Shown: positions 1 through 64,000 of the stretch, piece by piece
Position numbering within the stretch: position 1 is the first letter of the stretch
Layout of the letters: every line of letters begins with the position of its first letter
Source: Aquisphaera giovannonii
GTDB lineage: Bacteria > Planctomycetota > Planctomycetia > Isosphaerales > Isosphaeraceae
Direction: 5' to 3'
DNA length: 64,000 nucleotides
Assembly (NCBI RefSeq): GCF_008087625.1
Contig: NZ_CP042997.1
Location: 4,588,001 to 4,652,000 of the forward strand
Translations under genes and position numbers: made by a program
Notes under the pieces: generated by a model
The model's input: the letters and a program-made list of their open reading frames with translations, nothing else
What the model was told of the DNA's origin: nothing
The model's database searches: none

Positions 1-402
1 CAGGTGATCCGGGACCTCGTCGAAGGCCTTGTGGAAGGTGACGCTCAGCGGGCGGGCGAGGTCGACGAGCCGGGCGGTCCGCTCCCGGTCGATCGTGCCG
101 TCGGGGAGGAGGATCCCCAGCACCACGCCGGAGGCCCCCAGGGCGGCGGAGGCGGCGACGTCGTGTCGCATCGCCTGGAACTCGGCCTCGGAGGGGAGGA
201 AGTCGCCGGCCCGGGGGCGGACCAGCACGTGCACCGGGACATCGAGCGTCCCGCAGGCCACGGCGATGTCCCCCGCGGATGGCGTGACGCCGCCGACGGC
301 GAGGTCCTGGCAGAGCTCGACCCGGTCGGCGCCGCCCCGGCCGGCGTCGAGCGCGGCCTCCAGGCTCCCGGCACAGATCTCCACGAGGGTTCGCCGACTC
401 AT
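1..402 (-). CDS. cutC: CutC family copper homeostasis protein (partial)
   Basis: The gene reads leftwards out of the window, so only the first 134 codons are visible. The start ATG is at 402-400 and the protein opens MSRRTLVEICAGS. It then has GGADRVELCQDLAVGG, VPVHVLVRPRAGDF and SVTFHKAFDE, the order of signature segments in the CutC TIM barrel. CutC proteins are cytoplasmic and were linked genetically to copper tolerance, but no enzymatic reaction is firmly known. The gene is divergent from the oxidoreductase at 552, sharing a short upstream region. The C-terminal half lies outside the window. The family call is firm; the role in copper handling is only by family. Confidence 0.85.
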   Translation of the reverse strand, partial: MSRRTLVEICAGSLEAALDAGRGGADRVELCQDLAVGGVTPSAGDIAVACGTLDVPVHVLVRPRAGDFLPSEAEFQAMRHDVAASAALGASGVVLGILLPDGTIDRERTARLVDLARPLSVTFHKAFDEVPDHL

Positions 403-551
403 GAGGGGATGCTCCTTCCGGGCCGTCGCCGCCCCGCTCGCCGGCTGGCGTCGGGATGTTTAACAAGTTAGGATGGCGCGTCATCCGCGGGGCCGGGGAC
501 GCCCGGGCGCCGCGAGTCCCGAGTGCCCTTGCCATCCCCGGAGAGACCGCC

Positions 552-1907
552 GTGACCGAGCGACCCGCACCGCCATCGTCCGAGGCCCGCATCGACCGCC
601 CCGCCGGACCGTCCAGCTCGAGGCGCGGCTTCCTCAAAGGGACGGCCGGGGCCGGTGCGATCGCCGCGGCGGGCCCGATGATCGCCCCGATGGTCCACGC
701 CGCCGGCAGCGACGTCATCAAGGTGGGCCTCGTCGGCTGCGGCGGCCGGGGCAGCGGCGCGGCGGAGCAGGCCCTCACCGCGGACAGCGGGACGCGGCTG
801 GTCGCGATGGCCGACGTCTTCTCCGACCGGCTGACCGACGCCCTCTCGGCGCTGAAGTCCTCGGCCGTGGGCGCCAAGGTGGACGTCCCGAAGGACCGCC
901 AGTTCGACGGCTTCGAGGGCTTCAAGCACGTCATCGACCAGGTCGACCTCGTGCTCCTGACCACGCCGCCGCACTTCCGGCCGATGCAGCTGGCCTACGC
1001 CGTCTCCAAGGGGGTCAACACCTTCGTGGAGAAGCCGATGGCCGTGGACGGCCCGGGCCTGCGGATGTTCATCGAGGCCTGCAAGGCCGCCAAGGCCAAG
1101 AACCTCTCGCTGGTCAACGGCTTCTGCTGGCGGTACGACGGGCCGCGGCGGGAGACCATGAAGCGGGTCTTCGACGGCCAGATCGGCAAGGTCACGGCCA
1201 TCGAGACGACGTACAACTCGCAGGGCGTGTGGGACCCGCGCAAGACCCGCGAGCAGTGCGGCTCCGACATGGAGTACCAGCTCCGCAACTGGTACTACTA
1301 CAGCTGGCTCTCGGGCGACCACATCGTCGAGCAGGCGGTGCACGGCATCGACACCATGAACTGGGTCATGAAGGACCAGCTCCCGGTGCGCTGCTGGGGC
1401 GTCGGCGGCCGCCAGGTGCGGACGGATCCCAAGTACGGCAACATCTGGGACCACTTCTCGGTCGTCTACGAGTACCCCGAGGGCGTGCGCGGCTACCACC
1501 ACTGCCGCCACTGGGTGAACACGCCGAACCAGGTGAAGGACTACATCCTGGGGAGCAAGGGCACCGCCGACGTCTTCGGCAACGCGATCACCGGCGAGAA
1601 CAAGTGGCGGTATCGCGCCGGCCGGGAGCGGGCCAGCGGCAACGGCGGGGCGCACAGCGACATGTACCAGGTGGAGCACGACGAGATGTTCGCCGCGATC
1701 CGCGCCGGCAAGCCGGTCAACAACGGCGAGCAGGCCGCGACGAGCACCCTCCTGGCGATCATGGGCCGCGACGCCGCCTACACCGGCCAGGTCCTGACGC
1801 CCGACCAGGTCCTCAACTCCAAGACCGACCTGAGCCCCGCCCGCTACGAGTTCGGCCCCAACCCCGTCCCGCCGGTGCCCGTGCCGGGAGTGACGAAGTT
1901 CGCGTGA
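552..1907 (+). CDS. Gfo/Idh/MocA family oxidoreductase with Tat signal
   Basis: A 451-residue NAD(P)-dependent oxidoreductase of the Gfo/Idh/MocA superfamily, likely acting on a sugar or cyclitol derivative outside the cytoplasm. A twin-arginine signal is present near residue 20 (SSRRGFLKGTAG) followed by an Ala-rich hydrophobic stretch. The Rossmann motif is VGLVGCGGRGSG and the family EKPMAVD loop follows. I chose the GTG at 552 because GGAGAG lies about 7 nt upstream; an in-frame ATG at 456 would add 32 residues before the Tat signal. Planctomycetes encode many exported paralogs of this type, so the substrate cannot be deduced. It converges on the kinase gene that ends at 1985. Confidence 0.9.
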   Translation: MTERPAPPSSEARIDRPAGPSSSRRGFLKGTAGAGAIAAAGPMIAPMVHAAGSDVIKVGLVGCGGRGSGAAEQALTADSGTRLVAMADVFSDRLTDALSALKSSAVGAKVDVPKDRQFDGFEGFKHVIDQVDLVLLTTPPHFRPMQLAYAVSKGVNTFVEKPMAVDGPGLRMFIEACKAAKAKNLSLVNGFCWRYDGPRRETMKRVFDGQIGKVTAIETTYNSQGVWDPRKTREQCGSDMEYQLRNWYYYSWLSGDHIVEQAVHGIDTMNWVMKDQLPVRCWGVGGRQVRTDPKYGNIWDHFSVVYEYPEGVRGYHHCRHWVNTPNQVKDYILGSKGTADVFGNAITGENKWRYRAGRERASGNGGAHSDMYQVEHDEMFAAIRAGKPVNNGEQAATSTLLAIMGRDAAYTGQVLTPDQVLNSKTDLSPARYEFGPNPVPPVPVPGVTKFA

Positions 1908-1984
1908 TCTACATCCACACGGCAGCAGGTTAGCATGGTTTAGTGAACACCGGCCGCTCGCGCCCCGCGACGGCCGGGGGGTCC

Positions 1985-4900
1985 TCAGGGCCCCGGCGCG
2001 GCCTCGCGGATCTGGACGGTGCCGTCGGCGCCGGCGGTGGCCAGGCGGTTGCCGTCGGGGCTGAAGGCGACGCTGGTGACGATGTCGGAGTGGCCGCGGA
2101 GGATGATCAGCTCCTGGCCGGAGGGGACGTCCCAGAGGCGGACGGTGCGGTCCTCGCTCGTGGTGGCGAGGCGCCGGCCATCGGGGCTGAAGGCGACGCA
2201 GAGGACCGACCGCATGTGGCCGTACAGCCTGGCGTCCACCCGGCCGCTCGCCAGGTCCCAGACGGCGACCGTCGAGTCCCAGCTCGCCGAGGCGAGCCGC
2301 TTTCCGTCGGGGCTGAAGGCGACGTGCGAGGCGACGCGGTTGTGCCCCCGAAGGACCGAGCGGACGCGGCCGGTCGCCGCGTCCAGCAGCGTGACGGAGC
2401 CGACGTTGTCGGCCGTGGCGACCGTGGAGCCGTCGGGGCTGATGGCGACGTCGCGGATGATCCCCGTCTCCGCCCCGGCGAACCGCCAGAGCTCGGCGCC
2501 GGACTCCAGGTCGAAGGCGATCGCCAGGGCGTTGTCGCCCGAGACGTTGGGGGCGGCCGTGCCGTCGGGCAGGTAGGCATTGAGCTGGCCGACGACCACC
2601 AGGGTGCGGCCGTCCGGGCCGAGGGCGATCGACTGGAAGCGGTTGGCCGGCTCGTCGCGGCGGAAGACGACGCGCCAATCCGGCGCGGAGCGGGCCTCCA
2701 GGTGCCCCCCCAGGTAGGCCGCGGCGACGAGGCCGCCGTCGGGCCGGACGGCGATCCCGTCCACGGGGCGCCCGCGGGCGCCCTCCGGGGCGTCGACCGA
2801 GGAGACCGCGCGGGGGGCCCCGGTGGCGTCCAGGACCATGAGCCGGGGCGTCACGAGGCCCGCGTCGTCCTCGCGGTTGGCCGAGGCGAGCAGCCGGCCG
2901 CCGTCGGCGAAGAAGGCGACGCGGGCCACCGGGCCGCCGGCCCCCCGCCAGACCCGGGCCTCGCGGCGGACGTCGGCGTCCCAGAGCTTCACGGTCTGGT
3001 CCGACGACCCGGAGGCGATCCGGCGTCCGTCGGGGCTGTACGCCACGCAGGTCACGTTCTTGGTGTGCCCGCGCAGGACGTTGCAGCCGCGGCCGCCGGC
3101 CAGGTCCCAGACCTTGATCGCGCCGTCGGCGCCCGCCGAGGCGAGGTGGGATCCTTCGGGGCTGAAGGCGACGGCGAGCACCCAGTCCTGGTGGCCCGTG
3201 AAGACCCGCCGCGGGGCGCCCCGAAGGGCGTCCCAGAGCCGGATCGTGCCGTCCCAGCTCGAGGTCGCGATCAGGTCGCCGCCGGGGCTGTAGGCGAGCC
3301 CTGTGAGCGGCCCCTCGTGGCCCTGCACGCGGCGGACCTCCTCGCCGGTCGCGGCGTCCCAGAGGATCAGCTCGCCGGGGCGGCTGGCCACCTGGGGGAC
3401 GGTCAGCCAGGAGCCGCTCACGGAGGCGAGGCGCCCGCCGTCGGGGCTGTAGGCCAGGCCCATCAGGTTCTGGGTGTGGCCGCGGAGCGTCCGCTCGAGC
3501 CGGCCCGCGGCGGCGTCCCAGGTCCGGATGACCCCCTTGCCGCGCATGTGGCCCACCTCCTCCAGGGCCGGGTACCCGTGTCCCGTGGCGAGCGTCCTGC
3601 CGTCGGGGCTGAAGGCCAGCGCGTAGATCGTGTCGGGGCCGGTGTCGATCCGCCGCATGAGGCGGCCGCCGTCGGGATCCCAGATCCGGACGACGCCGTC
3701 CTCGCCGCCGGCCGCCAGCAGGCCGGTGCCGGGCTGGACGGCCAGGCCGTAGATGGCCCGGGTGGACTCGCCCAGCCGGTGCAGGCAGCGGCCGTCCTCC
3801 GCGTCCCAGATCCGGATGAATCCGTCCTTGCTGGCGCTGGCGATCCGCCGGCCGTCGCCGAGGAAGCGGACGGCGCTGACGGTCCAGGACTTGTCGGAGG
3901 GCCGGGCGTGGCGGAGCGTGAGGCGCTCGTGGCGGCACTGCTTCTTCAGGTATCGCCACTCCCAGCCCCGGGAGTTCGGCGGGCACTCCTCCAACAGGCG
4001 CTCCACGCGGTCGATGTTGTTGGCCGTCCATTCGCGCTCGGCCAGGGCCATGCGCTGGAAGTACAGGAAGCTCTCGGCGAGCCGCCGCTGGTGGGCCTCG
4101 CCGCGGCGGGCCAGGTCGGTGGCGCGGAACTCGACCTCCAGGCGCTGGTGGTAGAGGTAGCCCAGCACCAGGCCGCAGACCGCCAGGGCCGTGACGACGA
4201 CCATGAGGCCCATCGCGGCCTCCGCCGGCCGGCGATGGGCGCGGCGGAGGATCCGCCGCCAGGTGCTGATCGGCCGCGCCGAGACGGGCTCGCCGTCGAG
4301 GAAGTGGCGGAGGTCGTCGGCCATGGCCAGCGCGGTGGGGTAGCGGTGCCGGGGCTCCTTGGCCATCGCCTTGAGGCAGATGCTCTCCAGGTCGCGGGGG
4401 ACCGAGCGGTCGAGCTGGCGGGGGGGCCTGGGCTCCTCGCCGATCACCCGGGCCAGGACCTCCGCGCGGCCTCCGGTGAAGGGGATCGTCCCGGTGAGCA
4501 GCTCGTAGAGCACGACGCCCATGCTGTAGATGTCGGTGCGGTGGTCGACCGGCCGCCCCGCCACCCGGCCGGCCGCCTGCTCCGGGCTCATGTAGGCGGG
4601 AGTGCCGATCACCGCGCCGTCGTGGGTGATCTGGGCGGCGTCGTCCTCGAGGGAGGCCAGGCCGAAGTCCACGATCCGCGGCTCCCCCGCCCACGGTGCG
4701 TCGCCCGAGGCCCCCCGCGGGGCGTCCGGCCTGTCCGGGCGCGCGGGCGACCGCTCGGTCATGATGTTCGCCGGCTTGATGTCCCGGTGGATGGCCCCCA
4801 TGGCGTGCGCGTAGGCCAGCGTGCCCGCCGCCCTCGCGACGAGCAGCGCCGCGTCCCGCGGCGAGGGCCGCCCCCGGGCCAGCAGGTCGCGGAGCGACGT

Positions 4901-5527
4901 CCCGGTCACGTAGTCGCAGACGAGGATCGGCAGGCCGTCCAGGACCATGACCTCGTGCACCGGGACGATCCCCGGGTGGCGGAGCTGGGCGATGGTCCTC
5001 GCCTCGCGGTAGAACCGCGCCATGTCCTCGCCGCCGCCCACCAGGTGGGCGTGGGGGATCTTCAGCGCGACGACCCGGCCCAGCGGCACGTCGAGCGCCT
5101 TCCACACCGTGCCGAAGGCGCCCGTGCCCACCCGCTCCACCAGCCGGAACTTGCCGACCTGGCGCGGCCGATCCTCCGCCGCCCCCGCCGGCTCGCAGGG
5201 GCCGGGCTCGCCCGCGGCCGGCATCCCCCCCGCGGCGCCGCCGTCGAGCCAGGACGCGTCGAACTCGGGGAACCGGCCGCGGTAGTCCTCCGCCCGCGGC
5301 GGGTCCCCCAGCCGGCGGCGGAACTCGGCCTCCAGGGCGACGAGCTCCCGGAGCAGCGCCGCCCGCTCCGCCGAGCCGGCCGCAAGGTGGTCCAGGAAGG
5401 ACTCGATCGGCGAGGGCCGGCCCGTCCGCCAGGCCGCCTCGAAGCCGTCGCAGAGCTGATCGACCCGCCGGAAGCGGGAGTCGGTCAGGTCGTCGAGCGT
5501 CCCCGAGATGCTGGAACGACCGGCCAT
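1985..5527 (-). CDS. Ser/Thr protein kinase with WD40 repeat domain
   Basis: An 1180-residue one-pass membrane receptor-type kinase. The Hanks-type kinase domain spans about residues 127-412, with the ATP lysine K156 in VVALKIPHA, the catalytic HRDIKPAN at 247-254, DFG at 287-289 and the GTPAYMSPEQ substrate loop. A transmembrane helix lies at about 438-459. After a linker, the rest is a long series of WD40 repeats recognisable by recurring AFSPDGRRLA and IRLWD/VKVWD strings, probably two beta-propellers. All catalytic residues are present. The start at 5527 is chosen because the protein then begins MAGRSSISGTLDD, like related kinases; an upstream in-frame ATG at 5653 is possible. Kinase-WD40 fusions are abundant in Planctomycetes; ligands are unknown. 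Confidence 0.93.
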   Translation of the reverse strand: MAGRSSISGTLDDLTDSRFRRVDQLCDGFEAAWRTGRPSPIESFLDHLAAGSAERAALLRELVALEAEFRRRLGDPPRAEDYRGRFPEFDASWLDGGAAGGMPAAGEPGPCEPAGAAEDRPRQVGKFRLVERVGTGAFGTVWKALDVPLGRVVALKIPHAHLVGGGEDMARFYREARTIAQLRHPGIVPVHEVMVLDGLPILVCDYVTGTSLRDLLARGRPSPRDAALLVARAAGTLAYAHAMGAIHRDIKPANIMTERSPARPDRPDAPRGASGDAPWAGEPRIVDFGLASLEDDAAQITHDGAVIGTPAYMSPEQAAGRVAGRPVDHRTDIYSMGVVLYELLTGTIPFTGGRAEVLARVIGEEPRPPRQLDRSVPRDLESICLKAMAKEPRHRYPTALAMADDLRHFLDGEPVSARPISTWRRILRRAHRRPAEAAMGLMVVVTALAVCGLVLGYLYHQRLEVEFRATDLARRGEAHQRRLAESFLYFQRMALAEREWTANNIDRVERLLEECPPNSRGWEWRYLKKQCRHERLTLRHARPSDKSWTVSAVRFLGDGRRIASASKDGFIRIWDAEDGRCLHRLGESTRAIYGLAVQPGTGLLAAGGEDGVVRIWDPDGGRLMRRIDTGPDTIYALAFSPDGRTLATGHGYPALEEVGHMRGKGVIRTWDAAAGRLERTLRGHTQNLMGLAYSPDGGRLASVSGSWLTVPQVASRPGELILWDAATGEEVRRVQGHEGPLTGLAYSPGGDLIATSSWDGTIRLWDALRGAPRRVFTGHQDWVLAVAFSPEGSHLASAGADGAIKVWDLAGGRGCNVLRGHTKNVTCVAYSPDGRRIASGSSDQTVKLWDADVRREARVWRGAGGPVARVAFFADGGRLLASANREDDAGLVTPRLMVLDATGAPRAVSSVDAPEGARGRPVDGIAVRPDGGLVAAAYLGGHLEARSAPDWRVVFRRDEPANRFQSIALGPDGRTLVVVGQLNAYLPDGTAAPNVSGDNALAIAFDLESGAELWRFAGAETGIIRDVAISPDGSTVATADNVGSVTLLDAATGRVRSVLRGHNRVASHVAFSPDGKRLASASWDSTVAVWDLASGRVDARLYGHMRSVLCVAFSPDGRRLATTSEDRTVRLWDVPSGQELIILRGHSDIVTSVAFSPDGNRLATAGADGTVQIREAAPGP

Positions 5528-5892
5528 GGCCCCACGCCTCCGCCGCATCCTCGCCCGCGAATTCGACCCCGCGCACGCGGGCCCGGGGATCCGGGGCGGC
5601 GCGCAGCCAGGGAGGCATGGCCGGCCATCCGACACCCCCCGGGCCCGCGGCACGACGAGATCCGGGCGAGATCTTGGGGGATCGATGTCGGGGAACGCCG
5701 GGCCTCCGGCGATTAGATAATACCGTTCTCAGGGCGAGGCTTGTCAAAGTAAGTCCGAATTCCGTGCATGCGTCAACGCTCGCACCCGGCTGCCATCCGG
5801 CCGGGCGCGGGCCCCGATGATCGTCCGCCGTCGCATCCTGGCGCGGCGAGCGGGACGCTTCTCGACACGACGTTAGGATCGGGGTGCGCCCG

Positions 5893-8823
5893 ATGCTGAA
5901 GGGCCGTCGAATCCGCCTTTGCCTCGTCGCCGCCGCCGCGGCGAGCGCCGTCGGCATGGGCGCCGGCGGGACCAGCGCCTACAACGCGTGGCGGGCGCGG
6001 GAGGACGTCGACCGGGCCAAGAAGGCCCTGGCGGTGCGGTCCTACGACAAGGCCCGCGCCCTGCTGGCCGATGCGCAGCGGCGGCGCCCGGGGGACGAGG
6101 ACGCGATCATCCTCCTGGGCGCACTCGAGCAGTCGCTGGGCAACCGCGAGGCGGCGGAGGCGGCCTGGTCCCGGCTCGACGCGTCGTCCCCGAGGGCGCC
6201 CGACGTGGCGATGCTCCGGGCGCGGGCCGCGCTGGCCGGCGACCGGTTCGCCGCGGCGGAGCCGCTCCTGCTCGCGGCGCTGCGGGGGAGCGGCAAGCTC
6301 GCGATCGAGGCGAGGGAGACCCTGGTCAACCTGTACAAGATCCAGGGCCGGTTCGTCGAGGCCCGCGCGCTGGTCTCCGCGGGCTGGGGCTCCTACCCGG
6401 ACCCCGTCGGCCTGCTCAAGGAGCTGGAGAACCTCGGCTCGAACAACCCGATGCCGGTGGTGACGGCCAACGCGGCCCTCGAGAGGGCGGCCCGCGCCGC
6501 GCCGGACGACGACCGCGTCTGGCTGGGGCGGGCCAACCTGGCGACCCGGACGGGCCGGTTCGACGAGGCCCGCGCGCTGCTCGACGCCTGCCTGGCCCGC
6601 CGCGGCGACGACCCGGCGGTCTGGCGGGCCCGCTTCGACCGCGCCCTGGCCATCCGGGACGCCGACGAGGTCGAGCGGGCGCTGCGGCACCTCCCCGACG
6701 AGGCCGTCGCGCCCTTCGAGGTGCTGACCCTCCAGGCCTGGTTCGCGTCGCTGGCCGGCGACCGCGCGGAGGAGCGGCGGGCGTACGAGGGGATGCTCCT
6801 GCGTGAGCCCGGGAACCTGCTGGCGATGGCGAGGCTGGCGGACCTCTGCCTGGCCGCCGGGGAGGCCGACGAGGCCGCCGCCCTGCGGTCCCGCCGCGCC
6901 GAGCTGAACCGCGACCTCTACGAATACCAGGAACTGCTCCGGAAGGACGACCCGGGCTCGATCCGCCGGGCCGCCCGCCTGGCCGGGCGGCTGGGCCGCA
7001 CCTTCGAGGCCCACTCGCTGTGGTCCGTGGTGGCGAGGCGGGAGCCGGGGGACGCGGAGGCGGACGAGGCGATGGCGAAGCTCCGCGAGGAGGACGCCCG
7101 CCGCCCCCGGGGGCCGGCCCTCTCCGAGTTCCTCGCGCGCCTGCGCCGCGAGCCGGGCCGGGGCGCGGGGCCGGCCGGCGGGCCGGGCGTCGCCGGCGCG
7201 GCCCCCCGATTCGAGGACGACGCCCGGGCCGCGGGGCTCGTCTTCTCCTTCGACAACGGGGCCAGCCCGCTCCACCACATGCCCGAGACGATGGCCGGCG
7301 GCGTGGGCCTGCTGGACTACGACGGCGACGGCTGGCTGGACGTCTACGCGACCCAGGCCGGGCCGTTCCCCCCGGACCTGAACGCCCCGGCGACGGCCGG
7401 CGACCGGCTCTTCCGGAACCGCCGCGACGGCACCTTCGAGGACGCCACGGCGTCGTCGGGCCTGGCGGCCTTCGCCCGCGGCTACGGCCACGGCGTGACG
7501 GTCGGGGACTACGACGGCGACGGGCACCCCGACCTGTTCATCACCCGATGGCGGCGCTACGCCCTCTACCGCAACCGGGGCGACGGCACGTTCGAAGACG
7601 CGACCGAGCGGGCCGGCCTCGGCGGCGGCCGCGACTGGCCGACCTCCGCCGCCTTCGCCGACCTCGACGGCGACGGCGACCTCGACCTCTACGTCTGCCA
7701 CTACCTCGCGTGGGACGCGGACCGGCCCAATCCGTGCTGGGACGACCGCAAGCACCGCTACAGCTACTGCTCGCCGCAGTACTTCCCCCCGCTGGCCGAC
7801 CACCTCTTCCGCAACGACAAGGGCCGGTTCGCGGACGTGACCGCCGAGGCGGGGATCGCCGACGTCGACGGCCGCGGCATGGGCGTCGTCGCGGCCGACC
7901 TCGACGGCGACGGCCGCGTGGACCTGTACGTCTCCAACGACCAGACGGCGAACTTCCTGTTCCGCAACAGGAGCGGGTTGAAGTTCGAGGAGGTGGCCCA
8001 GGCCTCCGGCGCGGCCAGCAACGGCGAGGGGGCCTACCAGGCGAGCATGGGCCTGGCCTGCGCCGACGCCGACGGCGACGGCCTCCCGGACCTGGCCGTC
8101 ACGAACTTCTTCAACGAGTACACGACCCTCTACCTGAACCGCGGCGGCGGCGTGTTCGCCGACGCGAGCGCCGAGGCCGGCCTGGCGACGGCGACGCGGC
8201 ACCGGCTCGGCTTCGGGCTCGCGTTCCTGGACGCCGACAACGACGGCCGCGTGGACCTGGCCAGCGTCAACGGCCACGTGGACGACTTCCGGCCGGAGGT
8301 CCCGTTCCAGATGCCGGCCCAGCTCCTGATGGGGGCCGGCGGCGGGCGGTTCGCGGACGCGACCGAGGCGGCGGGCGCCCCCTGGACGACCCCCCGCGTC
8401 GGGCGCGGGCTGGCGGTCGGAGACCTGGACAACGACGGCCGGGTCGACCTGGTGGTCCTCTCGCACGACGCCCCGCTGGCCTACTTCCACAACCGGACGC
8501 CCGGCGGCCGCTGGCTCATGCTGGACCTCCGGGGCGAGGGCTGCCGCGACGCGATCGGCGCCCGGGTCGTCGTCTCCGCCGCGGGACGCCGTCTCACTTC
8601 CTGGAAGGTCGGCGGCGGCAGCTACCAGTCCTCGTCCGACCCGAGGCTCCACTTCGGCCTCGGGGCCGCCGACCGCGTGGACTCCGTCGAGGTGACCTGG
8701 CCGTCCGGCCTGGTCGACCGCCACGGCCCCCTCGCCGTCGACCGCGGATACCGGATCCGCGAAGGGCGGCGCGAGGCCGAGCCCCTCCCCGGGTTTCCGG
8801 CCCCGGGCCGGCCGGGACCGTGA
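5893..8823 (+). CDS. TPR and FG-GAP/VCBS repeat protein with ASPIC/UnbV domain (CRTAC1-like)
   Basis: About 976 residues. An N-terminal hydrophobic segment (RLCLVAAAAASAVG) is a signal or anchor. It is followed by an Ala/Arg-rich tetratricopeptide region to about residue 420, then a seven-bladed-propeller-like part made of FG-GAP/VCBS repeats with calcium-loop motifs such as DYDGDGWLDVY, DLDGDGDLDLY and DLDGDGRVDLY. The C-terminus (about the last 100 residues) matches the ASPIC/UnbV domain, with GARVVVSAAGRR and VEVTWPSG. Such proteins are extracytoplasmic and thought to be adhesive or polysaccharide-associated. The ATG at 5893 has a GGGG run 8 nt upstream; a GTG at 5884 is the alternative start. 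Confidence 0.9.
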   Translation: MLKGRRIRLCLVAAAAASAVGMGAGGTSAYNAWRAREDVDRAKKALAVRSYDKARALLADAQRRRPGDEDAIILLGALEQSLGNREAAEAAWSRLDASSPRAPDVAMLRARAALAGDRFAAAEPLLLAALRGSGKLAIEARETLVNLYKIQGRFVEARALVSAGWGSYPDPVGLLKELENLGSNNPMPVVTANAALERAARAAPDDDRVWLGRANLATRTGRFDEARALLDACLARRGDDPAVWRARFDRALAIRDADEVERALRHLPDEAVAPFEVLTLQAWFASLAGDRAEERRAYEGMLLREPGNLLAMARLADLCLAAGEADEAAALRSRRAELNRDLYEYQELLRKDDPGSIRRAARLAGRLGRTFEAHSLWSVVARREPGDAEADEAMAKLREEDARRPRGPALSEFLARLRREPGRGAGPAGGPGVAGAAPRFEDDARAAGLVFSFDNGASPLHHMPETMAGGVGLLDYDGDGWLDVYATQAGPFPPDLNAPATAGDRLFRNRRDGTFEDATASSGLAAFARGYGHGVTVGDYDGDGHPDLFITRWRRYALYRNRGDGTFEDATERAGLGGGRDWPTSAAFADLDGDGDLDLYVCHYLAWDADRPNPCWDDRKHRYSYCSPQYFPPLADHLFRNDKGRFADVTAEAGIADVDGRGMGVVAADLDGDGRVDLYVSNDQTANFLFRNRSGLKFEEVAQASGAASNGEGAYQASMGLACADADGDGLPDLAVTNFFNEYTTLYLNRGGGVFADASAEAGLATATRHRLGFGLAFLDADNDGRVDLASVNGHVDDFRPEVPFQMPAQLLMGAGGGRFADATEAAGAPWTTPRVGRGLAVGDLDNDGRVDLVVLSHDAPLAYFHNRTPGGRWLMLDLRGEGCRDAIGARVVVSAAGRRLTSWKVGGGSYQSSSDPRLHFGLGAADRVDSVEVTWPSGLVDRHGPLAVDRGYRIREGRREAEPLPGFPAPGRPGP

Positions 8824-8870
8824 CCATGGCAAACGTTCCGATGTATTCGAACCGTCTGGGAGTCTCGCCC

Positions 8871-9089
8871 ATGCATATGTCCCGACGACCCTCCGCCCTC
8901 GCCTGGCCCCTCGCCCTGTCCGTCGCGATCGCCGCCCCGCTCGCGGTCGCGGGCTGCGGCGACTCCTCCTCGGGGAAGACCGTCAAGGTCAGTCCGGAAT
9001 TCCAGAAGAAGACCGAGGATTACCTCATCAACTACGGGAACCAGATGAAGGCCCAGCACCAGACCAAGGGCAAGGCCAAGGGGCGCTAG
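8871..9089 (+). CDS. small lipoprotein
   Basis: A 72-residue protein beginning MHMSRRPSALAW, with a hydrophobic segment and a lipobox-like VAGC at about residue 27, so it is probably exported and lipid-anchored. The mature part is short, charged and Lys/Gln-rich, with no recognised domain. GGGAG lies 8 nt before the ATG at 8871; a more upstream in-frame ATG at 8826 would place the signal too far inside. It sits just before the DUF1559 gene. Small lipoproteins next to DUF1559 pseudopilins are common in Planctomycetes, so the two may be co-expressed. Confidence 0.75.
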   Translation: MHMSRRPSALAWPLALSVAIAAPLAVAGCGDSSSGKTVKVSPEFQKKTEDYLINYGNQMKAQHQTKGKAKGR

Positions 9090-9170
9090 GGCCGCCCCCG
9101 CGCCGCAACGCCTCCCGGCACCCGCCCTCGCCGTGACGTCCCATCTCCCCAGCCTCGAAAGGAGCAGTCC

Positions 9171-10289
9171 ATGACCGCAAGGTCCCGCCGCGGCTTCACG
9201 CTGATCGAATTGCTCGTCGTCATCGCGATCATCGCCGTGCTCATCGCCCTGCTGCTGCCCGCGGTGCAGTCGGCCCGGGAGGCCGCCCGCCGCGCCCAGT
9301 GCATCAACAACCTCAAGCAGATCGGCATCGCCCTGCACAACTACCACTCGGCGAACTCCAAGTTCCCCATGGGCAACTCGCTGAACCTCCAGGGGCCCCT
9401 GAACACCGACTGGGCGCTGTGGAACTCCTGGAGCGCCCAGGGCCTGATGCTCGGCTACATGGAGCAGACGCCGATCTACAACGCGATCAACTTCTCCTTC
9501 GGGCCGTACCCGGTGAACCAGTACTCGAACATCAACGCGACGGCCAGCAACGCGATCATCGCGTCGTTCCTGTGCCCGTCCGACCCGTTCGCCGCCAGCG
9601 GGGGGGACCAGTCCGCCGGAGGCGGCTGCATCAACAGCTACGCGGCCTCCTTCGGGGCCACCGCGGGCAATGGGTCGGGCTGGAGCGACAACGTCCTGCC
9701 GCAGAACCACCAGCCGCCGACCGGCACCTCGGGGATGTTCGCCTACGCGCTCTCCTACGGCATCGAGTCGGCGACCGACGGGTCGTCGAACACCATCGCC
9801 TTCGCCGAGTGGCTGGTCGGCGACGGCCGCGGGGCCAGCGGCAGCCGCTACCGCGGCAACATGGAGATGAACGACGGCTCCGGCACCCCGTCGATACTCA
9901 ACGCCCAGACCAACATGCCCGCCATCCTCACGGCGCTCCAGGGCTGCATCTCCAAGTTCCAGAACGAGCCGAACACCAACGCCGCGAACGTCTCCGACTA
10001 CAAGGGCTGGCGGTGGGCGCTCGGGGCCTACGGCTTCGGGTCGTTCAACACGATCCAGCTCCCCAACGACAAGCAGTACAACGTCGGCGGCTGCCGCGAC
10101 GGCTCGGGCAACCAGGCGTGGGCGGACGGCGGCTGGACCATCGGCGCCGCGAGCGCCCACCCCGGCGGCTGCAACGTCCTCTTCGCCGACGGCAGCAGCC
10201 ACTTCGTCAAGGACACCGTCGCCCGCAACATCTGGATGTCGCTGGGCACCCGCAACGGCGGGGAGGTCGTCAGCGCCGACTCGTACTGA
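9171..10289 (+). CDS. DUF1559 domain protein with type IV pilin-like N-terminus
   Basis: A 372-residue protein. The N-terminus [19 protein letters not shown] is a prepilin cleavage/methylation motif with an uninterrupted hydrophobic helix. It is followed by the DUF1559 signature [18 protein letters not shown] and the C-terminal H-X9-DG motif ([19 protein letters not shown]). These proteins are a hallmark of Planctomycetes, where dozens of paralogs may occur. They are believed to be pseudopilin-like surface or secretion components, but no biochemical role is established. The spacer before the ATG holds GAAAGGAG, a good ribosome binding site. Confidence 0.95.
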
Positions 10290-10341
10290 TCGCCGACTCC
10301 CGAGGGGGCGGGGCCCGCGCCTCGCCCCCTCCCTCGGCCCC

Positions 10342-11148
10342 TCAGCCTCGATCCGCCGCGGCGTCCTCGCGGGCCGTCGGCAGGTTCACGACCAGGGCCG
10401 CGACGAGGCCCGCCAGGCCGGCGACGAGCAGCCTCGCCATCAGCCGGGTCGCCCGCGTCGCGGAGACGGGGCTCGCGGTCCGATCGGCGGGGAACGCCGA
10501 GGCGCCGATCAGCTCGTAGAGCACCGCGCCGGCCGCGGCCCCGATCAGCCCCCCCACCGCGGCCTGGAGCACCCGCCCGCGCGGCCCCCCCAGGCCCATC
10601 CCCAAGGCCGCGCCCCCGGCGAGCCCGCAGGCGGCCCAGATCCCGCCGTGCACCGCGAGGGGCAGGAACAGGTCCCTCGACAGCTCCTCCGGCGAACGGT
10701 CGGCCGCCCGCAGGTACGCCGCGATCAGGGCGAGCGAGGCCGCCGCGCCCAGGGCCGCCCCGAGCACCAGGCCGATGGCCCCGGCGCGGAGGCCGGCGCG
10801 GACGCTCCGCCTGGCCAGCCCCCCCGCGATCCCCATCGCCAGGCCCAGGAGCCCGCCCAGGGCGGCGAAGGCCATCGTGCCGTTGCGGTAGTCGGCGGCC
10901 GACTGGTCCTGGAACGTCGGCCGGAAGATCTCCATCCCCATGACCACCGTGCGCGTCAGGGGCGGGGGGAAGGCGGCGAGGACCGCCTCGCCGACCGACC
11001 AGGCGGCCGCGCCGGCGAGCAGGCCGGCCCCGGTCGTCGCCCCCGTGAGCCAGGCCGGGGCGCGGGCGCCGTCGTCGGGCGGCAGCGGCAGCGGGGGCGG
11101 GGTCGATGCCATCGATTCGTCACGCTCGGCGGGGAGGGGGAGGCTCAT
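10342..11148 (-). CDS. multi-pass membrane protein of unknown function
   Basis: A 268-residue protein with about six hydrophobic segments rich in Gly and Ala, such as GGLLGLAMGIAGGLA and GAIGLVLGAALGAAASLAL, spaced as membrane helices with glycine-zipper character. The N-terminus is a Pro-rich cytoplasmic tail. The ATG at 11148 has GAGGA 6 nt upstream; starts at 11235 or 11112 are alternatives. It shares its strand with the sigma factor that ends at 11265 immediately upstream and could be transcribed with it. I recognise no family. Confidence 0.7.
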   Translation of the reverse strand: MSLPLPAERDESMASTPPPLPLPPDDGARAPAWLTGATTGAGLLAGAAAWSVGEAVLAAFPPPLTRTVVMGMEIFRPTFQDQSAADYRNGTMAFAALGGLLGLAMGIAGGLARRSVRAGLRAGAIGLVLGAALGAAASLALIAAYLRAADRSPEELSRDLFLPLAVHGGIWAACGLAGGAALGMGLGGPRGRVLQAAVGGLIGAAAGAVLYELIGASAFPADRTASPVSATRATRLMARLLVAGLAGLVAALVVNLPTAREDAAADRG

Positions 11149-11264
11149 CGCGGGTCCTCGGGTGAGACGGGCCCGGCGGCCGTCCCCATCCCGCGGCCGC
11201 CGTCGCGGCGCGGGGGGCGACCGGCGGGCCCCCATGACCGCTCGTCAAACGCGGCCGCGGCCCG

Positions 11265-11867
11265 TCAGCGGGGCGCCTCGCCGTCCTTCCAGAGCCGGCG
11301 GATGAGCTGGAGCTTGCGCTCGATGGTGCGGGGCGTGAAGCCGAGCTTCCGGGCGATCTCCTCGGTGGTGAACCCCTCCAGCCGCCACTCCGCGATCGCC
11401 CTGAGGATGGTGTCGCTGAGCCGGTCGAGGAGGGACTGGCACGCCTCGGCCACCTGGAGCATCTCGTGGGGGTCGGGCTCGTTGCCGGGGACCTGCGAGA
11501 GGCAGGCGTCCTCCGCGGCCGCGACGTCCTCCGGCGACGACGGCCACGCGCCCCCCCGCTTGGCCCGGCTCTCGTGCCGCACCAGGTCCACGGCCTTGTG
11601 CTTCGTGAGGGCCAGGAGAAGGGGCCACGGGTCCTCGGCCTCGACGAGCTGCGGGAACCGCCCGTCCCTGGTCCCCCGGCAGAAGCTCTTGAAGGCGCTG
11701 AGCGCGACGTCCTCCTCGTCGGCCATCCGGCCGGGCAGGCCGCCGAGCTTCCCCCGCGCCACCCCGACCATCCGGAGGAAATAGGTGTTCCAGAGCTCCT
11801 GCGCCGCGCCGGGATCGCCCTCGCGGAGCTGGGAGACCCACATCCTGACGGGGGAGAGATTGTTCAT
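11265..11867 (-). CDS. ECF-type RNA polymerase sigma factor
   Basis: About 200 residues with the two-domain architecture of a sigma-70 group 4 factor. Region 2 has AQELWNTYFLRMVGVARGKL, then ADEEDVALSAFKSF and the acidic/hydrophobic stretch LLALTKHKAVDLVRHE. Region 4 contains the helix-turn-helix EGFTTEEIARKLGFTPRTI followed by ERKLQLIRRLWK. It would direct polymerase to specific promoters. No anti-sigma gene is evident next to it; the adjacent downstream membrane protein could be a partner, but shows no anti-sigma motif. The start at 11867 is chosen by family length; no clear ribosome binding site is seen. Confidence 0.85.
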   Translation of the reverse strand: MNNLSPVRMWVSQLREGDPGAAQELWNTYFLRMVGVARGKLGGLPGRMADEEDVALSAFKSFCRGTRDGRFPQLVEAEDPWPLLLALTKHKAVDLVRHESRAKRGGAWPSSPEDVAAAEDACLSQVPGNEPDPHEMLQVAEACQSLLDRLSDTILRAIAEWRLEGFTTEEIARKLGFTPRTIERKLQLIRRLWKDGEAPR

Positions 11868-12291
11868 GGGAGAGGGTGCCGCGTCCTGAAGTCGGGATCG
11901 GCCGGGCGGGGCACGGCCCGGCCCCGGCACGCGGGACGATCCAAAGAGTGAGACGCGATTCGGGGCGACGGCCGAATGAAGACGACGCCGGGCGACGATC
12001 GATTTCAAGAATGTGGCGATGCCCGATGATCCGCCCCGGCGCGGGCCTTGTCAACCGAAAACGCGGCGCGACGCCCCGGGCCCCGGACGCCGCGGCCCCG
12101 GTCGTCCGCCGAGGCCATCGGCCGCGCGAGGATCCGGGTCGCGCCACGCCGGGGGCCGCGTCGCGCGCGGGCGTCGGGGGCCGGCCCGGCGGGGCGGCGG
12201 GCCTTCGACCTTGGGCCTTCCTTTTCGAAGAGGCTTCGACGAAGATCGAGTCCAGTCCGTCCGAAACCGTCCCGCTCGAGAACCAGGCACC
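11868..12291. other. divergent intergenic region, no gene seen
   Basis: A 424-bp GC-rich region between the sigma factor (leftward) and the membrane-anchored protein at 12292 (rightward). Promoters for both must lie here. I see no convincing -35/-10 pair, RNA structure or small open frame with a ribosome binding site. Confidence 0.4.
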
Positions 12292-13293
12292 ATGGCCAGT
12301 TACGACCCGGAGTTCTACGAGGCCCCGAAGGCCGCCCCGCCGGACTACGACACGACCCGCCCGAAGCAGCGAGGGTGCTTCTTCTACGGCTGCGTCATCG
12401 CCAGCGTCCTGGCGGTGCTCCTGATCATCGCCCTGGCCGTCGTGGCGTTCTTCGCCCTCCGCTGGTTCAACGGGATGGTGCAGGAGTGGACCTCGGACCA
12501 GCCCGTCGAGCTGCCCCGCGTGGAGGCCTCGGCCGAGCAGAGGAAGGGCGTCAAGGACCGGGTGGACCACTTCCGCGAGGCCGTGGAGTCGGGCAAGGCC
12601 GCCGAGCCCCTGGTCCTCAATAGCGACGACCTCAACCTGCTGATCGAGCAGGATGAGGACTTCCGCGGCAAGGTCCACGCGGAGATCGTCGGCGACAAGA
12701 TCAAGGCGCGGATCAGCATCCCGCTCGAGGCCCTGGAGATCCCCCAGCTCCGCGGGCGGTTCCTCAACGGCGAGGGCGAGCTGAAGGCGTCGCTCAGCGA
12801 CGGCGTGCTGATCGGCACCTTGGACTCGCTCACGATCAACGGCAAGAGCCCCCCGGCCGAGCTCACGAAGGCCATCCGAGACCAGAACATCCTCAAGGAC
12901 GTCTACAAGAACCCCAAGGCCGCGGAGCTGATCCGCCGCTTCCAGAAGGTGGAGATCCGCGACGGCAAGGTCATACTCACCCCGCGCCCGCCGTCGAAGG
13001 ACGAGGCGGGGGCCGACGGCCAGACCGGGCCCAAGGCGGAGGCCGAGACCAAGGCCGAGGCCGCGCCGAAGCCGGATGTCACGCCGAAGCCAGAAGCCAC
13101 GCCGAAGCCGGACGCATCCCCGAAGCCCGAGGCCACGCCGAAGCCGGACGCATCTCCGAAGCCGGACGCATCGCCCGGGCCCGTCCCGGGGCCGAAACCC
13201 GGGTCGACGAGCACGTGGCGGTGCGACGACGGCGAGCGGCTGGCAGCCTTCCACACGCCGCACGGCTCGGCCGCCGGGCGGCGCATCGTCTGA
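12292..13293 (+). CDS. membrane-anchored protein with Lys-Pro repeat tail
   Basis: A 333-residue protein of unknown family. A short N-terminal cytoplasmic part precedes a transmembrane helix at about residues 32-55 (VLAVLLIIALAVVAFFALRW). The middle, about 70-235, is a soluble domain with alternating strands and helices. The C-terminus is a low-complexity tail of repeated PKPDAS/PKPEAT units. The last 30 residues (TSTWRCDDGERL onward) look unlike the tail and could come from a frameshift in the repeat. The ATG at 12292 fits the predicted topology. The following M16 peptidase gene starts 136 bp downstream on the same strand. Confidence 0.7.
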   Translation: MASYDPEFYEAPKAAPPDYDTTRPKQRGCFFYGCVIASVLAVLLIIALAVVAFFALRWFNGMVQEWTSDQPVELPRVEASAEQRKGVKDRVDHFREAVESGKAAEPLVLNSDDLNLLIEQDEDFRGKVHAEIVGDKIKARISIPLEALEIPQLRGRFLNGEGELKASLSDGVLIGTLDSLTINGKSPPAELTKAIRDQNILKDVYKNPKAAELIRRFQKVEIRDGKVILTPRPPSKDEAGADGQTGPKAEAETKAEAAPKPDVTPKPEATPKPDASPKPEATPKPDASPKPDASPGPVPGPKPGSTSTWRCDDGERLAAFHTPHGSAAGRRIV

Positions 13294-13429
13294 GGCAAAG
13301 CAGGGAGCGACGCGGCGGAGGCCGGGCCCGACCCGCCCGACGGGCCGGCCCTCGCCGAGCACGAGGGACCGCGGCCGCCCCACCCCGAGGGGCGGCCTTT
13401 CCGACATCGGAGTTGATCAGGAGTTGTTC

Positions 13430-16210
13430 ATGCAACAGGTTTCGCGTCTTCGACTCGCGATCCCCGCGCTGGGCCTCGCGGCCCTGGGGATCGCCCTCGC
13501 CGGCCCGCTCGCCGCGGCCCGCGGCGATTCGGCCCCGCCGAAGAAGATCACCTCGGTCGAGGGGATCACGGAATACCAGCTCGCCAACGGGATGAAGGTC
13601 CTGCTCTTCCCCGACCCGTCCCGGCCCAAGGTCACGGTCAACCTGACGGTCTTCGTCGGCTCCCGCCACGAGGGCTACGGCGAGACGGGGATGGCCCACC
13701 TGCTGGAGCACATGGTCTTCAAGGGGACGCCCGACCACCCGGACATCCCGGGCGCGATGAAGGAGCGGGGGGCCGACTTCAACGGCACCACCTCCGACGA
13801 CCGGACGAACTACTTCGAGACCCTCTCGGCCACCGACGACAACCTCGAGTTCGCCATCAAGCTCGAGGCCGACCGGATGGTCAACAGCCGGATCCGCGGC
13901 GAGGACCTCGCCACCGAGTTCTCGGTCGTCCGCAACGAGTTCGAGCGCGGGGAGAACTCCCCGGAGAACATCCTCTCGCAGCGGATGGCGTCGGTCGCCT
14001 TCGAGTGGCACAACTACGGCAAGTCCACCATCGGCAACCGGACGGACATCGAGCGCGTGCCGGTGGACAGCCTGCGGGCCTTCTACCGCAAGTTCTACCA
14101 GCCGGACAACGCCATGGTCGTCGTGGCCGGCAAGTTCGACGAGTCGAAGGCCCTGGAGCTGGTCAACAAGTACTTCGGCTCGCTCCCGAAGCCCGACCGC
14201 AAGCTGCCGGCGACCTACACCGAGGAGCCGCCCCAGGACGGCGAGCGCGTCGTGACGCTCCGCCGGGTTGGCGACGTCGGGCTCGTCGGGCTGCTCTACC
14301 ACGTGCCGTCGGGCCCGCACCCGGAGTTCCCGGCGGTGCAGGTCCTCTCCCAGATCCTCGGCGACGAGCCCTCCGGGCGGCTCTACAAGGCCCTCGTGGC
14401 CACCAAGATGGCCTCCAGCATCCAGGCCGGCAGCTACGGCCGGCACGACCCGACGGTCATCGAGATGGGCGCCGAGGTCAACACCAAGGACCTGGGGACG
14501 CTCGAGAAGGTCCGCGACGTGATGTACAAGGTGATCGACGAGGTCATCAAGTCCGGGGTCACGCAGGAGGAGGTGGACCGCGCCCGCCAGAGCTACCTCA
14601 AGAACCACGAGCTCGCCGCGTCCGACCCCAACCGGATCGCCATCGCCCTGTCCAACTGGGCCTCGCAGGGGGACTGGCGGCTCTACTTCCTGAACCGCGA
14701 CCGGGTCGAGAAGGTCACGCCGGCCCAGGTGCAGGAGGCCGCCGCGAAGTACCTGACGCCGAGCAACCGCACGGTCGGCTTCTTCATCCCCTCCGCCAAG
14801 CCGGAGCGGACCCCCGTGCCCGCCACGCCCGACCTGGCGAAGATGGTGGAGGGCTACAAGGGCCGCGAGGTCAAGTCGCTCGGCGAGTCGTTCGACGTGG
14901 CGCCGATGGCCATCGAGGCCCGCGTCCAGCGCCCGCAGCCGATCGAGGGCGTGAAGGTGGCCCTCCTGCCCAAGAAGACCCGCGGGGACGTCGTCCACGT
15001 CACGCTGAACCTCCGCTACGGCACGGCGGAGAGCCTCAAGGGCAAGACCGACGCCGCGAGCTTCCTGCCCGGCCTGATGCTCCGCGGGACGAAGTCCCTC
15101 AGCCGCCAGCAGATCCAGGACCTCCTGGATAAGAACTTCGCCCGCCTGGGGGGCGGGGGCGGCCGCATGGGCGGCGGCGGGGGCGCCGGCGTCCTCTCGT
15201 ACTCGATCCAGACGAAGCGGGCCAACCTGCCCGCCGTCCTCGACATCCTCCGCCAGGTGCTCCGCGAGCCGACCCTGCCGGAGGCCGAGTTCGAGGTCAT
15301 GAAGAACGAGCGGCTGGCCGCCCTGGAGCAGAGCCGGACCGAGCCGACGCGGCTGGGGATCAACCACCTCCAGCGGCTCCTCGCCGTCTACCCGAAGGAC
15401 GACGTCCGCTACACGCCGACCGTCGAGGAGGAGATCCAGCGCCTCAAGTCGGTCACGATCGACCAGGTCCGCGAGGTCTACCAAAGCTTCCTGGGAGCCA
15501 GCCACGGCGAGCTCGCCATCGTCGGCGACTTCGACCCGTCCGAGGCCCTCTCGACCCTGGGCAAGGCCCTCGAGGGGTGGAAGAGCCCGCAGCCCTACGC
15601 GCGCATCGAGCGTCCCTTCCAGCCCGACATCAAGCCGGAGCGGGAGACGATCGAGACGCCCGACAAGGCCAACGCCACCTACTTCGCCGGCCTGATGATG
15701 AAGCTCCAGGACACCGACCCGGACTACCCGGCGATGGCCATCGGCAACTCCGTCCTGGGCGGCGGCGCCCTGTCCTCGCGGATCGCCGACCGGCTGCGGC
15801 AGAAGGGGGGCCTGTCCTACTCGGCCGGCTCGTCGTTCAACGCCAGCCCGCTGGACCCGCGCGGCAGCCTCATGGTCATGGCGATCTACAACCCCGCCAA
15901 CCGCGGCAAGGTCGTCGCGGGCGTCGACGAGGAGGTCGCCCGGATCCTCAAGGACGGCGTCACCCAGGCCGAGGTCAAGCGCGCGATCGACGGCTACCTG
16001 AAGCAGCAGGAGATCCAGCGGACCAACGACACCGCGCTCGCCGGCACCCTGGCGGAGAACCTCTACCTCGGCCGGACCTTCCAGTTCCAGGCCGACCTCG
16101 AGGCCAAGGTCAAGGCCCTGTCCGTCGACGACGTCAACTCCGCCCTGCGGAAGTACGTCGACCCGTCGAAGCTCTCCGTCGTCACGGCCGGCGACTTCAA
16201 GAAGCCCTGA
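13430..16210 (+). CDS. M16 family zinc metallopeptidase (two-repeat form)
   Basis: A 926-residue exported insulinase-family peptidase. A signal peptide covers about the first 30 residues (LAIPALGLAALGIALAG...AAARG). The inverted zinc motif HLLEH is at 90-94 in GMAHLLEHMVFKG, with the distal acidic cluster in SVVRNEFERGE. A second, inactive M16 half follows from about residue 460, with GGGALSSRIADRLRQKGGLSY typical of the C-terminal M16 domain. Length and arrangement match the fused pitrilysin-like processing peptidases, which degrade peptides outside the cytoplasm. AGGAG precedes the ATG by 8 nt. A Gly-rich insert lies in the linker region (about residues 570-590). Confidence 0.92.
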   Translation: MQQVSRLRLAIPALGLAALGIALAGPLAAARGDSAPPKKITSVEGITEYQLANGMKVLLFPDPSRPKVTVNLTVFVGSRHEGYGETGMAHLLEHMVFKGTPDHPDIPGAMKERGADFNGTTSDDRTNYFETLSATDDNLEFAIKLEADRMVNSRIRGEDLATEFSVVRNEFERGENSPENILSQRMASVAFEWHNYGKSTIGNRTDIERVPVDSLRAFYRKFYQPDNAMVVVAGKFDESKALELVNKYFGSLPKPDRKLPATYTEEPPQDGERVVTLRRVGDVGLVGLLYHVPSGPHPEFPAVQVLSQILGDEPSGRLYKALVATKMASSIQAGSYGRHDPTVIEMGAEVNTKDLGTLEKVRDVMYKVIDEVIKSGVTQEEVDRARQSYLKNHELAASDPNRIAIALSNWASQGDWRLYFLNRDRVEKVTPAQVQEAAAKYLTPSNRTVGFFIPSAKPERTPVPATPDLAKMVEGYKGREVKSLGESFDVAPMAIEARVQRPQPIEGVKVALLPKKTRGDVVHVTLNLRYGTAESLKGKTDAASFLPGLMLRGTKSLSRQQIQDLLDKNFARLGGGGGRMGGGGGAGVLSYSIQTKRANLPAVLDILRQVLREPTLPEAEFEVMKNERLAALEQSRTEPTRLGINHLQRLLAVYPKDDVRYTPTVEEEIQRLKSVTIDQVREVYQSFLGASHGELAIVGDFDPSEALSTLGKALEGWKSPQPYARIERPFQPDIKPERETIETPDKANATYFAGLMMKLQDTDPDYPAMAIGNSVLGGGALSSRIADRLRQKGGLSYSAGSSFNASPLDPRGSLMVMAIYNPANRGKVVAGVDEEVARILKDGVTQAEVKRAIDGYLKQQEIQRTNDTALAGTLAENLYLGRTFQFQADLEAKVKALSVDDVNSALRKYVDPSKLSVVTAGDFKKP

Positions 16211-16696
16211 GCCGGACGCGGAGAACTTGCCCCGAAGCCCCCCCGTAAGGGAGGGAGTAATCCGGCTCTCCCCCTTACAGAAGGGGAGTTGGAGGGGGTG
16301 AACAGTCAGCCCTAGGCGGTCGAATTCACCCCTGCATCCCCCGTTCGTGAGGGGGAAGCAAATCTATCCCTCTCCCGACCAGGCTCGTCATGGCCCATAC
16401 ATAGGGACGCGACCATCTGGTCCCCTCCCCCCTGGTGGGGGAGGGTTAGGGAGAGGGGGCGACCGCCCTCGACATCGGAGTCGCCTCCAGCGGTTCGTCG
16501 AGGCCCACACCTATCCGCTAGCTCGCCCCGCAATCGAAGGCCCGCAGGTCCCCCTCTCCCTAACCCTCCCCCACCGGGGGGGAGGGGATCGGAAGGTCCC
16601 GTCGGCCCCGGTTGTGGGTCGTGAGGCGATCACCGAAACCGATCACGGATTTCCTCTCCCACGCCATCCCGACGACACCGACAGGGGACACGCACC
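16211..16696. repeat. intergenic region with inverted copies of a C/G-tract repeat
   Basis: No gene is seen in these 486 bp. A 40-bp repeat at 16420-16459 (TCCCCTCCCCCCTGGTGGGG then GAGGGTTAGGGAGAGGGGG) recurs in inverted orientation at 16548-16587 (CCCCTCTCCCTAACCCTCCC then CCACCGGGGGGGAGGGG). Each copy can also fold on itself. A further stem, CTCCCCCTTACAGAAGGGGAG-like, lies at about 16267-16290, just after the peptidase gene, and could end its transcript. Confidence 0.6.
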
Positions 16697-17773
16697 ATGG
16701 ATCGCCGCGAATTCCTCAAGCAGACCGGCGCCCTCGCCGCCACGGCGGCCGTCGGAGCCGGCGCAGGCCCGTTCGTCCACGCCGCCGACAAGTCCGGCGA
16801 GAAGGCCCCGGTCGTCGGCCAGGGCGAGCACCGCTACGAGTGCCACCACAACTGGGGCGAGGTCCCCTCGTCGATCCGCTGGTTCGAGACCCACGGCGTG
16901 GCGATCGACAAGCAGGGCCACGTCTACATCAAGCATCGCGCCGGGGGCGAGAAGCCGAAGAACCCGGCCGACGCCCAGGACACGATCGTCGTCTTCGACC
17001 CCGACGGCAAGTTCGTCCGCTCGTTCGGCAAGGAGTACCACGGCGGCGGGCACGGCATCGACATCCGCGAGGAGGGCGGCCAGGAGTTCCTCTACCTGAG
17101 CTGCATGATGCCCGTGAACCTGGTGGTGAAGACCGACCTCAAGGGCGAGGTCGTCTGGATCAAGCAGGCCCCCACGGAGCCGCACGTCTACGACAAGCCG
17201 AACTCGCCGTTCACGCCCACCAACGTGGCCTTCGCGCCCGACGGCGGCTTCTACGTCGGCGACGGCTACGGCTCGAACTACATCCACGAGTACGACAAGG
17301 ACGCGAAGTGGGTCCGCACCTGGGGCGGCTCGGGGGACGCGCCGGGCAAGATGCACACCCCGCACGGCCTCTGGTGGGACGACCGGCCGGGCCGTGAGCC
17401 CTCGCTCGTCGTCGCCGACCGCGCCAACCACAGGCTCCAGTACTTCACCGCCGACGGCAAGTACCTGAGCAAGCTCGAAGAGGTCTCGTTCCCGGCCCAC
17501 TTCGACATCCGCGGCGACGTCCTGCTCGTCCCCGACCTGCACGCGCGGATCAGCCTGTTCGACAGGGACAACAAGGTGCTGGCCCACCTCGGCTACGACC
17601 CCGAGTGGACCAAGCAGGTCCTCGACGGCTTCAAGATCCGCTCCCAGCCCGACCGCTGGCCGGCCGGCAAGTTCATCCACCCCCACGACGCCTGCTTCGA
17701 CAAGGATGGGAACATCTTCGTCGCCGAATGGGTGTCCACGGGGCGCGTGTCGAAGCTGCGGCACGTGAGCTGA
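16697..17773 (+). CDS. Tat-exported NHL-type six-bladed beta-propeller protein
   Basis: A 358-residue protein beginning MDRREFLKQTGALAATAAVG, a twin-arginine signal. The body is built of repeated propeller blades with NHL-like strings: GVAIDKQGHVYI, TIVVFDPDGKFVRSFG, NVAFAPDGGFYVGDGYGSN, LVVADRANHRLQYFTADGKY and DACFDKDGNIFVAEW. The closest functional analogies are peptidylglycine-lyase-like and SMP-30-like propellers, but catalytic residues cannot be assigned. It is likely folded in the cytoplasm and exported by Tat. Its close planctomycete relatives are usually annotated as twin-arginine-signal or peptidase-like proteins without experimental support. Confidence 0.8.
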   Translation: MDRREFLKQTGALAATAAVGAGAGPFVHAADKSGEKAPVVGQGEHRYECHHNWGEVPSSIRWFETHGVAIDKQGHVYIKHRAGGEKPKNPADAQDTIVVFDPDGKFVRSFGKEYHGGGHGIDIREEGGQEFLYLSCMMPVNLVVKTDLKGEVVWIKQAPTEPHVYDKPNSPFTPTNVAFAPDGGFYVGDGYGSNYIHEYDKDAKWVRTWGGSGDAPGKMHTPHGLWWDDRPGREPSLVVADRANHRLQYFTADGKYLSKLEEVSFPAHFDIRGDVLLVPDLHARISLFDRDNKVLAHLGYDPEWTKQVLDGFKIRSQPDRWPAGKFIHPHDACFDKDGNIFVAEWVSTGRVSKLRHVS

Positions 17774-17847
17774 GCGAGGGGCTGATGCGGGCCCGATCCG
17801 CGACGCCTCGGCCTGCCAGCCGCAACGACGGCAAGCAGATCGGCCGG

Positions 17848-17960
17848 GGCGGTCCCGCGGCATCGCCTTCGGCTCTGCCGCAGCCACCCAAATCCGTGCG
17901 ACCTCCCCGGCACGCTTCCCGGGCGGCTGCGGAGGAGCATAGCGACGCCACGGGACCGCC
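17848..17960. repeat. dispersed inverted repeat, family B, copy pair 1
   Basis: The arm at 17848-17889 (GGCGGTCCCGCGGCATCGCC...CAGCCACCC) is an imperfect inverted copy of 17921-17960 (GGGCGGCTGCGG...CCACGGGACCGCC). The same pair occurs at 33769-33997 and 54261-54413. It lies in the spacer between two convergent genes, so it may act as a bidirectional stem after both transcripts. Confidence 0.6.
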
Positions 17961-18023
17961 GCCGCATCCTCCGCCGGCCGTGGCTTCCCCGGGCCGGGCC
18001 GCCGGGGCGGGAAGCCCCGGCCC

Positions 18024-18593
18024 TCATTCCTGCCTCGGCAGGTACTCCGGCGGGATCGTCGTGCCGGCTCGCTCGGCGTCCCAGAAGATGGTGACGACCC
18101 ACCAGCGGCGGCCGTCGTCCAGGAGCTGGATGCTGTTGATCCCGCGGGAGAAGGGCTTCGCGTCGTCCTTCGCGTGGCGCGACTCGTAGGTGCTGAAGAC
18201 GTGGGCCATCGCGCCGAAGCGGTCGACGCGGCGGGCGACCTCGCGCTCGAAGAAGCCCTCCTCCTTGAGCCGCGGCGCGGAGGCCTCGACGAACTCGTCC
18301 GGGGTGAGCACCCGCGCGGCGGCCGGCTCGCCGGGCCTCCGGACGGTCGGGATCAGCCTGGCCCCCGGGGCGAAGAGCGTGCGGAAGGCGTCCCAGTCGC
18401 GCGGGCCGGCGGGGCCGGAGATCGCCCCGTAGAGGCGGTCCAGGATGCCGTCGATCGAGCCGAGGTCGCGGTCGCGATCCTCCGCGGCGGGCGGCGCCGG
18501 GGCCGTGTGCGCCGCGGTGGGCGCGACGCAGGCCGCGGCGGCCAGGACCAGGAGGCGGGCGAATCGGGAGGGGCGTCGATGCGTCGCGGACAT
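18024..18593 (-). CDS. exported NTF2-like (DUF4440-type) protein
   Basis: About 189 residues with an N-terminal signal peptide (FARLLVLAAAACVAPTAAHT). The mature part resembles small NTF2-like cone domains: a first helix with ILDRLYGAISG, then DWDAFRTLFAPGARLIP, and C-terminal strands INSIQLLDDGRRWWVVTIFW. Such domains bind small molecules or are enzymes of the SnoaL type; no catalytic residues can be assigned. AGGAG is 7-8 nt before the ATG at 18593. It is encoded directly downstream of, and on the same strand as, the decarboxylase gene, separated by about 70 bp, so the two may form an operon. Confidence 0.75.
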   Translation of the reverse strand: MSATHRRPSRFARLLVLAAAACVAPTAAHTAPAPPAAEDRDRDLGSIDGILDRLYGAISGPAGPRDWDAFRTLFAPGARLIPTVRRPGEPAAARVLTPDEFVEASAPRLKEEGFFEREVARRVDRFGAMAHVFSTYESRHAKDDAKPFSRGINSIQLLDDGRRWWVVTIFWDAERAGTTIPPEYLPRQE

Positions 18594-18663
18594 GGGCGTG
18601 CTCCTGGGGGGAAGGTCCACACTCTCCGGGCCAGAGGAGAGGGTCGCCGCCGGCGGCGGCCGG

Positions 18664-20337
18664 TCACATCGCCGGCGGCGGCGCCGCGCCGGATCGGACG
18701 TGGTCGCGGAACCGCGCCATGGTCGGCGAGAGGTCGTCGCGCGCGGTGATCGCCTCGATGAGCCAGGCGGCCGGCTCGGCCTCGGCCCTCGCCAGCGCGG
18801 CGGCGAGTTCCTGGGGCGTCGTCGCGCGGGCCGTCCGCGCGCCCATCGCCGCGGCCATGGCCGGGTAGTCCCAGTCGCGGCGCAGGTAGCTGGGGCTCGG
18901 CCCGTCCAGGGCCTCGAGCATCCCGTAGCCGCTGTTGTTCAGCAGCAGGACGATCGGCTGGAGGCCCTGGTCCACGAGCGTCGCCAGCTCGGTCCCGGTC
19001 ATCTGGAAGGCCCCGTCGCCCACGATCGCCAGCGGCCGGCGAGAGGGGTCGGCGACCCCGGCCCCCAGCGCCCCCGGGACGGCGAAGCCCATCGAGGCGT
19101 AGTAGCCCGCGGCCAGGAAGACCTCGGTCCTCAGCTCCAGCCCGATGAACCACGAGTCGCCCACGTCCGCCACGAAGCTGTACCTGCCCGGGTCCAGCCG
19201 CCCGAGCTCCCGGATCACGTCCGCCACGCGGAGCCGCCCCCCCGGCGCGGGTGCCTCGGATGCGCCGGGCGCGGGGGCGCCGGGCCCGCCGGCCGCCGGG
19301 CGCGGGGGCGCCGGGGCGGGGCGGCCGCCCGCGGGGAGGCGCTCCAGCAGGGCCTCCACCACGCGGCGGATCGGCAGGTCGTCGTAGCGGTGGTGGCGGA
19401 GCCGGACGCCGTCGGGGTCGATGAGGATCCGGGCCCGGCGGTCGATCCGCTCGGTCCAGTAGCCCGTCCCCAGGTCCGTGCGGACCACGCCGATGCCGAG
19501 CACGCAGTCCGAGCCGTCCAGCAGCTCGCGGACGCCCGGGTCGCCGAGCGCCCCCAGGTAGACCCCGGCGAACTGGGGGTGGCTCTCCGGGAACGACGCC
19601 TTGCCCAGCACGTCGGTGGCGACCGGCAGCCCGAGCCGCTCCGCCAGGCGGATCACCGCGGCGGTGAGGTCATGCCGGCGCACGCCGACGCCGACGTACA
19701 GCGCGGGCCGCTTCGCGCCCGCGAGCATCGCGGCGATCTCCTCGACGACCTCGTCGAGGGCCCCGGCGCTCGCCTCGCGGGCCGCGGCGGAGGGCTCCAG
19801 GTCCAGCGGCCCGGCCGGCGGGGCGACCTCGGCGCGGACCCGGTCGCGGGGGATCTCCAGGTACCCGGGCCGCTTCCGCAGGCAGACGTTCCGCAGCACC
19901 CGATCGATGAGCCCCGGGGCCGTCGCCGGATCCTCCAGGACCGCCGCGTCGGTGGTCACCTCGCGGTAGATCCGCAGCTGGCTCTCGTAGTTCCGGACGA
20001 CGTGGTGCAGGTGCACGTCGTGCTGGCCTCGCAGGGACATCTCGGGCCCGCCGCTGACGACCAGCAGCGGCGACTGCTCGGCATAGGCGCAGGCCACCGG
20101 GTTGAGGGTATTCAAGGCACCCGGCCCGTACGTCACCAGCGCCACCCCCAGGCCCCGCACCCGCGCGTACGCGTCGGCCGCGAAGCCCACCCCCGGCTCG
20201 TGGCTGCAGACGACCGTCGGGAACCCGACCGCCTCCTGCACGGCGTAGATCGAGAGGATGAAGTCCCCCGGGATCCCGAACGTATGGCCGACGCCGAGCT
20301 CGCGCAGCCTGGCGAACAGGTATTCCGTCAGATTCAT
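18664..20337 (-). CDS. ThDP-dependent 2-oxoacid decarboxylase (pyruvate/indolepyruvate decarboxylase type)
   Basis: A 557-residue enzyme with the three-domain ThDP fold. The N-terminal PYR domain has the catalytic glutamate E47 in SHEPGVGFAADAYARV and the segment YGPGALNTLNP. The central domain is about 190-350, with an Ala/Pro-rich linker after it. The C-terminal PP domain carries the ThDP/Mg motif GDGAFQMTGTEL followed by LLLNNSGYGM. FGIPGDFIL near the N-terminus and HDVHLHHVVRNYE are typical of 2-oxoacid decarboxylases rather than acetolactate synthases. It would remove CO2 from a 2-oxoacid to give an aldehyde in the cytoplasm; substrate preference cannot be read. It is divergent from the CotH gene. 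Confidence 0.88.
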   Translation of the reverse strand: MNLTEYLFARLRELGVGHTFGIPGDFILSIYAVQEAVGFPTVVCSHEPGVGFAADAYARVRGLGVALVTYGPGALNTLNPVACAYAEQSPLLVVSGGPEMSLRGQHDVHLHHVVRNYESQLRIYREVTTDAAVLEDPATAPGLIDRVLRNVCLRKRPGYLEIPRDRVRAEVAPPAGPLDLEPSAAAREASAGALDEVVEEIAAMLAGAKRPALYVGVGVRRHDLTAAVIRLAERLGLPVATDVLGKASFPESHPQFAGVYLGALGDPGVRELLDGSDCVLGIGVVRTDLGTGYWTERIDRRARILIDPDGVRLRHHRYDDLPIRRVVEALLERLPAGGRPAPAPPRPAAGGPGAPAPGASEAPAPGGRLRVADVIRELGRLDPGRYSFVADVGDSWFIGLELRTEVFLAAGYYASMGFAVPGALGAGVADPSRRPLAIVGDGAFQMTGTELATLVDQGLQPIVLLLNNSGYGMLEALDGPSPSYLRRDWDYPAMAAAMGARTARATTPQELAAALARAEAEPAAWLIEAITARDDLSPTMARFRDHVRSGAAPPPAM

Positions 20338-20562
20338 GGACGAGTCCCTGGGGCGATGCCGGGTCGCCGGGCGAGCGGGGCCGTCCGGCCCGCCGGCGCC
20401 GTCCTCATCTTAGCGACCCCGGGGCCCCGTGAAGAACATCCGCGTGGGCCGCGCGACATGAAGAATTCTTGAAGATCCCGTGATAGAATGTCGGCCACTG
20501 GGGCCAACGTCCATTCGTGAGCGAGTCATCCCATCGGTCGAGTTGCAGGAACGGGGGCCCGG

Positions 20563-22887
20563 ATGAGTGAGGTATCGAGGGCGACGCCGATCGCGGCCGT
20601 CGTCGCGTCGGCCGCGATCGTCGCGGCCATGATCCCGGCTTGCGGCCCGGCCGCCGGCGCGCCCAGGGCGCCGGCCGAGGCGGCCGAGGCGCAGGGCCCC
20701 GGAGGGCCGGGAGGCCCCGGGGGCGCGGGGTTCGGCCCGGGGACGTTCCTCGGCCCCGTGGTCTTCTCGGCGGCCGACGCGGACGGGGACGGCACGCTCA
20801 CGCCGGCCGAGGCCGCCGCGGCCGCACGCCGGTTCATCGGGCTCGCCGAGGCCGGCAAGGCGGGCTCGGCGGACGCCCGGGCGCTCGCCCGGGCCATCAA
20901 TGAGAACATCCCGATCCCCGAGGGATTCGGCCCCGGCGGTCCGGGCGGGCCTCCCGGCGGGGGGCCCCCCGATGGCGGCCCCCCGGGCGGCGGGCCCCCC
21001 GACGGGCCTCCCCCGGGCGGCGGCTTTCCCGGCGGCCCCGGCGGCCCCCCCGGCGGGGGCGGCCCCGGAGGCTTCGGCCCGGGGATGTTCCTCGCCCCGC
21101 AGGTCGTCGAGCTGGCCGACGCGAACAAGGACGGCCGCGTCTCGGCCGACGAGGCCGCCGCGGCCGCCGAGTCGTTCGTCCGCGAGGCCGACGCGAGGAA
21201 GCAGGGCTCGATCGATGCCGGCGCCCTGGCCCGGGCGATGAATCGCCGGATGGGCCCGCCCCCGGGCTTCGGCCCCGGCGGGCCCATGGGAGAGGATCGG
21301 AAGATCGTCAAGGACTTCGACAAGGACGGCGACGGCCGCCTGGACAGGCGGGAACGCCTCGCCGCCCGCGAGTCGCTCAGGAAGGACCGCGAGAAGAACC
21401 CGCGACGCGGCGGGCCTCCCGGATTCGGGCCCGGGGGGCCCGGCGGCCCCGGCGGCCCCGCGGGCATGGACGGCTCCCCGCCGAGGCCGGGCCCGCGCGT
21501 CCGGCCGGCCGACGTCCCGACGTTCGCCGACCGCGACCTGTACGACCCGGGCATCCTCCGCACCCTCTTCCTGACGTTCGACTCCGACGACTGGGAGAAG
21601 GAAATCGAGGACTTCCACGGCACCGACGTGGACGTCCCGGCGGACCTCGTCGTCGACGGCAAGACCTACAGGGGCGTCGGCGTCCGCTTCCGCGGCATGT
21701 CCTCCTACATGATGGTCCAGGCCGGCCGGAAGCGGTCGCTGAACGTCTCGGTGGACCACACCCGCGACGGCCAGAAGCTCCTCGGCTACAAGACCCTCAA
21801 CCTGCTCAACTCGCACGAGGACCCGACCTTCCTGCACACCGTCCTCTATTCGAGGATCGCCCGGGCGTTCCTCCCGGCCCCGAAGGCGAACCTCGTCCGC
21901 GTCGTCATCAACGGCGAGAGCTGGGGCGTCTACGTCAACGCCCAGCAGTTCGACAAGGTCTTCCTGGAGCAGAACTTCAAGAGCAGCAAGGGCGCACGCT
22001 GGAAGGTCCCGGGCAACCCCGGCGCCGACGGCGGCCTCCGCTACCTGGGCGAGGACCTCGAGCCGTACAAGCAACGGTTCGAGATGAAGTCCGGCGGCAA
22101 GGCGGATTGGGAGGCCCTCGTCAAGCTCTGCAAGACGCTCAACCAGGCCCCGGCCGGGGAGCTCGAGTCCGCCCTCTCGCCGATGCTCGATATCGACGGG
22201 GCGCTCCGGTTCCTGGCCCTGGACAACGCCCTGATCAACGGCGACGGCTACTGGTCCCGCGCCAGCGACTACAGCCTGTACCGCGACGGCTCGGGCAAGT
22301 TCCACCTGGTCCCGCACGACATGAACGAGACCTTCGGCCCGGCGATGATGTTCGGCCCGCCGGGCGGCCCCGGGGGCTCCGGGAGGGGGCCGGGCGGATC
22401 GGGCGGGCGGCGTGGCGGCCCGCGAGGGATCCCCGGCGGCCCGGGCGGTGGGCCTCCGGGCGGCGGCCCGGGCGGCCCCGGCGGGTTCGGCGGGCCCGGG
22501 CGGACGCCGGCCGCGGACCTGGACCCGCTGGTCGGCCTTGAGGACGAGCGGACCCCGCTGCGGAGCAGGCTGCTGGCGGTCCCCGCGCTGCGGGCCCGCT
22601 ACCTCGCCTACGTGCGCCGGATCGCCGACGAATGGCTGGACTGGAAGACGCTGGGGCCGATCGTCGCCGGCTATCGCACCCTGATCGACGAGGCCATCGA
22701 GGAGGACACGCGGAAGCTGTCCTCGACGGAGGAGTTCCGGAAGTCGACGGCCGACGCCATCGAGGCCGGGGCGGGGGCCGAGGCCCGGCCGCGCTGGGGG
22801 CCGCCGTCGATGGGGCTGCGGGCCTTCGCGGACGGCCGCCGGGCCTACCTCCTGGACTACCTCGAGAAGAAGGGGGGCGTGAAATGA
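20563..22887 (+). CDS. CotH kinase family protein with EF-hand motifs
   Basis: A 774-residue secreted protein. A signal or lipoprotein-like segment ends near AAMIPACG. Calcium-type EF loops follow: DADGDGTLTPAE, DANKDGRVSADE and DKDGDGRLDRRE, separated by Gly/Pro-rich low-complexity linkers. From about residue 320 it is a CotH domain, with YRGVGVRFRGMSS, KTLNLLNSHEDPTFLH, NGESWGVYVNAQQFDK, LDNALINGDGYW and LVPHDMNETFG. CotH proteins are atypical protein kinases in spore coats; in non-sporulators the family is linked to surface or mineral-related operons. It is followed 48 bp later by a DUF4956 membrane protein, a pairing known in other bacteria. Confidence 0.9.
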   Translation: MSEVSRATPIAAVVASAAIVAAMIPACGPAAGAPRAPAEAAEAQGPGGPGGPGGAGFGPGTFLGPVVFSAADADGDGTLTPAEAAAAARRFIGLAEAGKAGSADARALARAINENIPIPEGFGPGGPGGPPGGGPPDGGPPGGGPPDGPPPGGGFPGGPGGPPGGGGPGGFGPGMFLAPQVVELADANKDGRVSADEAAAAAESFVREADARKQGSIDAGALARAMNRRMGPPPGFGPGGPMGEDRKIVKDFDKDGDGRLDRRERLAARESLRKDREKNPRRGGPPGFGPGGPGGPGGPAGMDGSPPRPGPRVRPADVPTFADRDLYDPGILRTLFLTFDSDDWEKEIEDFHGTDVDVPADLVVDGKTYRGVGVRFRGMSSYMMVQAGRKRSLNVSVDHTRDGQKLLGYKTLNLLNSHEDPTFLHTVLYSRIARAFLPAPKANLVRVVINGESWGVYVNAQQFDKVFLEQNFKSSKGARWKVPGNPGADGGLRYLGEDLEPYKQRFEMKSGGKADWEALVKLCKTLNQAPAGELESALSPMLDIDGALRFLALDNALINGDGYWSRASDYSLYRDGSGKFHLVPHDMNETFGPAMMFGPPGGPGGSGRGPGGSGGRRGGPRGIPGGPGGGPPGGGPGGPGGFGGPGRTPAADLDPLVGLEDERTPLRSRLLAVPALRARYLAYVRRIADEWLDWKTLGPIVAGYRTLIDEAIEEDTRKLSSTEEFRKSTADAIEAGAGAEARPRWGPPSMGLRAFADGRRAYLLDYLEKKGGVK

Positions 22888-22935
22888 CCTCCGCGAACGA
22901 TGCCGCCCCGATCGCCTCCGGCCGGGGGGCTCCCG

Positions 22936-23610
22936 ATGCCTGAGTGGCTCACGCGTTCGATGAACGGCGGGTCCGGCGGCTCCCCCCTGGAGCTGGGCGA
23001 GCGTTTCCTCGCCGCCCTCCTCCTGGGCGCGGCGGTGGCCGCCTTCTACCGCTGGGCCCGGCGGGGCGAGGAGGTCCCGCCGACCTTCCAGGCCACCCTC
23101 GTCATGCTCGCCACCCTGATCGCTATGGCGACGAAGGTCATCGACGACAGCGTCGCGAGGGCCTTCAGCATGGTCGGGGCCCTGTCCGTGGTCCGCTTCC
23201 GGACGGTGGTCAAGGATACCCAGGACACGGCGTTCGTCATCATGGCCGTGATCGTCGGGATGGCCGTGGGGGTGGATCGCATGGTGATCGCGGTGGTCGG
23301 CCTGGCCGTCCTCGCCGCCGCCGGGCTGGTCCTCTGGCCGCCCGGACGGCCCAGGGGTTGGCAGGCCCAGCCCGTCACGCTCTCGCTCCGCACCGGCCTG
23401 TCGGATTCCGTCCGCGTGGCCGCGGAGTCGGCCCTGGCGTCCTCCGCCGGGAGCATCGAGCTGATCACGGCGGGCACCGCGAGGCAGGGGGCGGCGCTCG
23501 ACTTCACCTACCGCGTCCGCCTCCGCCCCGGCTGCTCGCTGGCGGGCGTCGCGGCCGAACTGAACGCGATCGAGGGCGTCCAGTCGGTCGAGCTCTCCCG
23601 CCGCGATTGA
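22936..23610 (+). CDS. DUF4956 family membrane protein
   Basis: A 224-residue protein with about four transmembrane helices in the first 140 residues (LAALLLGAAVAAFYRW, FQATLVMLATLIAMA, TAFVIMAVIVGMAVG, MVIAVVGLAVLAAAGLVLW) and a soluble C-terminal alpha/beta domain ending in SLAGVAAELNAIEGVQSVEL. The segment AFSMVGALSVVRFRTVVKDTQDTAF is the conserved DUF4956 core. In many genomes DUF4956 genes sit with CotH and a VTC-type polyphosphate polymerase; here CotH is directly upstream but no VTC gene is seen in the window. The chosen start MPEWLTRS lies 48 bp after the CotH stop. Confidence 0.88.
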   Translation: MPEWLTRSMNGGSGGSPLELGERFLAALLLGAAVAAFYRWARRGEEVPPTFQATLVMLATLIAMATKVIDDSVARAFSMVGALSVVRFRTVVKDTQDTAFVIMAVIVGMAVGVDRMVIAVVGLAVLAAAGLVLWPPGRPRGWQAQPVTLSLRTGLSDSVRVAAESALASSAGSIELITAGTARQGAALDFTYRVRLRPGCSLAGVAAELNAIEGVQSVELSRRD

Positions 23611-23629
23611 CGCGACTCCGTCCGCGCGT

Positions 23630-23797
23630 TCACTTCCCGCCGGCCGGGCAGGGCAGGCCGGCGGACCGGAAGGCCCGGCCGAGGTCGCCGTCGCCGGTCG
23701 CGAAGCCGAGCCAGCGGGCGAAGCGGACCTGCCGATAATAAGCGTACCAGGACTTCCGAGCCCGGTCCCTGGTCCTGCGACTTCGTCGAGCGTCCAT
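23630..23797 (-). CDS. small basic hypothetical protein
   Basis: A 55-residue frame beginning MDARRSRRTRDRARKSWY and ending FRSAGLPCPAGGK. An AGGAAG ribosome binding site lies 7 nt before the ATG. The protein is strongly basic with a central YYRQVRFARWLG segment; I recognise no family. It lies alone between two rightward genes, in a region with somewhat lower GC. The good start signal is the main support. Confidence 0.45.
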   Translation of the reverse strand: MDARRSRRTRDRARKSWYAYYRQVRFARWLGFATGDGDLGRAFRSAGLPCPAGGK

Positions 23798-23953
23798 GGG
23801 CGTATCTTCCTGGAGGACGAATACGAGGTGGAACCATCTGCATCACTGCCATCAGCCATCTATCACCAAATATAGGTCACGACCGATGGCTTGTGACTTC
23901 CCCGTCAGCACGCCGTAGAATCGAGGGGGGATGAAGACCGCGAGGGCCGCGCC

Positions 23954-24529
23954 ATGCCTCGGGATCGAAACCGGCGGATCGCTCCGCCCGTCCGCCTGGG
24001 GGTCCTGACGCTGCTGGGCTGGCTGCTGGCCGGTTGCGGCGGAGGCGGGGGCAAGCTGCCCCCGGAGGACGCATCGCGGATGAAGATCCAACTCAAGAGT
24101 CGAGCGTTCGCCGACGGGGCCGCGATCCCCAGGGAGTACACCTGCGACGGGGCCGACCGGTCGCCGCCCCTGGAGTGGTCCGGCGTCCCGGCCGCCTCGA
24201 AATCGCTATCCCTGATCGTCGACGACCCCGACGCCCCGGCCGGCACGTGGTCGCACTGGGTGGCCTACGACATCGACCCGGCCGTCTCCTCCCTGCGCGG
24301 GGGGATCCCGGCGGATGAGCCGTCGTTCCGCCAGGGGACGAACGACTTCGGCAAGCCCGGCTACGGCGGCCCTTGCCCGCCCTCGGGCACGCACCATTAC
24401 CACTTCCGCCTCTATGCCCTGGACCGCAGGCTCGACCTTCCCGCCGGGGCGACCCGCAGGGCGGTCCTCGACGCCGTCGCCGGGCACATCCTGGCCGAGG
24501 GCCGGCTGATCGGGACCTACGCCCGCTGA
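23954..24529 (+). CDS. YbhB/YbcL family (PEBP) lipoprotein
   Basis: A 191-residue protein with a lipoprotein signal peptide ending LLAGCGGGGG. The remainder is a phosphatidylethanolamine-binding-protein fold of the bacterial YbhB/YbcL type: PREYTCDGADRSPPLEWSG, LIVDDPDAPAGTWSHWVAYD (the DPDAP ligand-site motif) and GPCPPSGTHHYHFRLYAL (the GxxHxYHF motif). Bacterial members are called Raf-kinase-inhibitor-like by homology only; their ligand is unknown. Lipid anchoring to a membrane is inferred from the lipobox. Confidence 0.92.
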   Translation: MPRDRNRRIAPPVRLGVLTLLGWLLAGCGGGGGKLPPEDASRMKIQLKSRAFADGAAIPREYTCDGADRSPPLEWSGVPAASKSLSLIVDDPDAPAGTWSHWVAYDIDPAVSSLRGGIPADEPSFRQGTNDFGKPGYGGPCPPSGTHHYHFRLYALDRRLDLPAGATRRAVLDAVAGHILAEGRLIGTYAR

Positions 24530-24533
24530 CGGC

Positions 24534-24866
24534 TCACCTCGACCGGGCGGGCGGGGCGGGGGAGGTCGTCGCGGCCGCGCCCGACCGGCGGCGGAGGTCC
24601 TCGTTCTCGAGGCGGAGCTGCTCCACGCGACGGCGGAGGTCCTCGTTCTCGGCCCGGAGGCGATCGGCCCCGCGGACCTGCTCCTCCCGGACCACGGACC
24701 GGATGGCGAGCTCCCTGGCGTCGAGCACCTGCATGTGCAGCCTGCGCATCTGCTGACGCTCGCGGGCGACCCACGCCACCGGGGCGAAGAGGGCCGCGGC
24801 GACGGCCGTCGCGACCAGGAACGTCCGCAACGAGAGCTGGAAGCGTCCGCGTCGTGGCTCGCCCAT
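24534..24866 (-). CDS. single-pass membrane protein with coiled coil
   Basis: A 110-residue protein: a short basic N-terminus, a hydrophobic helix (TFLVATAVAAALFAPVAWVA), then an Arg/Glu/Leu-rich heptad region with the near repeats LRAENEDLRRRVEQLRLEN and EDLRRR, a clear parallel coiled coil. GGAGG lies 5 nt before the ATG at 24866. It converges with the PEBP gene, with only 4 bp between the two stop codons. The function is unknown; a scaffold or oligomerising role is a guess from the coiled coil. Confidence 0.7.
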   Translation of the reverse strand: MGEPRRGRFQLSLRTFLVATAVAAALFAPVAWVARERQQMRRLHMQVLDARELAIRSVVREEQVRGADRLRAENEDLRRRVEQLRLENEDLRRRSGAAATTSPAPPARSR

Positions 24867-25030
24867 GGGGACCTCCGGGGCGCCGCGTCGGCCGGGTTGA
24901 GATCGCATCGCCGGGATCTTACCATGAGGGCCGACCTCACGCACCAGCCGGGTCGCGGCCGGGGCGGCGCGTCCGCCCCGCGGCGAGGACGCCCCCCGAG
25001 CCGGCCCCCGGGACCCGGGAGTCCGCGGCG

Positions 25031-25801
25031 ATGCCGACGAGTTTCGTGTGCGACATGGACGGCGTGATCTACCACGGCAGCCGGCTCATCCCCGGCGCGC
25101 TCGAGTTCGTCAGGCGGCTCCAGGACGGCGGCCACCGATTCGTCTTCCTGACGAACAACAGCCAGTGGACCCCGCGCGACCTGAAGCACAAGCTCGACCA
25201 GATGGGCATCTCGGTGGACGAGTCCGCCTTCCACACCTCCGCGCTGGCCACCGCGGAGTTCCTGAGCCGGCAGATGCCCGGCGGCACCGCGTACGTGATC
25301 GGCGGCGCCGGGCTGACCAACGCCCTGTACAGCCACGGCTTCACCCTCACCGAGAAGGACCCCGACTACGTGGTCGTGGGGGAGACCCGCAGCTACGACT
25401 TCGAGAAGATCGAGCACGCCGTCCGGCTGATCCTCCGGGGGGCGCGGTTCATCGCCACCAACCCCGACCTGACCGGCCCCAGCGAGCTCGGGATCACGCC
25501 GGCCTGCGGGGCCCTGGTCGCCCCCATCGAGCTGGCGACCGGCAAGAAGCCCTACTTCGTGGGCAAGCCCAACCCCATCATGATGTGGACCGCCCTGGCC
25601 ACCCTGAAGGCCACGCCGGCCGAGGCGTTCATGGTCGGCGACCGCATGGACACGGACATCATCGCCGGGACCGAGGCCGGGATGCGGACCATCCTGGTCC
25701 TCTCCGGCGTCACATCCAGGGCGCTCATCGAGACCTACCCCTACCGCCCCACCCTCGTCTACGAGCACGTCGGCGAGATCCCGGTCGGCGAGCTGGCCTG
25801 A
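25031..25801 (+). CDS. HAD-IIA family hydrolase (NagD-like phosphatase)
   Basis: A 256-residue cytoplasmic phosphatase. Motif I is CDMDGVIYHGS (nucleophile Asp), motif II is FLTNNSQWTPRDL, motif III includes the Lys in PYFVGKPNP, and motif IV is VGDRMDTDI. The C2-type cap lies between motifs II and III, as in NagD and 4-nitrophenylphosphatase relatives. It would hydrolyse a small phosphate monoester such as a nucleotide or sugar phosphate; the exact substrate is unknown. All catalytic residues are present. Confidence 0.9.
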   Translation: MPTSFVCDMDGVIYHGSRLIPGALEFVRRLQDGGHRFVFLTNNSQWTPRDLKHKLDQMGISVDESAFHTSALATAEFLSRQMPGGTAYVIGGAGLTNALYSHGFTLTEKDPDYVVVGETRSYDFEKIEHAVRLILRGARFIATNPDLTGPSELGITPACGALVAPIELATGKKPYFVGKPNPIMMWTALATLKATPAEAFMVGDRMDTDIIAGTEAGMRTILVLSGVTSRALIETYPYRPTLVYEHVGEIPVGELA

Positions 25802-26151
25802 GCCGGGCCACCCGGCCGATCCGCCCGGCCGCCGGTCATGACCTATGCTCCATGCGGGGCGACCTCGGGAGGGCCGGATCGGGGCACCGGCCTACCGACA
25901 TGCGCGTCCCGGACGACCGGCGAGGCCGGCCCGATCGGGCCGCGCGACGCGACCGGACGGCGGCGAGGTGACCGGGGGCGAATCGCGCGCGCTTTCCCCA
26001 ATCCCCGCCGCTTGAACCCGTGGACGCAGCAGCAGGAGATCGCGACCTCGTCGACGCCAAGGATCGTTCGCATCAGGATGCATGGCCGCCCCGCGTCGAC
26101 GACGACGGCTCCCCGAACAGCACGGTTCCGCCACCCTTGTAGAGGTTGAGC
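25802..26151. other. intergenic region, no gene seen
   Basis: These 350 bp lead up to the sedolisin gene. Frames on both strands lack ribosome binding sites and recognisable sequence. Nothing repetitive stands out. Confidence 0.35.
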
Positions 26152-28290
26152 ATGCACGACACACGATCGCGCGTCGGCCTCGGCGCGCGCGGCCTCGCCC
26201 AGGTGCGGCGCCGCCAGCGATTCCACTTCCGGGCCGGGTGGGAGGCCCTGGAGGACAGGCAGCTCCTCTCGACCGCCGCGGACCTCGGCGGCATCAAGGT
26301 CACGTCCAACCTCGACGTGACCGCCCTGGCCGGCACCTCCACCACCTCGGGCTACACGCCCTCGCAGGTCCGGTCGGCCTACGGCGTCAACGCGGTCACC
26401 TTCTCGAGCTCCGGCGGGACCGTCTCCGGGACCGGCGCGGGGCAGACGATCGCCGTCGTCGTGGCCTACAACGACACCAGGATCGCCTCCGACCTGGCGA
26501 CCTTCAGCAGCGCCTACGGCCTGCCCTCGATGTCCTCGTCCCCGTCCTCCTCCTCCTCGCCCACCTTCACGGTCGACAACCTCGGAGGCTCCTCGAGCAG
26601 GACGGACGCCGGCTGGGCGCTGGAGACGGCCCTGGACGTGGAGTGGGTCCACGCCATGGCCCCGCAGGCGAACATCGTCCTGGTGGAGGCGGCCTCGGAC
26701 AGCCTCGGCGACATGTTCGGCGCCGTCAACGCCGCCCGCAACCTGCCCGGCGTCAGCGTGGTCTCCATGAGCTGGGGCGCGACCGAGTTCCTGGGCGACA
26801 CGGGCTACGATTCCCTCTTCACGACCCCGGCCGGCCACACCGGCGTGACGTTCGTGGCCGCCTCGGGCGACACCGGCGCCTGGTACGGGGTGATGTACCC
26901 CGCCAGCTCGTCCAACGTCCTGGCCGTCGGCGGCGCGTCGACGACGATCTCGGGGTCGGGCACGATCGCCTCGCAGTCGGGCTGGTCGGGCAGCACCGGC
27001 GGGTACAGCGGCGCCTCCACCGGCTTCTGGAGCTACGAGTCGGTCCCCTCCTACCAGTCCTCCACGCTGACCTCGGCCGGGCTGAACATCGGGACGAGGA
27101 CCGTGCCGGACGTCTCGTTCAACGCCGACCCGAGCACCGGCGTGGCGGTCTACTCGTCGGTCGCCTACCAGGGCCAGTCCGGCTGGTTCCGGCTCGGCGG
27201 CACCAGCGCCGCGGCCCCCGCCTGGGCGGGCCTGATCGCCGTCGCCGACCAGGGGCTGTCCCTCGCCGGCAAGTCCGCGCTCTCCGGCCGCCAGGCGATG
27301 ACCGACCTGTACGCGCTCCCCTCGTCGGACTTCAACGACGTGACCTCGGGCAGCAACGGGTACGGCGCGAGGGCCGGTTACGACCTGGTCACCGGCCTGG
27401 GCACGCCCAGGGCCAACCTCCTGATCGCCGGCATCGTGTCCATGGGGACCTCCTCCGGGACCACGAGCACCGGGGCGTCCTCCGGGAGCACGAGCGGCGG
27501 ATCGACATCCACCGGGACGAACGGCGGATCGACCGGCCGGAGCAACCCGCCGCCGCACCGCGGGCCGGGCGGACGGCCCTTCGCCGAGGCATCCGTCGGC
27601 TCGACGGCCGGCACCGCCGCGACGGCCGTCACCGCGACCGCCACGACCACCGTCGAGGTCCAGGCCCTGGCCCCCACGTCGACCACGACGGCGGCCGCGC
27701 AGGCCACGTCCTCGACTTCGACGTCGGCATCGTCGTCGTCCTCGACCGCGTCGCAGGTCGGCCAGTCCCAGGGCACCGCGGCCACGCTCCCCACGCAGTC
27801 GACGCCGGCCGACCCGGCCGCGACCGGATCGCGGAGCCTCGCCCTCGACTCGACGCCGCATGACCCGCTGCCGCCCTCGCAGGACGGGGCGGGCGACGAC
27901 GCCTCGCCGGCCGCCGCCGGCGACGCCTCGATGCCCGACGCCGCGCCGGCCCCGGAGGTCCCGGCGTCCCCCACGCCGGCCCCGATGGACGAGTTGCCCT
28001 CCGACCCGCTCCCCATCCTGCCCGACGAGCCGGGCCCCGAGGGCACGTGGACGGGCCTCGCGGACGTCATCCGGGCCCGCCATCCGATGGAGGTCGCCGC
28101 GCGTCCGCAGCCGGCCGGCCCCGCCTGGCCCGCTGCACCGATCGCGGAGGGCCTCGGCGGGGATGCCGGCTGGGCGGCGCCGGCCATGGCGGGCGCCGTG
28201 GCCGTCGCGGCGGGAGCCTATCAGCTCATCCTCGCCCGCGCCGACCGGTTGCCGCGGGGGCCCTCCCGCCGCCGCCGATGGCAGCCGTGA
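26152..28290 (+). CDS. sedolisin (S53) family peptidase with LEDR-type N-terminal motif
   Basis: A 712-residue serine-carboxyl peptidase. The N-terminus has FRAGWEALEDRQLLS, the planctomycete LExRxLLS-type motif found on many surface proteins. The catalytic set is visible: E158 and D162 in ALETALDVEW, D240 in AASGD, and the nucleophile S352 in LGGTSAAAPAWAG. After the catalytic domain (ending about residue 425) comes a long Ser/Thr/Gly- then Pro/Ala-rich tail. A hydrophobic helix near the C-terminus (AMAGAVAVAAGAYQLILA) is followed by Arg residues, which may anchor it. No long prodomain is present, unlike classical sedolisins. AGAGG precedes the ATG; a TTG two codons upstream is the alternative start. 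Confidence 0.88.
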   Translation: MHDTRSRVGLGARGLAQVRRRQRFHFRAGWEALEDRQLLSTAADLGGIKVTSNLDVTALAGTSTTSGYTPSQVRSAYGVNAVTFSSSGGTVSGTGAGQTIAVVVAYNDTRIASDLATFSSAYGLPSMSSSPSSSSSPTFTVDNLGGSSSRTDAGWALETALDVEWVHAMAPQANIVLVEAASDSLGDMFGAVNAARNLPGVSVVSMSWGATEFLGDTGYDSLFTTPAGHTGVTFVAASGDTGAWYGVMYPASSSNVLAVGGASTTISGSGTIASQSGWSGSTGGYSGASTGFWSYESVPSYQSSTLTSAGLNIGTRTVPDVSFNADPSTGVAVYSSVAYQGQSGWFRLGGTSAAAPAWAGLIAVADQGLSLAGKSALSGRQAMTDLYALPSSDFNDVTSGSNGYGARAGYDLVTGLGTPRANLLIAGIVSMGTSSGTTSTGASSGSTSGGSTSTGTNGGSTGRSNPPPHRGPGGRPFAEASVGSTAGTAATAVTATATTTVEVQALAPTSTTTAAAQATSSTSTSASSSSSTASQVGQSQGTAATLPTQSTPADPAATGSRSLALDSTPHDPLPPSQDGAGDDASPAAAGDASMPDAAPAPEVPASPTPAPMDELPSDPLPILPDEPGPEGTWTGLADVIRARHPMEVAARPQPAGPAWPAAPIAEGLGGDAGWAAPAMAGAVAVAAGAYQLILARADRLPRGPSRRRRWQP

Positions 28291-28326
28291 TCCCGTGAGC
28301 GCCTGGCGGGTCGCCGCCCCGCCCTC

Positions 28327-28830
28327 TCAGGCCGGCGGCGGCTCGCCGGGGAATGCGATCAAGGCCCGCAGCAGGTCGGCCTGGGCGGCGAGCTCTCCGC
28401 GCCGCGCCCGTTCGAACGCTTCGTCGTATCGGGCCTCATCCGCCTCGCCCGCGTCGCAACCGGCCGCGGACGCGGCGCACGAGGCGGCGGCCATGACGTT
28501 CGTGGCCGTCCGGGGCCAGGCCGAGGAGGCGTCGACGGCGGCGGACGTCGCGTAGGACGCCGCGTCGGGCGCGGAATGTCCGGGGAAGGCCGCGGCGGCC
28601 ACCTCGGCGGCCCTCGCGACGGCCGCCTCCAGCTCCTCGCCCCCGATCTCGCCGCCCGCGAATCGCTCGGACGCCTCGACCGCCGCCCGGCACTCCCCCG
28701 GCAGGAGCCGCCAGACCCTCCGCGCGCAGGCCGCGCCGAAGAGGCGCAGCTCGCGCTGATGCCGCGCGGCCGGGACCTGCCGGAGCATCGGCTCGGGATC
28801 GCGGCAGGCTTGCCATTCGCGCTCGGTCAT
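28327..28830 (-). CDS. conserved planctomycete hypothetical protein
   Basis: A 167-residue soluble protein beginning MTEREWQACRDPEPMLRQV, followed by RELRLFGAACARRVWRLLP and a helical Ala-rich region. Proteins with this opening occur as many paralogs in Gemmata and Isosphaera relatives. I know no function. It is the last gene of a leftward block with the hypothetical protein and two SUKH-like genes upstream (28897-30358). Confidence 0.7.
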   Translation of the reverse strand: MTEREWQACRDPEPMLRQVPAARHQRELRLFGAACARRVWRLLPGECRAAVEASERFAGGEIGGEELEAAVARAAEVAAAAFPGHSAPDAASYATSAAVDASSAWPRTATNVMAAASCAASAAGCDAGEADEARYDEAFERARRGELAAQADLLRALIAFPGEPPPA

Positions 28831-28896
28831 CGACGGTGACCTCCCCGCTCGCGGATCGGACGCGGCCTCGGGCGGCCCCGCGCGACCGCCGTCGGC

Positions 28897-29391
28897 TCAG
28901 CCATGGGCGAGGACCTCGCCGTCGGCCGAGATCCAGTAATCGACGCACCAGTCCAGGACGAATCGCCCCTCAGCCCGCCACGCCGCGATCGCCCGCACGA
29001 GCTCTTCGCCCTCCCCCGGGTCGACCTCGTCGGGCGACTCCAGGTACCGCTCGTACTCGCCGGGCAGCTCGGCGATGCACGCCTCCTCGGACTCGAACGC
29101 CCGCACCCGGATGTCCGCCGGCCGGAACCCGATCCGCTCCTTGTACGCGGCCATCTCCGCCTCCACGGCCCGGTGGTACTCGCCGTCCGTCCGGTAGATC
29201 GTCGTGCCGGGCAGCCGCGGCGGGTCGACGTCCATCCGGGAACGCTCGAGCCCGAGGAAGCGGCCCTCCATGTCGAACCGGTGGGCGACGATCTCCCGGA
29301 CCGTGTTCCCCAGCAGGACCTGCCCGCCCGAGTCGAGGCCCGTCTCGAAGTAGCCCTGGCCGCACCGGAGCGTGTAGAGCCGGTCGCTCAT
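28897..29391 (-). CDS. hypothetical protein in SUKH neighbourhood
   Basis: A 164-residue soluble protein beginning MSDRLYTLRCGQGYFETGL. It is acidic, with alternating strands and helices, and ends VLDWCVDYWISADGEVLAHG. I recognise no family. It lies 4 bp downstream of the Syd/SUKH-like gene on the same strand, suggesting co-transcription with it. An immunity or accessory role is a guess from that context only. Confidence 0.7.
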   Translation of the reverse strand: MSDRLYTLRCGQGYFETGLDSGGQVLLGNTVREIVAHRFDMEGRFLGLERSRMDVDPPRLPGTTIYRTDGEYHRAVEAEMAAYKERIGFRPADIRVRAFESEEACIAELPGEYERYLESPDEVDPGEGEELVRAIAAWRAEGRFVLDWCVDYWISADGEVLAHG

Positions 29392-29395
29392 GCGT

Positions 29396-29902
29396 CTAGA
29401 CCTCGGCCAGGAACGCGGCCAGGGAAGGCGCCACGACCTTTGCGTCGGGCCGGCCGGGCTCCTCCAGGAGGACCTCGCCGGACGCGTTGTCGACGCTGAA
29501 GAACGGATCCCCGTCGGTGCTGGCGAAGAAGACCGTGAAGGGAGCGGGGATCGTCGGGCAGATCCTCAGGTGCTCGACGATCTGGCGCTTGAGGATGGCC
29601 AGCTCCTCGGGATTCCACGAGACCTTCAGCAGGGCGGTCATGCCCCGGAAATGCTGCTCGTCGCACCGGCCGAAATAGCTCCCGTAGAACTCCTTGACGT
29701 CCGGGTGCAGGATCACCCCGGCCTCCGCCTCGACGTCCAGGAAGTCCGGCGGGGGGGTGATCTCGACGGGACGCCAGCGGATCCTCGCGTCCCCGTCCGG
29801 CTCGCCGACCTCGCACGGCGAGGTCCACTCGGGATCATGGCCGGCGAGCAAGGTCGCCTCACGGGCCAGGATCCTCGCCAGCGCCGCCTTCACCTCGCCC
29901 AT
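29396..29902 (-). CDS. SUKH-superfamily protein, Syd-like
   Basis: A 168-residue protein with the Syd/SUKH fold pattern: an N-terminal helix, SPCEVGEPDGDARIRWRPV, then DVKEFYGSYFGRCDEQHFRG, and C-terminal strands FFASTDGDPFFSVDNASGEV and VAPSLAAFLAEV. Syd proteins interact with SecY in Enterobacteria, but most SUKH members are immunity proteins against contact-dependent or polymorphic toxins. It sits head to tail with a second SUKH gene upstream (25-bp gap). No toxin gene is visible nearby, so it may be an orphan immunity gene. Confidence 0.75.
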   Translation of the reverse strand: MGEVKAALARILAREATLLAGHDPEWTSPCEVGEPDGDARIRWRPVEITPPPDFLDVEAEAGVILHPDVKEFYGSYFGRCDEQHFRGMTALLKVSWNPEELAILKRQIVEHLRICPTIPAPFTVFFASTDGDPFFSVDNASGEVLLEEPGRPDAKVVAPSLAAFLAEV

Positions 29903-29926
29903 GATCCCTCCCCTCGACGCCCCGCT

Positions 29927-30358
29927 CTACTCGGGCCGGTTGCCGCCCCGATTCGGGCGGCGATCCTCCACCCACCGCGTGAGGAACGCGCCGACTCCGG
30001 CCTCGCGTTCGGGCAGGGGCCGGGGGGCGACGCTGCTGACGCCGACGACCCGCCAGCCGTCTCGGGTGTCGAAGCCGGCGTGCCATCCGCCGAAGTCGTC
30101 CGCGAAGAAGAGGGTGCCGGCCAGGTCGGCGGCGGTCTCCTCGTCGAAGAACTCCTCCGGCCCGCAAGGTCCGTCGTAGAGGGCGAGCCCCATGCTGCCG
30201 ATCCGGCCGGCACCGACGTGCCGGAGCAGCTCGAGATACTCCTCGGGAATGCCCGGAAATCGCCGCCGGATGTCGGCGAGTTGGTCCTCGGGCAACGGCT
30301 CCAGCGCGGAGGCCGGGAACGCCCGTCGGATGAGCCCGAGCAACGCCGCGTGGTCCAC
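29927..30358 (-). CDS. SMI1/KNR4 (SUKH) family protein
   Basis: About 143 residues starting at a GTG (VDHAALLGLIRRAFP), chosen because AAGGGG lies 6 nt upstream. The SUKH core is seen in LPEDQLADIRRRFPGIPEEYLELLRHVGAGRIG, PEEFFDEE, and the strand pair LFFADDFGGWHAGFDTRDGW / RVVGVSSVAPRPLPE, ending in FLTRWVED. The family is best known as toxin-neutralising immunity proteins and as a yeast cell-wall regulator. It heads the leftward gene block at 28.3-30.4 kb. Confidence 0.8.
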   Translation of the reverse strand: MDHAALLGLIRRAFPASALEPLPEDQLADIRRRFPGIPEEYLELLRHVGAGRIGSMGLALYDGPCGPEEFFDEETAADLAGTLFFADDFGGWHAGFDTRDGWRVVGVSSVAPRPLPEREAGVGAFLTRWVEDRRPNRGGNRPE

Positions 30359-30591
30359 CGGCACCCCCTTGCGCCTCGAGGCCCATGCCGGGCCGACCGG
30401 GGCCTCGGCCCCTCCTCGCCCCGTCGATCTTACCGGGGCCCGCCGGCGGGGCAAGCCGCCGGGCCCGGCATCCGAGCCACGATGCGCCTTGCCGCGGCGG
30501 GCTCAGGTCCTTAGGCTCGAGGTATGGCCCGGATGGTCCATGGAGGGAACATCGATCGCCCGTCGCTGCCGCCCGAACGGAGTTGCTCGCC

Positions 30592-31623
30592 ATGCTCGCC
30601 CTCATCGCGACCCTCGCCGCCGCGGCCCTCGGGCCTCCCGGGCCGACGCCCGTCGACGCCCCGCCGGCGATCCGGCCGGCCGCCTTCCAGTCCTGGTTCG
30701 AGCTCGCGGCGGAGGGCCGGCTCGCGATCCCGGAGGACGTCCGGGCGCGGGCCGCGTCGTTCCGCTACGTGCTCGTCGGCGGCCTCAACTTCGGGTCCAC
30801 GCGAGGCTACCTGACCCACAACGTCAAGCAGCTCCGCGAGAGGGGCGTGCCGGCCGACTCCGTCGAGGTGATCCATCCCGACTCGAGCCGGACCATCGCC
30901 GAGAATGCCGACGACCTCGATGCCCGGATCCGCGCGATCGCCGCGAAGGGCCCGGAGAAGCTCGTGCTGATCGCCCACAGCCGGGGCGCCTGCGACGTCC
31001 TGGCCTTCGCGCTCGGGGATCCCGACTTCGTCCGCGAGCGGGTCGAGGCCATGTTCCTCGTGCAGGGCCCCTTCGGCGGCTCCGGCGTGGCGGACTACGT
31101 GGCCGGCGACGGGCCGCCCGCCGACGGCCGGATGCCGCTGGTCCCCCGGCTCGCGGCCCGCGCCGGGCGTCGGATCGAGGCGAACGTCGCCGGCCCCGGC
31201 ACGCACCGGGCCATCGCCGAGCTGTCCCGCGAGTCGTGCGGCCGCTTCTGGTCCGAGAGGCTCGCGGAGCACGAGGACGCCCTCCCGGTCGTCGCGCCCC
31301 GCACCTTCTACATCACGAGCCGGACGTCCACGGCGAAGCACCCGCCCTTGCAGCGGGTCACCGCGTCCTACCTTCGCACCTACTACGGGCCCAACGACGG
31401 GCTCGTCGCCCTGGAGGACCAGGACATCCCCGGGCTCGGCACCGTGCTCGCCGTCCTCGACGCCGGCCACACCGACCTGACCCGCCGGTTCCTCTCGGCC
31501 CGCCCCCGGGCCAAGGCCCGGCTCCAGAAGGCCCTGGTGGATGCCGTCATGACGGCCGTCGGCGGCCCCCGCGGGCCCCTCGTCGAGACCTCCCACGCGC
31601 GGGCCATCCCCGACGCCCGCTGA
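30592..31623 (+). CDS. exported alpha/beta-hydrolase-like protein
   Basis: A 343-residue protein with an N-terminal signal peptide (MLALIATLAAAALG). A hydrolase nucleophile elbow is seen as LVLIAHSRGACDVLAFAL (H-S-R-G-A). A downstream acidic segment (YYGPNDGLVALEDQDIPG) and VLDAGHTDLTRR could supply the Asp and His of the triad. YVLVGGLNFGSTRGYLTHNVKQL resembles the start of lipase-like GPI-processing or PGAP1-type hydrolases. The substrate is unknown; an esterase or lipase acting outside the cytoplasm is likely. It is divergent from the SUKH block. Confidence 0.75.
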   Translation: MLALIATLAAAALGPPGPTPVDAPPAIRPAAFQSWFELAAEGRLAIPEDVRARAASFRYVLVGGLNFGSTRGYLTHNVKQLRERGVPADSVEVIHPDSSRTIAENADDLDARIRAIAAKGPEKLVLIAHSRGACDVLAFALGDPDFVRERVEAMFLVQGPFGGSGVADYVAGDGPPADGRMPLVPRLAARAGRRIEANVAGPGTHRAIAELSRESCGRFWSERLAEHEDALPVVAPRTFYITSRTSTAKHPPLQRVTASYLRTYYGPNDGLVALEDQDIPGLGTVLAVLDAGHTDLTRRFLSARPRAKARLQKALVDAVMTAVGGPRGPLVETSHARAIPDAR

Positions 31624-31716
31624 GCCGTGGAACCGGCACGCGTGTTGCAGACCTCTCGCCCTGCGGAGGGGATTCCGCCCCCCCGCGCCGCGATGATTCC
31701 ACGGGAGAACAGACGC

Positions 31717-32178
31717 ATGCTGACCATGACAGGGACCCTCGGCCTCGCCGCCACGCTGATGCTCGGCCTCCTCGCGGCCGACGCCGCCGCCCAGTCCGAG
31801 CCCGCCCTCAAGCCCTCCGAGCTCACCGGCGGCTACACGATCGTCTCGGGCGAGAAGTTCGGCATCAAGGAGCCGGAGGAGCGCATCGAGGGCGCCACCG
31901 TCCGCTTCAGCGACGACCGCATCATCGTCGTCGACAAGGAGAAGAAGGAGATCTACGGCGCCACCTACAAGCTCGAGGCCTGCGAAGGCGATCACACCTG
32001 CAAGATCACCATGACGAGCAAGCTCGCCGACAAGGAAGACCAGGTCGCCAAGGGCCTGATCAAGAAGGAGGGCGACACGATCAAGCTCATCTACGCCCTC
32101 CCCGGCGCCGCGGCCCCGACCGAGTTCAAGACCGGCGAGAAGCAGCTCATGTTTGTCATGAAGAACATGAACAAATAA
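31717..32178 (+). CDS. TIGR03067 family exported protein
   Basis: A 153-residue protein with a signal peptide (LGLAATLMLGLLAADAAAQS). The mature part shows the lipocalin-like strand pattern of TIGR03067: SELTGGYTIVSGEKFG, TVRFSDDRIIVVDKEKKEIYGATYKL, and a C-terminal LIYALPG. This family is almost confined to Planctomycetes and Acidobacteria and its function is unknown. An ATG 8 codons upstream is possible, but the chosen start gives a proper signal peptide. Confidence 0.85.
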   Translation: MLTMTGTLGLAATLMLGLLAADAAAQSEPALKPSELTGGYTIVSGEKFGIKEPEERIEGATVRFSDDRIIVVDKEKKEIYGATYKLEACEGDHTCKITMTSKLADKEDQVAKGLIKKEGDTIKLIYALPGAAAPTEFKTGEKQLMFVMKNMNK

Positions 32179-32588
32179 ATCAACGCCCGAATATGCGGCG
32201 AGGGAGCCTCGATCGCGCCGCCTCACCCGGGGGGGGCACGCGATCGGTCCGCCTCCCGTCCCGACCACGTCCGGGTGGCCGGGCGGAGCCGCCGGCGACG
32301 CCCCGGGAACGCCGGGGCGGCCCCGCCCGACTGGGCGCGGCGCCCGGGCGTCGGCTCACCCGGTCGCCGGGCGGAGCCGGCTCCCACGTCGAGGCCCCGA
32401 GCGCTTGCCACGGCCCGCCGGCCCGTGGCGTCGCTGCGCCCCGCCGCAGCCGCCGCCCACGGCTCCCGCGATCGGACGACCCGCGCCTCCCCGGTCCCTC
32501 CTGATCACTCACCCCGCCTGCTGGTACACTGGATTGGTTTGGTCCTGTGCAACGTACCGCGTGCGTCCACTCGAGGGAGAGAAGGACC
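32179..32588. repeat. intergenic region with one arm of a dispersed palindrome
   Basis: No gene is seen in 410 bp. Positions 32360-32387 (CCGGTCGCCGGGCGGAGCCG then GCTCCCAC) match the right arm of the palindromic family found complete at 36925-36996. Close to the next gene lies an AT-richer stretch around 32520-32550 that may hold its promoter, though no clear boxes are seen. Confidence 0.5.
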
Positions 32589-33602
32589 ATGTCGAACGCA
32601 GACCCGGTTGGTCGTCGGGAATTCCTCAACCAGTCCCTGGCCGTCGCGGGCGCCGCGGGCCTCCTGCCCGGCGCGGCGGCTGCTGCTGCCCCGCGCCCGG
32701 ACGCCGACGACGCGAAGAAGCCCCGCGCCGCCGCAGCCCCCGAAGCCGCCGCCACAATCCCTCGCGGGAGCCTCGGCCGCGCCAAGGTCAGCCGATTGCT
32801 CCTGGGCGGCAACCTGATCGGCGGCTACATGCACTGCCGCGACCTGAAGTACGTCAACAGCCTCTTCCGCGCCTACGCCACCGACGAGAAGATCATCGAG
32901 ACCCTGGCCCTGGCCGAGCGGCACGGCATCAACACCGTCTTCGAGACCGGGGGCGACTTCGTCGAGCGCTACAACCGCCGGTACAACGGCCGCATGCAGT
33001 TCATCCCCCACATCGAGATCAAGACGAGCTGGACCCGGCGGGAGCAGGAGGACCACATCAAGCAGCAGGTGGACGCCGGCGCCGTGGCCCTCTACGTCTG
33101 GGGCGTCTCGTCCGACAGCCTGCTCCGCGACGGCCAGTTCGACCTGCTCGCCCGGGCCGTCGAGATGGCCAAAAAGCACGACCTCCCCGTCGGCGTGGGC
33201 TGCCACTCGCTGCTGGTCCCGAAGGAGTGCGAGAAGCACGGCGTCCCCTGCGACTTCTACGTCAAGACCTTCCACGGCGACGACTACCCCTCGGCGACGC
33301 CGAAGGAGCTGCGCAAGGAGTTCATCTGGCTCGACGGCGGCAAGGGTTGGTACGACAACATGTGGTGCATCAACCCGGAAGAGACCGTCGCCTTCATGCA
33401 GTCCGTCGCCAAGCCCTGGATCGCCTTCAAGATCCTCGCCGCCGGCGCGATCCCGCCCGCCCAGGCTTTCCCCCACGCCTTCAGGAACGGAGCGGACTTC
33501 ATCGCCGTCGGCATGTTCGACTTCCAGGTCAAGGCCGACGCCGAGCTCGCCGAGCGCGCCATCCGCCACAACCAGAAGCGAGCCCGCCCCTGGCGGGCCT
33601 GA
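32589..33602 (+). CDS. Tat-exported TIM-barrel protein (aldo/keto-reductase-like)
   Basis: A 337-residue protein with a twin-arginine signal (VGRREFLNQSLAVAGAAG). After an Ala-rich linker the domain starts with LGRAKVSRLLLGGNLIGGY, then IIETLALAERHGINTVFETGGD, VDAGAVALYVWGVSSDSLLRDG, LPVGVGCHS, and ends KPWIAFKILAAGAIPPAQAF and NGADFIAVGMFDFQV, a series of beta-alpha units. This resembles planctomycete exported proteins annotated as oxidoreductases of the aldo/keto-reductase superfamily, though the classical Tyr/Lys/His catalytic set is not obvious. GAGAAGGA precedes the ATG. Confidence 0.75.
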   Translation: MSNADPVGRREFLNQSLAVAGAAGLLPGAAAAAAPRPDADDAKKPRAAAAPEAAATIPRGSLGRAKVSRLLLGGNLIGGYMHCRDLKYVNSLFRAYATDEKIIETLALAERHGINTVFETGGDFVERYNRRYNGRMQFIPHIEIKTSWTRREQEDHIKQQVDAGAVALYVWGVSSDSLLRDGQFDLLARAVEMAKKHDLPVGVGCHSLLVPKECEKHGVPCDFYVKTFHGDDYPSATPKELRKEFIWLDGGKGWYDNMWCINPEETVAFMQSVAKPWIAFKILAAGAIPPAQAFPHAFRNGADFIAVGMFDFQVKADAELAERAIRHNQKRARPWRA

Positions 33603-34363
33603 CCATACCAAGGGAAGCCTGACGAGGGGTCGAGGACGACCCTCCAATCATCCGATTCCATGGGCTGGCCACGATTCCTCTCCCTCTCCCGCTCGGCGGG
33701 AGAGGGGCGGGGTGAGGGTCTTCGATCGCCTCGACCTTCATCAAGGGCTTCTGGCCCCGCGCTCGCCTCCGGGTGGCTGGGGCAGAGCCGAAGGCGATGC
33801 CCCGGGATCGCCGGGGCATCCGGAGTGGCCTGGGTGAGTGAAGGCGAGTCGCGTTGTACCCTCTCCACGCGAGGGCCGGCTCCGTCCGGCGACCGCGTCA
33901 GCCAGGGCCTGATCGGGCATGCCCGTATTCCAGACCCGGCTCTGTTTTCGAGGCGATCCCGTGGCGTCGCCTGCGGCTCCACCACAGCCACCCGGGTCCA
34001 TCCTCCAACAAGATGGGAACTTTAGGCAAAAACCGAAGCCCCGGGAATCCTCCCGACTCCATCCGCCCCGGAGTCCGTTGAAGAAAGACTCCTCCCCCGG
34101 GCGATACTGTGCTGGACGGCTGCACGGGCAGGGGAGATAATCCGCGCCCATCGGAGGCGGCATGGGGAAGGCGTCCGGAAGGATGCCGCCCGCCGACTCG
34201 ACCGCCCGGTTCGATCCCGACGCCAGGGAATGGCGGGGCGGGATCCGGCGGTTCAGGGAAGGACGACTCGCGGGGTTCCTGGGGCCCCGGCCAGGGAAGG
34301 AATCTCGGGGGCATCGCGGCCCCCGGCCCGGGTGCGGACGGATCCAGGCGGGATGATCCCATC
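33603..34363. repeat. intergenic region with dispersed inverted repeats
   Basis: No convincing gene lies in these 761 bp. It holds a C/G-tract hairpin at about 33677-33716 (CCTCTCCCGCTCGGCGGGAG), a family-B inverted pair with arms at 33769-33812 (GGGTGGCTGGGGCAGAGCCG...) and 33951-33997 (GAGGCGATCCCGTGGCGTCG...), and a partial arm of the palindromic family at about 33868-33893. The 5' region of hldD, with its promoter, must also lie here. Confidence 0.55.
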
Positions 34364-35326
34364 ATGCACATCGTGACCGGGGCGGCGGGCTTCGTCGGCG
34401 GCAACCTCATCCGCGCGCTCAATCAGAAGGGCGTCCGGGACATCCTGGCCGTGGACGACCTGACGAGCGGCGACAAGTTCCGCAACCTCCGGGATTGCGA
34501 CATCGCCGACTACATGGACCGGGCCGAGTTCCGCGAGTTCATCCGCCGGGGCGTCTCGCACGGCTGGAAGCCGGCCGCGGTGCTCCACCAGGGCGCCTGC
34601 GCGGACACCACCGAGCCCGACGGCCGGTACATGATGGACAACAACTACACCTACTCCAAGGAGCTGCTCCGCTGGGCGCTCGAGGCCCGCGCGCCGTTCG
34701 TCTACGCGTCGAGCGCCTCGGTCTACGGCATGAGCCGCCGCTGCGCCGAGACCGCGGAGCACGAGGGCCCGCTGAACGTCTACGCCTACTCCAAGCTCCA
34801 GTTCGACAACTACGTCCGGCGCCTGATGCCGGGCCTGCGGACCACGGTCGTCGGCCTGCGGTACTTCAACGTGTACGGCCCCGGCGAGGCCCACAAGGGG
34901 CGGATGGCCTCGATGGTCTGGCAGCTCTTCCATCAGCTCAAGGACGCGGGCGTCGCGACGCTCTTCGACGGGACCGACGGATACGGGCCCGGCGACCAGA
35001 GGCGGGATTTCGTGTACGTCGGGGACGTCGCCGACATCAACGTCCATTTCGCAACCGGCCCGATCCGCCACGGCATCTTCAACGTCGGGACGGGCCGGAG
35101 CCGGAGCTTCAACGAGATCGCCCGGATCATCATCGGCCTGCTCGGCCGGGGCGAGGTCCGGTACATCCCGTTCCCGGAATCGCTCCGGGGCAAGTACCAG
35201 AGCTTCACCGAGGCCGACGTCACGCGGCTCCGCGAGGCGTACGGGCGGCCGATGACCACGCTGGAAGACGGGATCCGCCGGCTCGCGGAGCGGGCCGGCC
35301 ACGCCAAGGAACGGGAGGCCGCATGA
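34364..35326 (+). CDS. hldD: ADP-L-glycero-D-manno-heptose 6-epimerase
   Basis: A 320-residue NAD(P)-dependent SDR-type epimerase. It converts ADP-D-glycero-beta-D-manno-heptose to the L-glycero form used in lipopolysaccharide core. The N-terminal Rossmann motif is IVTGAAGFVGGNLIRAL; VLHQGACADTTE is characteristic of the heptose epimerase group; the catalytic pair is in VYAYSKLQFD (YxxxK), preceded by the Ser of ASSASVYG. RYFNVYGPGEAHKGRMASM and RDFVYVGDVADIN complete the signature. It overlaps the next gene by 4 nt (ATGA) and forms a heptose operon with it. Confidence 0.93.
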   Translation: MHIVTGAAGFVGGNLIRALNQKGVRDILAVDDLTSGDKFRNLRDCDIADYMDRAEFREFIRRGVSHGWKPAAVLHQGACADTTEPDGRYMMDNNYTYSKELLRWALEARAPFVYASSASVYGMSRRCAETAEHEGPLNVYAYSKLQFDNYVRRLMPGLRTTVVGLRYFNVYGPGEAHKGRMASMVWQLFHQLKDAGVATLFDGTDGYGPGDQRRDFVYVGDVADINVHFATGPIRHGIFNVGTGRSRSFNEIARIIIGLLGRGEVRYIPFPESLRGKYQSFTEADVTRLREAYGRPMTTLEDGIRRLAERAGHAKEREAA

Positions 35327-36810
35327 GCACCCAGGCGCACAAGCTGGAGGCCCTGATCCGGGGCCTGCGTCCCTGCAAGGTCGCCGTGATCGGCGACGTG
35401 ATGCTCGACCATTACTGCAAGGGGAACGCCGACCGGCTCAGCCCCGAGGCCCCCATCCAGGTCCTCGACGTCACCGACGAGTTCCGGATGCCCGGCGGCG
35501 CGGCGAACGTCGCAATGAAGGTCGTCGGGCTCGAATCCCGGGTCCGCATGGTCGGCCTCGTCGGCGACGACGCCACCGCGGGGGAGCTCCAGGAGCTCCT
35601 CACGGCCGACCCCCGCGTCGCCGACGGCCTGGTCCGCGACCCCTCGCGCTCGACCACCCTGAAGACCCGGTTCATCGCCCACAACCAGCAGCTCCTGCGG
35701 GTCGACCGCGAGCACCGCGCCGCGCCGGCCGGCTGGGTCCGCGAGAAGCTCGTCCGCGAGGCCTACGCCGCCGCGGCCGAGGCCGACGCCGTGATCCTGG
35801 AGGACTACGGCAAGGGCGTGCTCGGCCCCGAGGTCATCGCCGCCGCGATCCGCGGGGCCCGCAAGAGCGGGGCCCCGGTCGTCGTCGACCCGACCGGCCG
35901 CAACTACGCCCGCTACGCCGGCTCCACCGTCCTGACCCCCAACCTCAAGGAGGCGTCGCTCGCCGCCGAGCGGCCGATCACCGACGCGGAGAGCCTGGAG
36001 GCCGTCGCCCGCACGCTCGTCGAGCAGACCGGATCCGCCCTGGCGATCACCCGCGAGGCCGAGGGGATCTCCCTCTTCCGCCGCGACCTGCCGCGGGGCC
36101 CGATCACGCACACCCACGTCCCGACGATGCCGGTGGCCGTCTTCGACGTCACCGGCGCCGGCGACGCCGTGGCCGCGAGCCTGGCCATCGCGCTGGCCTC
36201 CGGGATCGAGATGGCCGACGCCTGCGCCCTGGCCAACCTCGCCGGCCGGGCGGTCGTCCGCCAGTTCGGCGTCGGCACGATCTCGACGAGCCACCTCCTG
36301 GCCGAGGCCAACCGCGAGCAGGCCGACTGGATGGTCAAGACCGCCAACGTGGCCGCGGCCCGCCAGCGGGCCCGGGAGATCAAGCAGGCCGGCGGCAAGG
36401 TCGTCTTCACCAACGGCTGCTTCGACATCCTCCACTACGGCCACGCCCACCTCCTCCAGTACGCCCGCAGCCAGGGGGACTTCCTGATCCTCGGCCTCAA
36501 CACGGATGCCTCGGTCCGCCGCTTCAAGGGCCCGTCCCGGCCCTTCGTCTCGGAGGACCAGCGGGCCTACATGCTCTCGCTCTACCCGTTCGTGGACCTG
36601 ATCGTCCTCTTCGACGACGACACCCCCCTGAACCTCATCGAGGCCATCCGCCCCGACGTCCTGGTCAAGGGGGGCGACTACACCCCGGACACCGTCGTCG
36701 GCCGCGACGTCGTCGAGTCCCACGGCGGCCGCGTCGCCATCTGCCCCCGCCTGGAGGGCCTCAGCACCACCGACCTCGTCCGCAAGATCCAGGACCGCAT
36801 CCCGGCCTGA
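35323..36810 (+). CDS. hldE: bifunctional heptose-7-phosphate kinase / heptose-1-phosphate adenylyltransferase
   Basis: A 495-residue fusion of two enzymes. The N-terminal PfkB kinase domain (about 1-325) has VIGDVMLDHYCKGNADRLSP, PGGAANVA and the catalytic VTGAGDAVAASL. The C-terminal nucleotidyltransferase domain (about 355-495) has FTNGCFDILHYGHAHLLQYA (HxGH) and VKGGDYTPDTVVGRDVV. Together they phosphorylate D-glycero-manno-heptose-7-phosphate at C1 and later adenylate it, the steps before HldD. The phosphatase step (GmhB) is not in the window. The ATG overlaps the hldD stop, so translation is probably coupled. The presence of this pathway supports an LPS-like outer membrane. Confidence 0.94.
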   Translation: MSTQAHKLEALIRGLRPCKVAVIGDVMLDHYCKGNADRLSPEAPIQVLDVTDEFRMPGGAANVAMKVVGLESRVRMVGLVGDDATAGELQELLTADPRVADGLVRDPSRSTTLKTRFIAHNQQLLRVDREHRAAPAGWVREKLVREAYAAAAEADAVILEDYGKGVLGPEVIAAAIRGARKSGAPVVVDPTGRNYARYAGSTVLTPNLKEASLAAERPITDAESLEAVARTLVEQTGSALAITREAEGISLFRRDLPRGPITHTHVPTMPVAVFDVTGAGDAVAASLAIALASGIEMADACALANLAGRAVVRQFGVGTISTSHLLAEANREQADWMVKTANVAAARQRAREIKQAGGKVVFTNGCFDILHYGHAHLLQYARSQGDFLILGLNTDASVRRFKGPSRPFVSEDQRAYMLSLYPFVDLIVLFDDDTPLNLIEAIRPDVLVKGGDYTPDTVVGRDVVESHGGRVAICPRLEGLSTTDLVRKIQDRIPA

Positions 36811-37475
36811 GAACTCCCTCGGCGGCCCGGGGCATGCCCGTCCTTTGTCGAGTGCGTCAAGCGTCAGCGCGGACGCACCGGGTTCCCGCGAGTCTTCCCC
36901 GAGCGACAGGCACGAGCTCGCCCCGTGGGAGCCGGCTCCGTCCGGCGACCGCGCAGGCCGCGGCTCACCCGGTCGCCGGACGGAGCCGGCTCCCACGAGG
37001 CCATCCTTCGATCTCACCGGCTCCCGTCCCCGACCGCTTGACCTGATGCGGATGCGTCCGCGCCGACGCTTGGGGCACCCTACACATCCACCCGCAAAGC
37101 AACGGACGCTCCGTGATTGCACCCTGGCCACCTCATGGGTTCGCCCGTCCTAGCGACCAACAAAGCCAATCGACGCTTCCCCCTTGACCGACCGTACGTT
37201 GCGTCAGGAGGTCGCACGACCAACAGACCCAATTTCCCTCCCATTCCGCCGGCCCGCGCCCTACCCGCGCGGGCCGGCGAGCTCCTCCTGGCACCGACTC
37301 CGGATTGAGAAAGAGCGATCGTCGAGGCAGGGGACCTCCGCGGCGCAAACTCCGCCCCTCATCCTCCACGATCCGCGCGAGCCGCCCGCCGGTTTCACGC
37401 CGACGGACGGATTTCCCGATCCCCACGCGACCGGCCTGATCCATCGTGGGGCCGCCTCCGCATCCCGCCGGCCCA
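36811..37475. repeat. intergenic region between hldE and intI with a long perfect inverted repeat
   Basis: No gene is supported in 665 bp. Positions 36925-36951 (GTGGGAGCCGGCTCCGTCCG then GCGACCG) and 36970-36996 are perfect 27-nt inverted arms around an 18-nt loop. Shorter inverted segments with GTGCGTCAAGC... and ...GCTTGGGGCACCC lie at about 36850-36885 and 37045-37085. The rest, up to the stop of intI, has no visible structure. Confidence 0.6.
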
Positions 37476-38474
37476 TCACAGGCGGTCGAGGGGGCTGATG
37501 ACGCCGCGGGCTCCGGCCTGGAGCACGTGGGTGTAAACCATCGTGGTGGAGACGTCCGCGTGCCCGAGCAGCTCCTGGACGGTGCGGATGTCGTGGCCGG
37601 CCTCCAGGAGGTGGGTGGCGAAGGAGTGGCGGAAGGAGTGGGGGCTGGCCGGCTTGGCGAGGCCGGCGGCGAGGACGGCCTGATGGACGCGCTTCTGGAC
37701 CATGTTCTCGTGGACGTGGTGGCGGCGGAGCGGGCGGGAGTCGGGGTCGGCCCGGTCGTCGCGCGGGTCGCGGCTGAGCCGGGACGAGGGGAAGAGGTAT
37801 TGCCAGCCGAGCTCGCGGTCCGCCGCGGGATACTTGGCGGCGAGGGCGTGCGGGAGGAAGACGCGGCCGCGGCCCCGCTCGACGTCGCGGGCATGGACAC
37901 GGGCGACGGCCGCGACCTGGTCCCGGAGGCGGTCCTCCAGCGAACGGGGCAGGGGGACGGATCGATCCTTGTCGCCCTTGCCCTCGCGGACGAGGACCTG
38001 GCGGCGGTCGAAGTCGAGGTCCTTGACGCGCAGTCTACAGCATTCGAGGACGCGGAGGCCCGAGCCATACATCAGCTCGGCCATGAGCTTCCACGGGTCA
38101 TCCATTCTGCATAACACGGCGCGCACCTCGTCGACGGAGAGGACGACGGGGAGGCGTTTGGGCCGGACGGCGCGAACCGAATCGATGCGGGGCAGGTCGA
38201 TCTCGAGGACATTCCGATAGAGGAAGAGGATCGCGGCGAGGGCCTGGTTCTGGGTGCTCGCCGCGACATGCTCGCGAACGGCCAGGTGCGTGAGGAAGGC
38301 GGCGACCTCGCCCGCCCCCATCTCCCGCGGATGCCGCTTGCCATGGAAGAGGATGAAGCGGCGGATCCAGCCGACATACGCCTCCTCGGTGCGGATGGCG
38401 TAATGGCGGGTCCGCAATCGATCCCTCACCTGAGCGAGGAGCCTCGGCGGATTCGGCGGAGTCCGCATCGACAT
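37476..38474 (-). CDS. intI: integron integrase IntI
   Basis: A 332-residue tyrosine recombinase. The N-terminal SAM-like domain begins LLAQVRDRLRTRHYAIRTEEAYVGW. The catalytic domain has R141 (GSGLRVLECCRLRV), K166 (EGKGDKDR), H279 and R282 (SPHSFRHSFATHLL), H305 (LLGHADVSTT) and nucleophile Y314 (VYTHV), so all active residues are present. The IntI-specific insertion that distinguishes integron integrases from XerC/D is seen at about 210-230 as ALAAKYPAADRELGWQYLFPS. IntI recombines attI with folded attC sites to insert and excise cassettes. It is transcribed away from the array, the standard integron layout. A 16-nt palindrome upstream (38567-38582) may control it. Confidence 0.95.
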   Translation of the reverse strand: MSMRTPPNPPRLLAQVRDRLRTRHYAIRTEEAYVGWIRRFILFHGKRHPREMGAGEVAAFLTHLAVREHVAASTQNQALAAILFLYRNVLEIDLPRIDSVRAVRPKRLPVVLSVDEVRAVLCRMDDPWKLMAELMYGSGLRVLECCRLRVKDLDFDRRQVLVREGKGDKDRSVPLPRSLEDRLRDQVAAVARVHARDVERGRGRVFLPHALAAKYPAADRELGWQYLFPSSRLSRDPRDDRADPDSRPLRRHHVHENMVQKRVHQAVLAAGLAKPASPHSFRHSFATHLLEAGHDIRTVQELLGHADVSTTMVYTHVLQAGARGVISPLDRL

Positions 38475-38566
38475 CGCGGCCGGTCTTTGTGGTCGTGGTG
38501 GGATCGGTATGCGTCCCCTTGCCCCACGGCCCGGAGCGCGTCATATTGAAGCCGGTAAGTCCGCCC

Positions 38567-38582
38567 TGTTTTGTACAAAACA
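38567..38582. promoter_or_regulatory. perfect palindrome upstream of intI, candidate operator
   Basis: TGTTTTGTACAAAACA is a perfect 16-nt palindrome about 93 bp before the intI start and 109 bp before the attI crossover. It is AT-rich in a GC-rich genome, which makes chance occurrence unlikely. In other bacteria intI is repressed by LexA through an operator in this position; whether this is a planctomycete LexA site is inference. It could equally control the cassette promoter. Confidence 0.5.
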
Positions 38583-38640
38583 ACAGTACCCGTGTCGAGA
38601 GGCTAGAGCCCTGTCCCGAACATTTCGCCCGCCGGTCTTA

Positions 38641-38697
38641 TGCAGAATCCGGGCGCGTGTTATGAGGAATTAGGATTCTGTCTAATCACTGTTAGGC
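38641..38697 (+). other. attI-like primary recombination site
   Basis: The first cassette begins at GTTAGGC (38691-38697), so crossover is between G38691 and T38692. Upstream there is an inverted repeat CAGAATCC (38643-38650) / GGATTCTG (38673-38680), then TCTAATCACT. No attC-type long stem is present left of this point, as expected for attI. The segment CTAATCACTGTTAGGCGGC recurs once more at the end of cassette 1. The assignment rests on its position between intI and the first cassette. Confidence 0.75.
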
Positions 38698-38705
38698 GGC
38701 ACACG

Positions 38706-38936
38706 ATGGAACCTACGCCGGAGGCGAGAGCGGAGGCAAGGCGCAACCCCGGCGGCTGGGTCTACGCCATCGATCCGCGGTACGACCCCGACGGTGCCGT
38801 TCCGCCCGAGGGGATCAAAGGCGCGTGGAAGGTCGATGAGCGAGGGGATATCGTGGGCGAGTTCATCCCCAATCCGAGGTATCAGCCTGAGGGCTCCGTC
38901 CAGCCCAAGCCGTGCGCGGGTAGACCGGACGCCTAA
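38706..38936 (+). CDS. cassette 1: hypothetical protein, copy A of a duplicated cassette
   Basis: A 76-residue protein beginning MEPTPEARAEARRNPGGWVY. It has WVYAIDPRYDPDG, GIKGAWKVDERGDIVGEF and IPNPRYQPEG, and looks like a compact beta-rich domain; no function is known to me. The stop codon TAA is part of the box GCCTAA that opens the recombination site. The 246 bp from GTTAGGC to GCCTAA (38691-38936) are identical to 39712-39957. Unlike copy B, this copy has no full attC but an 18-nt hairpin. Confidence 0.8.
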   Translation: MEPTPEARAEARRNPGGWVYAIDPRYDPDGAVPPEGIKGAWKVDERGDIVGEFIPNPRYQPEGSVQPKPCAGRPDA

Positions 38937-38948
38937 TCACTGTTAGGC
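38931..38948 (+). repeat. compact recombination-site scar, copy 1
   Basis: GCCTAATCACTGTTAGGC: a 6-bp inverted repeat (GCCTAA/TTAGGC) around TCACTG. It occupies the place of the attC between cassettes 1 and 2. Its right part, with the next bases, matches attI over 19 nt. Confidence 0.75.
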
Positions 38949-38969
38949 GGCTCAACTCCGGGCGAGTCG

Positions 38970-39278
38970 ATGAGCGAACGCAAGCGGCTACTGAAGCTCG
39001 CCTCTCGCATCCCGCCGGAGCGTATCGCTGGGGTGCTTGAGGTCGCAGATGACATACCCTCCGGCTATTTCCTTATCGGCGACGACCCGGATCACTACCT
39101 TGTCTGCTGCTGGCACGTCGCAAACGGGCTGATGAGCATGATCATCGAGGACGACGCCTTGGCGGTGGCCTGCAAGCGGTATCTGCTGGCGAATGGTGCA
39201 CCGGTCTTCCGATCAACTGAGGAGGCCGAGGCACATGCGGCGGCACAGGGGTGGCCTGGCCGTCGGGCCAACGCCTAA
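38970..39278 (+). CDS. cassette 2: hypothetical protein
   Basis: A 102-residue soluble protein beginning MSERKRLLKLASRIPPERIAG. A central IPSGYFLIGDDPDHYLVCCWHVANGL is followed by a helical part and an EEAEAHAAAQGW end. I recognise no family. The stop TAA lies inside the GCCTAAC box of the following attC. The upstream spacer from the site box to the ATG is 21 nt, with only a weak ribosome binding site. Confidence 0.75.
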   Translation: MSERKRLLKLASRIPPERIAGVLEVADDIPSGYFLIGDDPDHYLVCCWHVANGLMSMIIEDDALAVACKRYLLANGAPVFRSTEEAEAHAAAQGWPGRRANA

Positions 39279-39372
39279 CCTCACGCTGCAGCGGACCCCG
39301 CACCGCCGCGACGCTTCGGGTATTATCAAGCCTCACTCGGCGGTGCGGGTCCGCTGAGCTTTGGCGTTAGGC
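39273..39372 (+). repeat. attC site after cassette 2
   Basis: Outer boxes GCCTAAC (39273) and GTTAGGC (39366). Inner arms GCAGCGGACCCCGCACCGCC and GGCGGTGCGGGTCCGCTGAG pair with one unpaired base on the left arm. The loop contains GTATTATCAAG. 100 nt. Confidence 0.9.
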
Positions 39373-39379
39373 GGCGTTC

Positions 39380-39595
39380 ATGACGCTTGATGAGTCACGC
39401 GACGTCGAAAGCCAAACTCCGCGTTGGCGTTTCAAACTGCGAACGCTCATGATCGCGATCGCCTTGCTGGCACCAGTTCTGTACTTGCTCATCCAATTGA
39501 TTAGAGCGTGCTGGGCATTGGAGGACTTCTACCGCCCCGGAGGACGACTGGATCGGATTCGGAGGGGACTGCCAGATCCCGGGCCACGCTGGTAG
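39380..39595 (+). CDS. cassette 3: small single-pass membrane protein
   Basis: A 71-residue protein: a hydrophilic N-terminus, RWRFKLRTLMIAIALLAPVL and LYLLIQLIRACW forming one transmembrane helix, and a short Arg-rich C-terminal tail. The RFKLRTLM... opening is common on planctomycete one-pass proteins. The start is 8 nt after the site box with no obvious ribosome binding site. Base use is clearly less GC-rich than in the chromosomal genes, suggesting recent acquisition. Unlike most cassettes, its stop (TAG) is 22 bp before the attC. Confidence 0.75.
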   Translation: MTLDESRDVESQTPRWRFKLRTLMIAIALLAPVLYLLIQLIRACWALEDFYRPGGRLDRIRRGLPDPGPRW

Positions 39596-39616
39596 GGGCG
39601 GCGGCCGCAAGTTCCC

Positions 39617-39718
39617 GCCTAACGTGGCGCTGCAGCGGACCCCGCACCGCCGCGGCGGCTTCTTCCTCAATTCAAGGTCCGCTCGGCGGTGCGGGTCCGC
39701 TGAGCTTTGTCGTTAGGC
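39617..39718 (+). repeat. attC site after cassette 3
   Basis: Boxes GCCTAAC (39617) and GTTAGGC (39712), with the standard inner stem. Loop CTTCCTCAATTCAAGG, without the TATCAT motif. 102 nt. Confidence 0.9.
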
Positions 39719-39726
39719 GGCACACG

Positions 39727-39957
39727 ATGGAACCTACGCCGGAGGCGAGAGCGGAGGCAAGGCGCAACCCCGGCGGCTGGGTCTACGCCATCGATCCGCG
39801 GTACGACCCCGACGGTGCCGTTCCGCCCGAGGGGATCAAAGGCGCGTGGAAGGTCGATGAGCGAGGGGATATCGTGGGCGAGTTCATCCCCAATCCGAGG
39901 TATCAGCCTGAGGGCTCCGTCCAGCCCAAGCCGTGCGCGGGTAGACCGGACGCCTAA
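39727..39957 (+). CDS. cassette 4: hypothetical protein, copy B of a duplicated cassette
   Basis: Encodes the same 76-residue protein as 38706-38936, with no base difference across the 246-bp cassette body. This copy keeps its own full attC, so it is the likelier parent. Identity at the DNA level shows the duplication is recent, i.e. the array has changed recently, or that the two copies were mis-assembled. The TAA stop overlaps the GCCTAAC box. Confidence 0.8.
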   Translation: MEPTPEARAEARRNPGGWVYAIDPRYDPDGAVPPEGIKGAWKVDERGDIVGEFIPNPRYQPEGSVQPKPCAGRPDA

Positions 39958-40052
39958 CGTGTCGCTGCAGCGGACCCCGCACCGCCGCGCCACTTTTCCT
40001 GCTATGGTTGGTCTGCTCGGCGGTGCGGGGCCGCTGAGCTTGGGTGTTAGGA
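39952..40052 (+). repeat. attC site after cassette 4
   Basis: Boxes GCCTAAC (39952) and GTTAGGA (40046); the last base of the second box differs from the consensus. Inner stem standard. The loop contains TGCTATGGT at 40000-40008. 101 nt. Confidence 0.88.
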
Positions 40053-40066
40053 CGACGGGGGAGGCC

Positions 40067-40270
40067 ATGAGCACGCGGAGGCGGAAGCTGGCCGGTGAAC
40101 TCGGCCCCTTTGTGCAGCAGTACCGCCGCAAGAGCTACGCCACTCACGACCCGAACGATCGCCGCTACGACCGCGAGCTTGAAGCCAAGATCAAGCGGAT
40201 GCCTCCCGAAGAACTCGACAGGCTGCTCCACGGAGACATCGACGACGAGACGGAGGCGGGCCACTCCTAA
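40067..40270 (+). CDS. cassette 5: small charged hypothetical protein
   Basis: A 67-residue protein beginning MSTRRRKLAGELGPFVQQYRRKS with an acidic C-terminus (LLHGDIDDETEAG). The middle, DPNDRRYDRELEAKIKRMPPEELDRLL, is helical. GGGGGAGG lies 2-7 nt upstream of the ATG, a strong ribosome binding site. The TAA stop is within the following site box. No family recognised; the size and charge split would fit an antitoxin, but nothing in the cassette encodes a partner. Confidence 0.7.
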   Translation: MSTRRRKLAGELGPFVQQYRRKSYATHDPNDRRYDRELEAKIKRMPPEELDRLLHGDIDDETEAGHS

Positions 40271-40366
40271 CGTGGCGCTGCAGCAGACCCCGCACCGCCA
40301 CATAGGCTTCTCGACTATCATTGGTTCGCTTGGCGGTGCGGGTCCGCTGAGCTTGGGTCGTTAGGC
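40265..40366 (+). repeat. attC site after cassette 5
   Basis: Boxes TCCTAAC (40265) and GTTAGGC (40360). Left arm has GCAGCAGACCCCGCACCGCC, one base off the common arm. Loop contains CTATCATTGG. 102 nt. Confidence 0.88.
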
Positions 40367-40381
40367 GGCGGAGGAACGTTG

Positions 40382-40687
40382 GTGCGGCTGACCCCGGCAC
40401 AAGTCGGCATGTTAGGCTTGCTCGGGCAACTGCTGCCGATGGGCATGCCGCGGGACCAGTCGTTGGCCGACCGCATCCGAGACGGCCATACCTTCCTGGT
40501 TCGCATCGCCAAGGTTGACCTCGGGTACGACCCGCAGGCGTGGCATGAGCACCTTCGCGACACCAATGCGGGGGGCTATCGTTGGAGCAATAAGCACCTC
40601 GGCTTCCCGCGGCGGATCGCCTCGGCCCTCGCCGACCCGGAGTGGCAGCGGGCCGTTGCTGTCCTGCGGGGCGAGCCCGGCGCCTAA
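40382..40687 (+). CDS. cassette 6: hypothetical protein
   Basis: A 101-residue protein starting at GTG (VRLTPAQVGMLGLLGQLLP), with GGAGGA 6 nt upstream inside the cassette's conserved 5' border. Main segments are SLADRIRDGHTFLVRIAK, LGYDPQAWHEHLRDTNAGGYRW and PRRIASALADPEW. No known domain. TAA stop in the GCCTAAC box. Confidence 0.72.
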   Translation: MRLTPAQVGMLGLLGQLLPMGMPRDQSLADRIRDGHTFLVRIAKVDLGYDPQAWHEHLRDTNAGGYRWSNKHLGFPRRIASALADPEWQRAVAVLRGEPGA

Positions 40688-40781
40688 CGTGGCGCTGCAG
40701 CGGACCCGGCCCGCCGCGGCGGTCGCTGGTACAATCGAGGTCCTGCTCGGCGGGCCGGTCCGCTGAGCTTTGGTGTTAGGC
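40682..40781 (+). repeat. attC site after cassette 6
   Basis: Boxes GCCTAAC (40682) and GTTAGGC (40775). The stem uses GGACCCGGCCCGCCGCGG / CGGCGGGCCGGTCCG, with compensating changes in both arms relative to its neighbours. Loop has TGGTACAATCG. 100 nt. Confidence 0.9.
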
Positions 40782-40792
40782 GGCTCTGTCAT

Positions 40793-41059
40793 ATGGCCGG
40801 GGTCAAGCATCTGATGGAGGCGGTGCGACAGGTTCTCCTACGGGAGTGGGATCCGATCGGGGTCGCCGACAACCCGGCGTGCTTTGATGAGTACGACCGC
40901 TATGCCCGCACGATCTGCCGCTATCTCGAAGAGGGCGTCGATGAGTTCAAGCTCACGGCGTACTTGGGCCAAGTACAGACCGTCGGGATGGGACTGTCGC
41001 GGGCCGACGCGGAGCGTGATAAGTTGGTCGCGCGACGCCTGATGGCCCTCTCGGTATGA
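40793..41059 (+). CDS. cassette 7: conserved hypothetical protein
   Basis: An 88-residue all-helical protein beginning MAGVKHLMEAVRQVLLREWDP, followed by FDEYDRYARTICRYLEEGVDEFKLTAYLGQVQT and a C-terminal RDKLVARRLMAL. Similar short proteins with a VLLxEWDPIGV opening occur widely in bacteria without known function. Start ATG is 12 nt after the site box. TGA stop just before GCCTAAC. Confidence 0.75.
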   Translation: MAGVKHLMEAVRQVLLREWDPIGVADNPACFDEYDRYARTICRYLEEGVDEFKLTAYLGQVQTVGMGLSRADAERDKLVARRLMALSV

Positions 41060-41060
41060 C

Positions 41061-41162
41061 GCCTAACTTCGCGCTGCAGCGGACCCCGCACCGCCGCGGC
41101 GGCATCTCCTGCGAATCAAGGTCAGCTCGGCGGTGCGGGTCCGCTGAGCTTTACCGTTAGGC
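41061..41162 (+). repeat. attC site after cassette 7
   Basis: Boxes GCCTAAC (41061) and GTTAGGC (41156), standard stem, loop CTCCTGCGAATCAAGG. 102 nt. Confidence 0.9.
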
Positions 41163-41413
41163 AGGAACGCCGCGAAGCGCCTGGAACTTGCCGCTGCTTG
41201 ACGCGGCCGTTACGCTGGGACGAGGCGCGTGAGCTCGCTCGCGGCGGAGCGCACCCGCGTAACTCGGCGGGGCTCGATCGGAGGCTCGTGCGGCGTTCTG
41301 CCTAACCGCCGGCTAGACAGAACGCGTGGCGTTCTGCCTAACCACTCGGCGTTGAAGCAGAATCGGGGACCGATTCTGCTTAACACCTCATTAGGCAGCT
41401 CGGAGCCCTCCCG
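41163..41413 (+). other. cassette 8: apparently geneless cassette with attI-like end
   Basis: No frame here has a ribosome binding site or recognisable product. The 3' part is dense in inverted repeats: AGAACGC-GTG-GCGTTCT at about 41318-41335 and AGCAGAATCGG / CCGATTCTGCT around GGA at about 41357-41380. Boxes GCCTAAC occur at 41300 and 41336, GCTTAAC at 41378, and ATTAGGC at 41390. The last 40 nt resemble the attI region (CAGAATC...GATTCTG then TAA-CAC-TTAGGC), not the other attC sites. Confidence 0.55.
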
Positions 41414-41665
41414 ATGGACATCGCCTGCCGAAGTTGCGGCGCATCCGTTGGCCGACTCCACGAGCCCTACTGCAGCAGCGAATTGTGTCCTTTCTGCGGC
41501 GACTTCATCAGCACCTGCGACTGCATCTTCGAGGTGCTCTCGCTAACCCCCGAGGAACGCGAACTCGTCGAGGAGTTCGCGGACGACTCGGTCCAGCCGC
41601 TCCGTGGCATCTGCGACCGCTGGCGCGCGGCAGTTGAGGCCAAGGGGCGTGTCCCGTACTCATGA
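41414..41665 (+). CDS. cassette 9: zinc-ribbon-like small protein
   Basis: An 83-residue protein. The N-terminal part has paired cysteines, MDIACRSCGASVG and ELCPFCGDFISTCDC, suited to binding zinc. The C-terminal half is acidic and helical (LTPEERELVEEFADDSVQPL). Probably a cytoplasmic zinc-binding protein; no specific family is recognised. Its TGA stop is 20 bp before the attC. Confidence 0.72.
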   Translation: MDIACRSCGASVGRLHEPYCSSELCPFCGDFISTCDCIFEVLSLTPEERELVEEFADDSVQPLRGICDRWRAAVEAKGRVPYS

Positions 41666-41685
41666 GTCGGCGCCTGCCGGCATCC

Positions 41686-41785
41686 GCCTAACGTGGCGCT
41701 GCAGCGGACCCCGCACCGCCGCGGCGCTCACTGTGCTATCGTGGTCATCTCGGCGGTGCGGGCCCGCTGAGCTTGGTCGTTAGGC
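41686..41785 (+). repeat. attC site after cassette 9
   Basis: Boxes GCCTAAC (41686) and GTTAGGC (41779), standard stem, loop with TGCTATCGT at 41734-41742. 100 nt. Confidence 0.9.
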
Positions 41786-41802
41786 GGCGGAGGACACGGC
41801 GC

Positions 41803-42213
41803 GTGCGGATCATCCCTCTGTTGGAATCCGGCCACCCCGATGTCCGGCCCGACCTCGGGCCCCTGGCCGGCCACGAGCATCCCTGGACGGCGCGCAAGGG
41901 GCGGATGCTCCTTGACCTGGTGGCTCACCTGGAGTCGCGGGGGCCGGCACCCGACGCCTTCGCATATGTCGCCGGCGACGAGCTTTGGCTCTATCCGGCG
42001 AATCGGCACAATCGCGCGCGGGTCCAGGTCGCGGTCGTCTGGCGCGACTACGGCCCTGTGCGCGACGGCTATCCCGAGATGTACTATCGCCTGAGCGTGA
42101 GGCGGCCTGGGGCGCCGGGCAGCGAGGAGCGGGCTCGCGAGTTGTCCGAGGTCGAAGACCACATTCGAAGGGCATTCGGGTGGTCGGCCCCGGCGGCCAG
42201 CGACCCCGCCTAA
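41803..42213 (+). CDS. cassette 10: hypothetical protein
   Basis: A 136-residue protein starting at GTG (VRIIPLLESGHPDVRPDLG) with GGAGGA 9 nt upstream, again within the cassette border. Segments RKGRMLLDLVAHLESRG, AYVAGDELWLYPANRHNRARVQVAVVW and YPEMYYRLSVRRPG suggest an alpha/beta fold. No family recognised. TAA stop in the GCCTAAC box. Confidence 0.72.
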   Translation: MRIIPLLESGHPDVRPDLGPLAGHEHPWTARKGRMLLDLVAHLESRGPAPDAFAYVAGDELWLYPANRHNRARVQVAVVWRDYGPVRDGYPEMYYRLSVRRPGAPGSEERARELSEVEDHIRRAFGWSAPAASDPA

Positions 42214-42308
42214 CCTCGCGCTGCAGCGGACCCCGCACCGCCGCGGCCCTCCTGGTATCATCGGGGCTCTAATCGGCGGTGCGGGTCCGCTGATCTTTGG
42301 TGTTAGGC
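42208..42308 (+). repeat. attC site after cassette 10
   Basis: Boxes GCCTAAC (42208) and GTTAGGC (42302), standard stem, loop with TGGTATCAT at 42253-42261. 101 nt. Confidence 0.9.
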
Positions 42309-42368
42309 GGACGCGGTCGTCACGGACGGGCCGTTGTTGTGGGGGTCGTGGGGCGGTATGCTGCGCGG

Positions 42369-42605
42369 ATGCCGACCGTGTTGCGCAGTGGGCCTTACCG
42401 CTTCTTCTTCTACTCCGGGGATCGGGAGGAACCGGCGCACGTTCACGTCGAACGCGACGACTGCGAGGCGAAGTTCTGGCTCGACCCGGTACGCCTGGAG
42501 CGAAGCCGGGGGTTCGCCCGTAAGGAAATCGGTCTGCTCCAGGGGATCGTCGAGGAGAACCGGCAGCGACGGCTGGAGAGCTGGCATGACTACTTCCGCG
42601 GCTGA
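42369..42605 (+). CDS. cassette 11a: DUF4160 family protein
   Basis: A 78-residue protein with the DUF4160 pattern: MPTVLRSGPYRFFFYSGDRE, EPAHVHVERDDCEAKFWLDP, GFARKEIGLLQGIVEENRQ and a LLESWHDYF-like end. DUF4160 genes are usually followed by DUF2442, as here, and the pair is regarded as a putative type II toxin-antitoxin-like module without firm experimental proof. The next gene overlaps its end by 20 nt. It is one of two cassettes carrying two genes; the other is hicAB. Confidence 0.85.
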   Translation: MPTVLRSGPYRFFFYSGDREEPAHVHVERDDCEAKFWLDPVRLERSRGFARKEIGLLQGIVEENRQRRLESWHDYFRG

Positions 42606-42903
42606 GACCCGATCCACCACGGCCACAAACCTGGTCGTCACGGAAGATACCCTGAGCGTCGAGCTATCCGATGGCCGCTCGATAGCGGCTCCGTTGGCCT
42701 GGTATCCCCGGCTGCTCCACGGCACCCCCCAGGAGCGAAGCCGCTGGCGGCTGATAGGTCAGGGCCGCGGCATCCACTGGCCCGATCTCGACGAGGACAT
42801 CAGCGTCGAGGCCCTGCTGGCAGGCCGGCCGTCAGGCGAGAGCCACGCATCATTCAAGCGGTGGCTCGAGCAGCGAGGCGCTCCCGTCGTGGAGCCCGCC
42901 TAA
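42586..42903 (+). CDS. cassette 11b: DUF2442 family protein
   Basis: A 105-residue protein. The DUF2442 core is VVTEDTLSVELSDGRSIAAP, LAWYPRLLHGTPQERSRWRL and GIHWPDLDEDISVEALLAG. The first 15 residues are Thr/Ser-rich and precede the family core. It overlaps the DUF4160 gene by 20 nt, indicating coupled translation. The TAA stop lies in the attC box. Family knowledge suggests it is the partner of DUF4160 in a small regulatory or toxin-antitoxin pair. Confidence 0.85.
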   Translation: MTTSAAETRSTTATNLVVTEDTLSVELSDGRSIAAPLAWYPRLLHGTPQERSRWRLIGQGRGIHWPDLDEDISVEALLAGRPSGESHASFKRWLEQRGAPVVEPA

Positions 42904-42998
42904 CCGCATGCTGCAGCGGACCCCGCACCGCCACGGTGGTTATCGCACAATCGAAGGTCGCTCGGGCGGTGCGGGTCCGCTGAGCTCGGTCGTTAGGC
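42898..42998 (+). repeat. attC site after cassette 11
   Basis: Boxes GCCTAAC (42898) and GTTAGGC (42992). Stem standard with minor changes (CGCATGCTGCAGCGGACC left). Loop has GCACAATCGAAGG. 101 nt. Confidence 0.9.
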
Positions 42999-43018
42999 GG
43001 CTCAAGCGCGTTCTCGAC

Positions 43019-43276
43019 GTGATCGGGCTGAACCCGCGATGGACCTTCCGATACCCGCACCTGGCGGCTGTCGGACCGGGCGTCCTCCTGGTCTTCGCAT
43101 CGGGAGATTCGCCCTCGCCACCTGTCGCCGGTGGTGTCGTCCAAGTCGAGCGTCGCGACGGCACCATCGCTGCTTACGAGGTGTTCTTCAGCGAGCGGCG
43201 TCCCGGGGCTTTCGGGGTGGCGATCCCGGGCCTCGATGCAGCGGAGATCGACATCGGTGCAAACGTCGAGTGGTAA
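43019..43276 (+). CDS. cassette 12: hypothetical protein, start uncertain
   Basis: About 85 residues if it starts at GTG 43019 (VIGLNPRWTFRYPHLAAVG); the frame is open further back through the site box, and the true start may differ. Segments PGVLLVFASGDS, GGVVQVERRDGTIAAYEVFF and GVAIPGLDAAEIDIGANVEW are beta-rich. No function recognised. The TAA stop is 17 bp before the attC. Confidence 0.65.
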   Translation: MIGLNPRWTFRYPHLAAVGPGVLLVFASGDSPSPPVAGGVVQVERRDGTIAAYEVFFSERRPGAFGVAIPGLDAAEIDIGANVEW

Positions 43277-43293
43277 GGCTGGCTCGGGGGGCC

Positions 43294-43394
43294 GCCTAAC
43301 CCGGCGCTGCAGCTGACCCCGCACCGCTGCGACGCCCTTCGTGCTATCATGGCTCATATCGGCGGTACGGGGCCGCTGAGCTTATGCGTTAGGC
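43294..43394 (+). repeat. attC site after cassette 12
   Basis: Boxes GCCTAAC (43294) and GTTAGGC (43388), loop with TGCTATCAT at 43342-43350. This is the last site with both boxes canonical before decay sets in. 101 nt. Confidence 0.9.
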
Positions 43395-43410
43395 GGCGGG
43401 AGTCTTCGCG

Positions 43411-43800
43411 ATGCCGTGGAGCGGGGGTTACGAGGCGTTGCGTCAATACCTCCGCGACTTCACCGACATCGGCGGCGATCCGAGCTACGACACGAGCGGC
43501 ATCCTCATGCTCCTCCTGGCGCTGGCCGACAACCTGAGAGAATCGCCCGAAGCGTTGGCCGATCTGCCCGAGTTGGGTGAGACGATCGAGCCTGAGCAAG
43601 CTGCTTTCCTTGAGCAAATGTCCCGCTGGGCCACGGCCAGCCGAACCGCCCGACCTCGTGCTGCAGTGGACCCGGCCCCCGCGGCGAGCTCTGGTAACAT
43701 CAAAACTCCTCGCGGCGGGCCGGTCCGCAGTGCTTGGTCGTCAGGCGGCCCGCCCTGCTCGTCATGGAGGGGAAGTTGCCGAGGAAGATCCGCGATCTGA
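43411..43800 (+). CDS. cassette 13: hypothetical protein reading through its lost stop
   Basis: The gene proper encodes about 79 residues: MPWSGGYEALRQYLRDFTDIG, DTSGILMLLLALADNLRESP and EQAAFLEQMSRWATASRTA. In sister cassettes the stop is the TAA of GCCTAAC. Here the box is GCCCGAC, so the codon became CGA and the frame continues through the whole attC and into the next cassette, to 43800. The last 50 residues are therefore probably non-native. The extended frame overlaps the hicA start in another frame. No family recognised. Confidence 0.6.
   Translation: MPWSGGYEALRQYLRDFTDIGGDPSYDTSGILMLLLALADNLRESPEALADLPELGETIEPEQAAFLEQMSRWATASRTARPRAAVDPAPAASSGNIKTPRGGPVRSAWSSGGPPCSSWRGSCRGRSAI
43648..43746 (+). 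repeat. decaying attC site after cassette 13
   Basis: Boxes GCCCGAC (43648) and GTCAGGC (43740): both have lost the TAAC/GTTA core. The inner stem GTGGACCCGGCCCCCGCGGC / GCGGCGGGCCGGTCCGCA is partly kept. Loop TGGTAACATC. 99 nt. Confidence 0.82.
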
Positions 43801-43979
43801 CGAACGACCTGATCGACGCCGGGTTTTCGATCGTTCCCGGCGGCGGCAAAGGGTCGCATCGAAAATTCACGCACCCGAATTACGCAGGGGTCGTGACCCT
43901 CAGCGGTCAGGACGGCGACGACGCCAAGTTCTATCAGGAGAGACAGGTCAAGCGAGCGATCGAGGAAGTGAACAGATGA
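43764..43979 (+). CDS. hicA: cassette 14a: HicA family toxin
   Basis: A 71-residue protein with the small dsRBD-like HicA fold: LPRKIRDLTNDLIDAGFSIV, the catalytic-His motif GGKGSHRKFTHPNYAG (GSH), and a C-terminal RQVKRAIEEVNR. HicA is an mRNA interferase neutralised by HicB. The ATG is 17 nt after the site box. It overlaps hicB by 4 nt (ATGA), the usual hicAB order. Toxin-antitoxin cassettes are common in chromosomal integrons, where they are thought to stabilise the array. Confidence 0.88.
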   Translation: MEGKLPRKIRDLTNDLIDAGFSIVPGGGKGSHRKFTHPNYAGVVTLSGQDGDDAKFYQERQVKRAIEEVNR

Positions 43980-44197
43980 AGCCAATCGACGCCTATCATC
44001 GCTGGGTGGAGTGGAGCGATTCAGATCAAGTCTACATAGGTAAATGTCCAGACTTGATCACGGGAATCCACGGCGACGACCCGGTCCAGGTCTACAAGGA
44101 ACTCGGGGAAGTCATCCAGGAGGTCATCGACCACTTCCAGCGGACGGGCCGGGAACTCCCCCCCCCGCGGACGCGGCCGATGATGGAGGTTTCCTAG
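43976..44197 (+). CDS. hicB: cassette 14b: HicB family antitoxin, short form
   Basis: A 73-residue protein with the HicB partial RNase-H fold: VEWSDSDQVYIGKCPDLITG, IHGDDPVQVYKELGEVIQEV and IDHFQRTGRELPPP. It lacks the C-terminal DNA-binding (HTH or ribbon-helix-helix) domain of longer HicB proteins, so it should neutralise HicA but may not autoregulate. Translation is probably coupled to hicA through the ATGA overlap. It is followed by a hairpin and a decayed attC. Confidence 0.85.
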   Translation: MKPIDAYHRWVEWSDSDQVYIGKCPDLITGIHGDDPVQVYKELGEVIQEVIDHFQRTGRELPPPRTRPMMEVS

Positions 44198-44222
44198 CCG
44201 TTCGGAGCCGCGGCTCCAAACG
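44198..44222 (+). terminator. hairpin after hicB
   Basis: CCGTTCGGAGCCGCGGCTCC-AAACGG forms a nearly perfect 12-bp stem between the hicB stop and the attC. No U-run follows, so it may be a weak terminator or mRNA 3' stabiliser. Confidence 0.4.
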
Positions 44223-44322
44223 GCCTGACCTCGCGCCGTATCGGCCCCGCATCGGTGCGGGGCGTCCCGTGTTATCGCGAGCTGTCTCGCCGGTGCGGGG
44301 CCGCCGCACTTGGTCATCGGGC
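44223..44322 (+). repeat. decaying attC site after hicAB cassette
   Basis: Boxes GCCTGAC (44223) and ATCGGGC (44316). The arms are partly eroded, but GCCGGTGCGGGGCCGCCG is still seen on the right. Loop has TGTTATCGC at 44270-44278. 100 nt. Confidence 0.75.
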
Positions 44323-44340
44323 GTCCGGGGGGTCGGGGCA

Positions 44341-44775
44341 TTGCGAAACATCCACGAGATCGTCGCCGAGGTCGATGCCCTTGCGCCGGACGACGCCTCC
44401 GAACTCGACCTCGCCCGGCTCCACGCCCTTGCCGTCGAGTACTTCTCCCACGCCGAGGCGCCCCGGCATCTGGACGCGTGGTTCCGCCTCTTCGAGCGGT
44501 TCCCCGAGGGCGACGGCGGCGGGGTCTTCTGGTCCATCCTCCACGGCATCGAAGCCCAACCGGGCAGCGATGAATTCGTCGTCGCGTCGGTCGCCCGGCA
44601 GCCGACCCATCTCCCGGTCCTCATGGTCAATCGCATCCTCAACTCAGGTCGGTCCATGGTCGGCGGGTGCGATCTCGTCGCTCTGCTCCGGTCGGTCACG
44701 CTCGATGAACGGGCCTCGCCCGAGGTCCAGCAGGACGCCGAGCGATTCCTCGCGCGCCGGCTGACCGACGCCTAG
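44341..44775 (+). CDS. cassette 15: conserved hypothetical protein
   Basis: A 144-residue helical protein starting at TTG (LRNIHEIVAEVDALAPDDAS). Segments LDLARLHALAVEYFSHAEAP, WFRLFERFPEGDGGGVFWSI, LHGIEAQPGSDEFVVASVARQPTH and LMVNRILNSG form a HEAT-like alternation of helices. Proteins of this type occur beside toxin systems in other bacteria, which would fit an immunity role, but that is a guess. Stop TAG in the box GCCTAGC. Confidence 0.72.
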   Translation: MRNIHEIVAEVDALAPDDASELDLARLHALAVEYFSHAEAPRHLDAWFRLFERFPEGDGGGVFWSILHGIEAQPGSDEFVVASVARQPTHLPVLMVNRILNSGRSMVGGCDLVALLRSVTLDERASPEVQQDAERFLARRLTDA

Positions 44776-44852
44776 CCCCGCACCGGCGCGGCGCCTGTGG
44801 TATCATCAGGCCTCCCTCGGCGGTGCCGGTCCGCTGAGCTTGGGAGTCAGGC
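44770..44852 (+). repeat. truncated attC site after cassette 15
   Basis: Boxes GCCTAGC (44770) and GTCAGGC (44846). The left arm has lost about 15 nt including GCTGCAGCGGAC, so the stem is no longer balanced. The loop keeps TGGTATCAT (44798-44806). 83 nt. Confidence 0.78.
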
Positions 44853-44868
44853 GGTGGGGGTTCCAGAA

Positions 44869-45375
44869 GTGTCGTCGCTCGACGCTGCCGATGATTCCTT
44901 CGTCTGTCCCTGCTGCTTCGGGACGAGCCACGCGATCTGGAAGCTCCCGAACCCCTTGATCTTGCATTGGGTGATCAATCCCGGGCTGGCATTCAACGAG
45001 CTGATCCTCGGGCAGCGGCTTCCGAGGCTCCTTTTCATCTGCAAGTCGTGCCCGATGCCGCTGGCGAGGCGAAGCTACGTGTTCTGCCCATCGTGCGGCC
45101 TCTATTCCGAGTCCATGATCTGGTCCGGCTGGAATAGCTTCGGCCATTGGCTCGGCATCGTCTGCCCCGACTGCGGACGTCGCATTCCGTCGCTCTCGAA
45201 CGCCCTCTCCTGGGTCATCCTGAAGGGCCTGTCCCGCATCGATCAACTCGCCGGCCGGCCGTTTGAGGAGGTCCGGTCCCGGTGGCGTTGGCGATTCCTG
45301 GCCTGGGAATGGAGCCGGGCTTACCGGGGGCGGGAACGCATCTCATCCAGGCGGGCGAACGACGAGGACGCCTAA
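44869..45375 (+). CDS. cassette 16: zinc-ribbon-type hypothetical protein
   Basis: A 168-residue protein starting at GTG (VSSLDAADDSFVCPCCFG), with GGGGG 8 nt upstream. Four CxxC knuckles are visible: CPCC, CKSC, CPSC and CPDC, enough for two zinc ribbons. Hydrophobic segments (ILHWVINPGLAFNELILG) and a Trp/Arg-rich C-terminus (RWRWRFLAWEWSRAYRGRER) follow. Perhaps a nucleic-acid- or membrane-associated zinc protein; no family recognised. The TAA stop forms part of a compact 18-nt site. Confidence 0.72.
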   Translation: MSSLDAADDSFVCPCCFGTSHAIWKLPNPLILHWVINPGLAFNELILGQRLPRLLFICKSCPMPLARRSYVFCPSCGLYSESMIWSGWNSFGHWLGIVCPDCGRRIPSLSNALSWVILKGLSRIDQLAGRPFEEVRSRWRWRFLAWEWSRAYRGRERISSRRANDEDA

Positions 45376-45387
45376 TCACGGTCAGGC
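45370..45387 (+). repeat. compact recombination-site scar, copy 2
   Basis: GCCTAATCACGGTCAGGC replaces the attC between cassettes 16 and 17. It differs from the scar at 38931 only by TG to GG and TT to TC, i.e. two T to G/C changes, as expected for an older copy. Confidence 0.72.
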
Positions 45388-45412
45388 GAACCCTGGCAAC
45401 CGGGTACAACCG

Positions 45413-45760
45413 ATGACTCACCGCGACAAGGTCGAACGCTTCATCGCCGAGATGACCCAACGCGGGGTCAATCCGTACACCGCGGCGCCGCCGGCATGGC
45501 GAACGGCCTGGGGGCTTGGCATCGAGGTGCCTCCGCCCCACTTCATGGCCTTCGTCCTGCTGGCCCTGACGAGCGGCCTCTTCTTCGGGACGCTCTGGGG
45601 GCTGGCGATGAGGCTCGTCGACTGGGGTGCGCTGGGCTGGCTGTCCACGATGACCGTCGCCGCCGTCGCCGGGGCGCTGTTCGGGGTTTGCCTCGCCGCC
45701 TATTACAGACGGTCGGCCGCACGGCTCGAGCTCCCATCATGGGAACGCTATGCCGCCTAA
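45413..45760 (+). CDS. cassette 17: DUF6404-like membrane protein
   Basis: A 115-residue protein: a soluble N-terminus (MTHRDKVERFIAEMTQRGVN), PPAWRTAWGLGIEVPPPHFM, then two transmembrane helices (FVLLALTSGLFFGTLWGLAM and STMTVAAVAGALFGVCLAA) and a short basic tail. This order, with the PPPHF motif before the first helix, matches my recollection of DUF6404. The function is unknown. TAA stop in the GCCTAAC box of the next site. Confidence 0.75.
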   Translation: MTHRDKVERFIAEMTQRGVNPYTAAPPAWRTAWGLGIEVPPPHFMAFVLLALTSGLFFGTLWGLAMRLVDWGALGWLSTMTVAAVAGALFGVCLAAYYRRSAARLELPSWERYAA

Positions 45761-45868
45761 CCCTGCGCCGCAGCGGCCCCCACACCGCCGCGGCGCTCGT
45801 TGTGACTCCTCTGACGACGCGACCCGGCGGACCGGCCAGAGGCCGTCCGCTGGGCCCGGCCGTCAGGC
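45755..45868 (+). repeat. decaying attC site after cassette 17
   Basis: Boxes GCCTAAC (45755) and GTCAGGC (45862). The interior is longer (114 nt) and scrambled: the left arm keeps GCGCCGCAGCGGCCCCCACA, while the right arm carries extra bases. No TATCAT motif. Confidence 0.72.
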
Positions 45869-45885
45869 GGCCCGGAGGCAGCGGG

Positions 45886-46098
45886 ATGTCCACCACTCGC
45901 CCGCGGAGACGGTCCCCGAGTCCCACCTTCATCGGGGCTCTGATCGGCGTCGGCTGCGCGCTCGTCGTGCCACCGCGTATGATGCTCACCGCGGAGGGCA
46001 CAATCGCCTGGCTGCTGGCCTGGTCCGGCACGGGCCTGGTCGCCGGCGCGGTGGTCGAGGCCGTCGCTTCCCGTGTCCGGGGACGGGACGCCGCCTGA
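45886..46098 (+). CDS. cassette 18: small membrane protein
   Basis: A 70-residue protein with a basic N-terminus (MSTTRPRRRSPSPT) and two hydrophobic helices (FIGALIGVGCALVVPP and IAWLLAWSGTGLVAGAVVEA). GGAGG lies about 10 nt upstream of the ATG within the cassette border. No family recognised. The stop is TGA because the site box has become GCCTGAC; the frame is still closed. Confidence 0.7.
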   Translation: MSTTRPRRRSPSPTFIGALIGVGCALVVPPRMMLTAEGTIAWLLAWSGTGLVAGAVVEAVASRVRGRDAA

Positions 46099-46192
46099 CG
46101 TCTCGCCGCCGCGGCCCCCGCACCGCCGCGGCGCTTCTCGTGTTATCATGCCCATCTCGGCGGTGCGGGTCCGCCGAGCTTGGTCGTCGGGC
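46093..46192 (+). repeat. decaying attC site after cassette 18
   Basis: Boxes GCCTGAC (46093) and GTCGGGC (46186). Arms are largely kept (CCGCACCGCCGCGGCG / CGGCGGTGCGGGTCCGCC). Loop TGTTATCAT at 46141-46149. 100 nt. Confidence 0.82.
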
Positions 46193-46211
46193 GGCGTGGA
46201 GGGTTTTCGCG

Positions 46212-46454
46212 ATGCGACATCGATTGGCGCTGATGGCGGCGTGCCTCCTCGGGCTCATCGCCCTCTGGGGCTCGGTGAGTCCCGGCCAGCCCCCGGCGGT
46301 GAAGGCCGCGGCGAAGTGGGAGTACAAGTCGGACCAATTCGCCGGCAATCAGGATGACCGCCTGAACCGGATGGGCGAACAGGGCTGGGAATTGGTCGCC
46401 GTCACCGGCGATGGCCCGGGCCAGCGTTACGTCTTCAAGCGCCCGAAGCCGTAG
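46212..46454 (+). CDS. cassette 19: exported DUF4177-like protein
   Basis: An 80-residue protein with a signal peptide (LALMAACLLGLIALWGSVSP). The mature part AKWEYKSDQF, LNRMGEQGWELVAVTGDGPG and QRYVFKRPKP is the DUF4177 pattern (WEY...GWELV...YVFKR). The domain is small and widespread, with no known activity. TAG stop. GGAGGG lies about 9 nt upstream of the ATG. Confidence 0.8.
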   Translation: MRHRLALMAACLLGLIALWGSVSPGQPPAVKAAAKWEYKSDQFAGNQDDRLNRMGEQGWELVAVTGDGPGQRYVFKRPKP

Positions 46455-46462
46455 CCGGCACC

Positions 46463-46562
46463 GCCCCACGTCGCGACGCGGCGGATCCGGCCCGCCGCGG
46501 CACCCCTCGTGGTATGATGCCGTAACCCGGCGGTGCGAGTCCGCCGAGTTCGGGCGTGAGGC
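46463..46562 (+). repeat. strongly decayed attC site after cassette 19
   Basis: Boxes GCCCCAC (46463) and GTGAGGC (46556), exactly 100 nt apart end to end. Right arm CGGCGGTGCGAGTCCGCC is still clear. Loop TGGTATGAT at 46510-46518. Confidence 0.72.
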
Positions 46563-46642
46563 GGCAATATCCGGCGACGGGCCGCGAATGCACGTCGGCG
46601 AGGCGTGCCGCCCACGATTCCCCGGCGATCCGGAGGCCTGCG

Positions 46643-46828
46643 ATGGACAAGTGGCTCCCGTTATTCCCGATGGCGGCCTTGCTCCTGATGTCGCTGCCCT
46701 TCTGGAAGCGACTCCTGGTCGGCCCTCCGATCGTCTGGACGAGGCGCCTGGTGGCGTCGCTGTCGCTGGGCGTCCTGTGTGCCGTGGCCGTCCCCGTCCT
46801 TGCCGCCATCGGCCTCCGGCTGCTGTAG
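46643..46828 (+). CDS. cassette 20: small two-helix membrane protein
   Basis: A 61-residue protein beginning MDKWLPLFPMAALLLMSLPFW, with a short polar loop (KRLLVGPPIVWTRR) and a second helix (LVASLSLGVLCAVAVPVLAA). GGAGG is about 8 nt upstream. No family recognised. The site box lies unusually far upstream (about 80 bp), and no attC is recognisable after the stop, so the border to the next gene has been lost. Confidence 0.65.
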   Translation: MDKWLPLFPMAALLLMSLPFWKRLLVGPPIVWTRRLVASLSLGVLCAVAVPVLAAIGLRLL

Positions 46829-46914
46829 TTCCCGGCCGAGCCTTTGCGCGGAACGTCCGGGCGTCGTGCCCGGCCGCATCGCGGGCCGCCGGGATCGGTC
46901 GCGAGGGGGTCCTC

Positions 46915-47112
46915 ATGTCGCTCCTGAAGGTCATCGTGCAGGCGATCCGGGAGCGGCGGTTGCCGTCGCTCGGCTGGGCGAGCGGCGGCGTGATTCGCTC
47001 CGGGTGCCCGAGATGCGGGGAGCCGATCGTGCTCTCGAAGGTCGAGGCGGGTCGGCCCGCTTTCCGGTGCCCTGCGTGCGGCGAAGGAGGGGCGTGGAAG
47101 GCCGGCCCCTGA
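46915..47112 (+). CDS. cassette 21: zinc-ribbon small protein
   Basis: A 65-residue protein with a helical N-terminus (MSLLKVIVQAIRERRLPSLG) and a single C-terminal zinc ribbon: CPRCGEPIVLSK then FRCPACGEGG. The start ATG has GAGGGGG 5 nt upstream. Such proteins often carry zinc structurally and may bind nucleic acid, but nothing specific can be said. The TGA stop overlaps the decayed box CCCTGAC. Confidence 0.7.
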   Translation: MSLLKVIVQAIRERRLPSLGWASGGVIRSGCPRCGEPIVLSKVEAGRPAFRCPACGEGGAWKAGP

Positions 47113-47206
47113 CCTCAGGCCGCGGCGGACCGGGCCCGCCGCGTCGCTCCGCGTTCCGTCGCAGCCCTGACTCGGCGGGCCGGTCCGCCGAGTTCGGCCG
47201 TTCGGC
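47107..47206 (+). repeat. decayed attC site after cassette 21
   Basis: Boxes CCCTGAC (47107) and GTTCGGC (47200). Stem GGCGGACCGGGCCCGCCGCG / CGGCGGGCCGGTCCGCCGAG is still strong; TATCAT is absent. 100 nt. Confidence 0.75.
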
Positions 47207-47219
47207 CCCTGGAGGACAC

Positions 47220-47765
47220 ATGGAGACCGCCGATCGCTGGTCGGATTTCCTCGACGCCTCGGGCGACTGCACGGGGCCCCCGTTGACCGACGCGATGGTG
47301 GCCTCGGCGGAGCGGGCGCTGGGCTACGCGCTGCCGGCCTCGTACCTGCGGCTGCTCAGGGTGAGGAACGGCGGCCGCCCGCGGCGCCGTTGCTTCCCGA
47401 CCGACGACAGGTGGCCCGACGGCCACCTGCGGATCGAGGCCCTCTTCGGCATCGGCTATCCGTGGGGCATCGATTCCGACGAGTTCGGCAGCCGACACCT
47501 GATCCGGCAGGCGGGCTTCCCCGAGGTCGGGATCGTCGTCGCCTTGACCCCGACGGCCGGGCACGACGCGTTCATGCTGGACTACCGCGACTGCGGGCCG
47601 CGGGGCGAGCCGCGGGTCGTCTTCGTCGACCCCGAGGACGACCTGTGCGAAATCCTGGCACCGGACTTCGAGACCTTCCTGGGCGGCCTGGTCGATTGCC
47701 GCCCCTATGACGAGGCGAGCGCGAGGGCGATGGAGGAATTCCGCCGCCGCGCCCGGCCCGGGTAG
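47220..47765 (+). CDS. cassette 22: SMI1/KNR4 (SUKH) family protein
   Basis: A 181-residue protein with the SUKH-1 pattern: LTDAMVASAERALGYALPAS, YLRLLRVRNGG, IEALFGIGYPWGIDSDEF, then DAFMLDYRDCGPRGEPRVVFVDPEDD and LAPDFETFLGGL. These proteins neutralise polymorphic toxins by direct binding. The ATG has GGAGGAC directly upstream. Two further SUKH-type genes lie 17 kb to the left (29396-30358). No toxin is encoded in the cassette, which fits a scavenged immunity gene. Confidence 0.85.
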   Translation: METADRWSDFLDASGDCTGPPLTDAMVASAERALGYALPASYLRLLRVRNGGRPRRRCFPTDDRWPDGHLRIEALFGIGYPWGIDSDEFGSRHLIRQAGFPEVGIVVALTPTAGHDAFMLDYRDCGPRGEPRVVFVDPEDDLCEILAPDFETFLGGLVDCRPYDEASARAMEEFRRRARPG

Positions 47766-47779
47766 AGGCGTCGCGGCCA

Positions 47780-47881
47780 GCCCCGGCGCCGCACCGGCCC
47801 CGGCCCCGGCCCGCCGCGACCCGTCCCGGTCGCATCGAAGTCACGCTCGGCGGGCCGGCCCGCGGGGCCTTGTCGTCGGGC
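47780..47881 (+). repeat. strongly decayed attC site after SUKH cassette
   Basis: The second box GTCGGGC (47875) is clear; the first is reduced to about GCCCCGG (47780). The stem remnant is GGCCCGCCGCG / CTCGGCGGGCCGGCCCGC. About 102 nt. Confidence 0.6.
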
Positions 47882-47900
47882 GGCGGTGGAGACGTTCCCC

Positions 47901-48203
47901 GTGAAGATGTACATCCTCGTGCGGGAGTCGGTCCCCCTCGGGTTCGCCGTCCTGGCCTCGGCGCATGCCTCGCTCGCCGCCTACCTGAAGTTCCGCGACG
48001 CGCCCGAGGTCGCCGAGTGGCTGTCCGGCCCGTTCTCCAAGGTCGTCTGCCGCGTCAGCGACGAGGAGTTCGAGCGCGCCAGGGCGGTCGAGGATCACGT
48101 CGTCCTGACCGAGTCGGCCCTGGGCGGCCAGGAGGTCGCCATGGCATTCCGGCCCCGCGAGGAGTGGCCGAAGTCCTTCAAGTTCCTCAAGCTCTATCGG
48201 TAG
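47901..48203 (+). CDS. cassette 23: conserved hypothetical protein, possibly peptidyl-tRNA-hydrolase-2-like
   Basis: A 100-residue protein starting at GTG (VKMYILVRESVPLGFAVLAS), with GGAG 9 nt upstream; an ATG two codons later and a GTG at 47886 are alternatives. It has AHASLAAYLKFRDAPEVAEW, FSKVVCRVSDEEFERA, DHVVLTESALGGQEVAMAF and PKSFKFLKLYR. The H-A-S/A-L placement after the first strand recalls PTH2-type peptidyl-tRNA hydrolases, but the catalytic set is not complete enough for certainty. TAG stop. Confidence 0.72.
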   Translation: MKMYILVRESVPLGFAVLASAHASLAAYLKFRDAPEVAEWLSGPFSKVVCRVSDEEFERARAVEDHVVLTESALGGQEVAMAFRPREEWPKSFKFLKLYR

Positions 48204-48219
48204 CCGGGGGATCGCCCCG

Positions 48220-48315
48220 GCCCCACGCCGCGGCGGGCCCTGCGCCGTCGCGGCACGAATCGTAGGACCACGGCCCGCTACGGCGGTGTGCGGCCGCCGA
48301 GCCCGGTCGCCAGGC
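48220..48315 (+). repeat. strongly decayed attC site after cassette 23
   Basis: Boxes GCCCCAC (48220) and GCCAGGC (48309). Left arm CGCCGCGGCGGGCCC and right arm CGGCGGTGTGCGGCCGCC no longer match well. 96 nt. Confidence 0.6.
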
Positions 48316-48330
48316 GGCGGAGGACACCCG

Positions 48331-48615
48331 ATGAAGTCACCCGAGGATTTCCTGGAACGCGTCACCGACCGCGACTCCTTCATCGCGTTCGTGGAGGCGC
48401 TGGCGGCCGAGCGGGCCGATGCGGCCGAGATCGAGCGGGCCAATCCGCAGGCCTACATGGTCGACGGTGCGCACAACTGGAAGAACGGCGAGATCGAGGG
48501 CTTCCTCTGGGCGGCGCTCCGCTATTTCGAGCCGGGGCCGTATCACCGGCCGGACTCGGAGCCCGGTTGGCGGATGTTCGCCGAGTTCCTCTGGTGCGGC
48601 AAGATCATCGAATAG
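48331..48615 (+). CDS. cassette 24: hypothetical protein, DUF7660-like
   Basis: A 94-residue protein: MKSPEDFLERVTDRDSFIAF, VEALAAERADAAEIERANPQ, then HNWKNGEIEGFLWAALRYFE and WRMFAEFLWCGKIIE. The combination of an N-terminal FxxFVxxL helix and a C-terminal W-FAE-L-GKI-E end resembles DUF7660, though I am not certain. GGCGGAGGACAC supplies the ribosome binding site. TAG stop. Confidence 0.7.
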   Translation: MKSPEDFLERVTDRDSFIAFVEALAAERADAAEIERANPQAYMVDGAHNWKNGEIEGFLWAALRYFEPGPYHRPDSEPGWRMFAEFLWCGKIIE

Positions 48616-48712
48616 CCCGGGCCGGCTCCTCCCTCACCGTAGCGGGCGCCGCACCCCGGCGCCTCCCCAGCTTCATCGCTAGCGCGTGGGACCGTTGAGT
48701 TGGGCGAAGGGA
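48616..48712 (+). repeat. attC remnant after cassette 24
   Basis: Only weak traces remain: CCGCACCCCGGCGCC on the left, and GCGTGGGACCGTTGAGTTGG on the right aligning with the usual GTGCGGGTCCGCTGAGCTTG. Boxes are lost. A dispersed palindrome begins immediately after it. Confidence 0.45.
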
Positions 48713-48721
48713 CGAAGTCCC

Positions 48722-48846
48722 GTGGGAGCCGCCTCCGTGCGGCGACCGGGCGAGCCCCGGCCGGCGTGTATCGTGTAGGAGCCGCCGCCGTGCGGCGACC
48801 GGGCGAGCCGCGGCCGGCCCGGTCGCCGCACGGAGGCGGCTCCTAC
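48722..48846. repeat. dispersed palindromic repeat inside the array
   Basis: A left arm at 48722-48764 (GTGGGAGCCGCCTCCGTGCG...) is followed by a complete palindrome at 48775-48846 with arms GTAGGAGCCGCCGCCGTGCG... and ...CGCACGGAGGCGGCTCCTAC. It is the same family as 36925-36996 with C/G substitutions in matched positions. It lies exactly where a cassette border has been lost. Confidence 0.7.
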
Positions 48847-48939
48847 TGGGAACGTATGCCAGGCGGTCGCGATGCGCTTCAGGATCGGTCCGCTCGGCGG
48901 CGCGGCCCCGTTGGGCCCGCCTATCTGGGGGCGAATCTC

Positions 48940-49479
48940 ATGGGCACTCTCGTCGCGATCTACATCCGGGCCGACGACCCGGCGACGGCCGATGCGATCC
49001 GGGCCGAGTATCCCTCCGCGTATAGCGAGCCCGGCACGCCGTTCTACGCCGTCGACGACCACCCCTATGGATGGCGGCCGCCGGGAGAGGCGCTCCGCGC
49101 GCTCTCCGCCCGCCTCGGCACCGAGGTCCTCTGGCTGGCCTACCAGAGCGTCGTCGATGCCTTCGAGTATCACCGCTGGGACCGCGGGGCCCGCCTCCGG
49201 TCGCTCGTCTTCGGCTGCCACGCCGAGGAGCGGACGTGGGAGCGGTCCGAGGGCGAGCCCGAGCCCTGGGAGCGCGACGCCATGTTCGGCGCCGAGGGCC
49301 TGGCGTCCTGGTCGGAAGGTGCGACCGACGAGGAGAGGCGGGAGTACGAACGGATCTGGAGCGAGGAGTCCCTCGAGCCAGGCCAAACCGTCCCGTCCCT
49401 GGACGCCCGCGAGGCCGCCAGGGCGGTGGCGATCCACCACCGACTCCCCGGCTGGCGCGACGACTGGGCCGGCGATTGA
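48940..49479 (+). CDS. cassette 25: hypothetical protein
   Basis: A 179-residue protein beginning MGTLVAIYIRADDPATADAI, with FYAVDDHPYGWRPPGEALRA, EVLWLAYQSVVDAFEYHRWD, LRSLVFGCHAEERTWERSEG and a helical acidic C-terminus. An alpha/beta fold is likely. I have seen planctomycete and Streptomyces proteins of this style without assigned function. It follows a palindromic repeat and a lost cassette border. Confidence 0.68.
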   Translation: MGTLVAIYIRADDPATADAIRAEYPSAYSEPGTPFYAVDDHPYGWRPPGEALRALSARLGTEVLWLAYQSVVDAFEYHRWDRGARLRSLVFGCHAEERTWERSEGEPEPWERDAMFGAEGLASWSEGATDEERREYERIWSEESLEPGQTVPSLDAREAARAVAIHHRLPGWRDDWAGD

Positions 49480-49570
49480 ACGCGCGCCGCCGCGAACCGC
49501 CGCGGCGCTTCCTGTGTCGGAGCCGCGGTCGCACTCGGCGGGCCGTTCCGCCGGGCGTGTTCGTTCGAGC
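49474..49570 (+). repeat. attC remnant after cassette 25
   Basis: GATTGAACG at the stop codon and GTTCGAGC at 49563 are probable box remnants. Between them, CGCGAACCGCCGCGGCG and CTCGGCGGGCCGTTCCGCCG recall the arms. The loop motif is lost. Confidence 0.5.
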
Positions 49571-49599
49571 GTGAAACGGTCGGGTGGAGTACATCCTTC

Positions 49600-49671
49600 G
49601 TGGGAGCCGGCTCCGCCCGGCGATCGCGCCGGCCGAGGCTCGCGTCGTCGCCGGACGGAGCCGGCTCCCAC
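49600..49671. repeat. dispersed palindromic repeat
   Basis: Arms GTGGGAGCCGGCTCCGCCCG... (49600-49626) and ...CCGGACGGAGCCGGCTCCCA-C (to 49671). Same family as 36925-36996. It lies directly behind a decayed attC, as does the copy at 48722. Confidence 0.75.
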
Positions 49672-49735
49672 AGGATCCCTTTGCTGTTCGCGACCCGACC
49701 GTCCCACGCCCCAGGCGGCATAAGCGGGGTGGCAC

Positions 49736-50203
49736 ATGGCGGCCTCATGTTCGGAGTGTGGTGCTCCACTGGCCGACGGCGGGGCGTGCATCGAGCTCTT
49801 CCACGCCATGCTCCTGCTGGAGCACGAGGTGGCCGCGGACCCGGCGGCAACCGCCGGCGGGCGCGGCGAGGTCGCCCACTTCTACGCCGTCAGCGCGTAC
49901 GTCCTCCAGCACCCGGAGGGCATGAACTACACGAGCGAGGCCCTCCGCGAGCTTCGGGGCGCCGTCGCGGACCACCTGGCCGGGCGGGTGACGCTGGCCG
50001 CCTTGCGCCCGCGGGTCCGCCGCGCCGCCGGCGGGCAGGCCCGCGTCACGCGACGGGCCGGCGACGTGGTGCCGCGATGGCCGGTCTCGGCGTGGCCGAC
50101 GACGGTCGCGGACGTGCTCGCGGGGAGCGTCGAGGGCTATTGCGATCGGGTCGCCGCCTGGGCCGAATCCATCATTCGAACGCTGGACGCGGCGACCGGC
50201 TGA
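49736..50203 (+). CDS. cassette 26: DUF5946-like protein
   Basis: A 155-residue protein. The N-terminal MAASCSECGAPLADGGACIE has a Cys pair, followed by LFHAMLLLEHEVAADP, VAHFYAVSAYVLQHPEGMNY and TSEALRELRGAVADHLAG. The order CxxC - LFxxLLxLEHE - HFxxVxxYxLQHP is the DUF5946 pattern as I remember it. The His and Cys residues may bind a metal. The stop TGA is in a degenerate box GGCTGAC (50198). Confidence 0.75.
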   Translation: MAASCSECGAPLADGGACIELFHAMLLLEHEVAADPAATAGGRGEVAHFYAVSAYVLQHPEGMNYTSEALRELRGAVADHLAGRVTLAALRPRVRRAAGGQARVTRRAGDVVPRWPVSAWPTTVADVLAGSVEGYCDRVAAWAESIIRTLDAATG

Positions 50204-50295
50204 CCTCGCCTCCCCGCGGCCTCGGCCCGCCGGGGCGAATTCCGGCACCATGACGGCCCCGTGCGCTTCGTCCTCCGGCAGGACGCCCCCGGCTC

Positions 50296-50490
50296 GTGAC
50301 GCCCGGGATCCGGGACGATTTCTGCGGCGGATGCTCGCCGAGGGGTCCGGGCGCGGGGCTCCGCCGGACTCATCGCAGCGCGAGGCTCCGCCTCGTGCAT
50401 CTGGCGCACGCGATCTGCGCCGAGTGCGGAGCCCGCTTGCATTTCCGCGAGGCGTCGGCCACCTTCATCCCGAGCAAGGCGTCGAGCTGA
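50296..50490 (+). pseudogene. cassette 27: remnant with zinc-ribbon end
   Basis: A 64-codon frame from a GTG, low-complexity at first, ending IRxxx-type sequence LVHLAHAICAECGARLHF and ATFIPSKASS. Only the last 30 residues look like protein; the CAECG pair suggests a former zinc ribbon. There is no clear ribosome binding site. Its stop TGA lies in the decayed box AGCTGAC of the next site, so this is a real cassette slot with a decayed gene. Confidence 0.45.
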
Positions 50491-50584
50491 CCCCGCGTCC
50501 CGGCGGCCCCGCACCGCCGCGGCACCCCGCCGGTCTTCGATCGTGCGCTCGGCGGTGCGGGGCCGCCTGGCTCGGCCGCCGGGC
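50485..50584 (+). repeat. decayed attC site after cassette 27
   Basis: Boxes AGCTGAC (50485) and GCCGGGC (50578), 100 nt in total. Arms GGCCCCGCACCGCCGCGG / CTCGGCGGTGCGGGGCCGCC are well kept, while the boxes are dead. Confidence 0.72.
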
Positions 50585-50598
50585 GGCGTGGAGGGTGC

Positions 50599-51174
50599 AT
50601 GGGGCTCGGCATGTCGTACCAGGCAAACCCCGAGGGCTGCGGCCTGATCGAGCGAGCCCGCCTTGACACGGAGCTCGGCGGGATGCTCCACCGACTCCCG
50701 GCGCCTGCCCCGCGAGTGAGGACCTGTGGGGAGACGTTCGCGACCTGGCCCGCCGCCATCCCGGGCCGGAGGCGCGGAACTGCGACCTGGGCCGGTGGTG
50801 GGACAAGTTCCATCACCTCCTGTCCGCGAACCGCCGGGACGGCACCCGGCCGCACGCCGACGGGCTGCTCGACAGGGCCGTCCGCGGGGGCGCCCCCATC
50901 GCCGCGCACGCGAGGGCGACGCAGGGCCCTCCGATCCGGTACGTCACCCCCGGCCGAGGCGGAGGGCATCGCGGACCTGCCCGGCCGTCTGACGGTCGAG
51001 ACGATCCGGGCGCGCCATTCGCCCCCGGACATGCAGGCGGGCTGCGTCTGCAAGTTGGTGGCCGGCCGCGAGGACTCGGACCGGGAAGCCCCGCCCGGGT
51101 ATTTCGAGGCCTTGCGGCGGTTCTGTCGGGAGGTGAGCGGGCGAGACGAGTGCGTCCTCGTCTGCCTGGACTGA
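50599..51174 (+). pseudogene. cassette 28: DUF1877-like gene with two compensating frameshifts
   Basis: The start MGLGMSYQANPEGCGLIERA and the end GYFEALRRFCREVSGRDECV-LVCLD are in one frame and match the two ends of DUF1877 (YfbM-like) proteins. The middle of that frame is nonsense. Between about 50715 and 50945 the frame one base earlier reads DLWGDVRDLARRHPGPE, CDLGRWWDKFHHLLSANRRD, GLLDRAVRGGAPIA and PPIRYVTP, the expected central part of the family. The gene therefore shifts by one base near 50710 and back near 50945. Either it is a pseudogene or there are two sequencing errors. No stop interrupts it. Confidence 0.72.
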
Positions 51175-51277
51175 GGGGCGAGGGCCCCGGGCCGGCATCG
51201 GGCCGGGATGAACCCCGCACCGGCGTCGCGGCCTCCCGGGCGGCGAGGGTCCTCGGGGGAGGGGAGGTGAGAAACCG

Positions 51278-51742
51278 ATGAAGCACGACACGCTCGGCGA
51301 GATCCAGCGGCTCGAAGGGGGCATCTTCGACGGCGTCGCGACGGTCCGCCTCGGCCGACGCGACATCAAGATCCAGATGAGCTGCGACGACCAGCCTTTC
51401 GAGACCACGCTGGAGCTCGCCGCCGACGTCGCCCGGCGCCTTCCGGAGCTCGACGAGGACGCCAAACGGGTCGCCGTCGCCGACCTGCGCGAGGTCTACA
51501 ACAACGGCTGGAATCGGTACGACGAGGTCCAGGAGGACGGCTCCCTCGAGGCGGTCTCGAATCCGCCGCTGTCGGAGGCCGAATTCGAGGCACGGTTGTC
51601 GCTGGATGCCGTCAACGTCACTGGCGATTCCATGCTCGAGTTCTTCTATGACGACCGGGGGATGTTCTGGGGCCACGCCGTCGTCGTCCGTTCGTCGAGC
51701 GGCGTCGATCTCCGCGAGGCCCATGCGGAGTTGTTCGGCTAG
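51278..51742 (+). CDS. cassette 29: DUF2262 family protein
   Basis: A 154-residue protein. The DUF2262 pattern is visible in LGEIQRLEGGIFDGVATVRL, GRRDIKIQMSCDDQ, ELAADVARRLPELDEDAKRV, AVADLREVYNNGWNRYDE and EFFYDDRGMFWGHAVVVRSS. The domain is widespread, often in toxin-immunity contexts, without known biochemical activity. GGAGGGGAGG lies upstream of the ATG. Cassette borders on both sides are strongly decayed. Confidence 0.78.
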   Translation: MKHDTLGEIQRLEGGIFDGVATVRLGRRDIKIQMSCDDQPFETTLELAADVARRLPELDEDAKRVAVADLREVYNNGWNRYDEVQEDGSLEAVSNPPLSEAEFEARLSLDAVNVTGDSMLEFFYDDRGMFWGHAVVVRSSSGVDLREAHAELFG

Positions 51743-51887
51743 GACGGGTCGCGGGAGCCTGGATCATGCCACGCCTCGGGGCCGGCGACAACCCGCGACC
51801 GCGCGGCCCTCGGCCGGCGGGATGATCCGGCAGGGGCCGGCCCCTGCGGGGCGTGATCCCGGTGCGCCGCGAGACCGTCCCGCGGCG

Positions 51888-51968
51888 CATTCCCGCACCA
51901 CCGCGACGGTCTCTCTGCTATGATCGAGCCCTCGGCGGTACGGGCCCGCCGACGCTGGGCGTGGAGCG
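51888..51968 (+). repeat. attC remnant before the last cassette
   Basis: CCCGCACCACCGCGACGG and CCTCGGCGGTACGGGCCCGC are the eroded arms, and GGCGTGGAGCGG marks the former second box. The loop still holds TGCTATGAT at 51916-51924. This is the most distal recognisable site. Confidence 0.6.
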
Positions 51969-51982
51969 GTGGGAGGGGAACG

Positions 51983-52297
51983 ATGAAGATCATGGCATTC
52001 GTGCTGCTGCTCCTGGCGGTCGCCTGCCTCGGCGGGGGGCGGGGGACGGAGGTCAGCTACGTCCCGGAGGAGGGGTTCGTCCCCAGCAAGGAGGTGGCCA
52101 TCAAGATCGCCGTCGCGGTCTGGGAGCCAATCTACGGCGCCGAGAAGATCGCCGCGGAGGAGCCGTACCGGGCGACCCTGGCCGACGGCGTCTGGACCGT
52201 CGAGGGCTCGCTGCCGGAAGGCTCCAAGGGCGGGGTGGCCCTCGCCAGGATCTCCAGGAAGGACGGGCGGATCCTGCGCGTGATCCACGGGAAGTGA
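51983..52297 (+). CDS. cassette 30: exported NTF2-fold immunity-type protein
   Basis: A 104-residue protein with a short hydrophobic leader (MKIMAFVLLLLAVACLGGG, which could be a lipobox VACL or signal peptide). The mature part VPSKEVAIKIAVAVWEPIYG, AEKIAAEEPYRATLADGVWT, VEGSLPEGSKGGVALARISR and DGRILRVIHGK matches the NTF2-fold immunity (Imm-NTF2 type, YbbC-like) domain. Such proteins protect against polymorphic toxins. GGGAGGGG is 5-10 nt upstream. It is probably the last gene of the array. Confidence 0.82.
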   Translation: MKIMAFVLLLLAVACLGGGRGTEVSYVPEEGFVPSKEVAIKIAVAVWEPIYGAEKIAAEEPYRATLADGVWTVEGSLPEGSKGGVALARISRKDGRILRVIHGK

Positions 52298-52535
52298 TGC
52301 GACGCGCCTCGGCGTAGGACCGCGGCGGCATCGTCGTCGCGCCCATCCGGCTACCGGCGGGTTCCCTACGGTGGGACGGCGACGGGACCGGCCGGCCGTG
52401 GGAGGCCCCGTGCGTTTGCCGGGCGGTCCGGCCGGTCCGGCCCTCGGAGGGCGCGGCGCGGCCGAGGGCGGATGAGACGGGCGTCGCGGGTGCGTGTCCG
52501 GTCCGACGGGGTTGGGTGCCTGGGAGTTCGGGGCG

Positions 52536-53129
52536 ATGGCTCGATCGGTTCCCGAGGATATCGCATCGATCCCCCACTGGGCGCGGGTGGCCTTCGCCGC
52601 CCGGTGCTCGCGGAACGTCCTGCCGCTGTTCGAGAGGTTCTGGCCCGACGCCGAGCCGAGGCGGCGGGAGCCACTCCTGTCGGCGACCCGGCTCGCGGAG
52701 CGATCCGCCCAGGAAGGACGGCCGGCCCCCGGCTTGAAGGATGCGATCGTCGGTTCGGTCACGACGGCCGGTGCGGCCCTCTTGCCGACCTATGGGATGT
52801 CGTCGGGCGACGAGCCCCTCCCGGCCGGCGAGCACGCCTGCCATGTCGCCTCGTTCGCCGCCAAGTCCGCGGAATGGGCGGCCAACGCCGCCCGGGAGGC
52901 TCCCTCCGGCTCCGCGGACGCGGCCCTGGAGGCTTACACCTGGGCCAGGGACGCGGCCCACGCGGCCGAGGCGGTGGACGTGCTGGCCCGGCTGCGAGGC
53001 GACTTCGCCGGGCTCGTTCGCGTCGCGACGCGGGGGCGATGGGCCGACGACACGCCCGTGCCGCCTTCGCTGTTCGAGCTGCTGGCCGAGGATTCCGACG
53101 AGAAGCCGTGGTGGGCCTTCTGGCGGTGA
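52536..53129 (+). CDS. conserved planctomycete hypothetical protein
   Basis: A 197-residue, Ala-rich, helical protein beginning MARSVPEDIASIPHWARVAF. It has AARCSRNVLPLFERFWPDAE, ARLAERSAQ-type helix, CHVASFAAKSAEWAANAARE and ends SDEKPWWAFWR. Proteins with the WARVAFAARCxRxVxPLFxxFWP opening are multi-copy in this lineage. The function is unknown. No attC is recognisable next to it, so I place it outside the integron, though an ancient cassette origin cannot be excluded. Confidence 0.7.
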   Translation: MARSVPEDIASIPHWARVAFAARCSRNVLPLFERFWPDAEPRRREPLLSATRLAERSAQEGRPAPGLKDAIVGSVTTAGAALLPTYGMSSGDEPLPAGEHACHVASFAAKSAEWAANAAREAPSGSADAALEAYTWARDAAHAAEAVDVLARLRGDFAGLVRVATRGRWADDTPVPPSLFELLAEDSDEKPWWAFWR

Positions 53130-53321
53130 GCGGGTTGCCCCGCCCGGCGTCGCCGCGGACCTGGCCCGACGCGGCGCGTTGCGGTCTCGTCGGGCACGTC
53201 CTCGGAGGGACGGGCTCGCCGAGGCGGGTGTCGGGACGCGTGGCCCGTCGAGGGGAAGGGCGCGTGCCAGGCCGTCGGCGGCCTGCAATTCGCCCCCAGC
53301 CGCGTCGAGGGCATCGCCGAC

Positions 53322-53654
53322 GTGGCCGAGGTGGCCGTGTACCCGGATCGCCCGGAGCGGCTCTCGGCCGAGCGGTGGCTGTCCTTCCGCTTCGACGACC
53401 TCGTCGCGTGGCCTTCCCCCGCCTTCGTCCGGAAGGCGCTCGCCCGGCTCGGGTGGCGGCCGCGCTGGCTGCCCGTCGGCGAACGCGACTGGTTCCACCG
53501 GCCCTCGGAGCGGTTCCTCCGCTTCTTCACGCAACCTCGGGTCACCGCCTATCTGCCCGACGAGCCGAGGGAGACTGACTATGGGAGCACGCTCTTCCGT
53601 CGCATCCAGGAGGTTATGCTGGAAGGCGGCTTCAACTCCTGGGATCTGGGGTAA
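53322..53654 (+). CDS. hypothetical protein, probably 5'-truncated
   Basis: The readable part is 110 residues from a GTG: VAVYPDRPERLSAERWLSFR, FDDLVAWPSPAFVRKALARL, ERDWFHRPSERFLRFFTQPR and YGSTLFRRIQEVMLEGGFN. The frame is open back to 53130, and codons just upstream (LQFAPSRVEGIADV) also look coding, but no good start codon or ribosome binding site exists there. The N-terminus has probably been lost. I recognise similar planctomycete hypotheticals but no function. Confidence 0.55.
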   Translation: MAEVAVYPDRPERLSAERWLSFRFDDLVAWPSPAFVRKALARLGWRPRWLPVGERDWFHRPSERFLRFFTQPRVTAYLPDEPRETDYGSTLFRRIQEVMLEGGFNSWDLG

Positions 53655-53661
53655 ACCGCCG

Positions 53662-54114
53662 ATGAGATTGCGGTTCTCCATCGCCGACCTCCTCTGGCTG
53701 GCCGCGGGCTGCGCCGGCGTGCTCGCGGTGCTGCGGTGGGCGGGCTACGTGGGGGCCCTGCTGGCGGCCCCGTTCCTCGCCGCCGGCGTGACGGGTCGCC
53801 TCATGCGGGGCGTGTCGGCCCCGGCGTTCGTACGCTGGGCGGTCTCGACGCTGGCCGCCTCCGGCACCCTGATCGGCGTGTGGCTCGCAGACCCCGGGCC
53901 GCATGGCCCGAGGCCGTTCGATCCGGTGATCGGCACCTTGAACATCGCCGCCTCCGGGGTGATCGCCGCGGCCACCGCGGAGGCCTGGTTCGCGATCCGT
54001 CGGGAGCTCGTGCAGTCGCTGGGCGGGATGTTCGCTCGACGTCCGGATGAGGCCCGAGGTCGCGCCGGCGTCTCACCGAGCGATCCGGAGGACCCGCCCG
54101 CGGCGTCGCGTTGA
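53662..54114 (+). CDS. membrane protein of unknown function
   Basis: A 150-residue protein beginning MRLRFSIADLLWLAAGCAGV, with about four hydrophobic segments (GYVGALLAAPFLAAGVTG, FVRWAVSTLAASGTLIGVWL, LNIAASGVIAAATAEAWFAI) and a hydrophilic Pro-rich C-terminus. The (F/R)SIxDLLWL opening is frequent on planctomycete membrane proteins. It starts 7 bp after the preceding gene and may be co-transcribed. Confidence 0.68.
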   Translation: MRLRFSIADLLWLAAGCAGVLAVLRWAGYVGALLAAPFLAAGVTGRLMRGVSAPAFVRWAVSTLAASGTLIGVWLADPGPHGPRPFDPVIGTLNIAASGVIAAATAEAWFAIRRELVQSLGGMFARRPDEARGRAGVSPSDPEDPPAASR

Positions 54115-54602
54115 CTTCGATCGCCGGCCAATCGTGGAGGACCGGCCTTGGCCGAACCGCGGGGGCCACAGGCTGGACCTCCGCATGGCTGCGGCGGGGC
54201 CTCAAGCGATCCGCTCGGCTGCCCCGGCTCGAAGGACGAGCCCGCGCACCTCGCACGGTCCGAGGCGATCCCGTGGCGTCGCTGCGCTCCCGCCACAGCC
54301 ACCCGGACGGTCTGGCGCACCGGCGCCCGGGCCAGGTCGCCGGATGCGTGAACCGGGGCCGGCACGCCCCCGGGTGGCTGCGGCAGAGCCGGAGGCGATG
54401 CCGCGGGATCGCCCCGGCTTGCGGGCGAGCCCGCGCCCTTCGCGCCCGCCTCGGCGATCCTGCCACTTCGCGAGGAGGACGGGGCGAGCAACACCGCCAT
54501 CGGTTAGGCATCCCAATTGCTTCTGGAAGTTGCCATTCCGCGACGGCCAGTGAAGGGGCCCCAAGGCCCAGCCGTTGCAAGGTATCCAACGAGGCAATCA
54601 CG
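54115..54602. repeat. intergenic region with family-B inverted repeat pair
   Basis: No gene is seen. Arms at 54261-54306 (CGAGGCGATCCCGTGGCGTC...) and 54369-54413 (CGGGTGGCTGCGGCAGAGCC...) are inverted copies of the repeat also present at 17848-17960 and 33769-33997. The AT-richer stretch at 54500-54600 precedes the small lipoprotein gene and likely has its promoter. Confidence 0.55.
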
Positions 54603-54815
54603 ATGCTCAAGTCCAGGACTCCTCTCGTGTACGCGTTCCCCGTGCTGCTCGGCTCGCTGCTGCCGCTGGCGGGCTGCCAGGAAGGGCCGGCCGAGCGTGC
54701 GGGCAAGCAGGTCGACAACGCGGCGAAGGACGTGCGTGATACGGTCAACCCGCCCAAGGGGCCGGTCGAGGCGGCCGGTCGCAAGATCGACGACGCCACG
54801 CACGGCAACCCGTGA
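54603..54815 (+). CDS. small lipoprotein
   Basis: A 70-residue protein: MLKSRTPLVYAFPVLLGSLL then the lipobox PLAGC, followed by a short Lys/Asp-rich helix (ERAGKQVDNAAKDVRDTVNP) and AAGRKIDDATHGNP. The mature part has the periodicity of small entericidin-like or colicin-release-type lipoproteins, but the resemblance is only general. A GAGG-containing spacer precedes the ATG. Confidence 0.7.
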   Translation: MLKSRTPLVYAFPVLLGSLLPLAGCQEGPAERAGKQVDNAAKDVRDTVNPPKGPVEAAGRKIDDATHGNP

Positions 54816-55402
54816 CGGTTGCATTGGTATGGCGGGGTCGGGGCAGGGGGCAGGGCCCCAGCGATGGGCGACCCGGCGGCGGCCATGCCCCGGTCGGGAC
54901 GCCCCCGTTGGCCGGGGCGCCCCCGGCCCGATCAACCGATGTGATGAATCGGCTCCAGCCCGCCGTCGGGCCTCCCGGTCGAGGCCCATCTAACCCCGTC
55001 CGACCATTCGCGACGTGGGCGATGCCACGCGCGTGACCATCCATCGCGGCCGGGTCGATCGCCTCAGGGCGTTTCCAACCCCTCGCCGCGCGAGTCATCA
55101 CATGCGCATTGGCGGCGTCGAGGCGGGGGAATTCCCCCGCCTCGACGCCGCAGATGTGTCGAGGAGACTGAGGCGGACGGTTCAAGGATGAGCCGGGCCG
55201 CCGGAATCGACCGGGGGCGAGCCCTCCGTGCGCCGGGACGCCCCGGGCGGAACCATCGCTGGCAGGCCATCCGTCACCTCGCCTTCTCCGCGGTCCTTGC
55301 TCCGGCGTCCTGACGACGAGAGGTCGATCGGGATGGCATGCTCGGTGCGTAGGGGCCCGGCGTGCCGCGGGCGGTACCCAGGCCGTTGGACTTCGTCGCC
55401 AG
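54816..55402. other. intergenic region with a 40-nt perfect palindrome
   Basis: No gene is supported in 587 bp between the small lipoprotein (rightward) and the DUF2961 gene (whose 3' end is at 55403). The only clear feature is the palindrome at 55112-55151, listed separately. Confidence 0.4.
55112..55151. terminator. perfect 40-nt palindrome, possible bidirectional terminator
   Basis: Two 18-nt arms (GCGGCGTCGAGGCGGGGG and its exact reverse complement) flank AATT. It lies between two converging transcripts. There is no U-run on either side, so an intrinsic terminator is plausible but not proven; a protein-binding or REP-like role is also possible. Confidence 0.5.
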
Positions 55403-57565
55403 TCAGGAAGGAGCCGGCGTGCGCACGTAGCAATGCGCCTCGTACCGGATCTCGCTCCACGCTTGGGGCGGGATGGGATGGCCGGGGAAGAGGGGGCGGC
55501 TCACGGGCGTGAAGCGGATGCGGACCCGGATGGACCTCCGCCCCTGCGTGGCGGAGAGGGGCAGGAGGAACTCGTCCTCGCGGAGGCGGCGGTTGGAGGT
55601 CTGGGCGATGTGCTGCGGGCCTTCCAGCTCGCCCTTCGGGTTGGAGTAGACGCAGGTGTTCGAGCCGGCCAGGTACCACGTCCCGGCCGGCTGCCAGGCG
55701 GGCTTGCCGGGGGCGGTCGCGTCCGCGACGTCCACCTCGGCACGCTGGTCGGGGTAGGCGTAGTCCAGGCGGCGGCGGAGCATCACGCCGGCATTCGCCG
55801 GGTCGAGGCGGAGGGTGAACTCGGAGGTCCCCGTCGTGGTCCGTCCGCGCTCCCGCTGCGCGGGGAAGATTTCCTCGCCGTGCAGGTGGTCCACGCCCCG
55901 CTCGAACCGCGAGACGATCTCGTACGGGGCCGAGGCGTCGGGCGAGCGGTAGCCGTGCGCGTGCTCGGACTCGGGGTCGCCGACCGCCAGGGAATCGGTG
56001 CGGACGAGCGTCGCGCCCGGGCGGCCGTACCAGTAGGTCAGGGTCTCGTAATGCTCCGCGGACTCGTTCGTGCCGCCGGGCTCCAGGGTGATGCGCGCGT
56101 TCCGGCCGAACGGCATCAGGTCGGGGAGCAGGAAGCGGTAGGCCGATTCGATGAGGTCCTCCGGCTCCTTCGCGTGGGCGGCGTCGATCGCGCCGACGGG
56201 GTGGCCGGCGAGGGGTAGGGTCATGTTGCGGCCGCCCCAGTAGTCGCCGCCCCCGCCCCACTCCTCGGTGCCGGTCCCCTGCGCCTGGGGCGACTCGGCG
56301 TCGTCGAAATAGAACCGCGGGTCGCCCTCCAGCGTGGTGAGGGCCGCCCGGTGCGAGAAGATGAACGAGGTCCCGACGAGGTGCCCGGACCAGTCGCCGC
56401 CTCCTTCCGCCCGCGTCGTGTCCAGGAGCGTCAGGTCGCGGCCGGGCTCGGGCGTCGGGTGGTCGCGGTACGTCGCGTGGAAGTATGCCAGGCGATCGGC
56501 CGGATCCGAGAGGCCCGACCATCGCACGGACCAGCGCACGTCGGCCACGGGATCCGGCCCGCCGACGAGCTCCATCCGCGCCGTGCGGAAGAAGGGCATC
56601 GGGAAGACGCAGGCCAGGCTCACGCGATCGGCGTCGAACCGGACGGAGGCCGGGAAGGCCTTCACGAGGTACTCGCGGCCGTCGCGGTTGTAGAGCGTCC
56701 CGGCGCCGAAGAAGAGCGCGACGGGCGCGTCGGCGGACGGCTCGGCCCGGTCGTCCCAGGTGATCCGCAGCCGCGACCGGCCCAGCGCGAGGGCCCGGGA
56801 TCGCGGGGCGCTCAGCGTGATCGCGCGGACCGTCGCGGGGCCGGCGGGCAGGCCGGCAAGGGCCAGGGGCTTGCCGGGTTCGAGGTCGGCTCCGCCCGAC
56901 ACTTCGGACTGGCCGGCATCCGGTGCGAGTTCGTCGGCGGATCGCCTCAGGAGCGCGAGCACGTCCGCGGCCGGCGGCGTGGCGAAGTCCCACGACCGGA
57001 TCGGGGTCGAGAGCCTCATCCCCGGCACGAACCGCTGGAAGATGTAATAGCCCGTGCCGTAGTGCGTGCGGCCATAGGCGAGGCGATAGGACCTCTCGAA
57101 GGGGATCGGCACCCACGACAGGTCCGCGCCCTTCGTGGCGGCCCAGGTGAAGGCGAGGGGCTCCGGGAACAGGTGCGAGGGGAGGAACGTGGCGTCCGGG
57201 TCGGGATGCAGCGGGTCGGCCGTGCTGGACTCGCGGACGACGCGGCGGACGCCGTCGACCTCGTGCGTCCACGGGCTGCCGTGCCAGTGGTTGAACCGCG
57301 TGAAGCAGACCAGCCCCGGGCCGGCCAGGTCCAGCGCGACGTTGGCGTCGTCGGCCTCCTGGTAGAGGAAGTGGCTGGCGTCGGCCCCCTCGTTGCCGCC
57401 CACGCGGTCGTAGGTGCTGCGCATGTAGGCCCGCACGCCCGTCCGCAGGAGCGGCCAGCGCCCCCACTGGCGGATGGCGTCCAGGCCGACGGGGATGGCC
57501 GGCGGGTCGTCGGCATGGGCCCGGGGCGTGACGACGAGCAAGATGAGAGCGTAGATCAGCTGCAT
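55403..57565 (-). CDS. exported DUF2961 domain protein
   Basis: A 720-residue protein with a signal peptide (MQLIYALILLVVTPRAHA). The DUF2961 domain is recognisable by FTRFNHWHGSPWTHEVDG, PFERSYRLAYGRTHYGTGYY, FPMPFFRTARMELVGG, and the late segments QAQGTGTEEWGGGGDYWGGR and NESAEHYETLTYWYGRPGAT. DUF2961 proteins have a double jelly-roll-like fold; some members cleave difructose or arabinan-type glycans, so a secreted glycoside hydrolase is plausible. A C-terminal accessory beta domain follows. The ATG at 57565 directly precedes a good signal peptide. The region upstream contains a dispersed palindrome (57589-57658). Confidence 0.85.
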   Translation of the reverse strand: MQLIYALILLVVTPRAHADDPPAIPVGLDAIRQWGRWPLLRTGVRAYMRSTYDRVGGNEGADASHFLYQEADDANVALDLAGPGLVCFTRFNHWHGSPWTHEVDGVRRVVRESSTADPLHPDPDATFLPSHLFPEPLAFTWAATKGADLSWVPIPFERSYRLAYGRTHYGTGYYIFQRFVPGMRLSTPIRSWDFATPPAADVLALLRRSADELAPDAGQSEVSGGADLEPGKPLALAGLPAGPATVRAITLSAPRSRALALGRSRLRITWDDRAEPSADAPVALFFGAGTLYNRDGREYLVKAFPASVRFDADRVSLACVFPMPFFRTARMELVGGPDPVADVRWSVRWSGLSDPADRLAYFHATYRDHPTPEPGRDLTLLDTTRAEGGGDWSGHLVGTSFIFSHRAALTTLEGDPRFYFDDAESPQAQGTGTEEWGGGGDYWGGRNMTLPLAGHPVGAIDAAHAKEPEDLIESAYRFLLPDLMPFGRNARITLEPGGTNESAEHYETLTYWYGRPGATLVRTDSLAVGDPESEHAHGYRSPDASAPYEIVSRFERGVDHLHGEEIFPAQRERGRTTTGTSEFTLRLDPANAGVMLRRRLDYAYPDQRAEVDVADATAPGKPAWQPAGTWYLAGSNTCVYSNPKGELEGPQHIAQTSNRRLREDEFLLPLSATQGRRSIRVRIRFTPVSRPLFPGHPIPPQAWSEIRYEAHCYVRTPAPS

Positions 57566-57588
57566 GGCGAGAGACGACCAATCCCCAT

Positions 57589-57658
57589 AAGAGCCGGCTC
57601 CGCCCGGCGACCGGTCGAGCCAGGGCCGGCGGGGTCGCCGGACGGAGCCGGCTCCCAC
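57589..57658. repeat. dispersed palindromic repeat
   Basis: Arms AAGAGCCGGCTCCGCCCGGC... and ...GCCGGACGGAGCCGGCTCCC-AC, same family as 36925-36996, between the Fe-ADH stop and the DUF2961 start. Confidence 0.72.
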
Positions 57659-57705
57659 GGGGCCCATTCGCCTCCCGGCGATGGTCCGTTCTCGACGAGG
57701 TCCCT

Positions 57706-58860
57706 TCACAGCGCGGCCTCGAGGATCGCCCGCAGCTCGTCGGCCGGCAGCTTGATCGGGTTGCCCTGCATGCTGCTGGCCCGCTCGGCGGACGGGATGA
57801 TGGCCGGGATGGCGGACGCCTCCAGGCCGCCGGCGCCGAGCGTCGGGATGGCGAACCGCTCGCCGACGCGGCGGGCCCAGTCGGCGACGCCCTCGGGCCG
57901 GGCGGACGGGTCGCCGGTCAGGATCCGCGCGACCTCGGCGTAGCGGTCGAGCGTGCGGGTGCCTTCTGGCGACCGCCGCAGCGCGCGGACGTTGGCCTCG
58001 CAGACGAAGGGCAGGAGGCGGGCGCAGATGGCGCCGTGGGCGTGGCCCGTGACGCCGCCGAGCACCCCCGCGAAGCCGTGCACGGCGCCGAGCTTCGCAT
58101 TGGCGAGGGCCATGCCGCTGAAGGTGGCCGCGACGCTCATCGCGTCGCGGGCCGCCTGGTTCGAGCCGTCCTCGACGGCCGGGACGATGGCCCCGGCGGC
58201 GAGCCGCAGGCCCTCGCGGCAGACCCCGTCGGTCATCGGGTTGGCGGCGTTGCCGACGAACGCCTCGATGAGCTGCGTGACCGCATCCATCCCCGTGTAG
58301 GCCGTGATCGCCGGGGGCAGGCCGTCGGTGAGCGACGGGTCGACGACCGCCGCGCGGGGGAGCAGGTGGAAGCTCCGCAGGCTGACCTTCACGTCCTTGC
58401 CGGCGACATCGAGCACGGCGTTGCGCGTCACCTCCGCGCCGGTGCCGGACGTGGTGGGTATCGCGATCGACGGCAGAGCGGGATTGGCGAGCGGCATGCC
58501 TCGGCCGACAACTTCCAGGTAGTCGAGCACCTCGCCGGGGTTGGCGAGCATCCCCGCGACGGCCTTGCCCAGGTCGATGACGCTGCCGCCGCCGAGCGAG
58601 ACGACGAGGTCGCAGCCGAAGCCTCGCGCCAGGGCCGAGGCCTCGTCCACCATCGTCGTGGTCGGCTCGCCGCCGACGTGGTAGCGGGCGCTCGGGATGC
58701 CGGCCCCCTCGAGCGCGGCGGCCATCTCGTCGCCGCCCCGGCCGCTCCGGCCCAGGACGAGGAGGGCCCGCTTGCCCAGGCCGCGGGCGAGCTCGGGGAC
58801 CTGGCGGACGGCCCCGCGGCCGAAGAGGATGCGCCCGGCGGTGGCGAACTCGAACGTCAA
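57706..58860 (-). CDS. iron-containing alcohol dehydrogenase / maleylacetate reductase-like
   Basis: A 384-residue enzyme of the Fe-ADH fold. The N-terminus [18 protein letters not shown] and the NAD motif [17 protein letters not shown] are clear, followed by [19 protein letters not shown]. The metal site is [20 protein letters not shown] (two His ligands), with the Asp in [11 protein letters not shown]. It would reduce an aldehyde or maleylacetate with NAD(P)H; maleylacetate reductases share the FATAGRIxFGxG start. The start codon is TTG at 58860, overlapping the stop of the upstream monooxygenase gene (TTGA), which argues for this start and for coupled translation. Confidence 0.85.
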
Positions 58861-59162
58861 GGGGGGCCATCCTGGGGATAGAGCCTGTCGTACTTCAGGC
58901 CGGTCCGGGGCGCGGCCATCATGGGGGCGACGGTCGCGGCCCATCGCTTGTAATGGTCGGTCTGCTTGTGGGCGGCGGGGGCGTCGTCCGCGGTGTAGAC
59001 CTCCACGAGGACGAATTTCGCGGGGTCGTCCTGCTGCTGGAGGACGTCGAACCGGGCGATCCCCGGCTCCTTCAGGCTGTTCCGCGAGTTGTCCTCGCAG
59101 GCGACCTTGAAGGCGTCGACGTGCTCCGGCTTCACCTCGATGTGGACGTGGACGATCAGCAT
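58857..59162 (-). CDS. antibiotic biosynthesis monooxygenase (ABM) family protein
   Basis: A 101-residue protein with the dimeric ferredoxin-like ABM fold: [60 protein letters not shown] and [20 protein letters not shown]. It resembles YgiN/LsrG-type quinol monooxygenases and isomerases that act on small phenolic or sugar-derived substrates without a cofactor. Coupling with the downstream Fe-ADH suggests a short degradative route for an aromatic or furan-like compound; this is inference from gene order. Confidence 0.88.
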
Positions 59163-59347
59163 GGGGCCTCCTGCTGCGGGCGGCGGGCCGGTACGTTGAT
59201 GCCAAGGTTACGGCAACCGCCGCGGCCCTTTCAAGCGCCCGCCACGCCGATCCGGGCATTGCGGCGCGGGCCCCGATCCTGGAACAATATCCCGCGAAGG
59301 GCGGCGGGCTTTCGCGCGGCGGATGGCCGCGGGGATGGGGCGATTTC

Positions 59348-61114
59348 GTGGGCAAGATGAACCCGGACAGGAAGCGCAACGACCCCGGGCCGGCTGGCGA
59401 GGCCGAAGCGCCCGGCGTGCCGTCGGCCGCCGTGCCGGGCCTGGTCCACCACCTCTGGCAGTTCCGGCTCCAGTACCGCGAGGTCCGCGAGGACGACAAG
59501 GTCCTCCGCGCCGCCACGAAGCTGGCCATGGACCTCTTCGGCGCGGCGGAGGGTGCGGTCGTCGTGGGGGAGCCCGGGCCGGTCGGAATCAAGCTCCAGG
59601 CGGCGATCCCCGAGGGGTCGGGCTGGGACCGGACGATGCTCTCGGAGTTCCTCCGCGGCCGCAAGGTCCGCGTGCCGCCCGAGCTCATGCTGGCGCGGAT
59701 CCGACGCAAGGGGAGGATGTGGGGCATCCTCGCGGTCCGCGACGCCCGCAAGGAGTTCAACTGGGACTCGCGCCAGGCGTTCTCGATGATCGGCTCGGTG
59801 GCCAACGAGATCATCGACGGCGTCGACCGGGAGCGGATCCGCGAGGTCCGCGCGCGGGTGGACCGGAAGATCCTGGAGCAGAGCCTGCCCAAGCACCTCT
59901 CGTACGAATTGCTCCACGGGATCCGGTCGCTGACGGGGTACGACCACTCGGCGGCCCTCCTGATCCACGACGGCGAGTCCGGCTCGCTGGAGATCGTGGC
60001 GGAGCAGATCGCCTGGCGGAAGGCGAAGGGGCGGAACGTCGGCCGCAAGCTGCCGCTGCCGCCGCCGCTCCGCGAGGTGCTCGACCGGCCTTACGTCTGC
60101 GGCTTCGACCGCAACGGCAAGGGGTGGGTCAACTGGACCGGGACCGACACGGCCGGCCTGGCCGAGCTGCTGGACTACGACGACGAGGCCGAAGGCGGGC
60201 GGGCAGGGGGCCCGGAGGCCCCGCCGGTGCCGGCGGAGGGGGCCATCCTCTGCGCCTCGCTGGCGACGAAGGGGGGGCTGCTGGGGATCCTCAAGATCGC
60301 GTCGGTCCACCCGGGGGCCTTCTGCGGCTACGAGGTGGACCTGATCTCGCAGTTCCTGCCCCAGGCGGCCGTCGCCCTCCAGAACGCGCAGCGGGCCGAG
60401 CTGCTGGAGCGGCGGGTGCTGATCGCGGAGCGGAAGCACGCGATGGCGGAGCTGGCCCGGGGCGTCTCGCACGACGTGAACAACGCGCTGGGCGCGGTGC
60501 TGCCGATGGTCCAGCAGCTCGTCGCGGAGCTCGACGACGGGGACTTCGACGCGACGACCGCGGCGGAGGACCTCCGCCGGGTCGAGCGGTCGATCCAGGT
60601 CTGCAAGCGGATCTTCGGGGCGATGGTGCACTTCGCCCGGGGCACGGCGCGGAACCCCTCGGCGATCGCCCTGGGCCACGCGGTGGACGGGGCGCTCGCC
60701 ATCTTCCGCGAGGCGCTCGTGCGCCGGGGGGTCGTGCTGACGGTGGACGTCCCGGCCGACCTGCCGCCGCTGCTGGCGGTCCAGGCGGACGTCGAGCAGC
60801 TCCTCATCAACCTGCTGAGCAACGCCCGGGACGCCACCGGGCCGGGGCAGAGCGTCGCCATCCGGGCCAGGTGCGGTAACGGGGTGCTCGAGGTGGTCGT
60901 CGAGGACGACGGCTGCGGGATGCCGGCGGAGCACCTGGCCCGGGTGAAGGAGCCCTTCTTCACCACCAAGGCGAACGGCTCCGGCCTGGGCCTGGCCATC
61001 TGCCGGTCGATCGTCGCGGAGCTCCGCGGCCAGTTCCACATCGAGAGCTCCCCCGGCGCCGGGACGCGCGTCCGGGCGGCCTTCCCGATCTCGCAAGAGG
61101 AGCCCGGTCCATGA
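59348..61114 (+). CDS. soluble sensor histidine kinase with GAF-like region
   Basis: A 588-residue kinase without a transmembrane helix. The N-terminal two-thirds (about 40-360) looks like two GAF-type sensor domains (for example LRAATKLAMDLFGAAEGAVV and LLIHDGESGSLEIVAEQIAW). The dimerisation/phospho-acceptor helix is MAELARGVSHDVNNALGAVL, with the His in the H-box. The ATPase domain has LLINLLSNARDATG (N box), VVEDDGCGMPAEH (G1) and ANGSGLGLAICRSI (G2). The start is a GTG at 59348 preceded by GATGGGGCG; an ATG 3 codons later is possible. It overlaps the response regulator gene by 4 nt (ATGA), forming a two-component pair. Confidence 0.9.
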   Translation: MGKMNPDRKRNDPGPAGEAEAPGVPSAAVPGLVHHLWQFRLQYREVREDDKVLRAATKLAMDLFGAAEGAVVVGEPGPVGIKLQAAIPEGSGWDRTMLSEFLRGRKVRVPPELMLARIRRKGRMWGILAVRDARKEFNWDSRQAFSMIGSVANEIIDGVDRERIREVRARVDRKILEQSLPKHLSYELLHGIRSLTGYDHSAALLIHDGESGSLEIVAEQIAWRKAKGRNVGRKLPLPPPLREVLDRPYVCGFDRNGKGWVNWTGTDTAGLAELLDYDDEAEGGRAGGPEAPPVPAEGAILCASLATKGGLLGILKIASVHPGAFCGYEVDLISQFLPQAAVALQNAQRAELLERRVLIAERKHAMAELARGVSHDVNNALGAVLPMVQQLVAELDDGDFDATTAAEDLRRVERSIQVCKRIFGAMVHFARGTARNPSAIALGHAVDGALAIFREALVRRGVVLTVDVPADLPPLLAVQADVEQLLINLLSNARDATGPGQSVAIRARCGNGVLEVVVEDDGCGMPAEHLARVKEPFFTTKANGSGLGLAICRSIVAELRGQFHIESSPGAGTRVRAAFPISQEEPGP

Positions 61115-62256
61115 ATCCCGAGCCGGCCGGAAAGGCCCGGATCCTCGTCGTGGATGACGAGCCGAACATCCTCCACGCGGTGGCGCGGATCCTCGGCAAG
61201 AAGCACGTCGTCGAGTGCGTCGGCAGCGGCGAGCACGCGCTGGAGACGGCGGAGCAGTTCCGCCCCGACCTGGCGATCGTGGACATCTGGCTGCCGGCGA
61301 TGAACGGCTTCGAGGTCACGCGCGCCCTCAAGGCCGTGCGCCCGGACGTGGACGTGATCATCATGACGGGCGACACGGAGGAGCCCGACGAGACCCTCAT
61401 CCGGGCGATCGACGAGGGGGCCTTCTACTTCATCCAGAAGCCGTTCAACCGCCGCGTCCTGCTGACCCTGGTGGCCCGCTGCCTGGAGCTGCGATCCCTC
61501 CGCCGCGACCGCGAGCGCTACCTGGCCCGCGTGGCCCGCGAGCTGGACCAGGCCCGGGAGTTCCAGCACAGCCTGCTGCCGCCGGGGCGGCCGAGGATCC
61601 CGGGGCTGTCCGTCTCCGCCCGCTACCTCGGCTGCCACGAGCTGGCCGGCGACTTCTACGACTACGTCGAGGCCGAGGGCGGCGGCGCGGCCGTCCTGAT
61701 CGCCGACGTGGTCGGCCACGGGACCTCCGCCGCGATGATGACCGCCGTCGTCAAGGCCGCCTTCCGCGCCTCGCACGCGGACGATTACGAGCCCTCGGCC
61801 GCGATCGACCGCCTGAAGGAGAGCGTCCGCGACTTCGACCCGGCCCGGTTCGTCACCCTCTGCTGCGGCCGCGTCGACCCGGCCCGGGGCGAGTTCCGCT
61901 ACGTCAACGCCGGCCACCCGGAGCCGATCATCCTGGGCGCCCGCGGCGGCGAGCCGGCCCTCCTGGACTCGACCGGTCCGATCCTGTCCTCCGTCTTCAT
62001 GGACGTCCCGTACGAGCAGAAGTCCCACCCATTGGCCCCCGGCGACGTCGTGTTCCTGTACACCGACGGCGTGACCGAGGCGCGGGGCCCCGCCGGCATG
62101 TTCGGCCGCGACCGGCTCCTCTCCCACCTCCAGGCCGGCCGCCGCGGCGACGACCTCCTCGACGGCCTCCTCGCCGACCTCGCCGCCTTCACCGGCTCCC
62201 CGACGGGGCAGGACGACATCACCATGCTCTGCGTGGAGGTGGAGGGTAAAGGGTAG
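61111..62256 (+). CDS. response regulator with SpoIIE/PP2C phosphatase output domain
   Basis: A 381-residue RsbU-like protein. The receiver domain (about 9-125) has RILVVDDEPNILHAVARIL, the phospho-acceptor Asp in LAIVDIWLPAMNGFEV and the conserved Lys in FIQKPFN. After a coiled-coil linker (ERYLARVARELDQAREFQHS) comes the PPM/SpoIIE phosphatase: ELAGDFYDYVEAEGGG, LIADVVGHGTSAAMMTAVVK, YTDGVTEARGPAGMFG and TGQDDITMLCVEV. All metal-binding Asp residues are present. It likely dephosphorylates an anti-anti-sigma protein, controlling a partner-switching sigma pathway. It is coupled to the histidine kinase upstream. Confidence 0.93.
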   Translation: MNPEPAGKARILVVDDEPNILHAVARILGKKHVVECVGSGEHALETAEQFRPDLAIVDIWLPAMNGFEVTRALKAVRPDVDVIIMTGDTEEPDETLIRAIDEGAFYFIQKPFNRRVLLTLVARCLELRSLRRDRERYLARVARELDQAREFQHSLLPPGRPRIPGLSVSARYLGCHELAGDFYDYVEAEGGGAAVLIADVVGHGTSAAMMTAVVKAAFRASHADDYEPSAAIDRLKESVRDFDPARFVTLCCGRVDPARGEFRYVNAGHPEPIILGARGGEPALLDSTGPILSSVFMDVPYEQKSHPLAPGDVVFLYTDGVTEARGPAGMFGRDRLLSHLQAGRRGDDLLDGLLADLAAFTGSPTGQDDITMLCVEVEGKG

Positions 62257-62649
62257 TCTGGCCTGAGGGCGGGCCTCGTCGCAGCCGCCTCCGCGCGGCG
62301 ACATCGCCCGTTGTTGGGTGCGTCAAGCGGGGCGCGGACGCACCGGATCGGCTTGAGCCGGGGACGGCGGGCCGCCGACTCTTGTAGGGTGCGCCTTGAC
62401 GCACCGGACCGCCGCGTCATGGGGACGATGCGGCGATGAGGGGGGACGTGCCCCGCCGTCCGAGACGGCCGGGGCCCTTCGCGGTGCCGGGCCGGTCCGG
62501 TGCGTCAAGACGCACCCTACAAGAGTCGGACCAGTCCATCGCGGCTCAAAATGATGCCCATGCGTCGAGCGGAGCGCCGACGCGCCGGCCCGTCAACAGG
62601 AGCGAACACCGAAGTCGCTGCAACAGGGACTCTGGCTCCGCCGGTCCCC
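62257..62649. repeat. intergenic region with a 35-bp inverted repeat
   Basis: No gene seen. Positions 62377-62411 (GACTCTTGTAGGGTGCGCCT then TGACGCACCGGACCG) and 62493-62527 are inverted copies with one mismatch in 35. Each half also contains the small palindrome GTGCGTCAAGACGCAC-type. A partial arm of the palindromic family is at about 62281-62300. Confidence 0.6.
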
Positions 62650-63177
62650 TCACGGGAACGGCCGCGGGTACGGCACCGGCACCGGGAAGGTGTACGGCGG
62701 CGGGCCGAGGTTCAGGGGCGTGTAGCCGCCGCCGAGCGGGGAGAGGCCGGGGAGGCGTGGTGCCGGGGCGAGCCCCCGCGACGCGGACGCGCCGGGGGTG
62801 ATCATCGGCGGGGCGCCGATGAAGACGCCCTGGAGGGCGGCGGCGGCGAAGAGCTCGCGCTGGATCACGGCGCCGAGCTTGAGCTTCTCGGTCCGCCCCT
62901 TCTCCCGCGAGAGGTCCACGGGGCGGACGCGGACCTCGTAATTCGGGAAGCGGGACTCCATGAGCGCCTCCCAGTCCCGCACGGCCTTGGTGTACTCGCC
63001 CCGGCGGAGGTCGTAGACCTGGTACTGGAAGGTGTCCAGCGGGCGGTCGCGGCGGTAGTAGACCACGACCTTGTAGGCGATCGCGGGGGCCGGCTTCGCG
63101 GCCGGCTGCGGCTGGGGTTGCGCCGGGGACTGGGCCGCGGCGATCGCGGTCGAGATCAGGACCAGGGGGATTCTCAT
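62650..63177 (-). CDS. exported hypothetical protein
   Basis: A 175-residue protein: signal peptide MRIPLVLISTAIAAAQS, a Pro/Gln/Ala-rich spacer, then a compact domain (AIAYKVVVYYRRDRPLDTFQ, YQVYDLRRGEYTKAVRDWEA, LMESRFPNYEVRVRPVDLSR) and a low-complexity Gly/Pro-rich C-terminus (PYTFPVPVPYPRPFP). No family recognised. It reads in the same direction as the SDR gene to its right, with a gap of about 37 bp. Confidence 0.7.
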   Translation of the reverse strand: MRIPLVLISTAIAAAQSPAQPQPQPAAKPAPAIAYKVVVYYRRDRPLDTFQYQVYDLRRGEYTKAVRDWEALMESRFPNYEVRVRPVDLSREKGRTEKLKLGAVIQRELFAAAALQGVFIGAPPMITPGASASRGLAPAPRLPGLSPLGGGYTPLNLGPPPYTFPVPVPYPRPFP

Positions 63178-63214
63178 CGTGATGCGCGGGCCGCCTCGCC
63201 GGCGTCCCGCCTCG

Positions 63215-64000
63215 TCATCGCCCGGCCCGGGCGCCCGCGCCCTGGAGGGCCGGCGCGTCGGGGAAGTGGCGGAAGAGCCAGCGGGTCAGGCCCCAGTCCA
63301 CGAACCGGGGGGCGAGCTTGCTGGTGAGGAGGAAGAGCTTCGCGTGGGGCGAGACGACGATCTCGCGGCGGCGGGCCTCGATGGCGCGGAGCGTGGCGCG
63401 GGCGACGGTGTCCGGGGACATCGTCCGGCGGTGCTTGACGGAGACGCGTGCGGTCTTCACGACGGCGTTGTCGTCGAACGGCGTGTCGGTGAAGCCGGGG
63501 TTCACCTGGAGGACGTGGATCCCGAACCGCCGCCACTCGATCCGGATCGACTCGGCGAAGCCGCTGACGGCGAACTTGCTGGCGCTGTACTCGGACCGGC
63601 CGGGCAGGCCGCGGCGGGCGTTCACCGAGCCCATCAGCACCATCACCGGGTCGCGGCCCTCCGCCAGGAGCGGCAGCGAGGCGCGGCAGGCCTCGATCGT
63701 CGCGAAGACGTTGACCTCGAAGACCCGGCGCAGGTCGGAGGGGTCGTGGGTGTCGAACTGGCCGGTGGCGCCCACGCCCGCGTTGTTGACCACGACGTCG
63801 AGCGCGCCGAGGCGGTCGCGGGCCTCGTCGAAGAGCCGCGTGCGGTCCTCCTCGACGGTCAGGTCGGCGGGGACGGTGATCATCCGGGCCGGGTCGGCCC
63901 CCTCGCGGGCCAGGCCGGCGGCCACGTCGTCCAGGCGGCCGGCGGATCGGCCGGTGAGGACCACGGTCGCCCCGGCGCGGACCAGGTGCTCGGCGATGGC
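63215..64000 (-). CDS. SDR family oxidoreductase (partial)
   Basis: The first codons lie beyond the right window edge; about 261 codons are visible. The Rossmann start is seen only from AIAEHLVRAGATVVLTGRSA, so the TGxxxGIG loop is missing. The NNAG motif is present (DVVVNNAGVGATGQ), and the catalytic Ser, Tyr and Lys are in VLMGSVNARRGLPGRSEYSASKFA. VNPGFTDTPFDD follows. This is a classical short-chain dehydrogenase acting on an unknown alcohol or ketone, with a short C-terminal extension (APRFVDWGLTRWLFRHFPDA) that may contact membrane lipids. Confidence 0.9.
   Translation of the reverse strand, partial: AIAEHLVRAGATVVLTGRSAGRLDDVAAGLAREGADPARMITVPADLTVEEDRTRLFDEARDRLGALDVVVNNAGVGATGQFDTHDPSDLRRVFEVNVFATIEACRASLPLLAEGRDPVMVLMGSVNARRGLPGRSEYSASKFAVSGFAESIRIEWRRFGIHVLQVNPGFTDTPFDDNAVVKTARVSVKHRRTMSPDTVARATLRAIEARRREIVVSPHAKLFLLTSKLAPRFVDWGLTRWLFRHFPDAPALQGAGARAGR

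Follow-up and report, generated by a model that had tools for sequence, protein, structure and literature searches.

A recA-type box overlapping an AT-rich palindrome before the integron integrase gene of Aquisphaera giovannonii, and its possible reading by LexA

In the SOS-controlled integrons of Vibrio cholerae and of class 1, the integrase promoter Pint is under LexA control via a CTGT-N8-ACAG box (PMC3108266, PMC8946536). A link between DNA damage and the capture of cassettes is regarded as central to integrons, and in the literature covered this link is documented only with the beta/gamma-proteobacterial LexA box. According to PMC3108266, LexA boxes are present in 624 of 1103 intI upstream regions, all of the E. 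coli type; Rhodopirellula lacks such a box, which is explained there by the different LexA motif of the Planctomycetes. A search at the level of titles and beginnings of abstracts, with subscription papers mostly outside its coverage, found no report of a planctomycete-type LexA box at intI. A phylum-specific LexA box before intI would be new.

The locus described here lies in a 64,000-nucleotide stretch of the Aquisphaera giovannonii genome (the window). It has in common with the Vibrio cholerae and class 1 integrons an intI gene divergent from attI and the cassette array, a host with LexA and RecA, and a predicted LexA-type box in the integrase promoter. A LexA-regulated integron should combine an integrase with attI and attC sites, a host lexA and recA, and a host-type box in the intI promoter region. 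The integrase gene (37476-38474, minus strand) encodes 332 amino acids with matches to TIGR02249 (456 bits), PF00589 and PF13495. It is accompanied by an attI crossover, GTTAGGC, at 38691-38697 on the plus strand, and by a cassette array at 39273-43394 on the same strand with nine full attC sites of 100-102 nt each. The host encodes both recA and lexA, the latter with DNA-binding and S24 domains. The box in the intI promoter region is recognized by sequence only, through a recA-derived matrix, and its assignment to LexA is a matter of interpretation. Integrases of the intI kind occur in 10 of 45 genomes of the family and in 115 of 397 genomes of the class, and the two genomes of the same genus are without an intI match at the threshold used for the 45 family genomes. 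One class relative (G700) has five integron integrase matches, with 47-49% identity to the IntI of the window.

A sequence-only reading of the window had drawn attention to a perfect 16-bp palindrome, TGTTTTGTACAAAACA, between intI and attI, and had suggested that this AT-rich sequence in a GC-rich genome could be an operator for intI or the cassette promoter, possibly one for LexA. The palindrome is indeed found at 38567-38582, 93-108 nt ahead of intI and between this gene and the attI crossover. Its length alone is not rare, since the window has 5 perfect palindromes that are 16 bp or longer, and 59 were counted in 800 kb of this genome. Its composition is: no other of those in the window has a GC content of at most 25%, and none of the 59 falls within this limit. 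The rarity is softened by the composition of the intI-attI spacer, whose GC content of 58% is below the 72% of the window. The longest palindrome of the window is a perfect, GC-rich one of 40 bp at 55112-55151.

The expectation that the palindrome would recur in the genome, especially before lexA and recA, was not borne out. When up to three mismatches are allowed, TGTTTTGTACAAAACA has a single copy in the window, where shuffles give a mean of 0.01, and that copy is the only one in the 10.5-Mb genome. It is thus missing from lexA and recA, and an operator that intI would share with these genes is rejected. Its inner 12-mer has one additional genomic place at one mismatch. Among 392 genomes of the phylum only the window's own contains the palindrome, and it is absent from all seven readable intI upstream regions of the family, the very outcome that the earlier reading had named as speaking against its proposal. 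A recurring symmetric operator of a regulon is rejected on these grounds. Palindromes of at least 12 bp ahead of intI in other genomes were found at 4 of 75 loci, compared with 8% in shuffles (80 loci less L103, L075, the latter being too short, and three more).

Alternatively, the palindrome could serve as a genuine symmetric operator for some other dimer-forming regulator of intI or of the cassette promoter, which a cassette or a further mobile element might encode; any likeness to recA promoters would then be accidental. Perfect symmetry over 16 bp, rare for an AT-rich sequence in this genome, and the placement over a possible -10 element would suit such an operator. However, with one genomic copy the regulator would own a single site, the seven family relatives that could be read lack the palindrome before intI, and no candidate regulator was seen among the cassette ORFs. 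We regard this explanation as quite unlikely, and the symmetry as probably incidental.

The part of the earlier proposal that finds support in silico, an operator at intI that may belong to LexA, attaches to a box that overlaps the palindrome and not to the palindromic symmetry. A matrix of width 20 was iterated on recA promoters only; these came from 30 family loci out of the 42 recA matches that 41 family genomes contain. In a scan of both strands of the window (about 128,000 positions), its top site is 38569-38588 on the minus strand, TACTGTTGTTTTGTACAAAA, with 18.2 bits, and the runner-up has 4.6 bits. The host's own recA site scores 23.2 bits. The core of the site, TGTTG-TTTT-GTACA (38572-38585, minus strand), agrees with the commonest recA bases at 9 of 10 core positions, has a G where 27 of 30 recA sites have a C, and overlaps both TGTTTTGTACAAAACA and the possible -10 of intI. 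In 3000 dinucleotide shuffles, the spacer never reached the score of this site. The core pattern TGWTSNNNNGWACA has 24 places genome-wide, with 13 matches per strand as compared with 1 for the reversed pattern. When these places are ordered by the recA matrix, recA (23.2) is followed by position 1284316 (21.9), intI (18.2) and position 5522726 (16.0), and all others have at most 11.4. The 20-mer TGTTGTTTTGTACAAAACAG is absent from viral contigs. The box at 1284316 (L189), which ranks second in the genome among those of recA type, is located between a gene of the uracil-DNA-glycosylase family (PF03167) and an ORF of 98 aa that matches nothing in Pfam or NCBIfam, and the gene at this box is a candidate for a new SOS gene.

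Palindrome and box may both be without function, the former a chance mirror in an AT-rich promoter stretch and the latter a resemblance of this stretch to a matrix that is itself derived from AT-rich promoters. When the AT-rich core of 40 bp was shuffled 3000 times, the score of the intI site was attained once. In 800 kb of the own genome one site has at least 18 bits in the recA matrix, and because this site (19.1 bits) sits within an ORF, scores this high can be spurious. In a symmetric class-wide matrix, the intI box has a modest 8.9 (p 0.028). Scores of 9 or more occur at 18 places in 800 kb with this matrix, which was built from the 15 recA sites outside the family with a score of 9.5 or higher, a selection biased towards the motif. 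Against an absence of function, the site tops the window both with a uniform background (14.5, next 5.4) and, narrowly, in the symmetric matrix (next 7.6; the overlapping palindrome itself scores -24.2), and some planctomycete groups have intI boxes more often than other phyla do. We judge the absence of any function to be unlikely.

The element from which the matrix derives has the form TGWTC-N4-GTACA and directly follows the -10 in recA promoters of the family. The strict pattern recovers it in 16 of 30 loci, and the iterated matrix assigns a site to all 30, with 14.6 to 34.1 bits. Outside the families numbered f1, f106 and f110, a good site is missing from most recA promoters. The LexA motif of the Verrucomicrobia, said to have been described by Erill et al. 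in 2016, is reportedly TGTTC-N4-GAACA, and we know of no integrase target for a LexA motif of this type. The own recA element, TGTTC-GTAA-GAACA, fits this motif exactly, whereas most family recA sites have GTACA instead of GAACA as the right half.

The element is read as a LexA box because it also precedes imuA-imuB and a Y-family polymerase gene and, in weak form, lexA. In three class relatives it lies far ahead of an IMS domain, with scores of 20.1 (L184), 15.9 (L175) and 14.4 (L176). At L184 it precedes by 22 nt an ImuA-like gene (NF033429, 111 bits, under the cut-off of 150), which is followed by an IMS-domain protein; the L175 and L176 elements are assigned to putative imuA-imuB genes by their similar distance from the IMS domain. 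A test of imuB by exact pattern matched only 1 of 29 loci, and the matrix was adopted instead. Of 18 family loci with a Y-family polymerase gene, 17 were scored (L183 is a partial match), and at 13 of them the element precedes the gene with p<0.05; the own copy has 12.7 bits. In the four misses (L156, L157, L159, L163), the genome has two IMS genes, and the one scored here is the higher-scoring.

The lexA promoters carry two weaker forms, TGTTC-TCGC-GTGCG and TGATC-GTCC-GTGT, and with 3 of 30 at p<0.05 by matrix the fit is weak (31 loci were used, of which L028 is too short for matrix scoring). TGTACA of the lexA promoters was rejected as the box, as by eye it falls in their apparent -10. The lexA upstream regions (L012, L016-L045) hold a strongly conserved block, TGTTCTCGCGTGCGCTAG...TGTACATTAGC, and many of these 31 loci have TGATCGTCCGT as another block; the strongly conserved block exceeds the length that a LexA box needs. 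From the gene context and the Verrucomicrobia motif, we infer that LexA binds elements of the TGWTC-N4-GTACA type.

The element recurs before some other intI genes. When the best recA-matrix score in the region -250 to +15 was compared with 400 shuffles of each upstream region, 10 of 110 planctomycete intI genes had p<0.01 and 20 of 110 had p<0.05, as compared with 1 and 2 of 56 in other phyla. The hits at p<0.01 were in f101 (5/35), f1 (2/8), f110 (1/7), f106 (1/4) and f2 (1/32), with none in f3 (0/23) or f104 (0/1). The symmetric matrix, applied to -150 to +15, gave 9 of 110 planctomycete intI genes at p<0.01 against 0 of 56 in other phyla, and 20 of 110 against 4 of 56 at p<0.05; by family it found f101 6/35, f1 2/8, f110 1/7, f106 0/4, and 0/56 for f2, f3 and f104 together. 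By this matrix a convincing box is absent before the family intI genes of L004, L006 and L009. Grouping f1, f101, f106 and f110 gives 9 of 54 at p<0.01; this grouping was chosen after the results, and binomial values for it are too optimistic since relatives of the same family are not independent. The 110 upstream regions are part of the intI matches, with contig-end, short and weaker ones set aside (e.g. L008, L010, L234, L288), and the control consists of 56 of 80 loci, from which partial or short ones and those with titles such as Planctomycetota or Pirellula had been removed. The intI boxes vary in position and sequence among genomes, which amounts to repeated occurrence and not to alignment-level conservation.

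The box at intI might also be a beta/gamma-proteobacterial one that arrived with the integron, whether or not it is recognized by the host LexA. The intI site CTGTTGTTTTGTACAA is one mismatch off CTGT-N8-ACAG, and 2 of 8 family intI upstream regions are within one mismatch, where 0.1 would be expected. The exact box is therefore lacking, although its presence would define the proteobacterial variant and not SOS control as such. The predicted box here is of the planctomycete recA type, TGWTC-N4-GTACA, and differs from the CTGT-N8-ACAG described for Vibrio cholerae and class 1 in PMC3108266 and PMC8946536, but the frame TGT-N8-ACA is common to both motifs, and one mismatch also separates 8 of 24 distinct recA sites from the E. 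coli type. Within one mismatch there are 4 of 32 upstream regions in f2 (1.4 expected) and 1 of 4 in f106 (0.2 expected). The E. coli-type box is not enriched in f101 (0/35, 1.4 expected), f3 (0/23, 1.0 expected), f110 (0/7) and f104 (0/1), or in other phyla (2/56, 2.0 expected), and with no general enrichment before intI it is rejected as a general explanation. The nearest IntI proteins found, with 67-68% identity, are from class relatives, which also speaks against such an origin. We do not favour an inherited proteobacterial box, which we consider decidedly improbable.

The box is placed where a repressor could act. By eye, a possible promoter of intI consists of TCGACA (-35, 38593-38598, minus strand) and, at 17 nt from it, TACAAA (-10, 38570-38575, minus strand), which overlaps the box and the palindrome. 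The box core, 38585-38572, occupies most of the spacer between the two and part of the possible -10. A consensus scan of the intI-attI spacer listed neither a sigma-70 promoter, this pair included, nor a terminator. The own recA promoter has TTGACT-N17-TATATT running into its box, and in the family relative L007 TTGACA-N16-GATAAT runs into TGTTC-GGAT-GTACG before intI, in the same arrangement as in recA. At the family locus L005, TGAAC-GCTC-GTATA lies across the TATAAT.

LexA control of intI is the explanation towards which we lean, with some reserve: LexA would repress the intI promoter through 38569-38588 (minus strand) as its operator, and DNA damage would induce the integrase. The host's own LexA, bound to this operator, would cover the spacer and -10 of the putative promoter TCGACA-N17-TACAAA and block RNA polymerase. 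Upon DNA damage, activated RecA would cause LexA to cleave itself, and integrase would be made, as happens in Vibrio and class 1 integrons, though here by way of a planctomycete-type box. The palindrome would then be a chance mirroring between the AT-rich spacer of the box and its GTACA half-site. The match, its rank, and the presence of the element at SOS-type genes and some other intI genes are observations; its identity as a LexA box, the binding of LexA at this place, the promoter and the induction by damage are predictions from the sequence.

A broader proposition, which to us seems nearly balanced, with a slight tilt to doubt, is that the LexA box of the phylum itself has placed chromosomal intI genes of several planctomycete families under SOS control. 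If true, it would mean that LexA control of intI evolved, or was kept by retuning, outside the Proteobacteria, and it would contradict the published view of the E. coli-type box as the sole control of intI. A planctomycete-type box at intI would indicate that the coupling to damage was selected in a distant phylum with a different LexA motif. The data provide a testable LexA motif for planctomycetes, and predict which of their integrons would be damage-inducible.

Some further features of the attI region and the array may be mentioned. The single-strand structure of 38555-38700 is on a par with chance (z -1.49; 14 of 200 shuffles equally good). A 13-nt inverted repeat (38638-38650 and 38673-38685, 85% complementary, 22 nt apart) immediately precedes the attI crossover and may be part of attI. 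Among the cassette ORFs, 42369-42602 encodes a DUF4160 protein and 43734-43976 a HicA-type toxin (PF07927); the ORF that follows the latter, 43976-44194, appears HicB-like by eye, without a Pfam match. One cassette is present as two identical copies of 246 bp, at 38691-38936 and 39712-39957. The first of these ends with the 18-nt GCCTAATCACTGTTAGGC and not with an attC of 101 nt. This end resembles GTCTAATCACTGTTAGGC at attI, and perhaps reflects a recapture or a deletion at this site.
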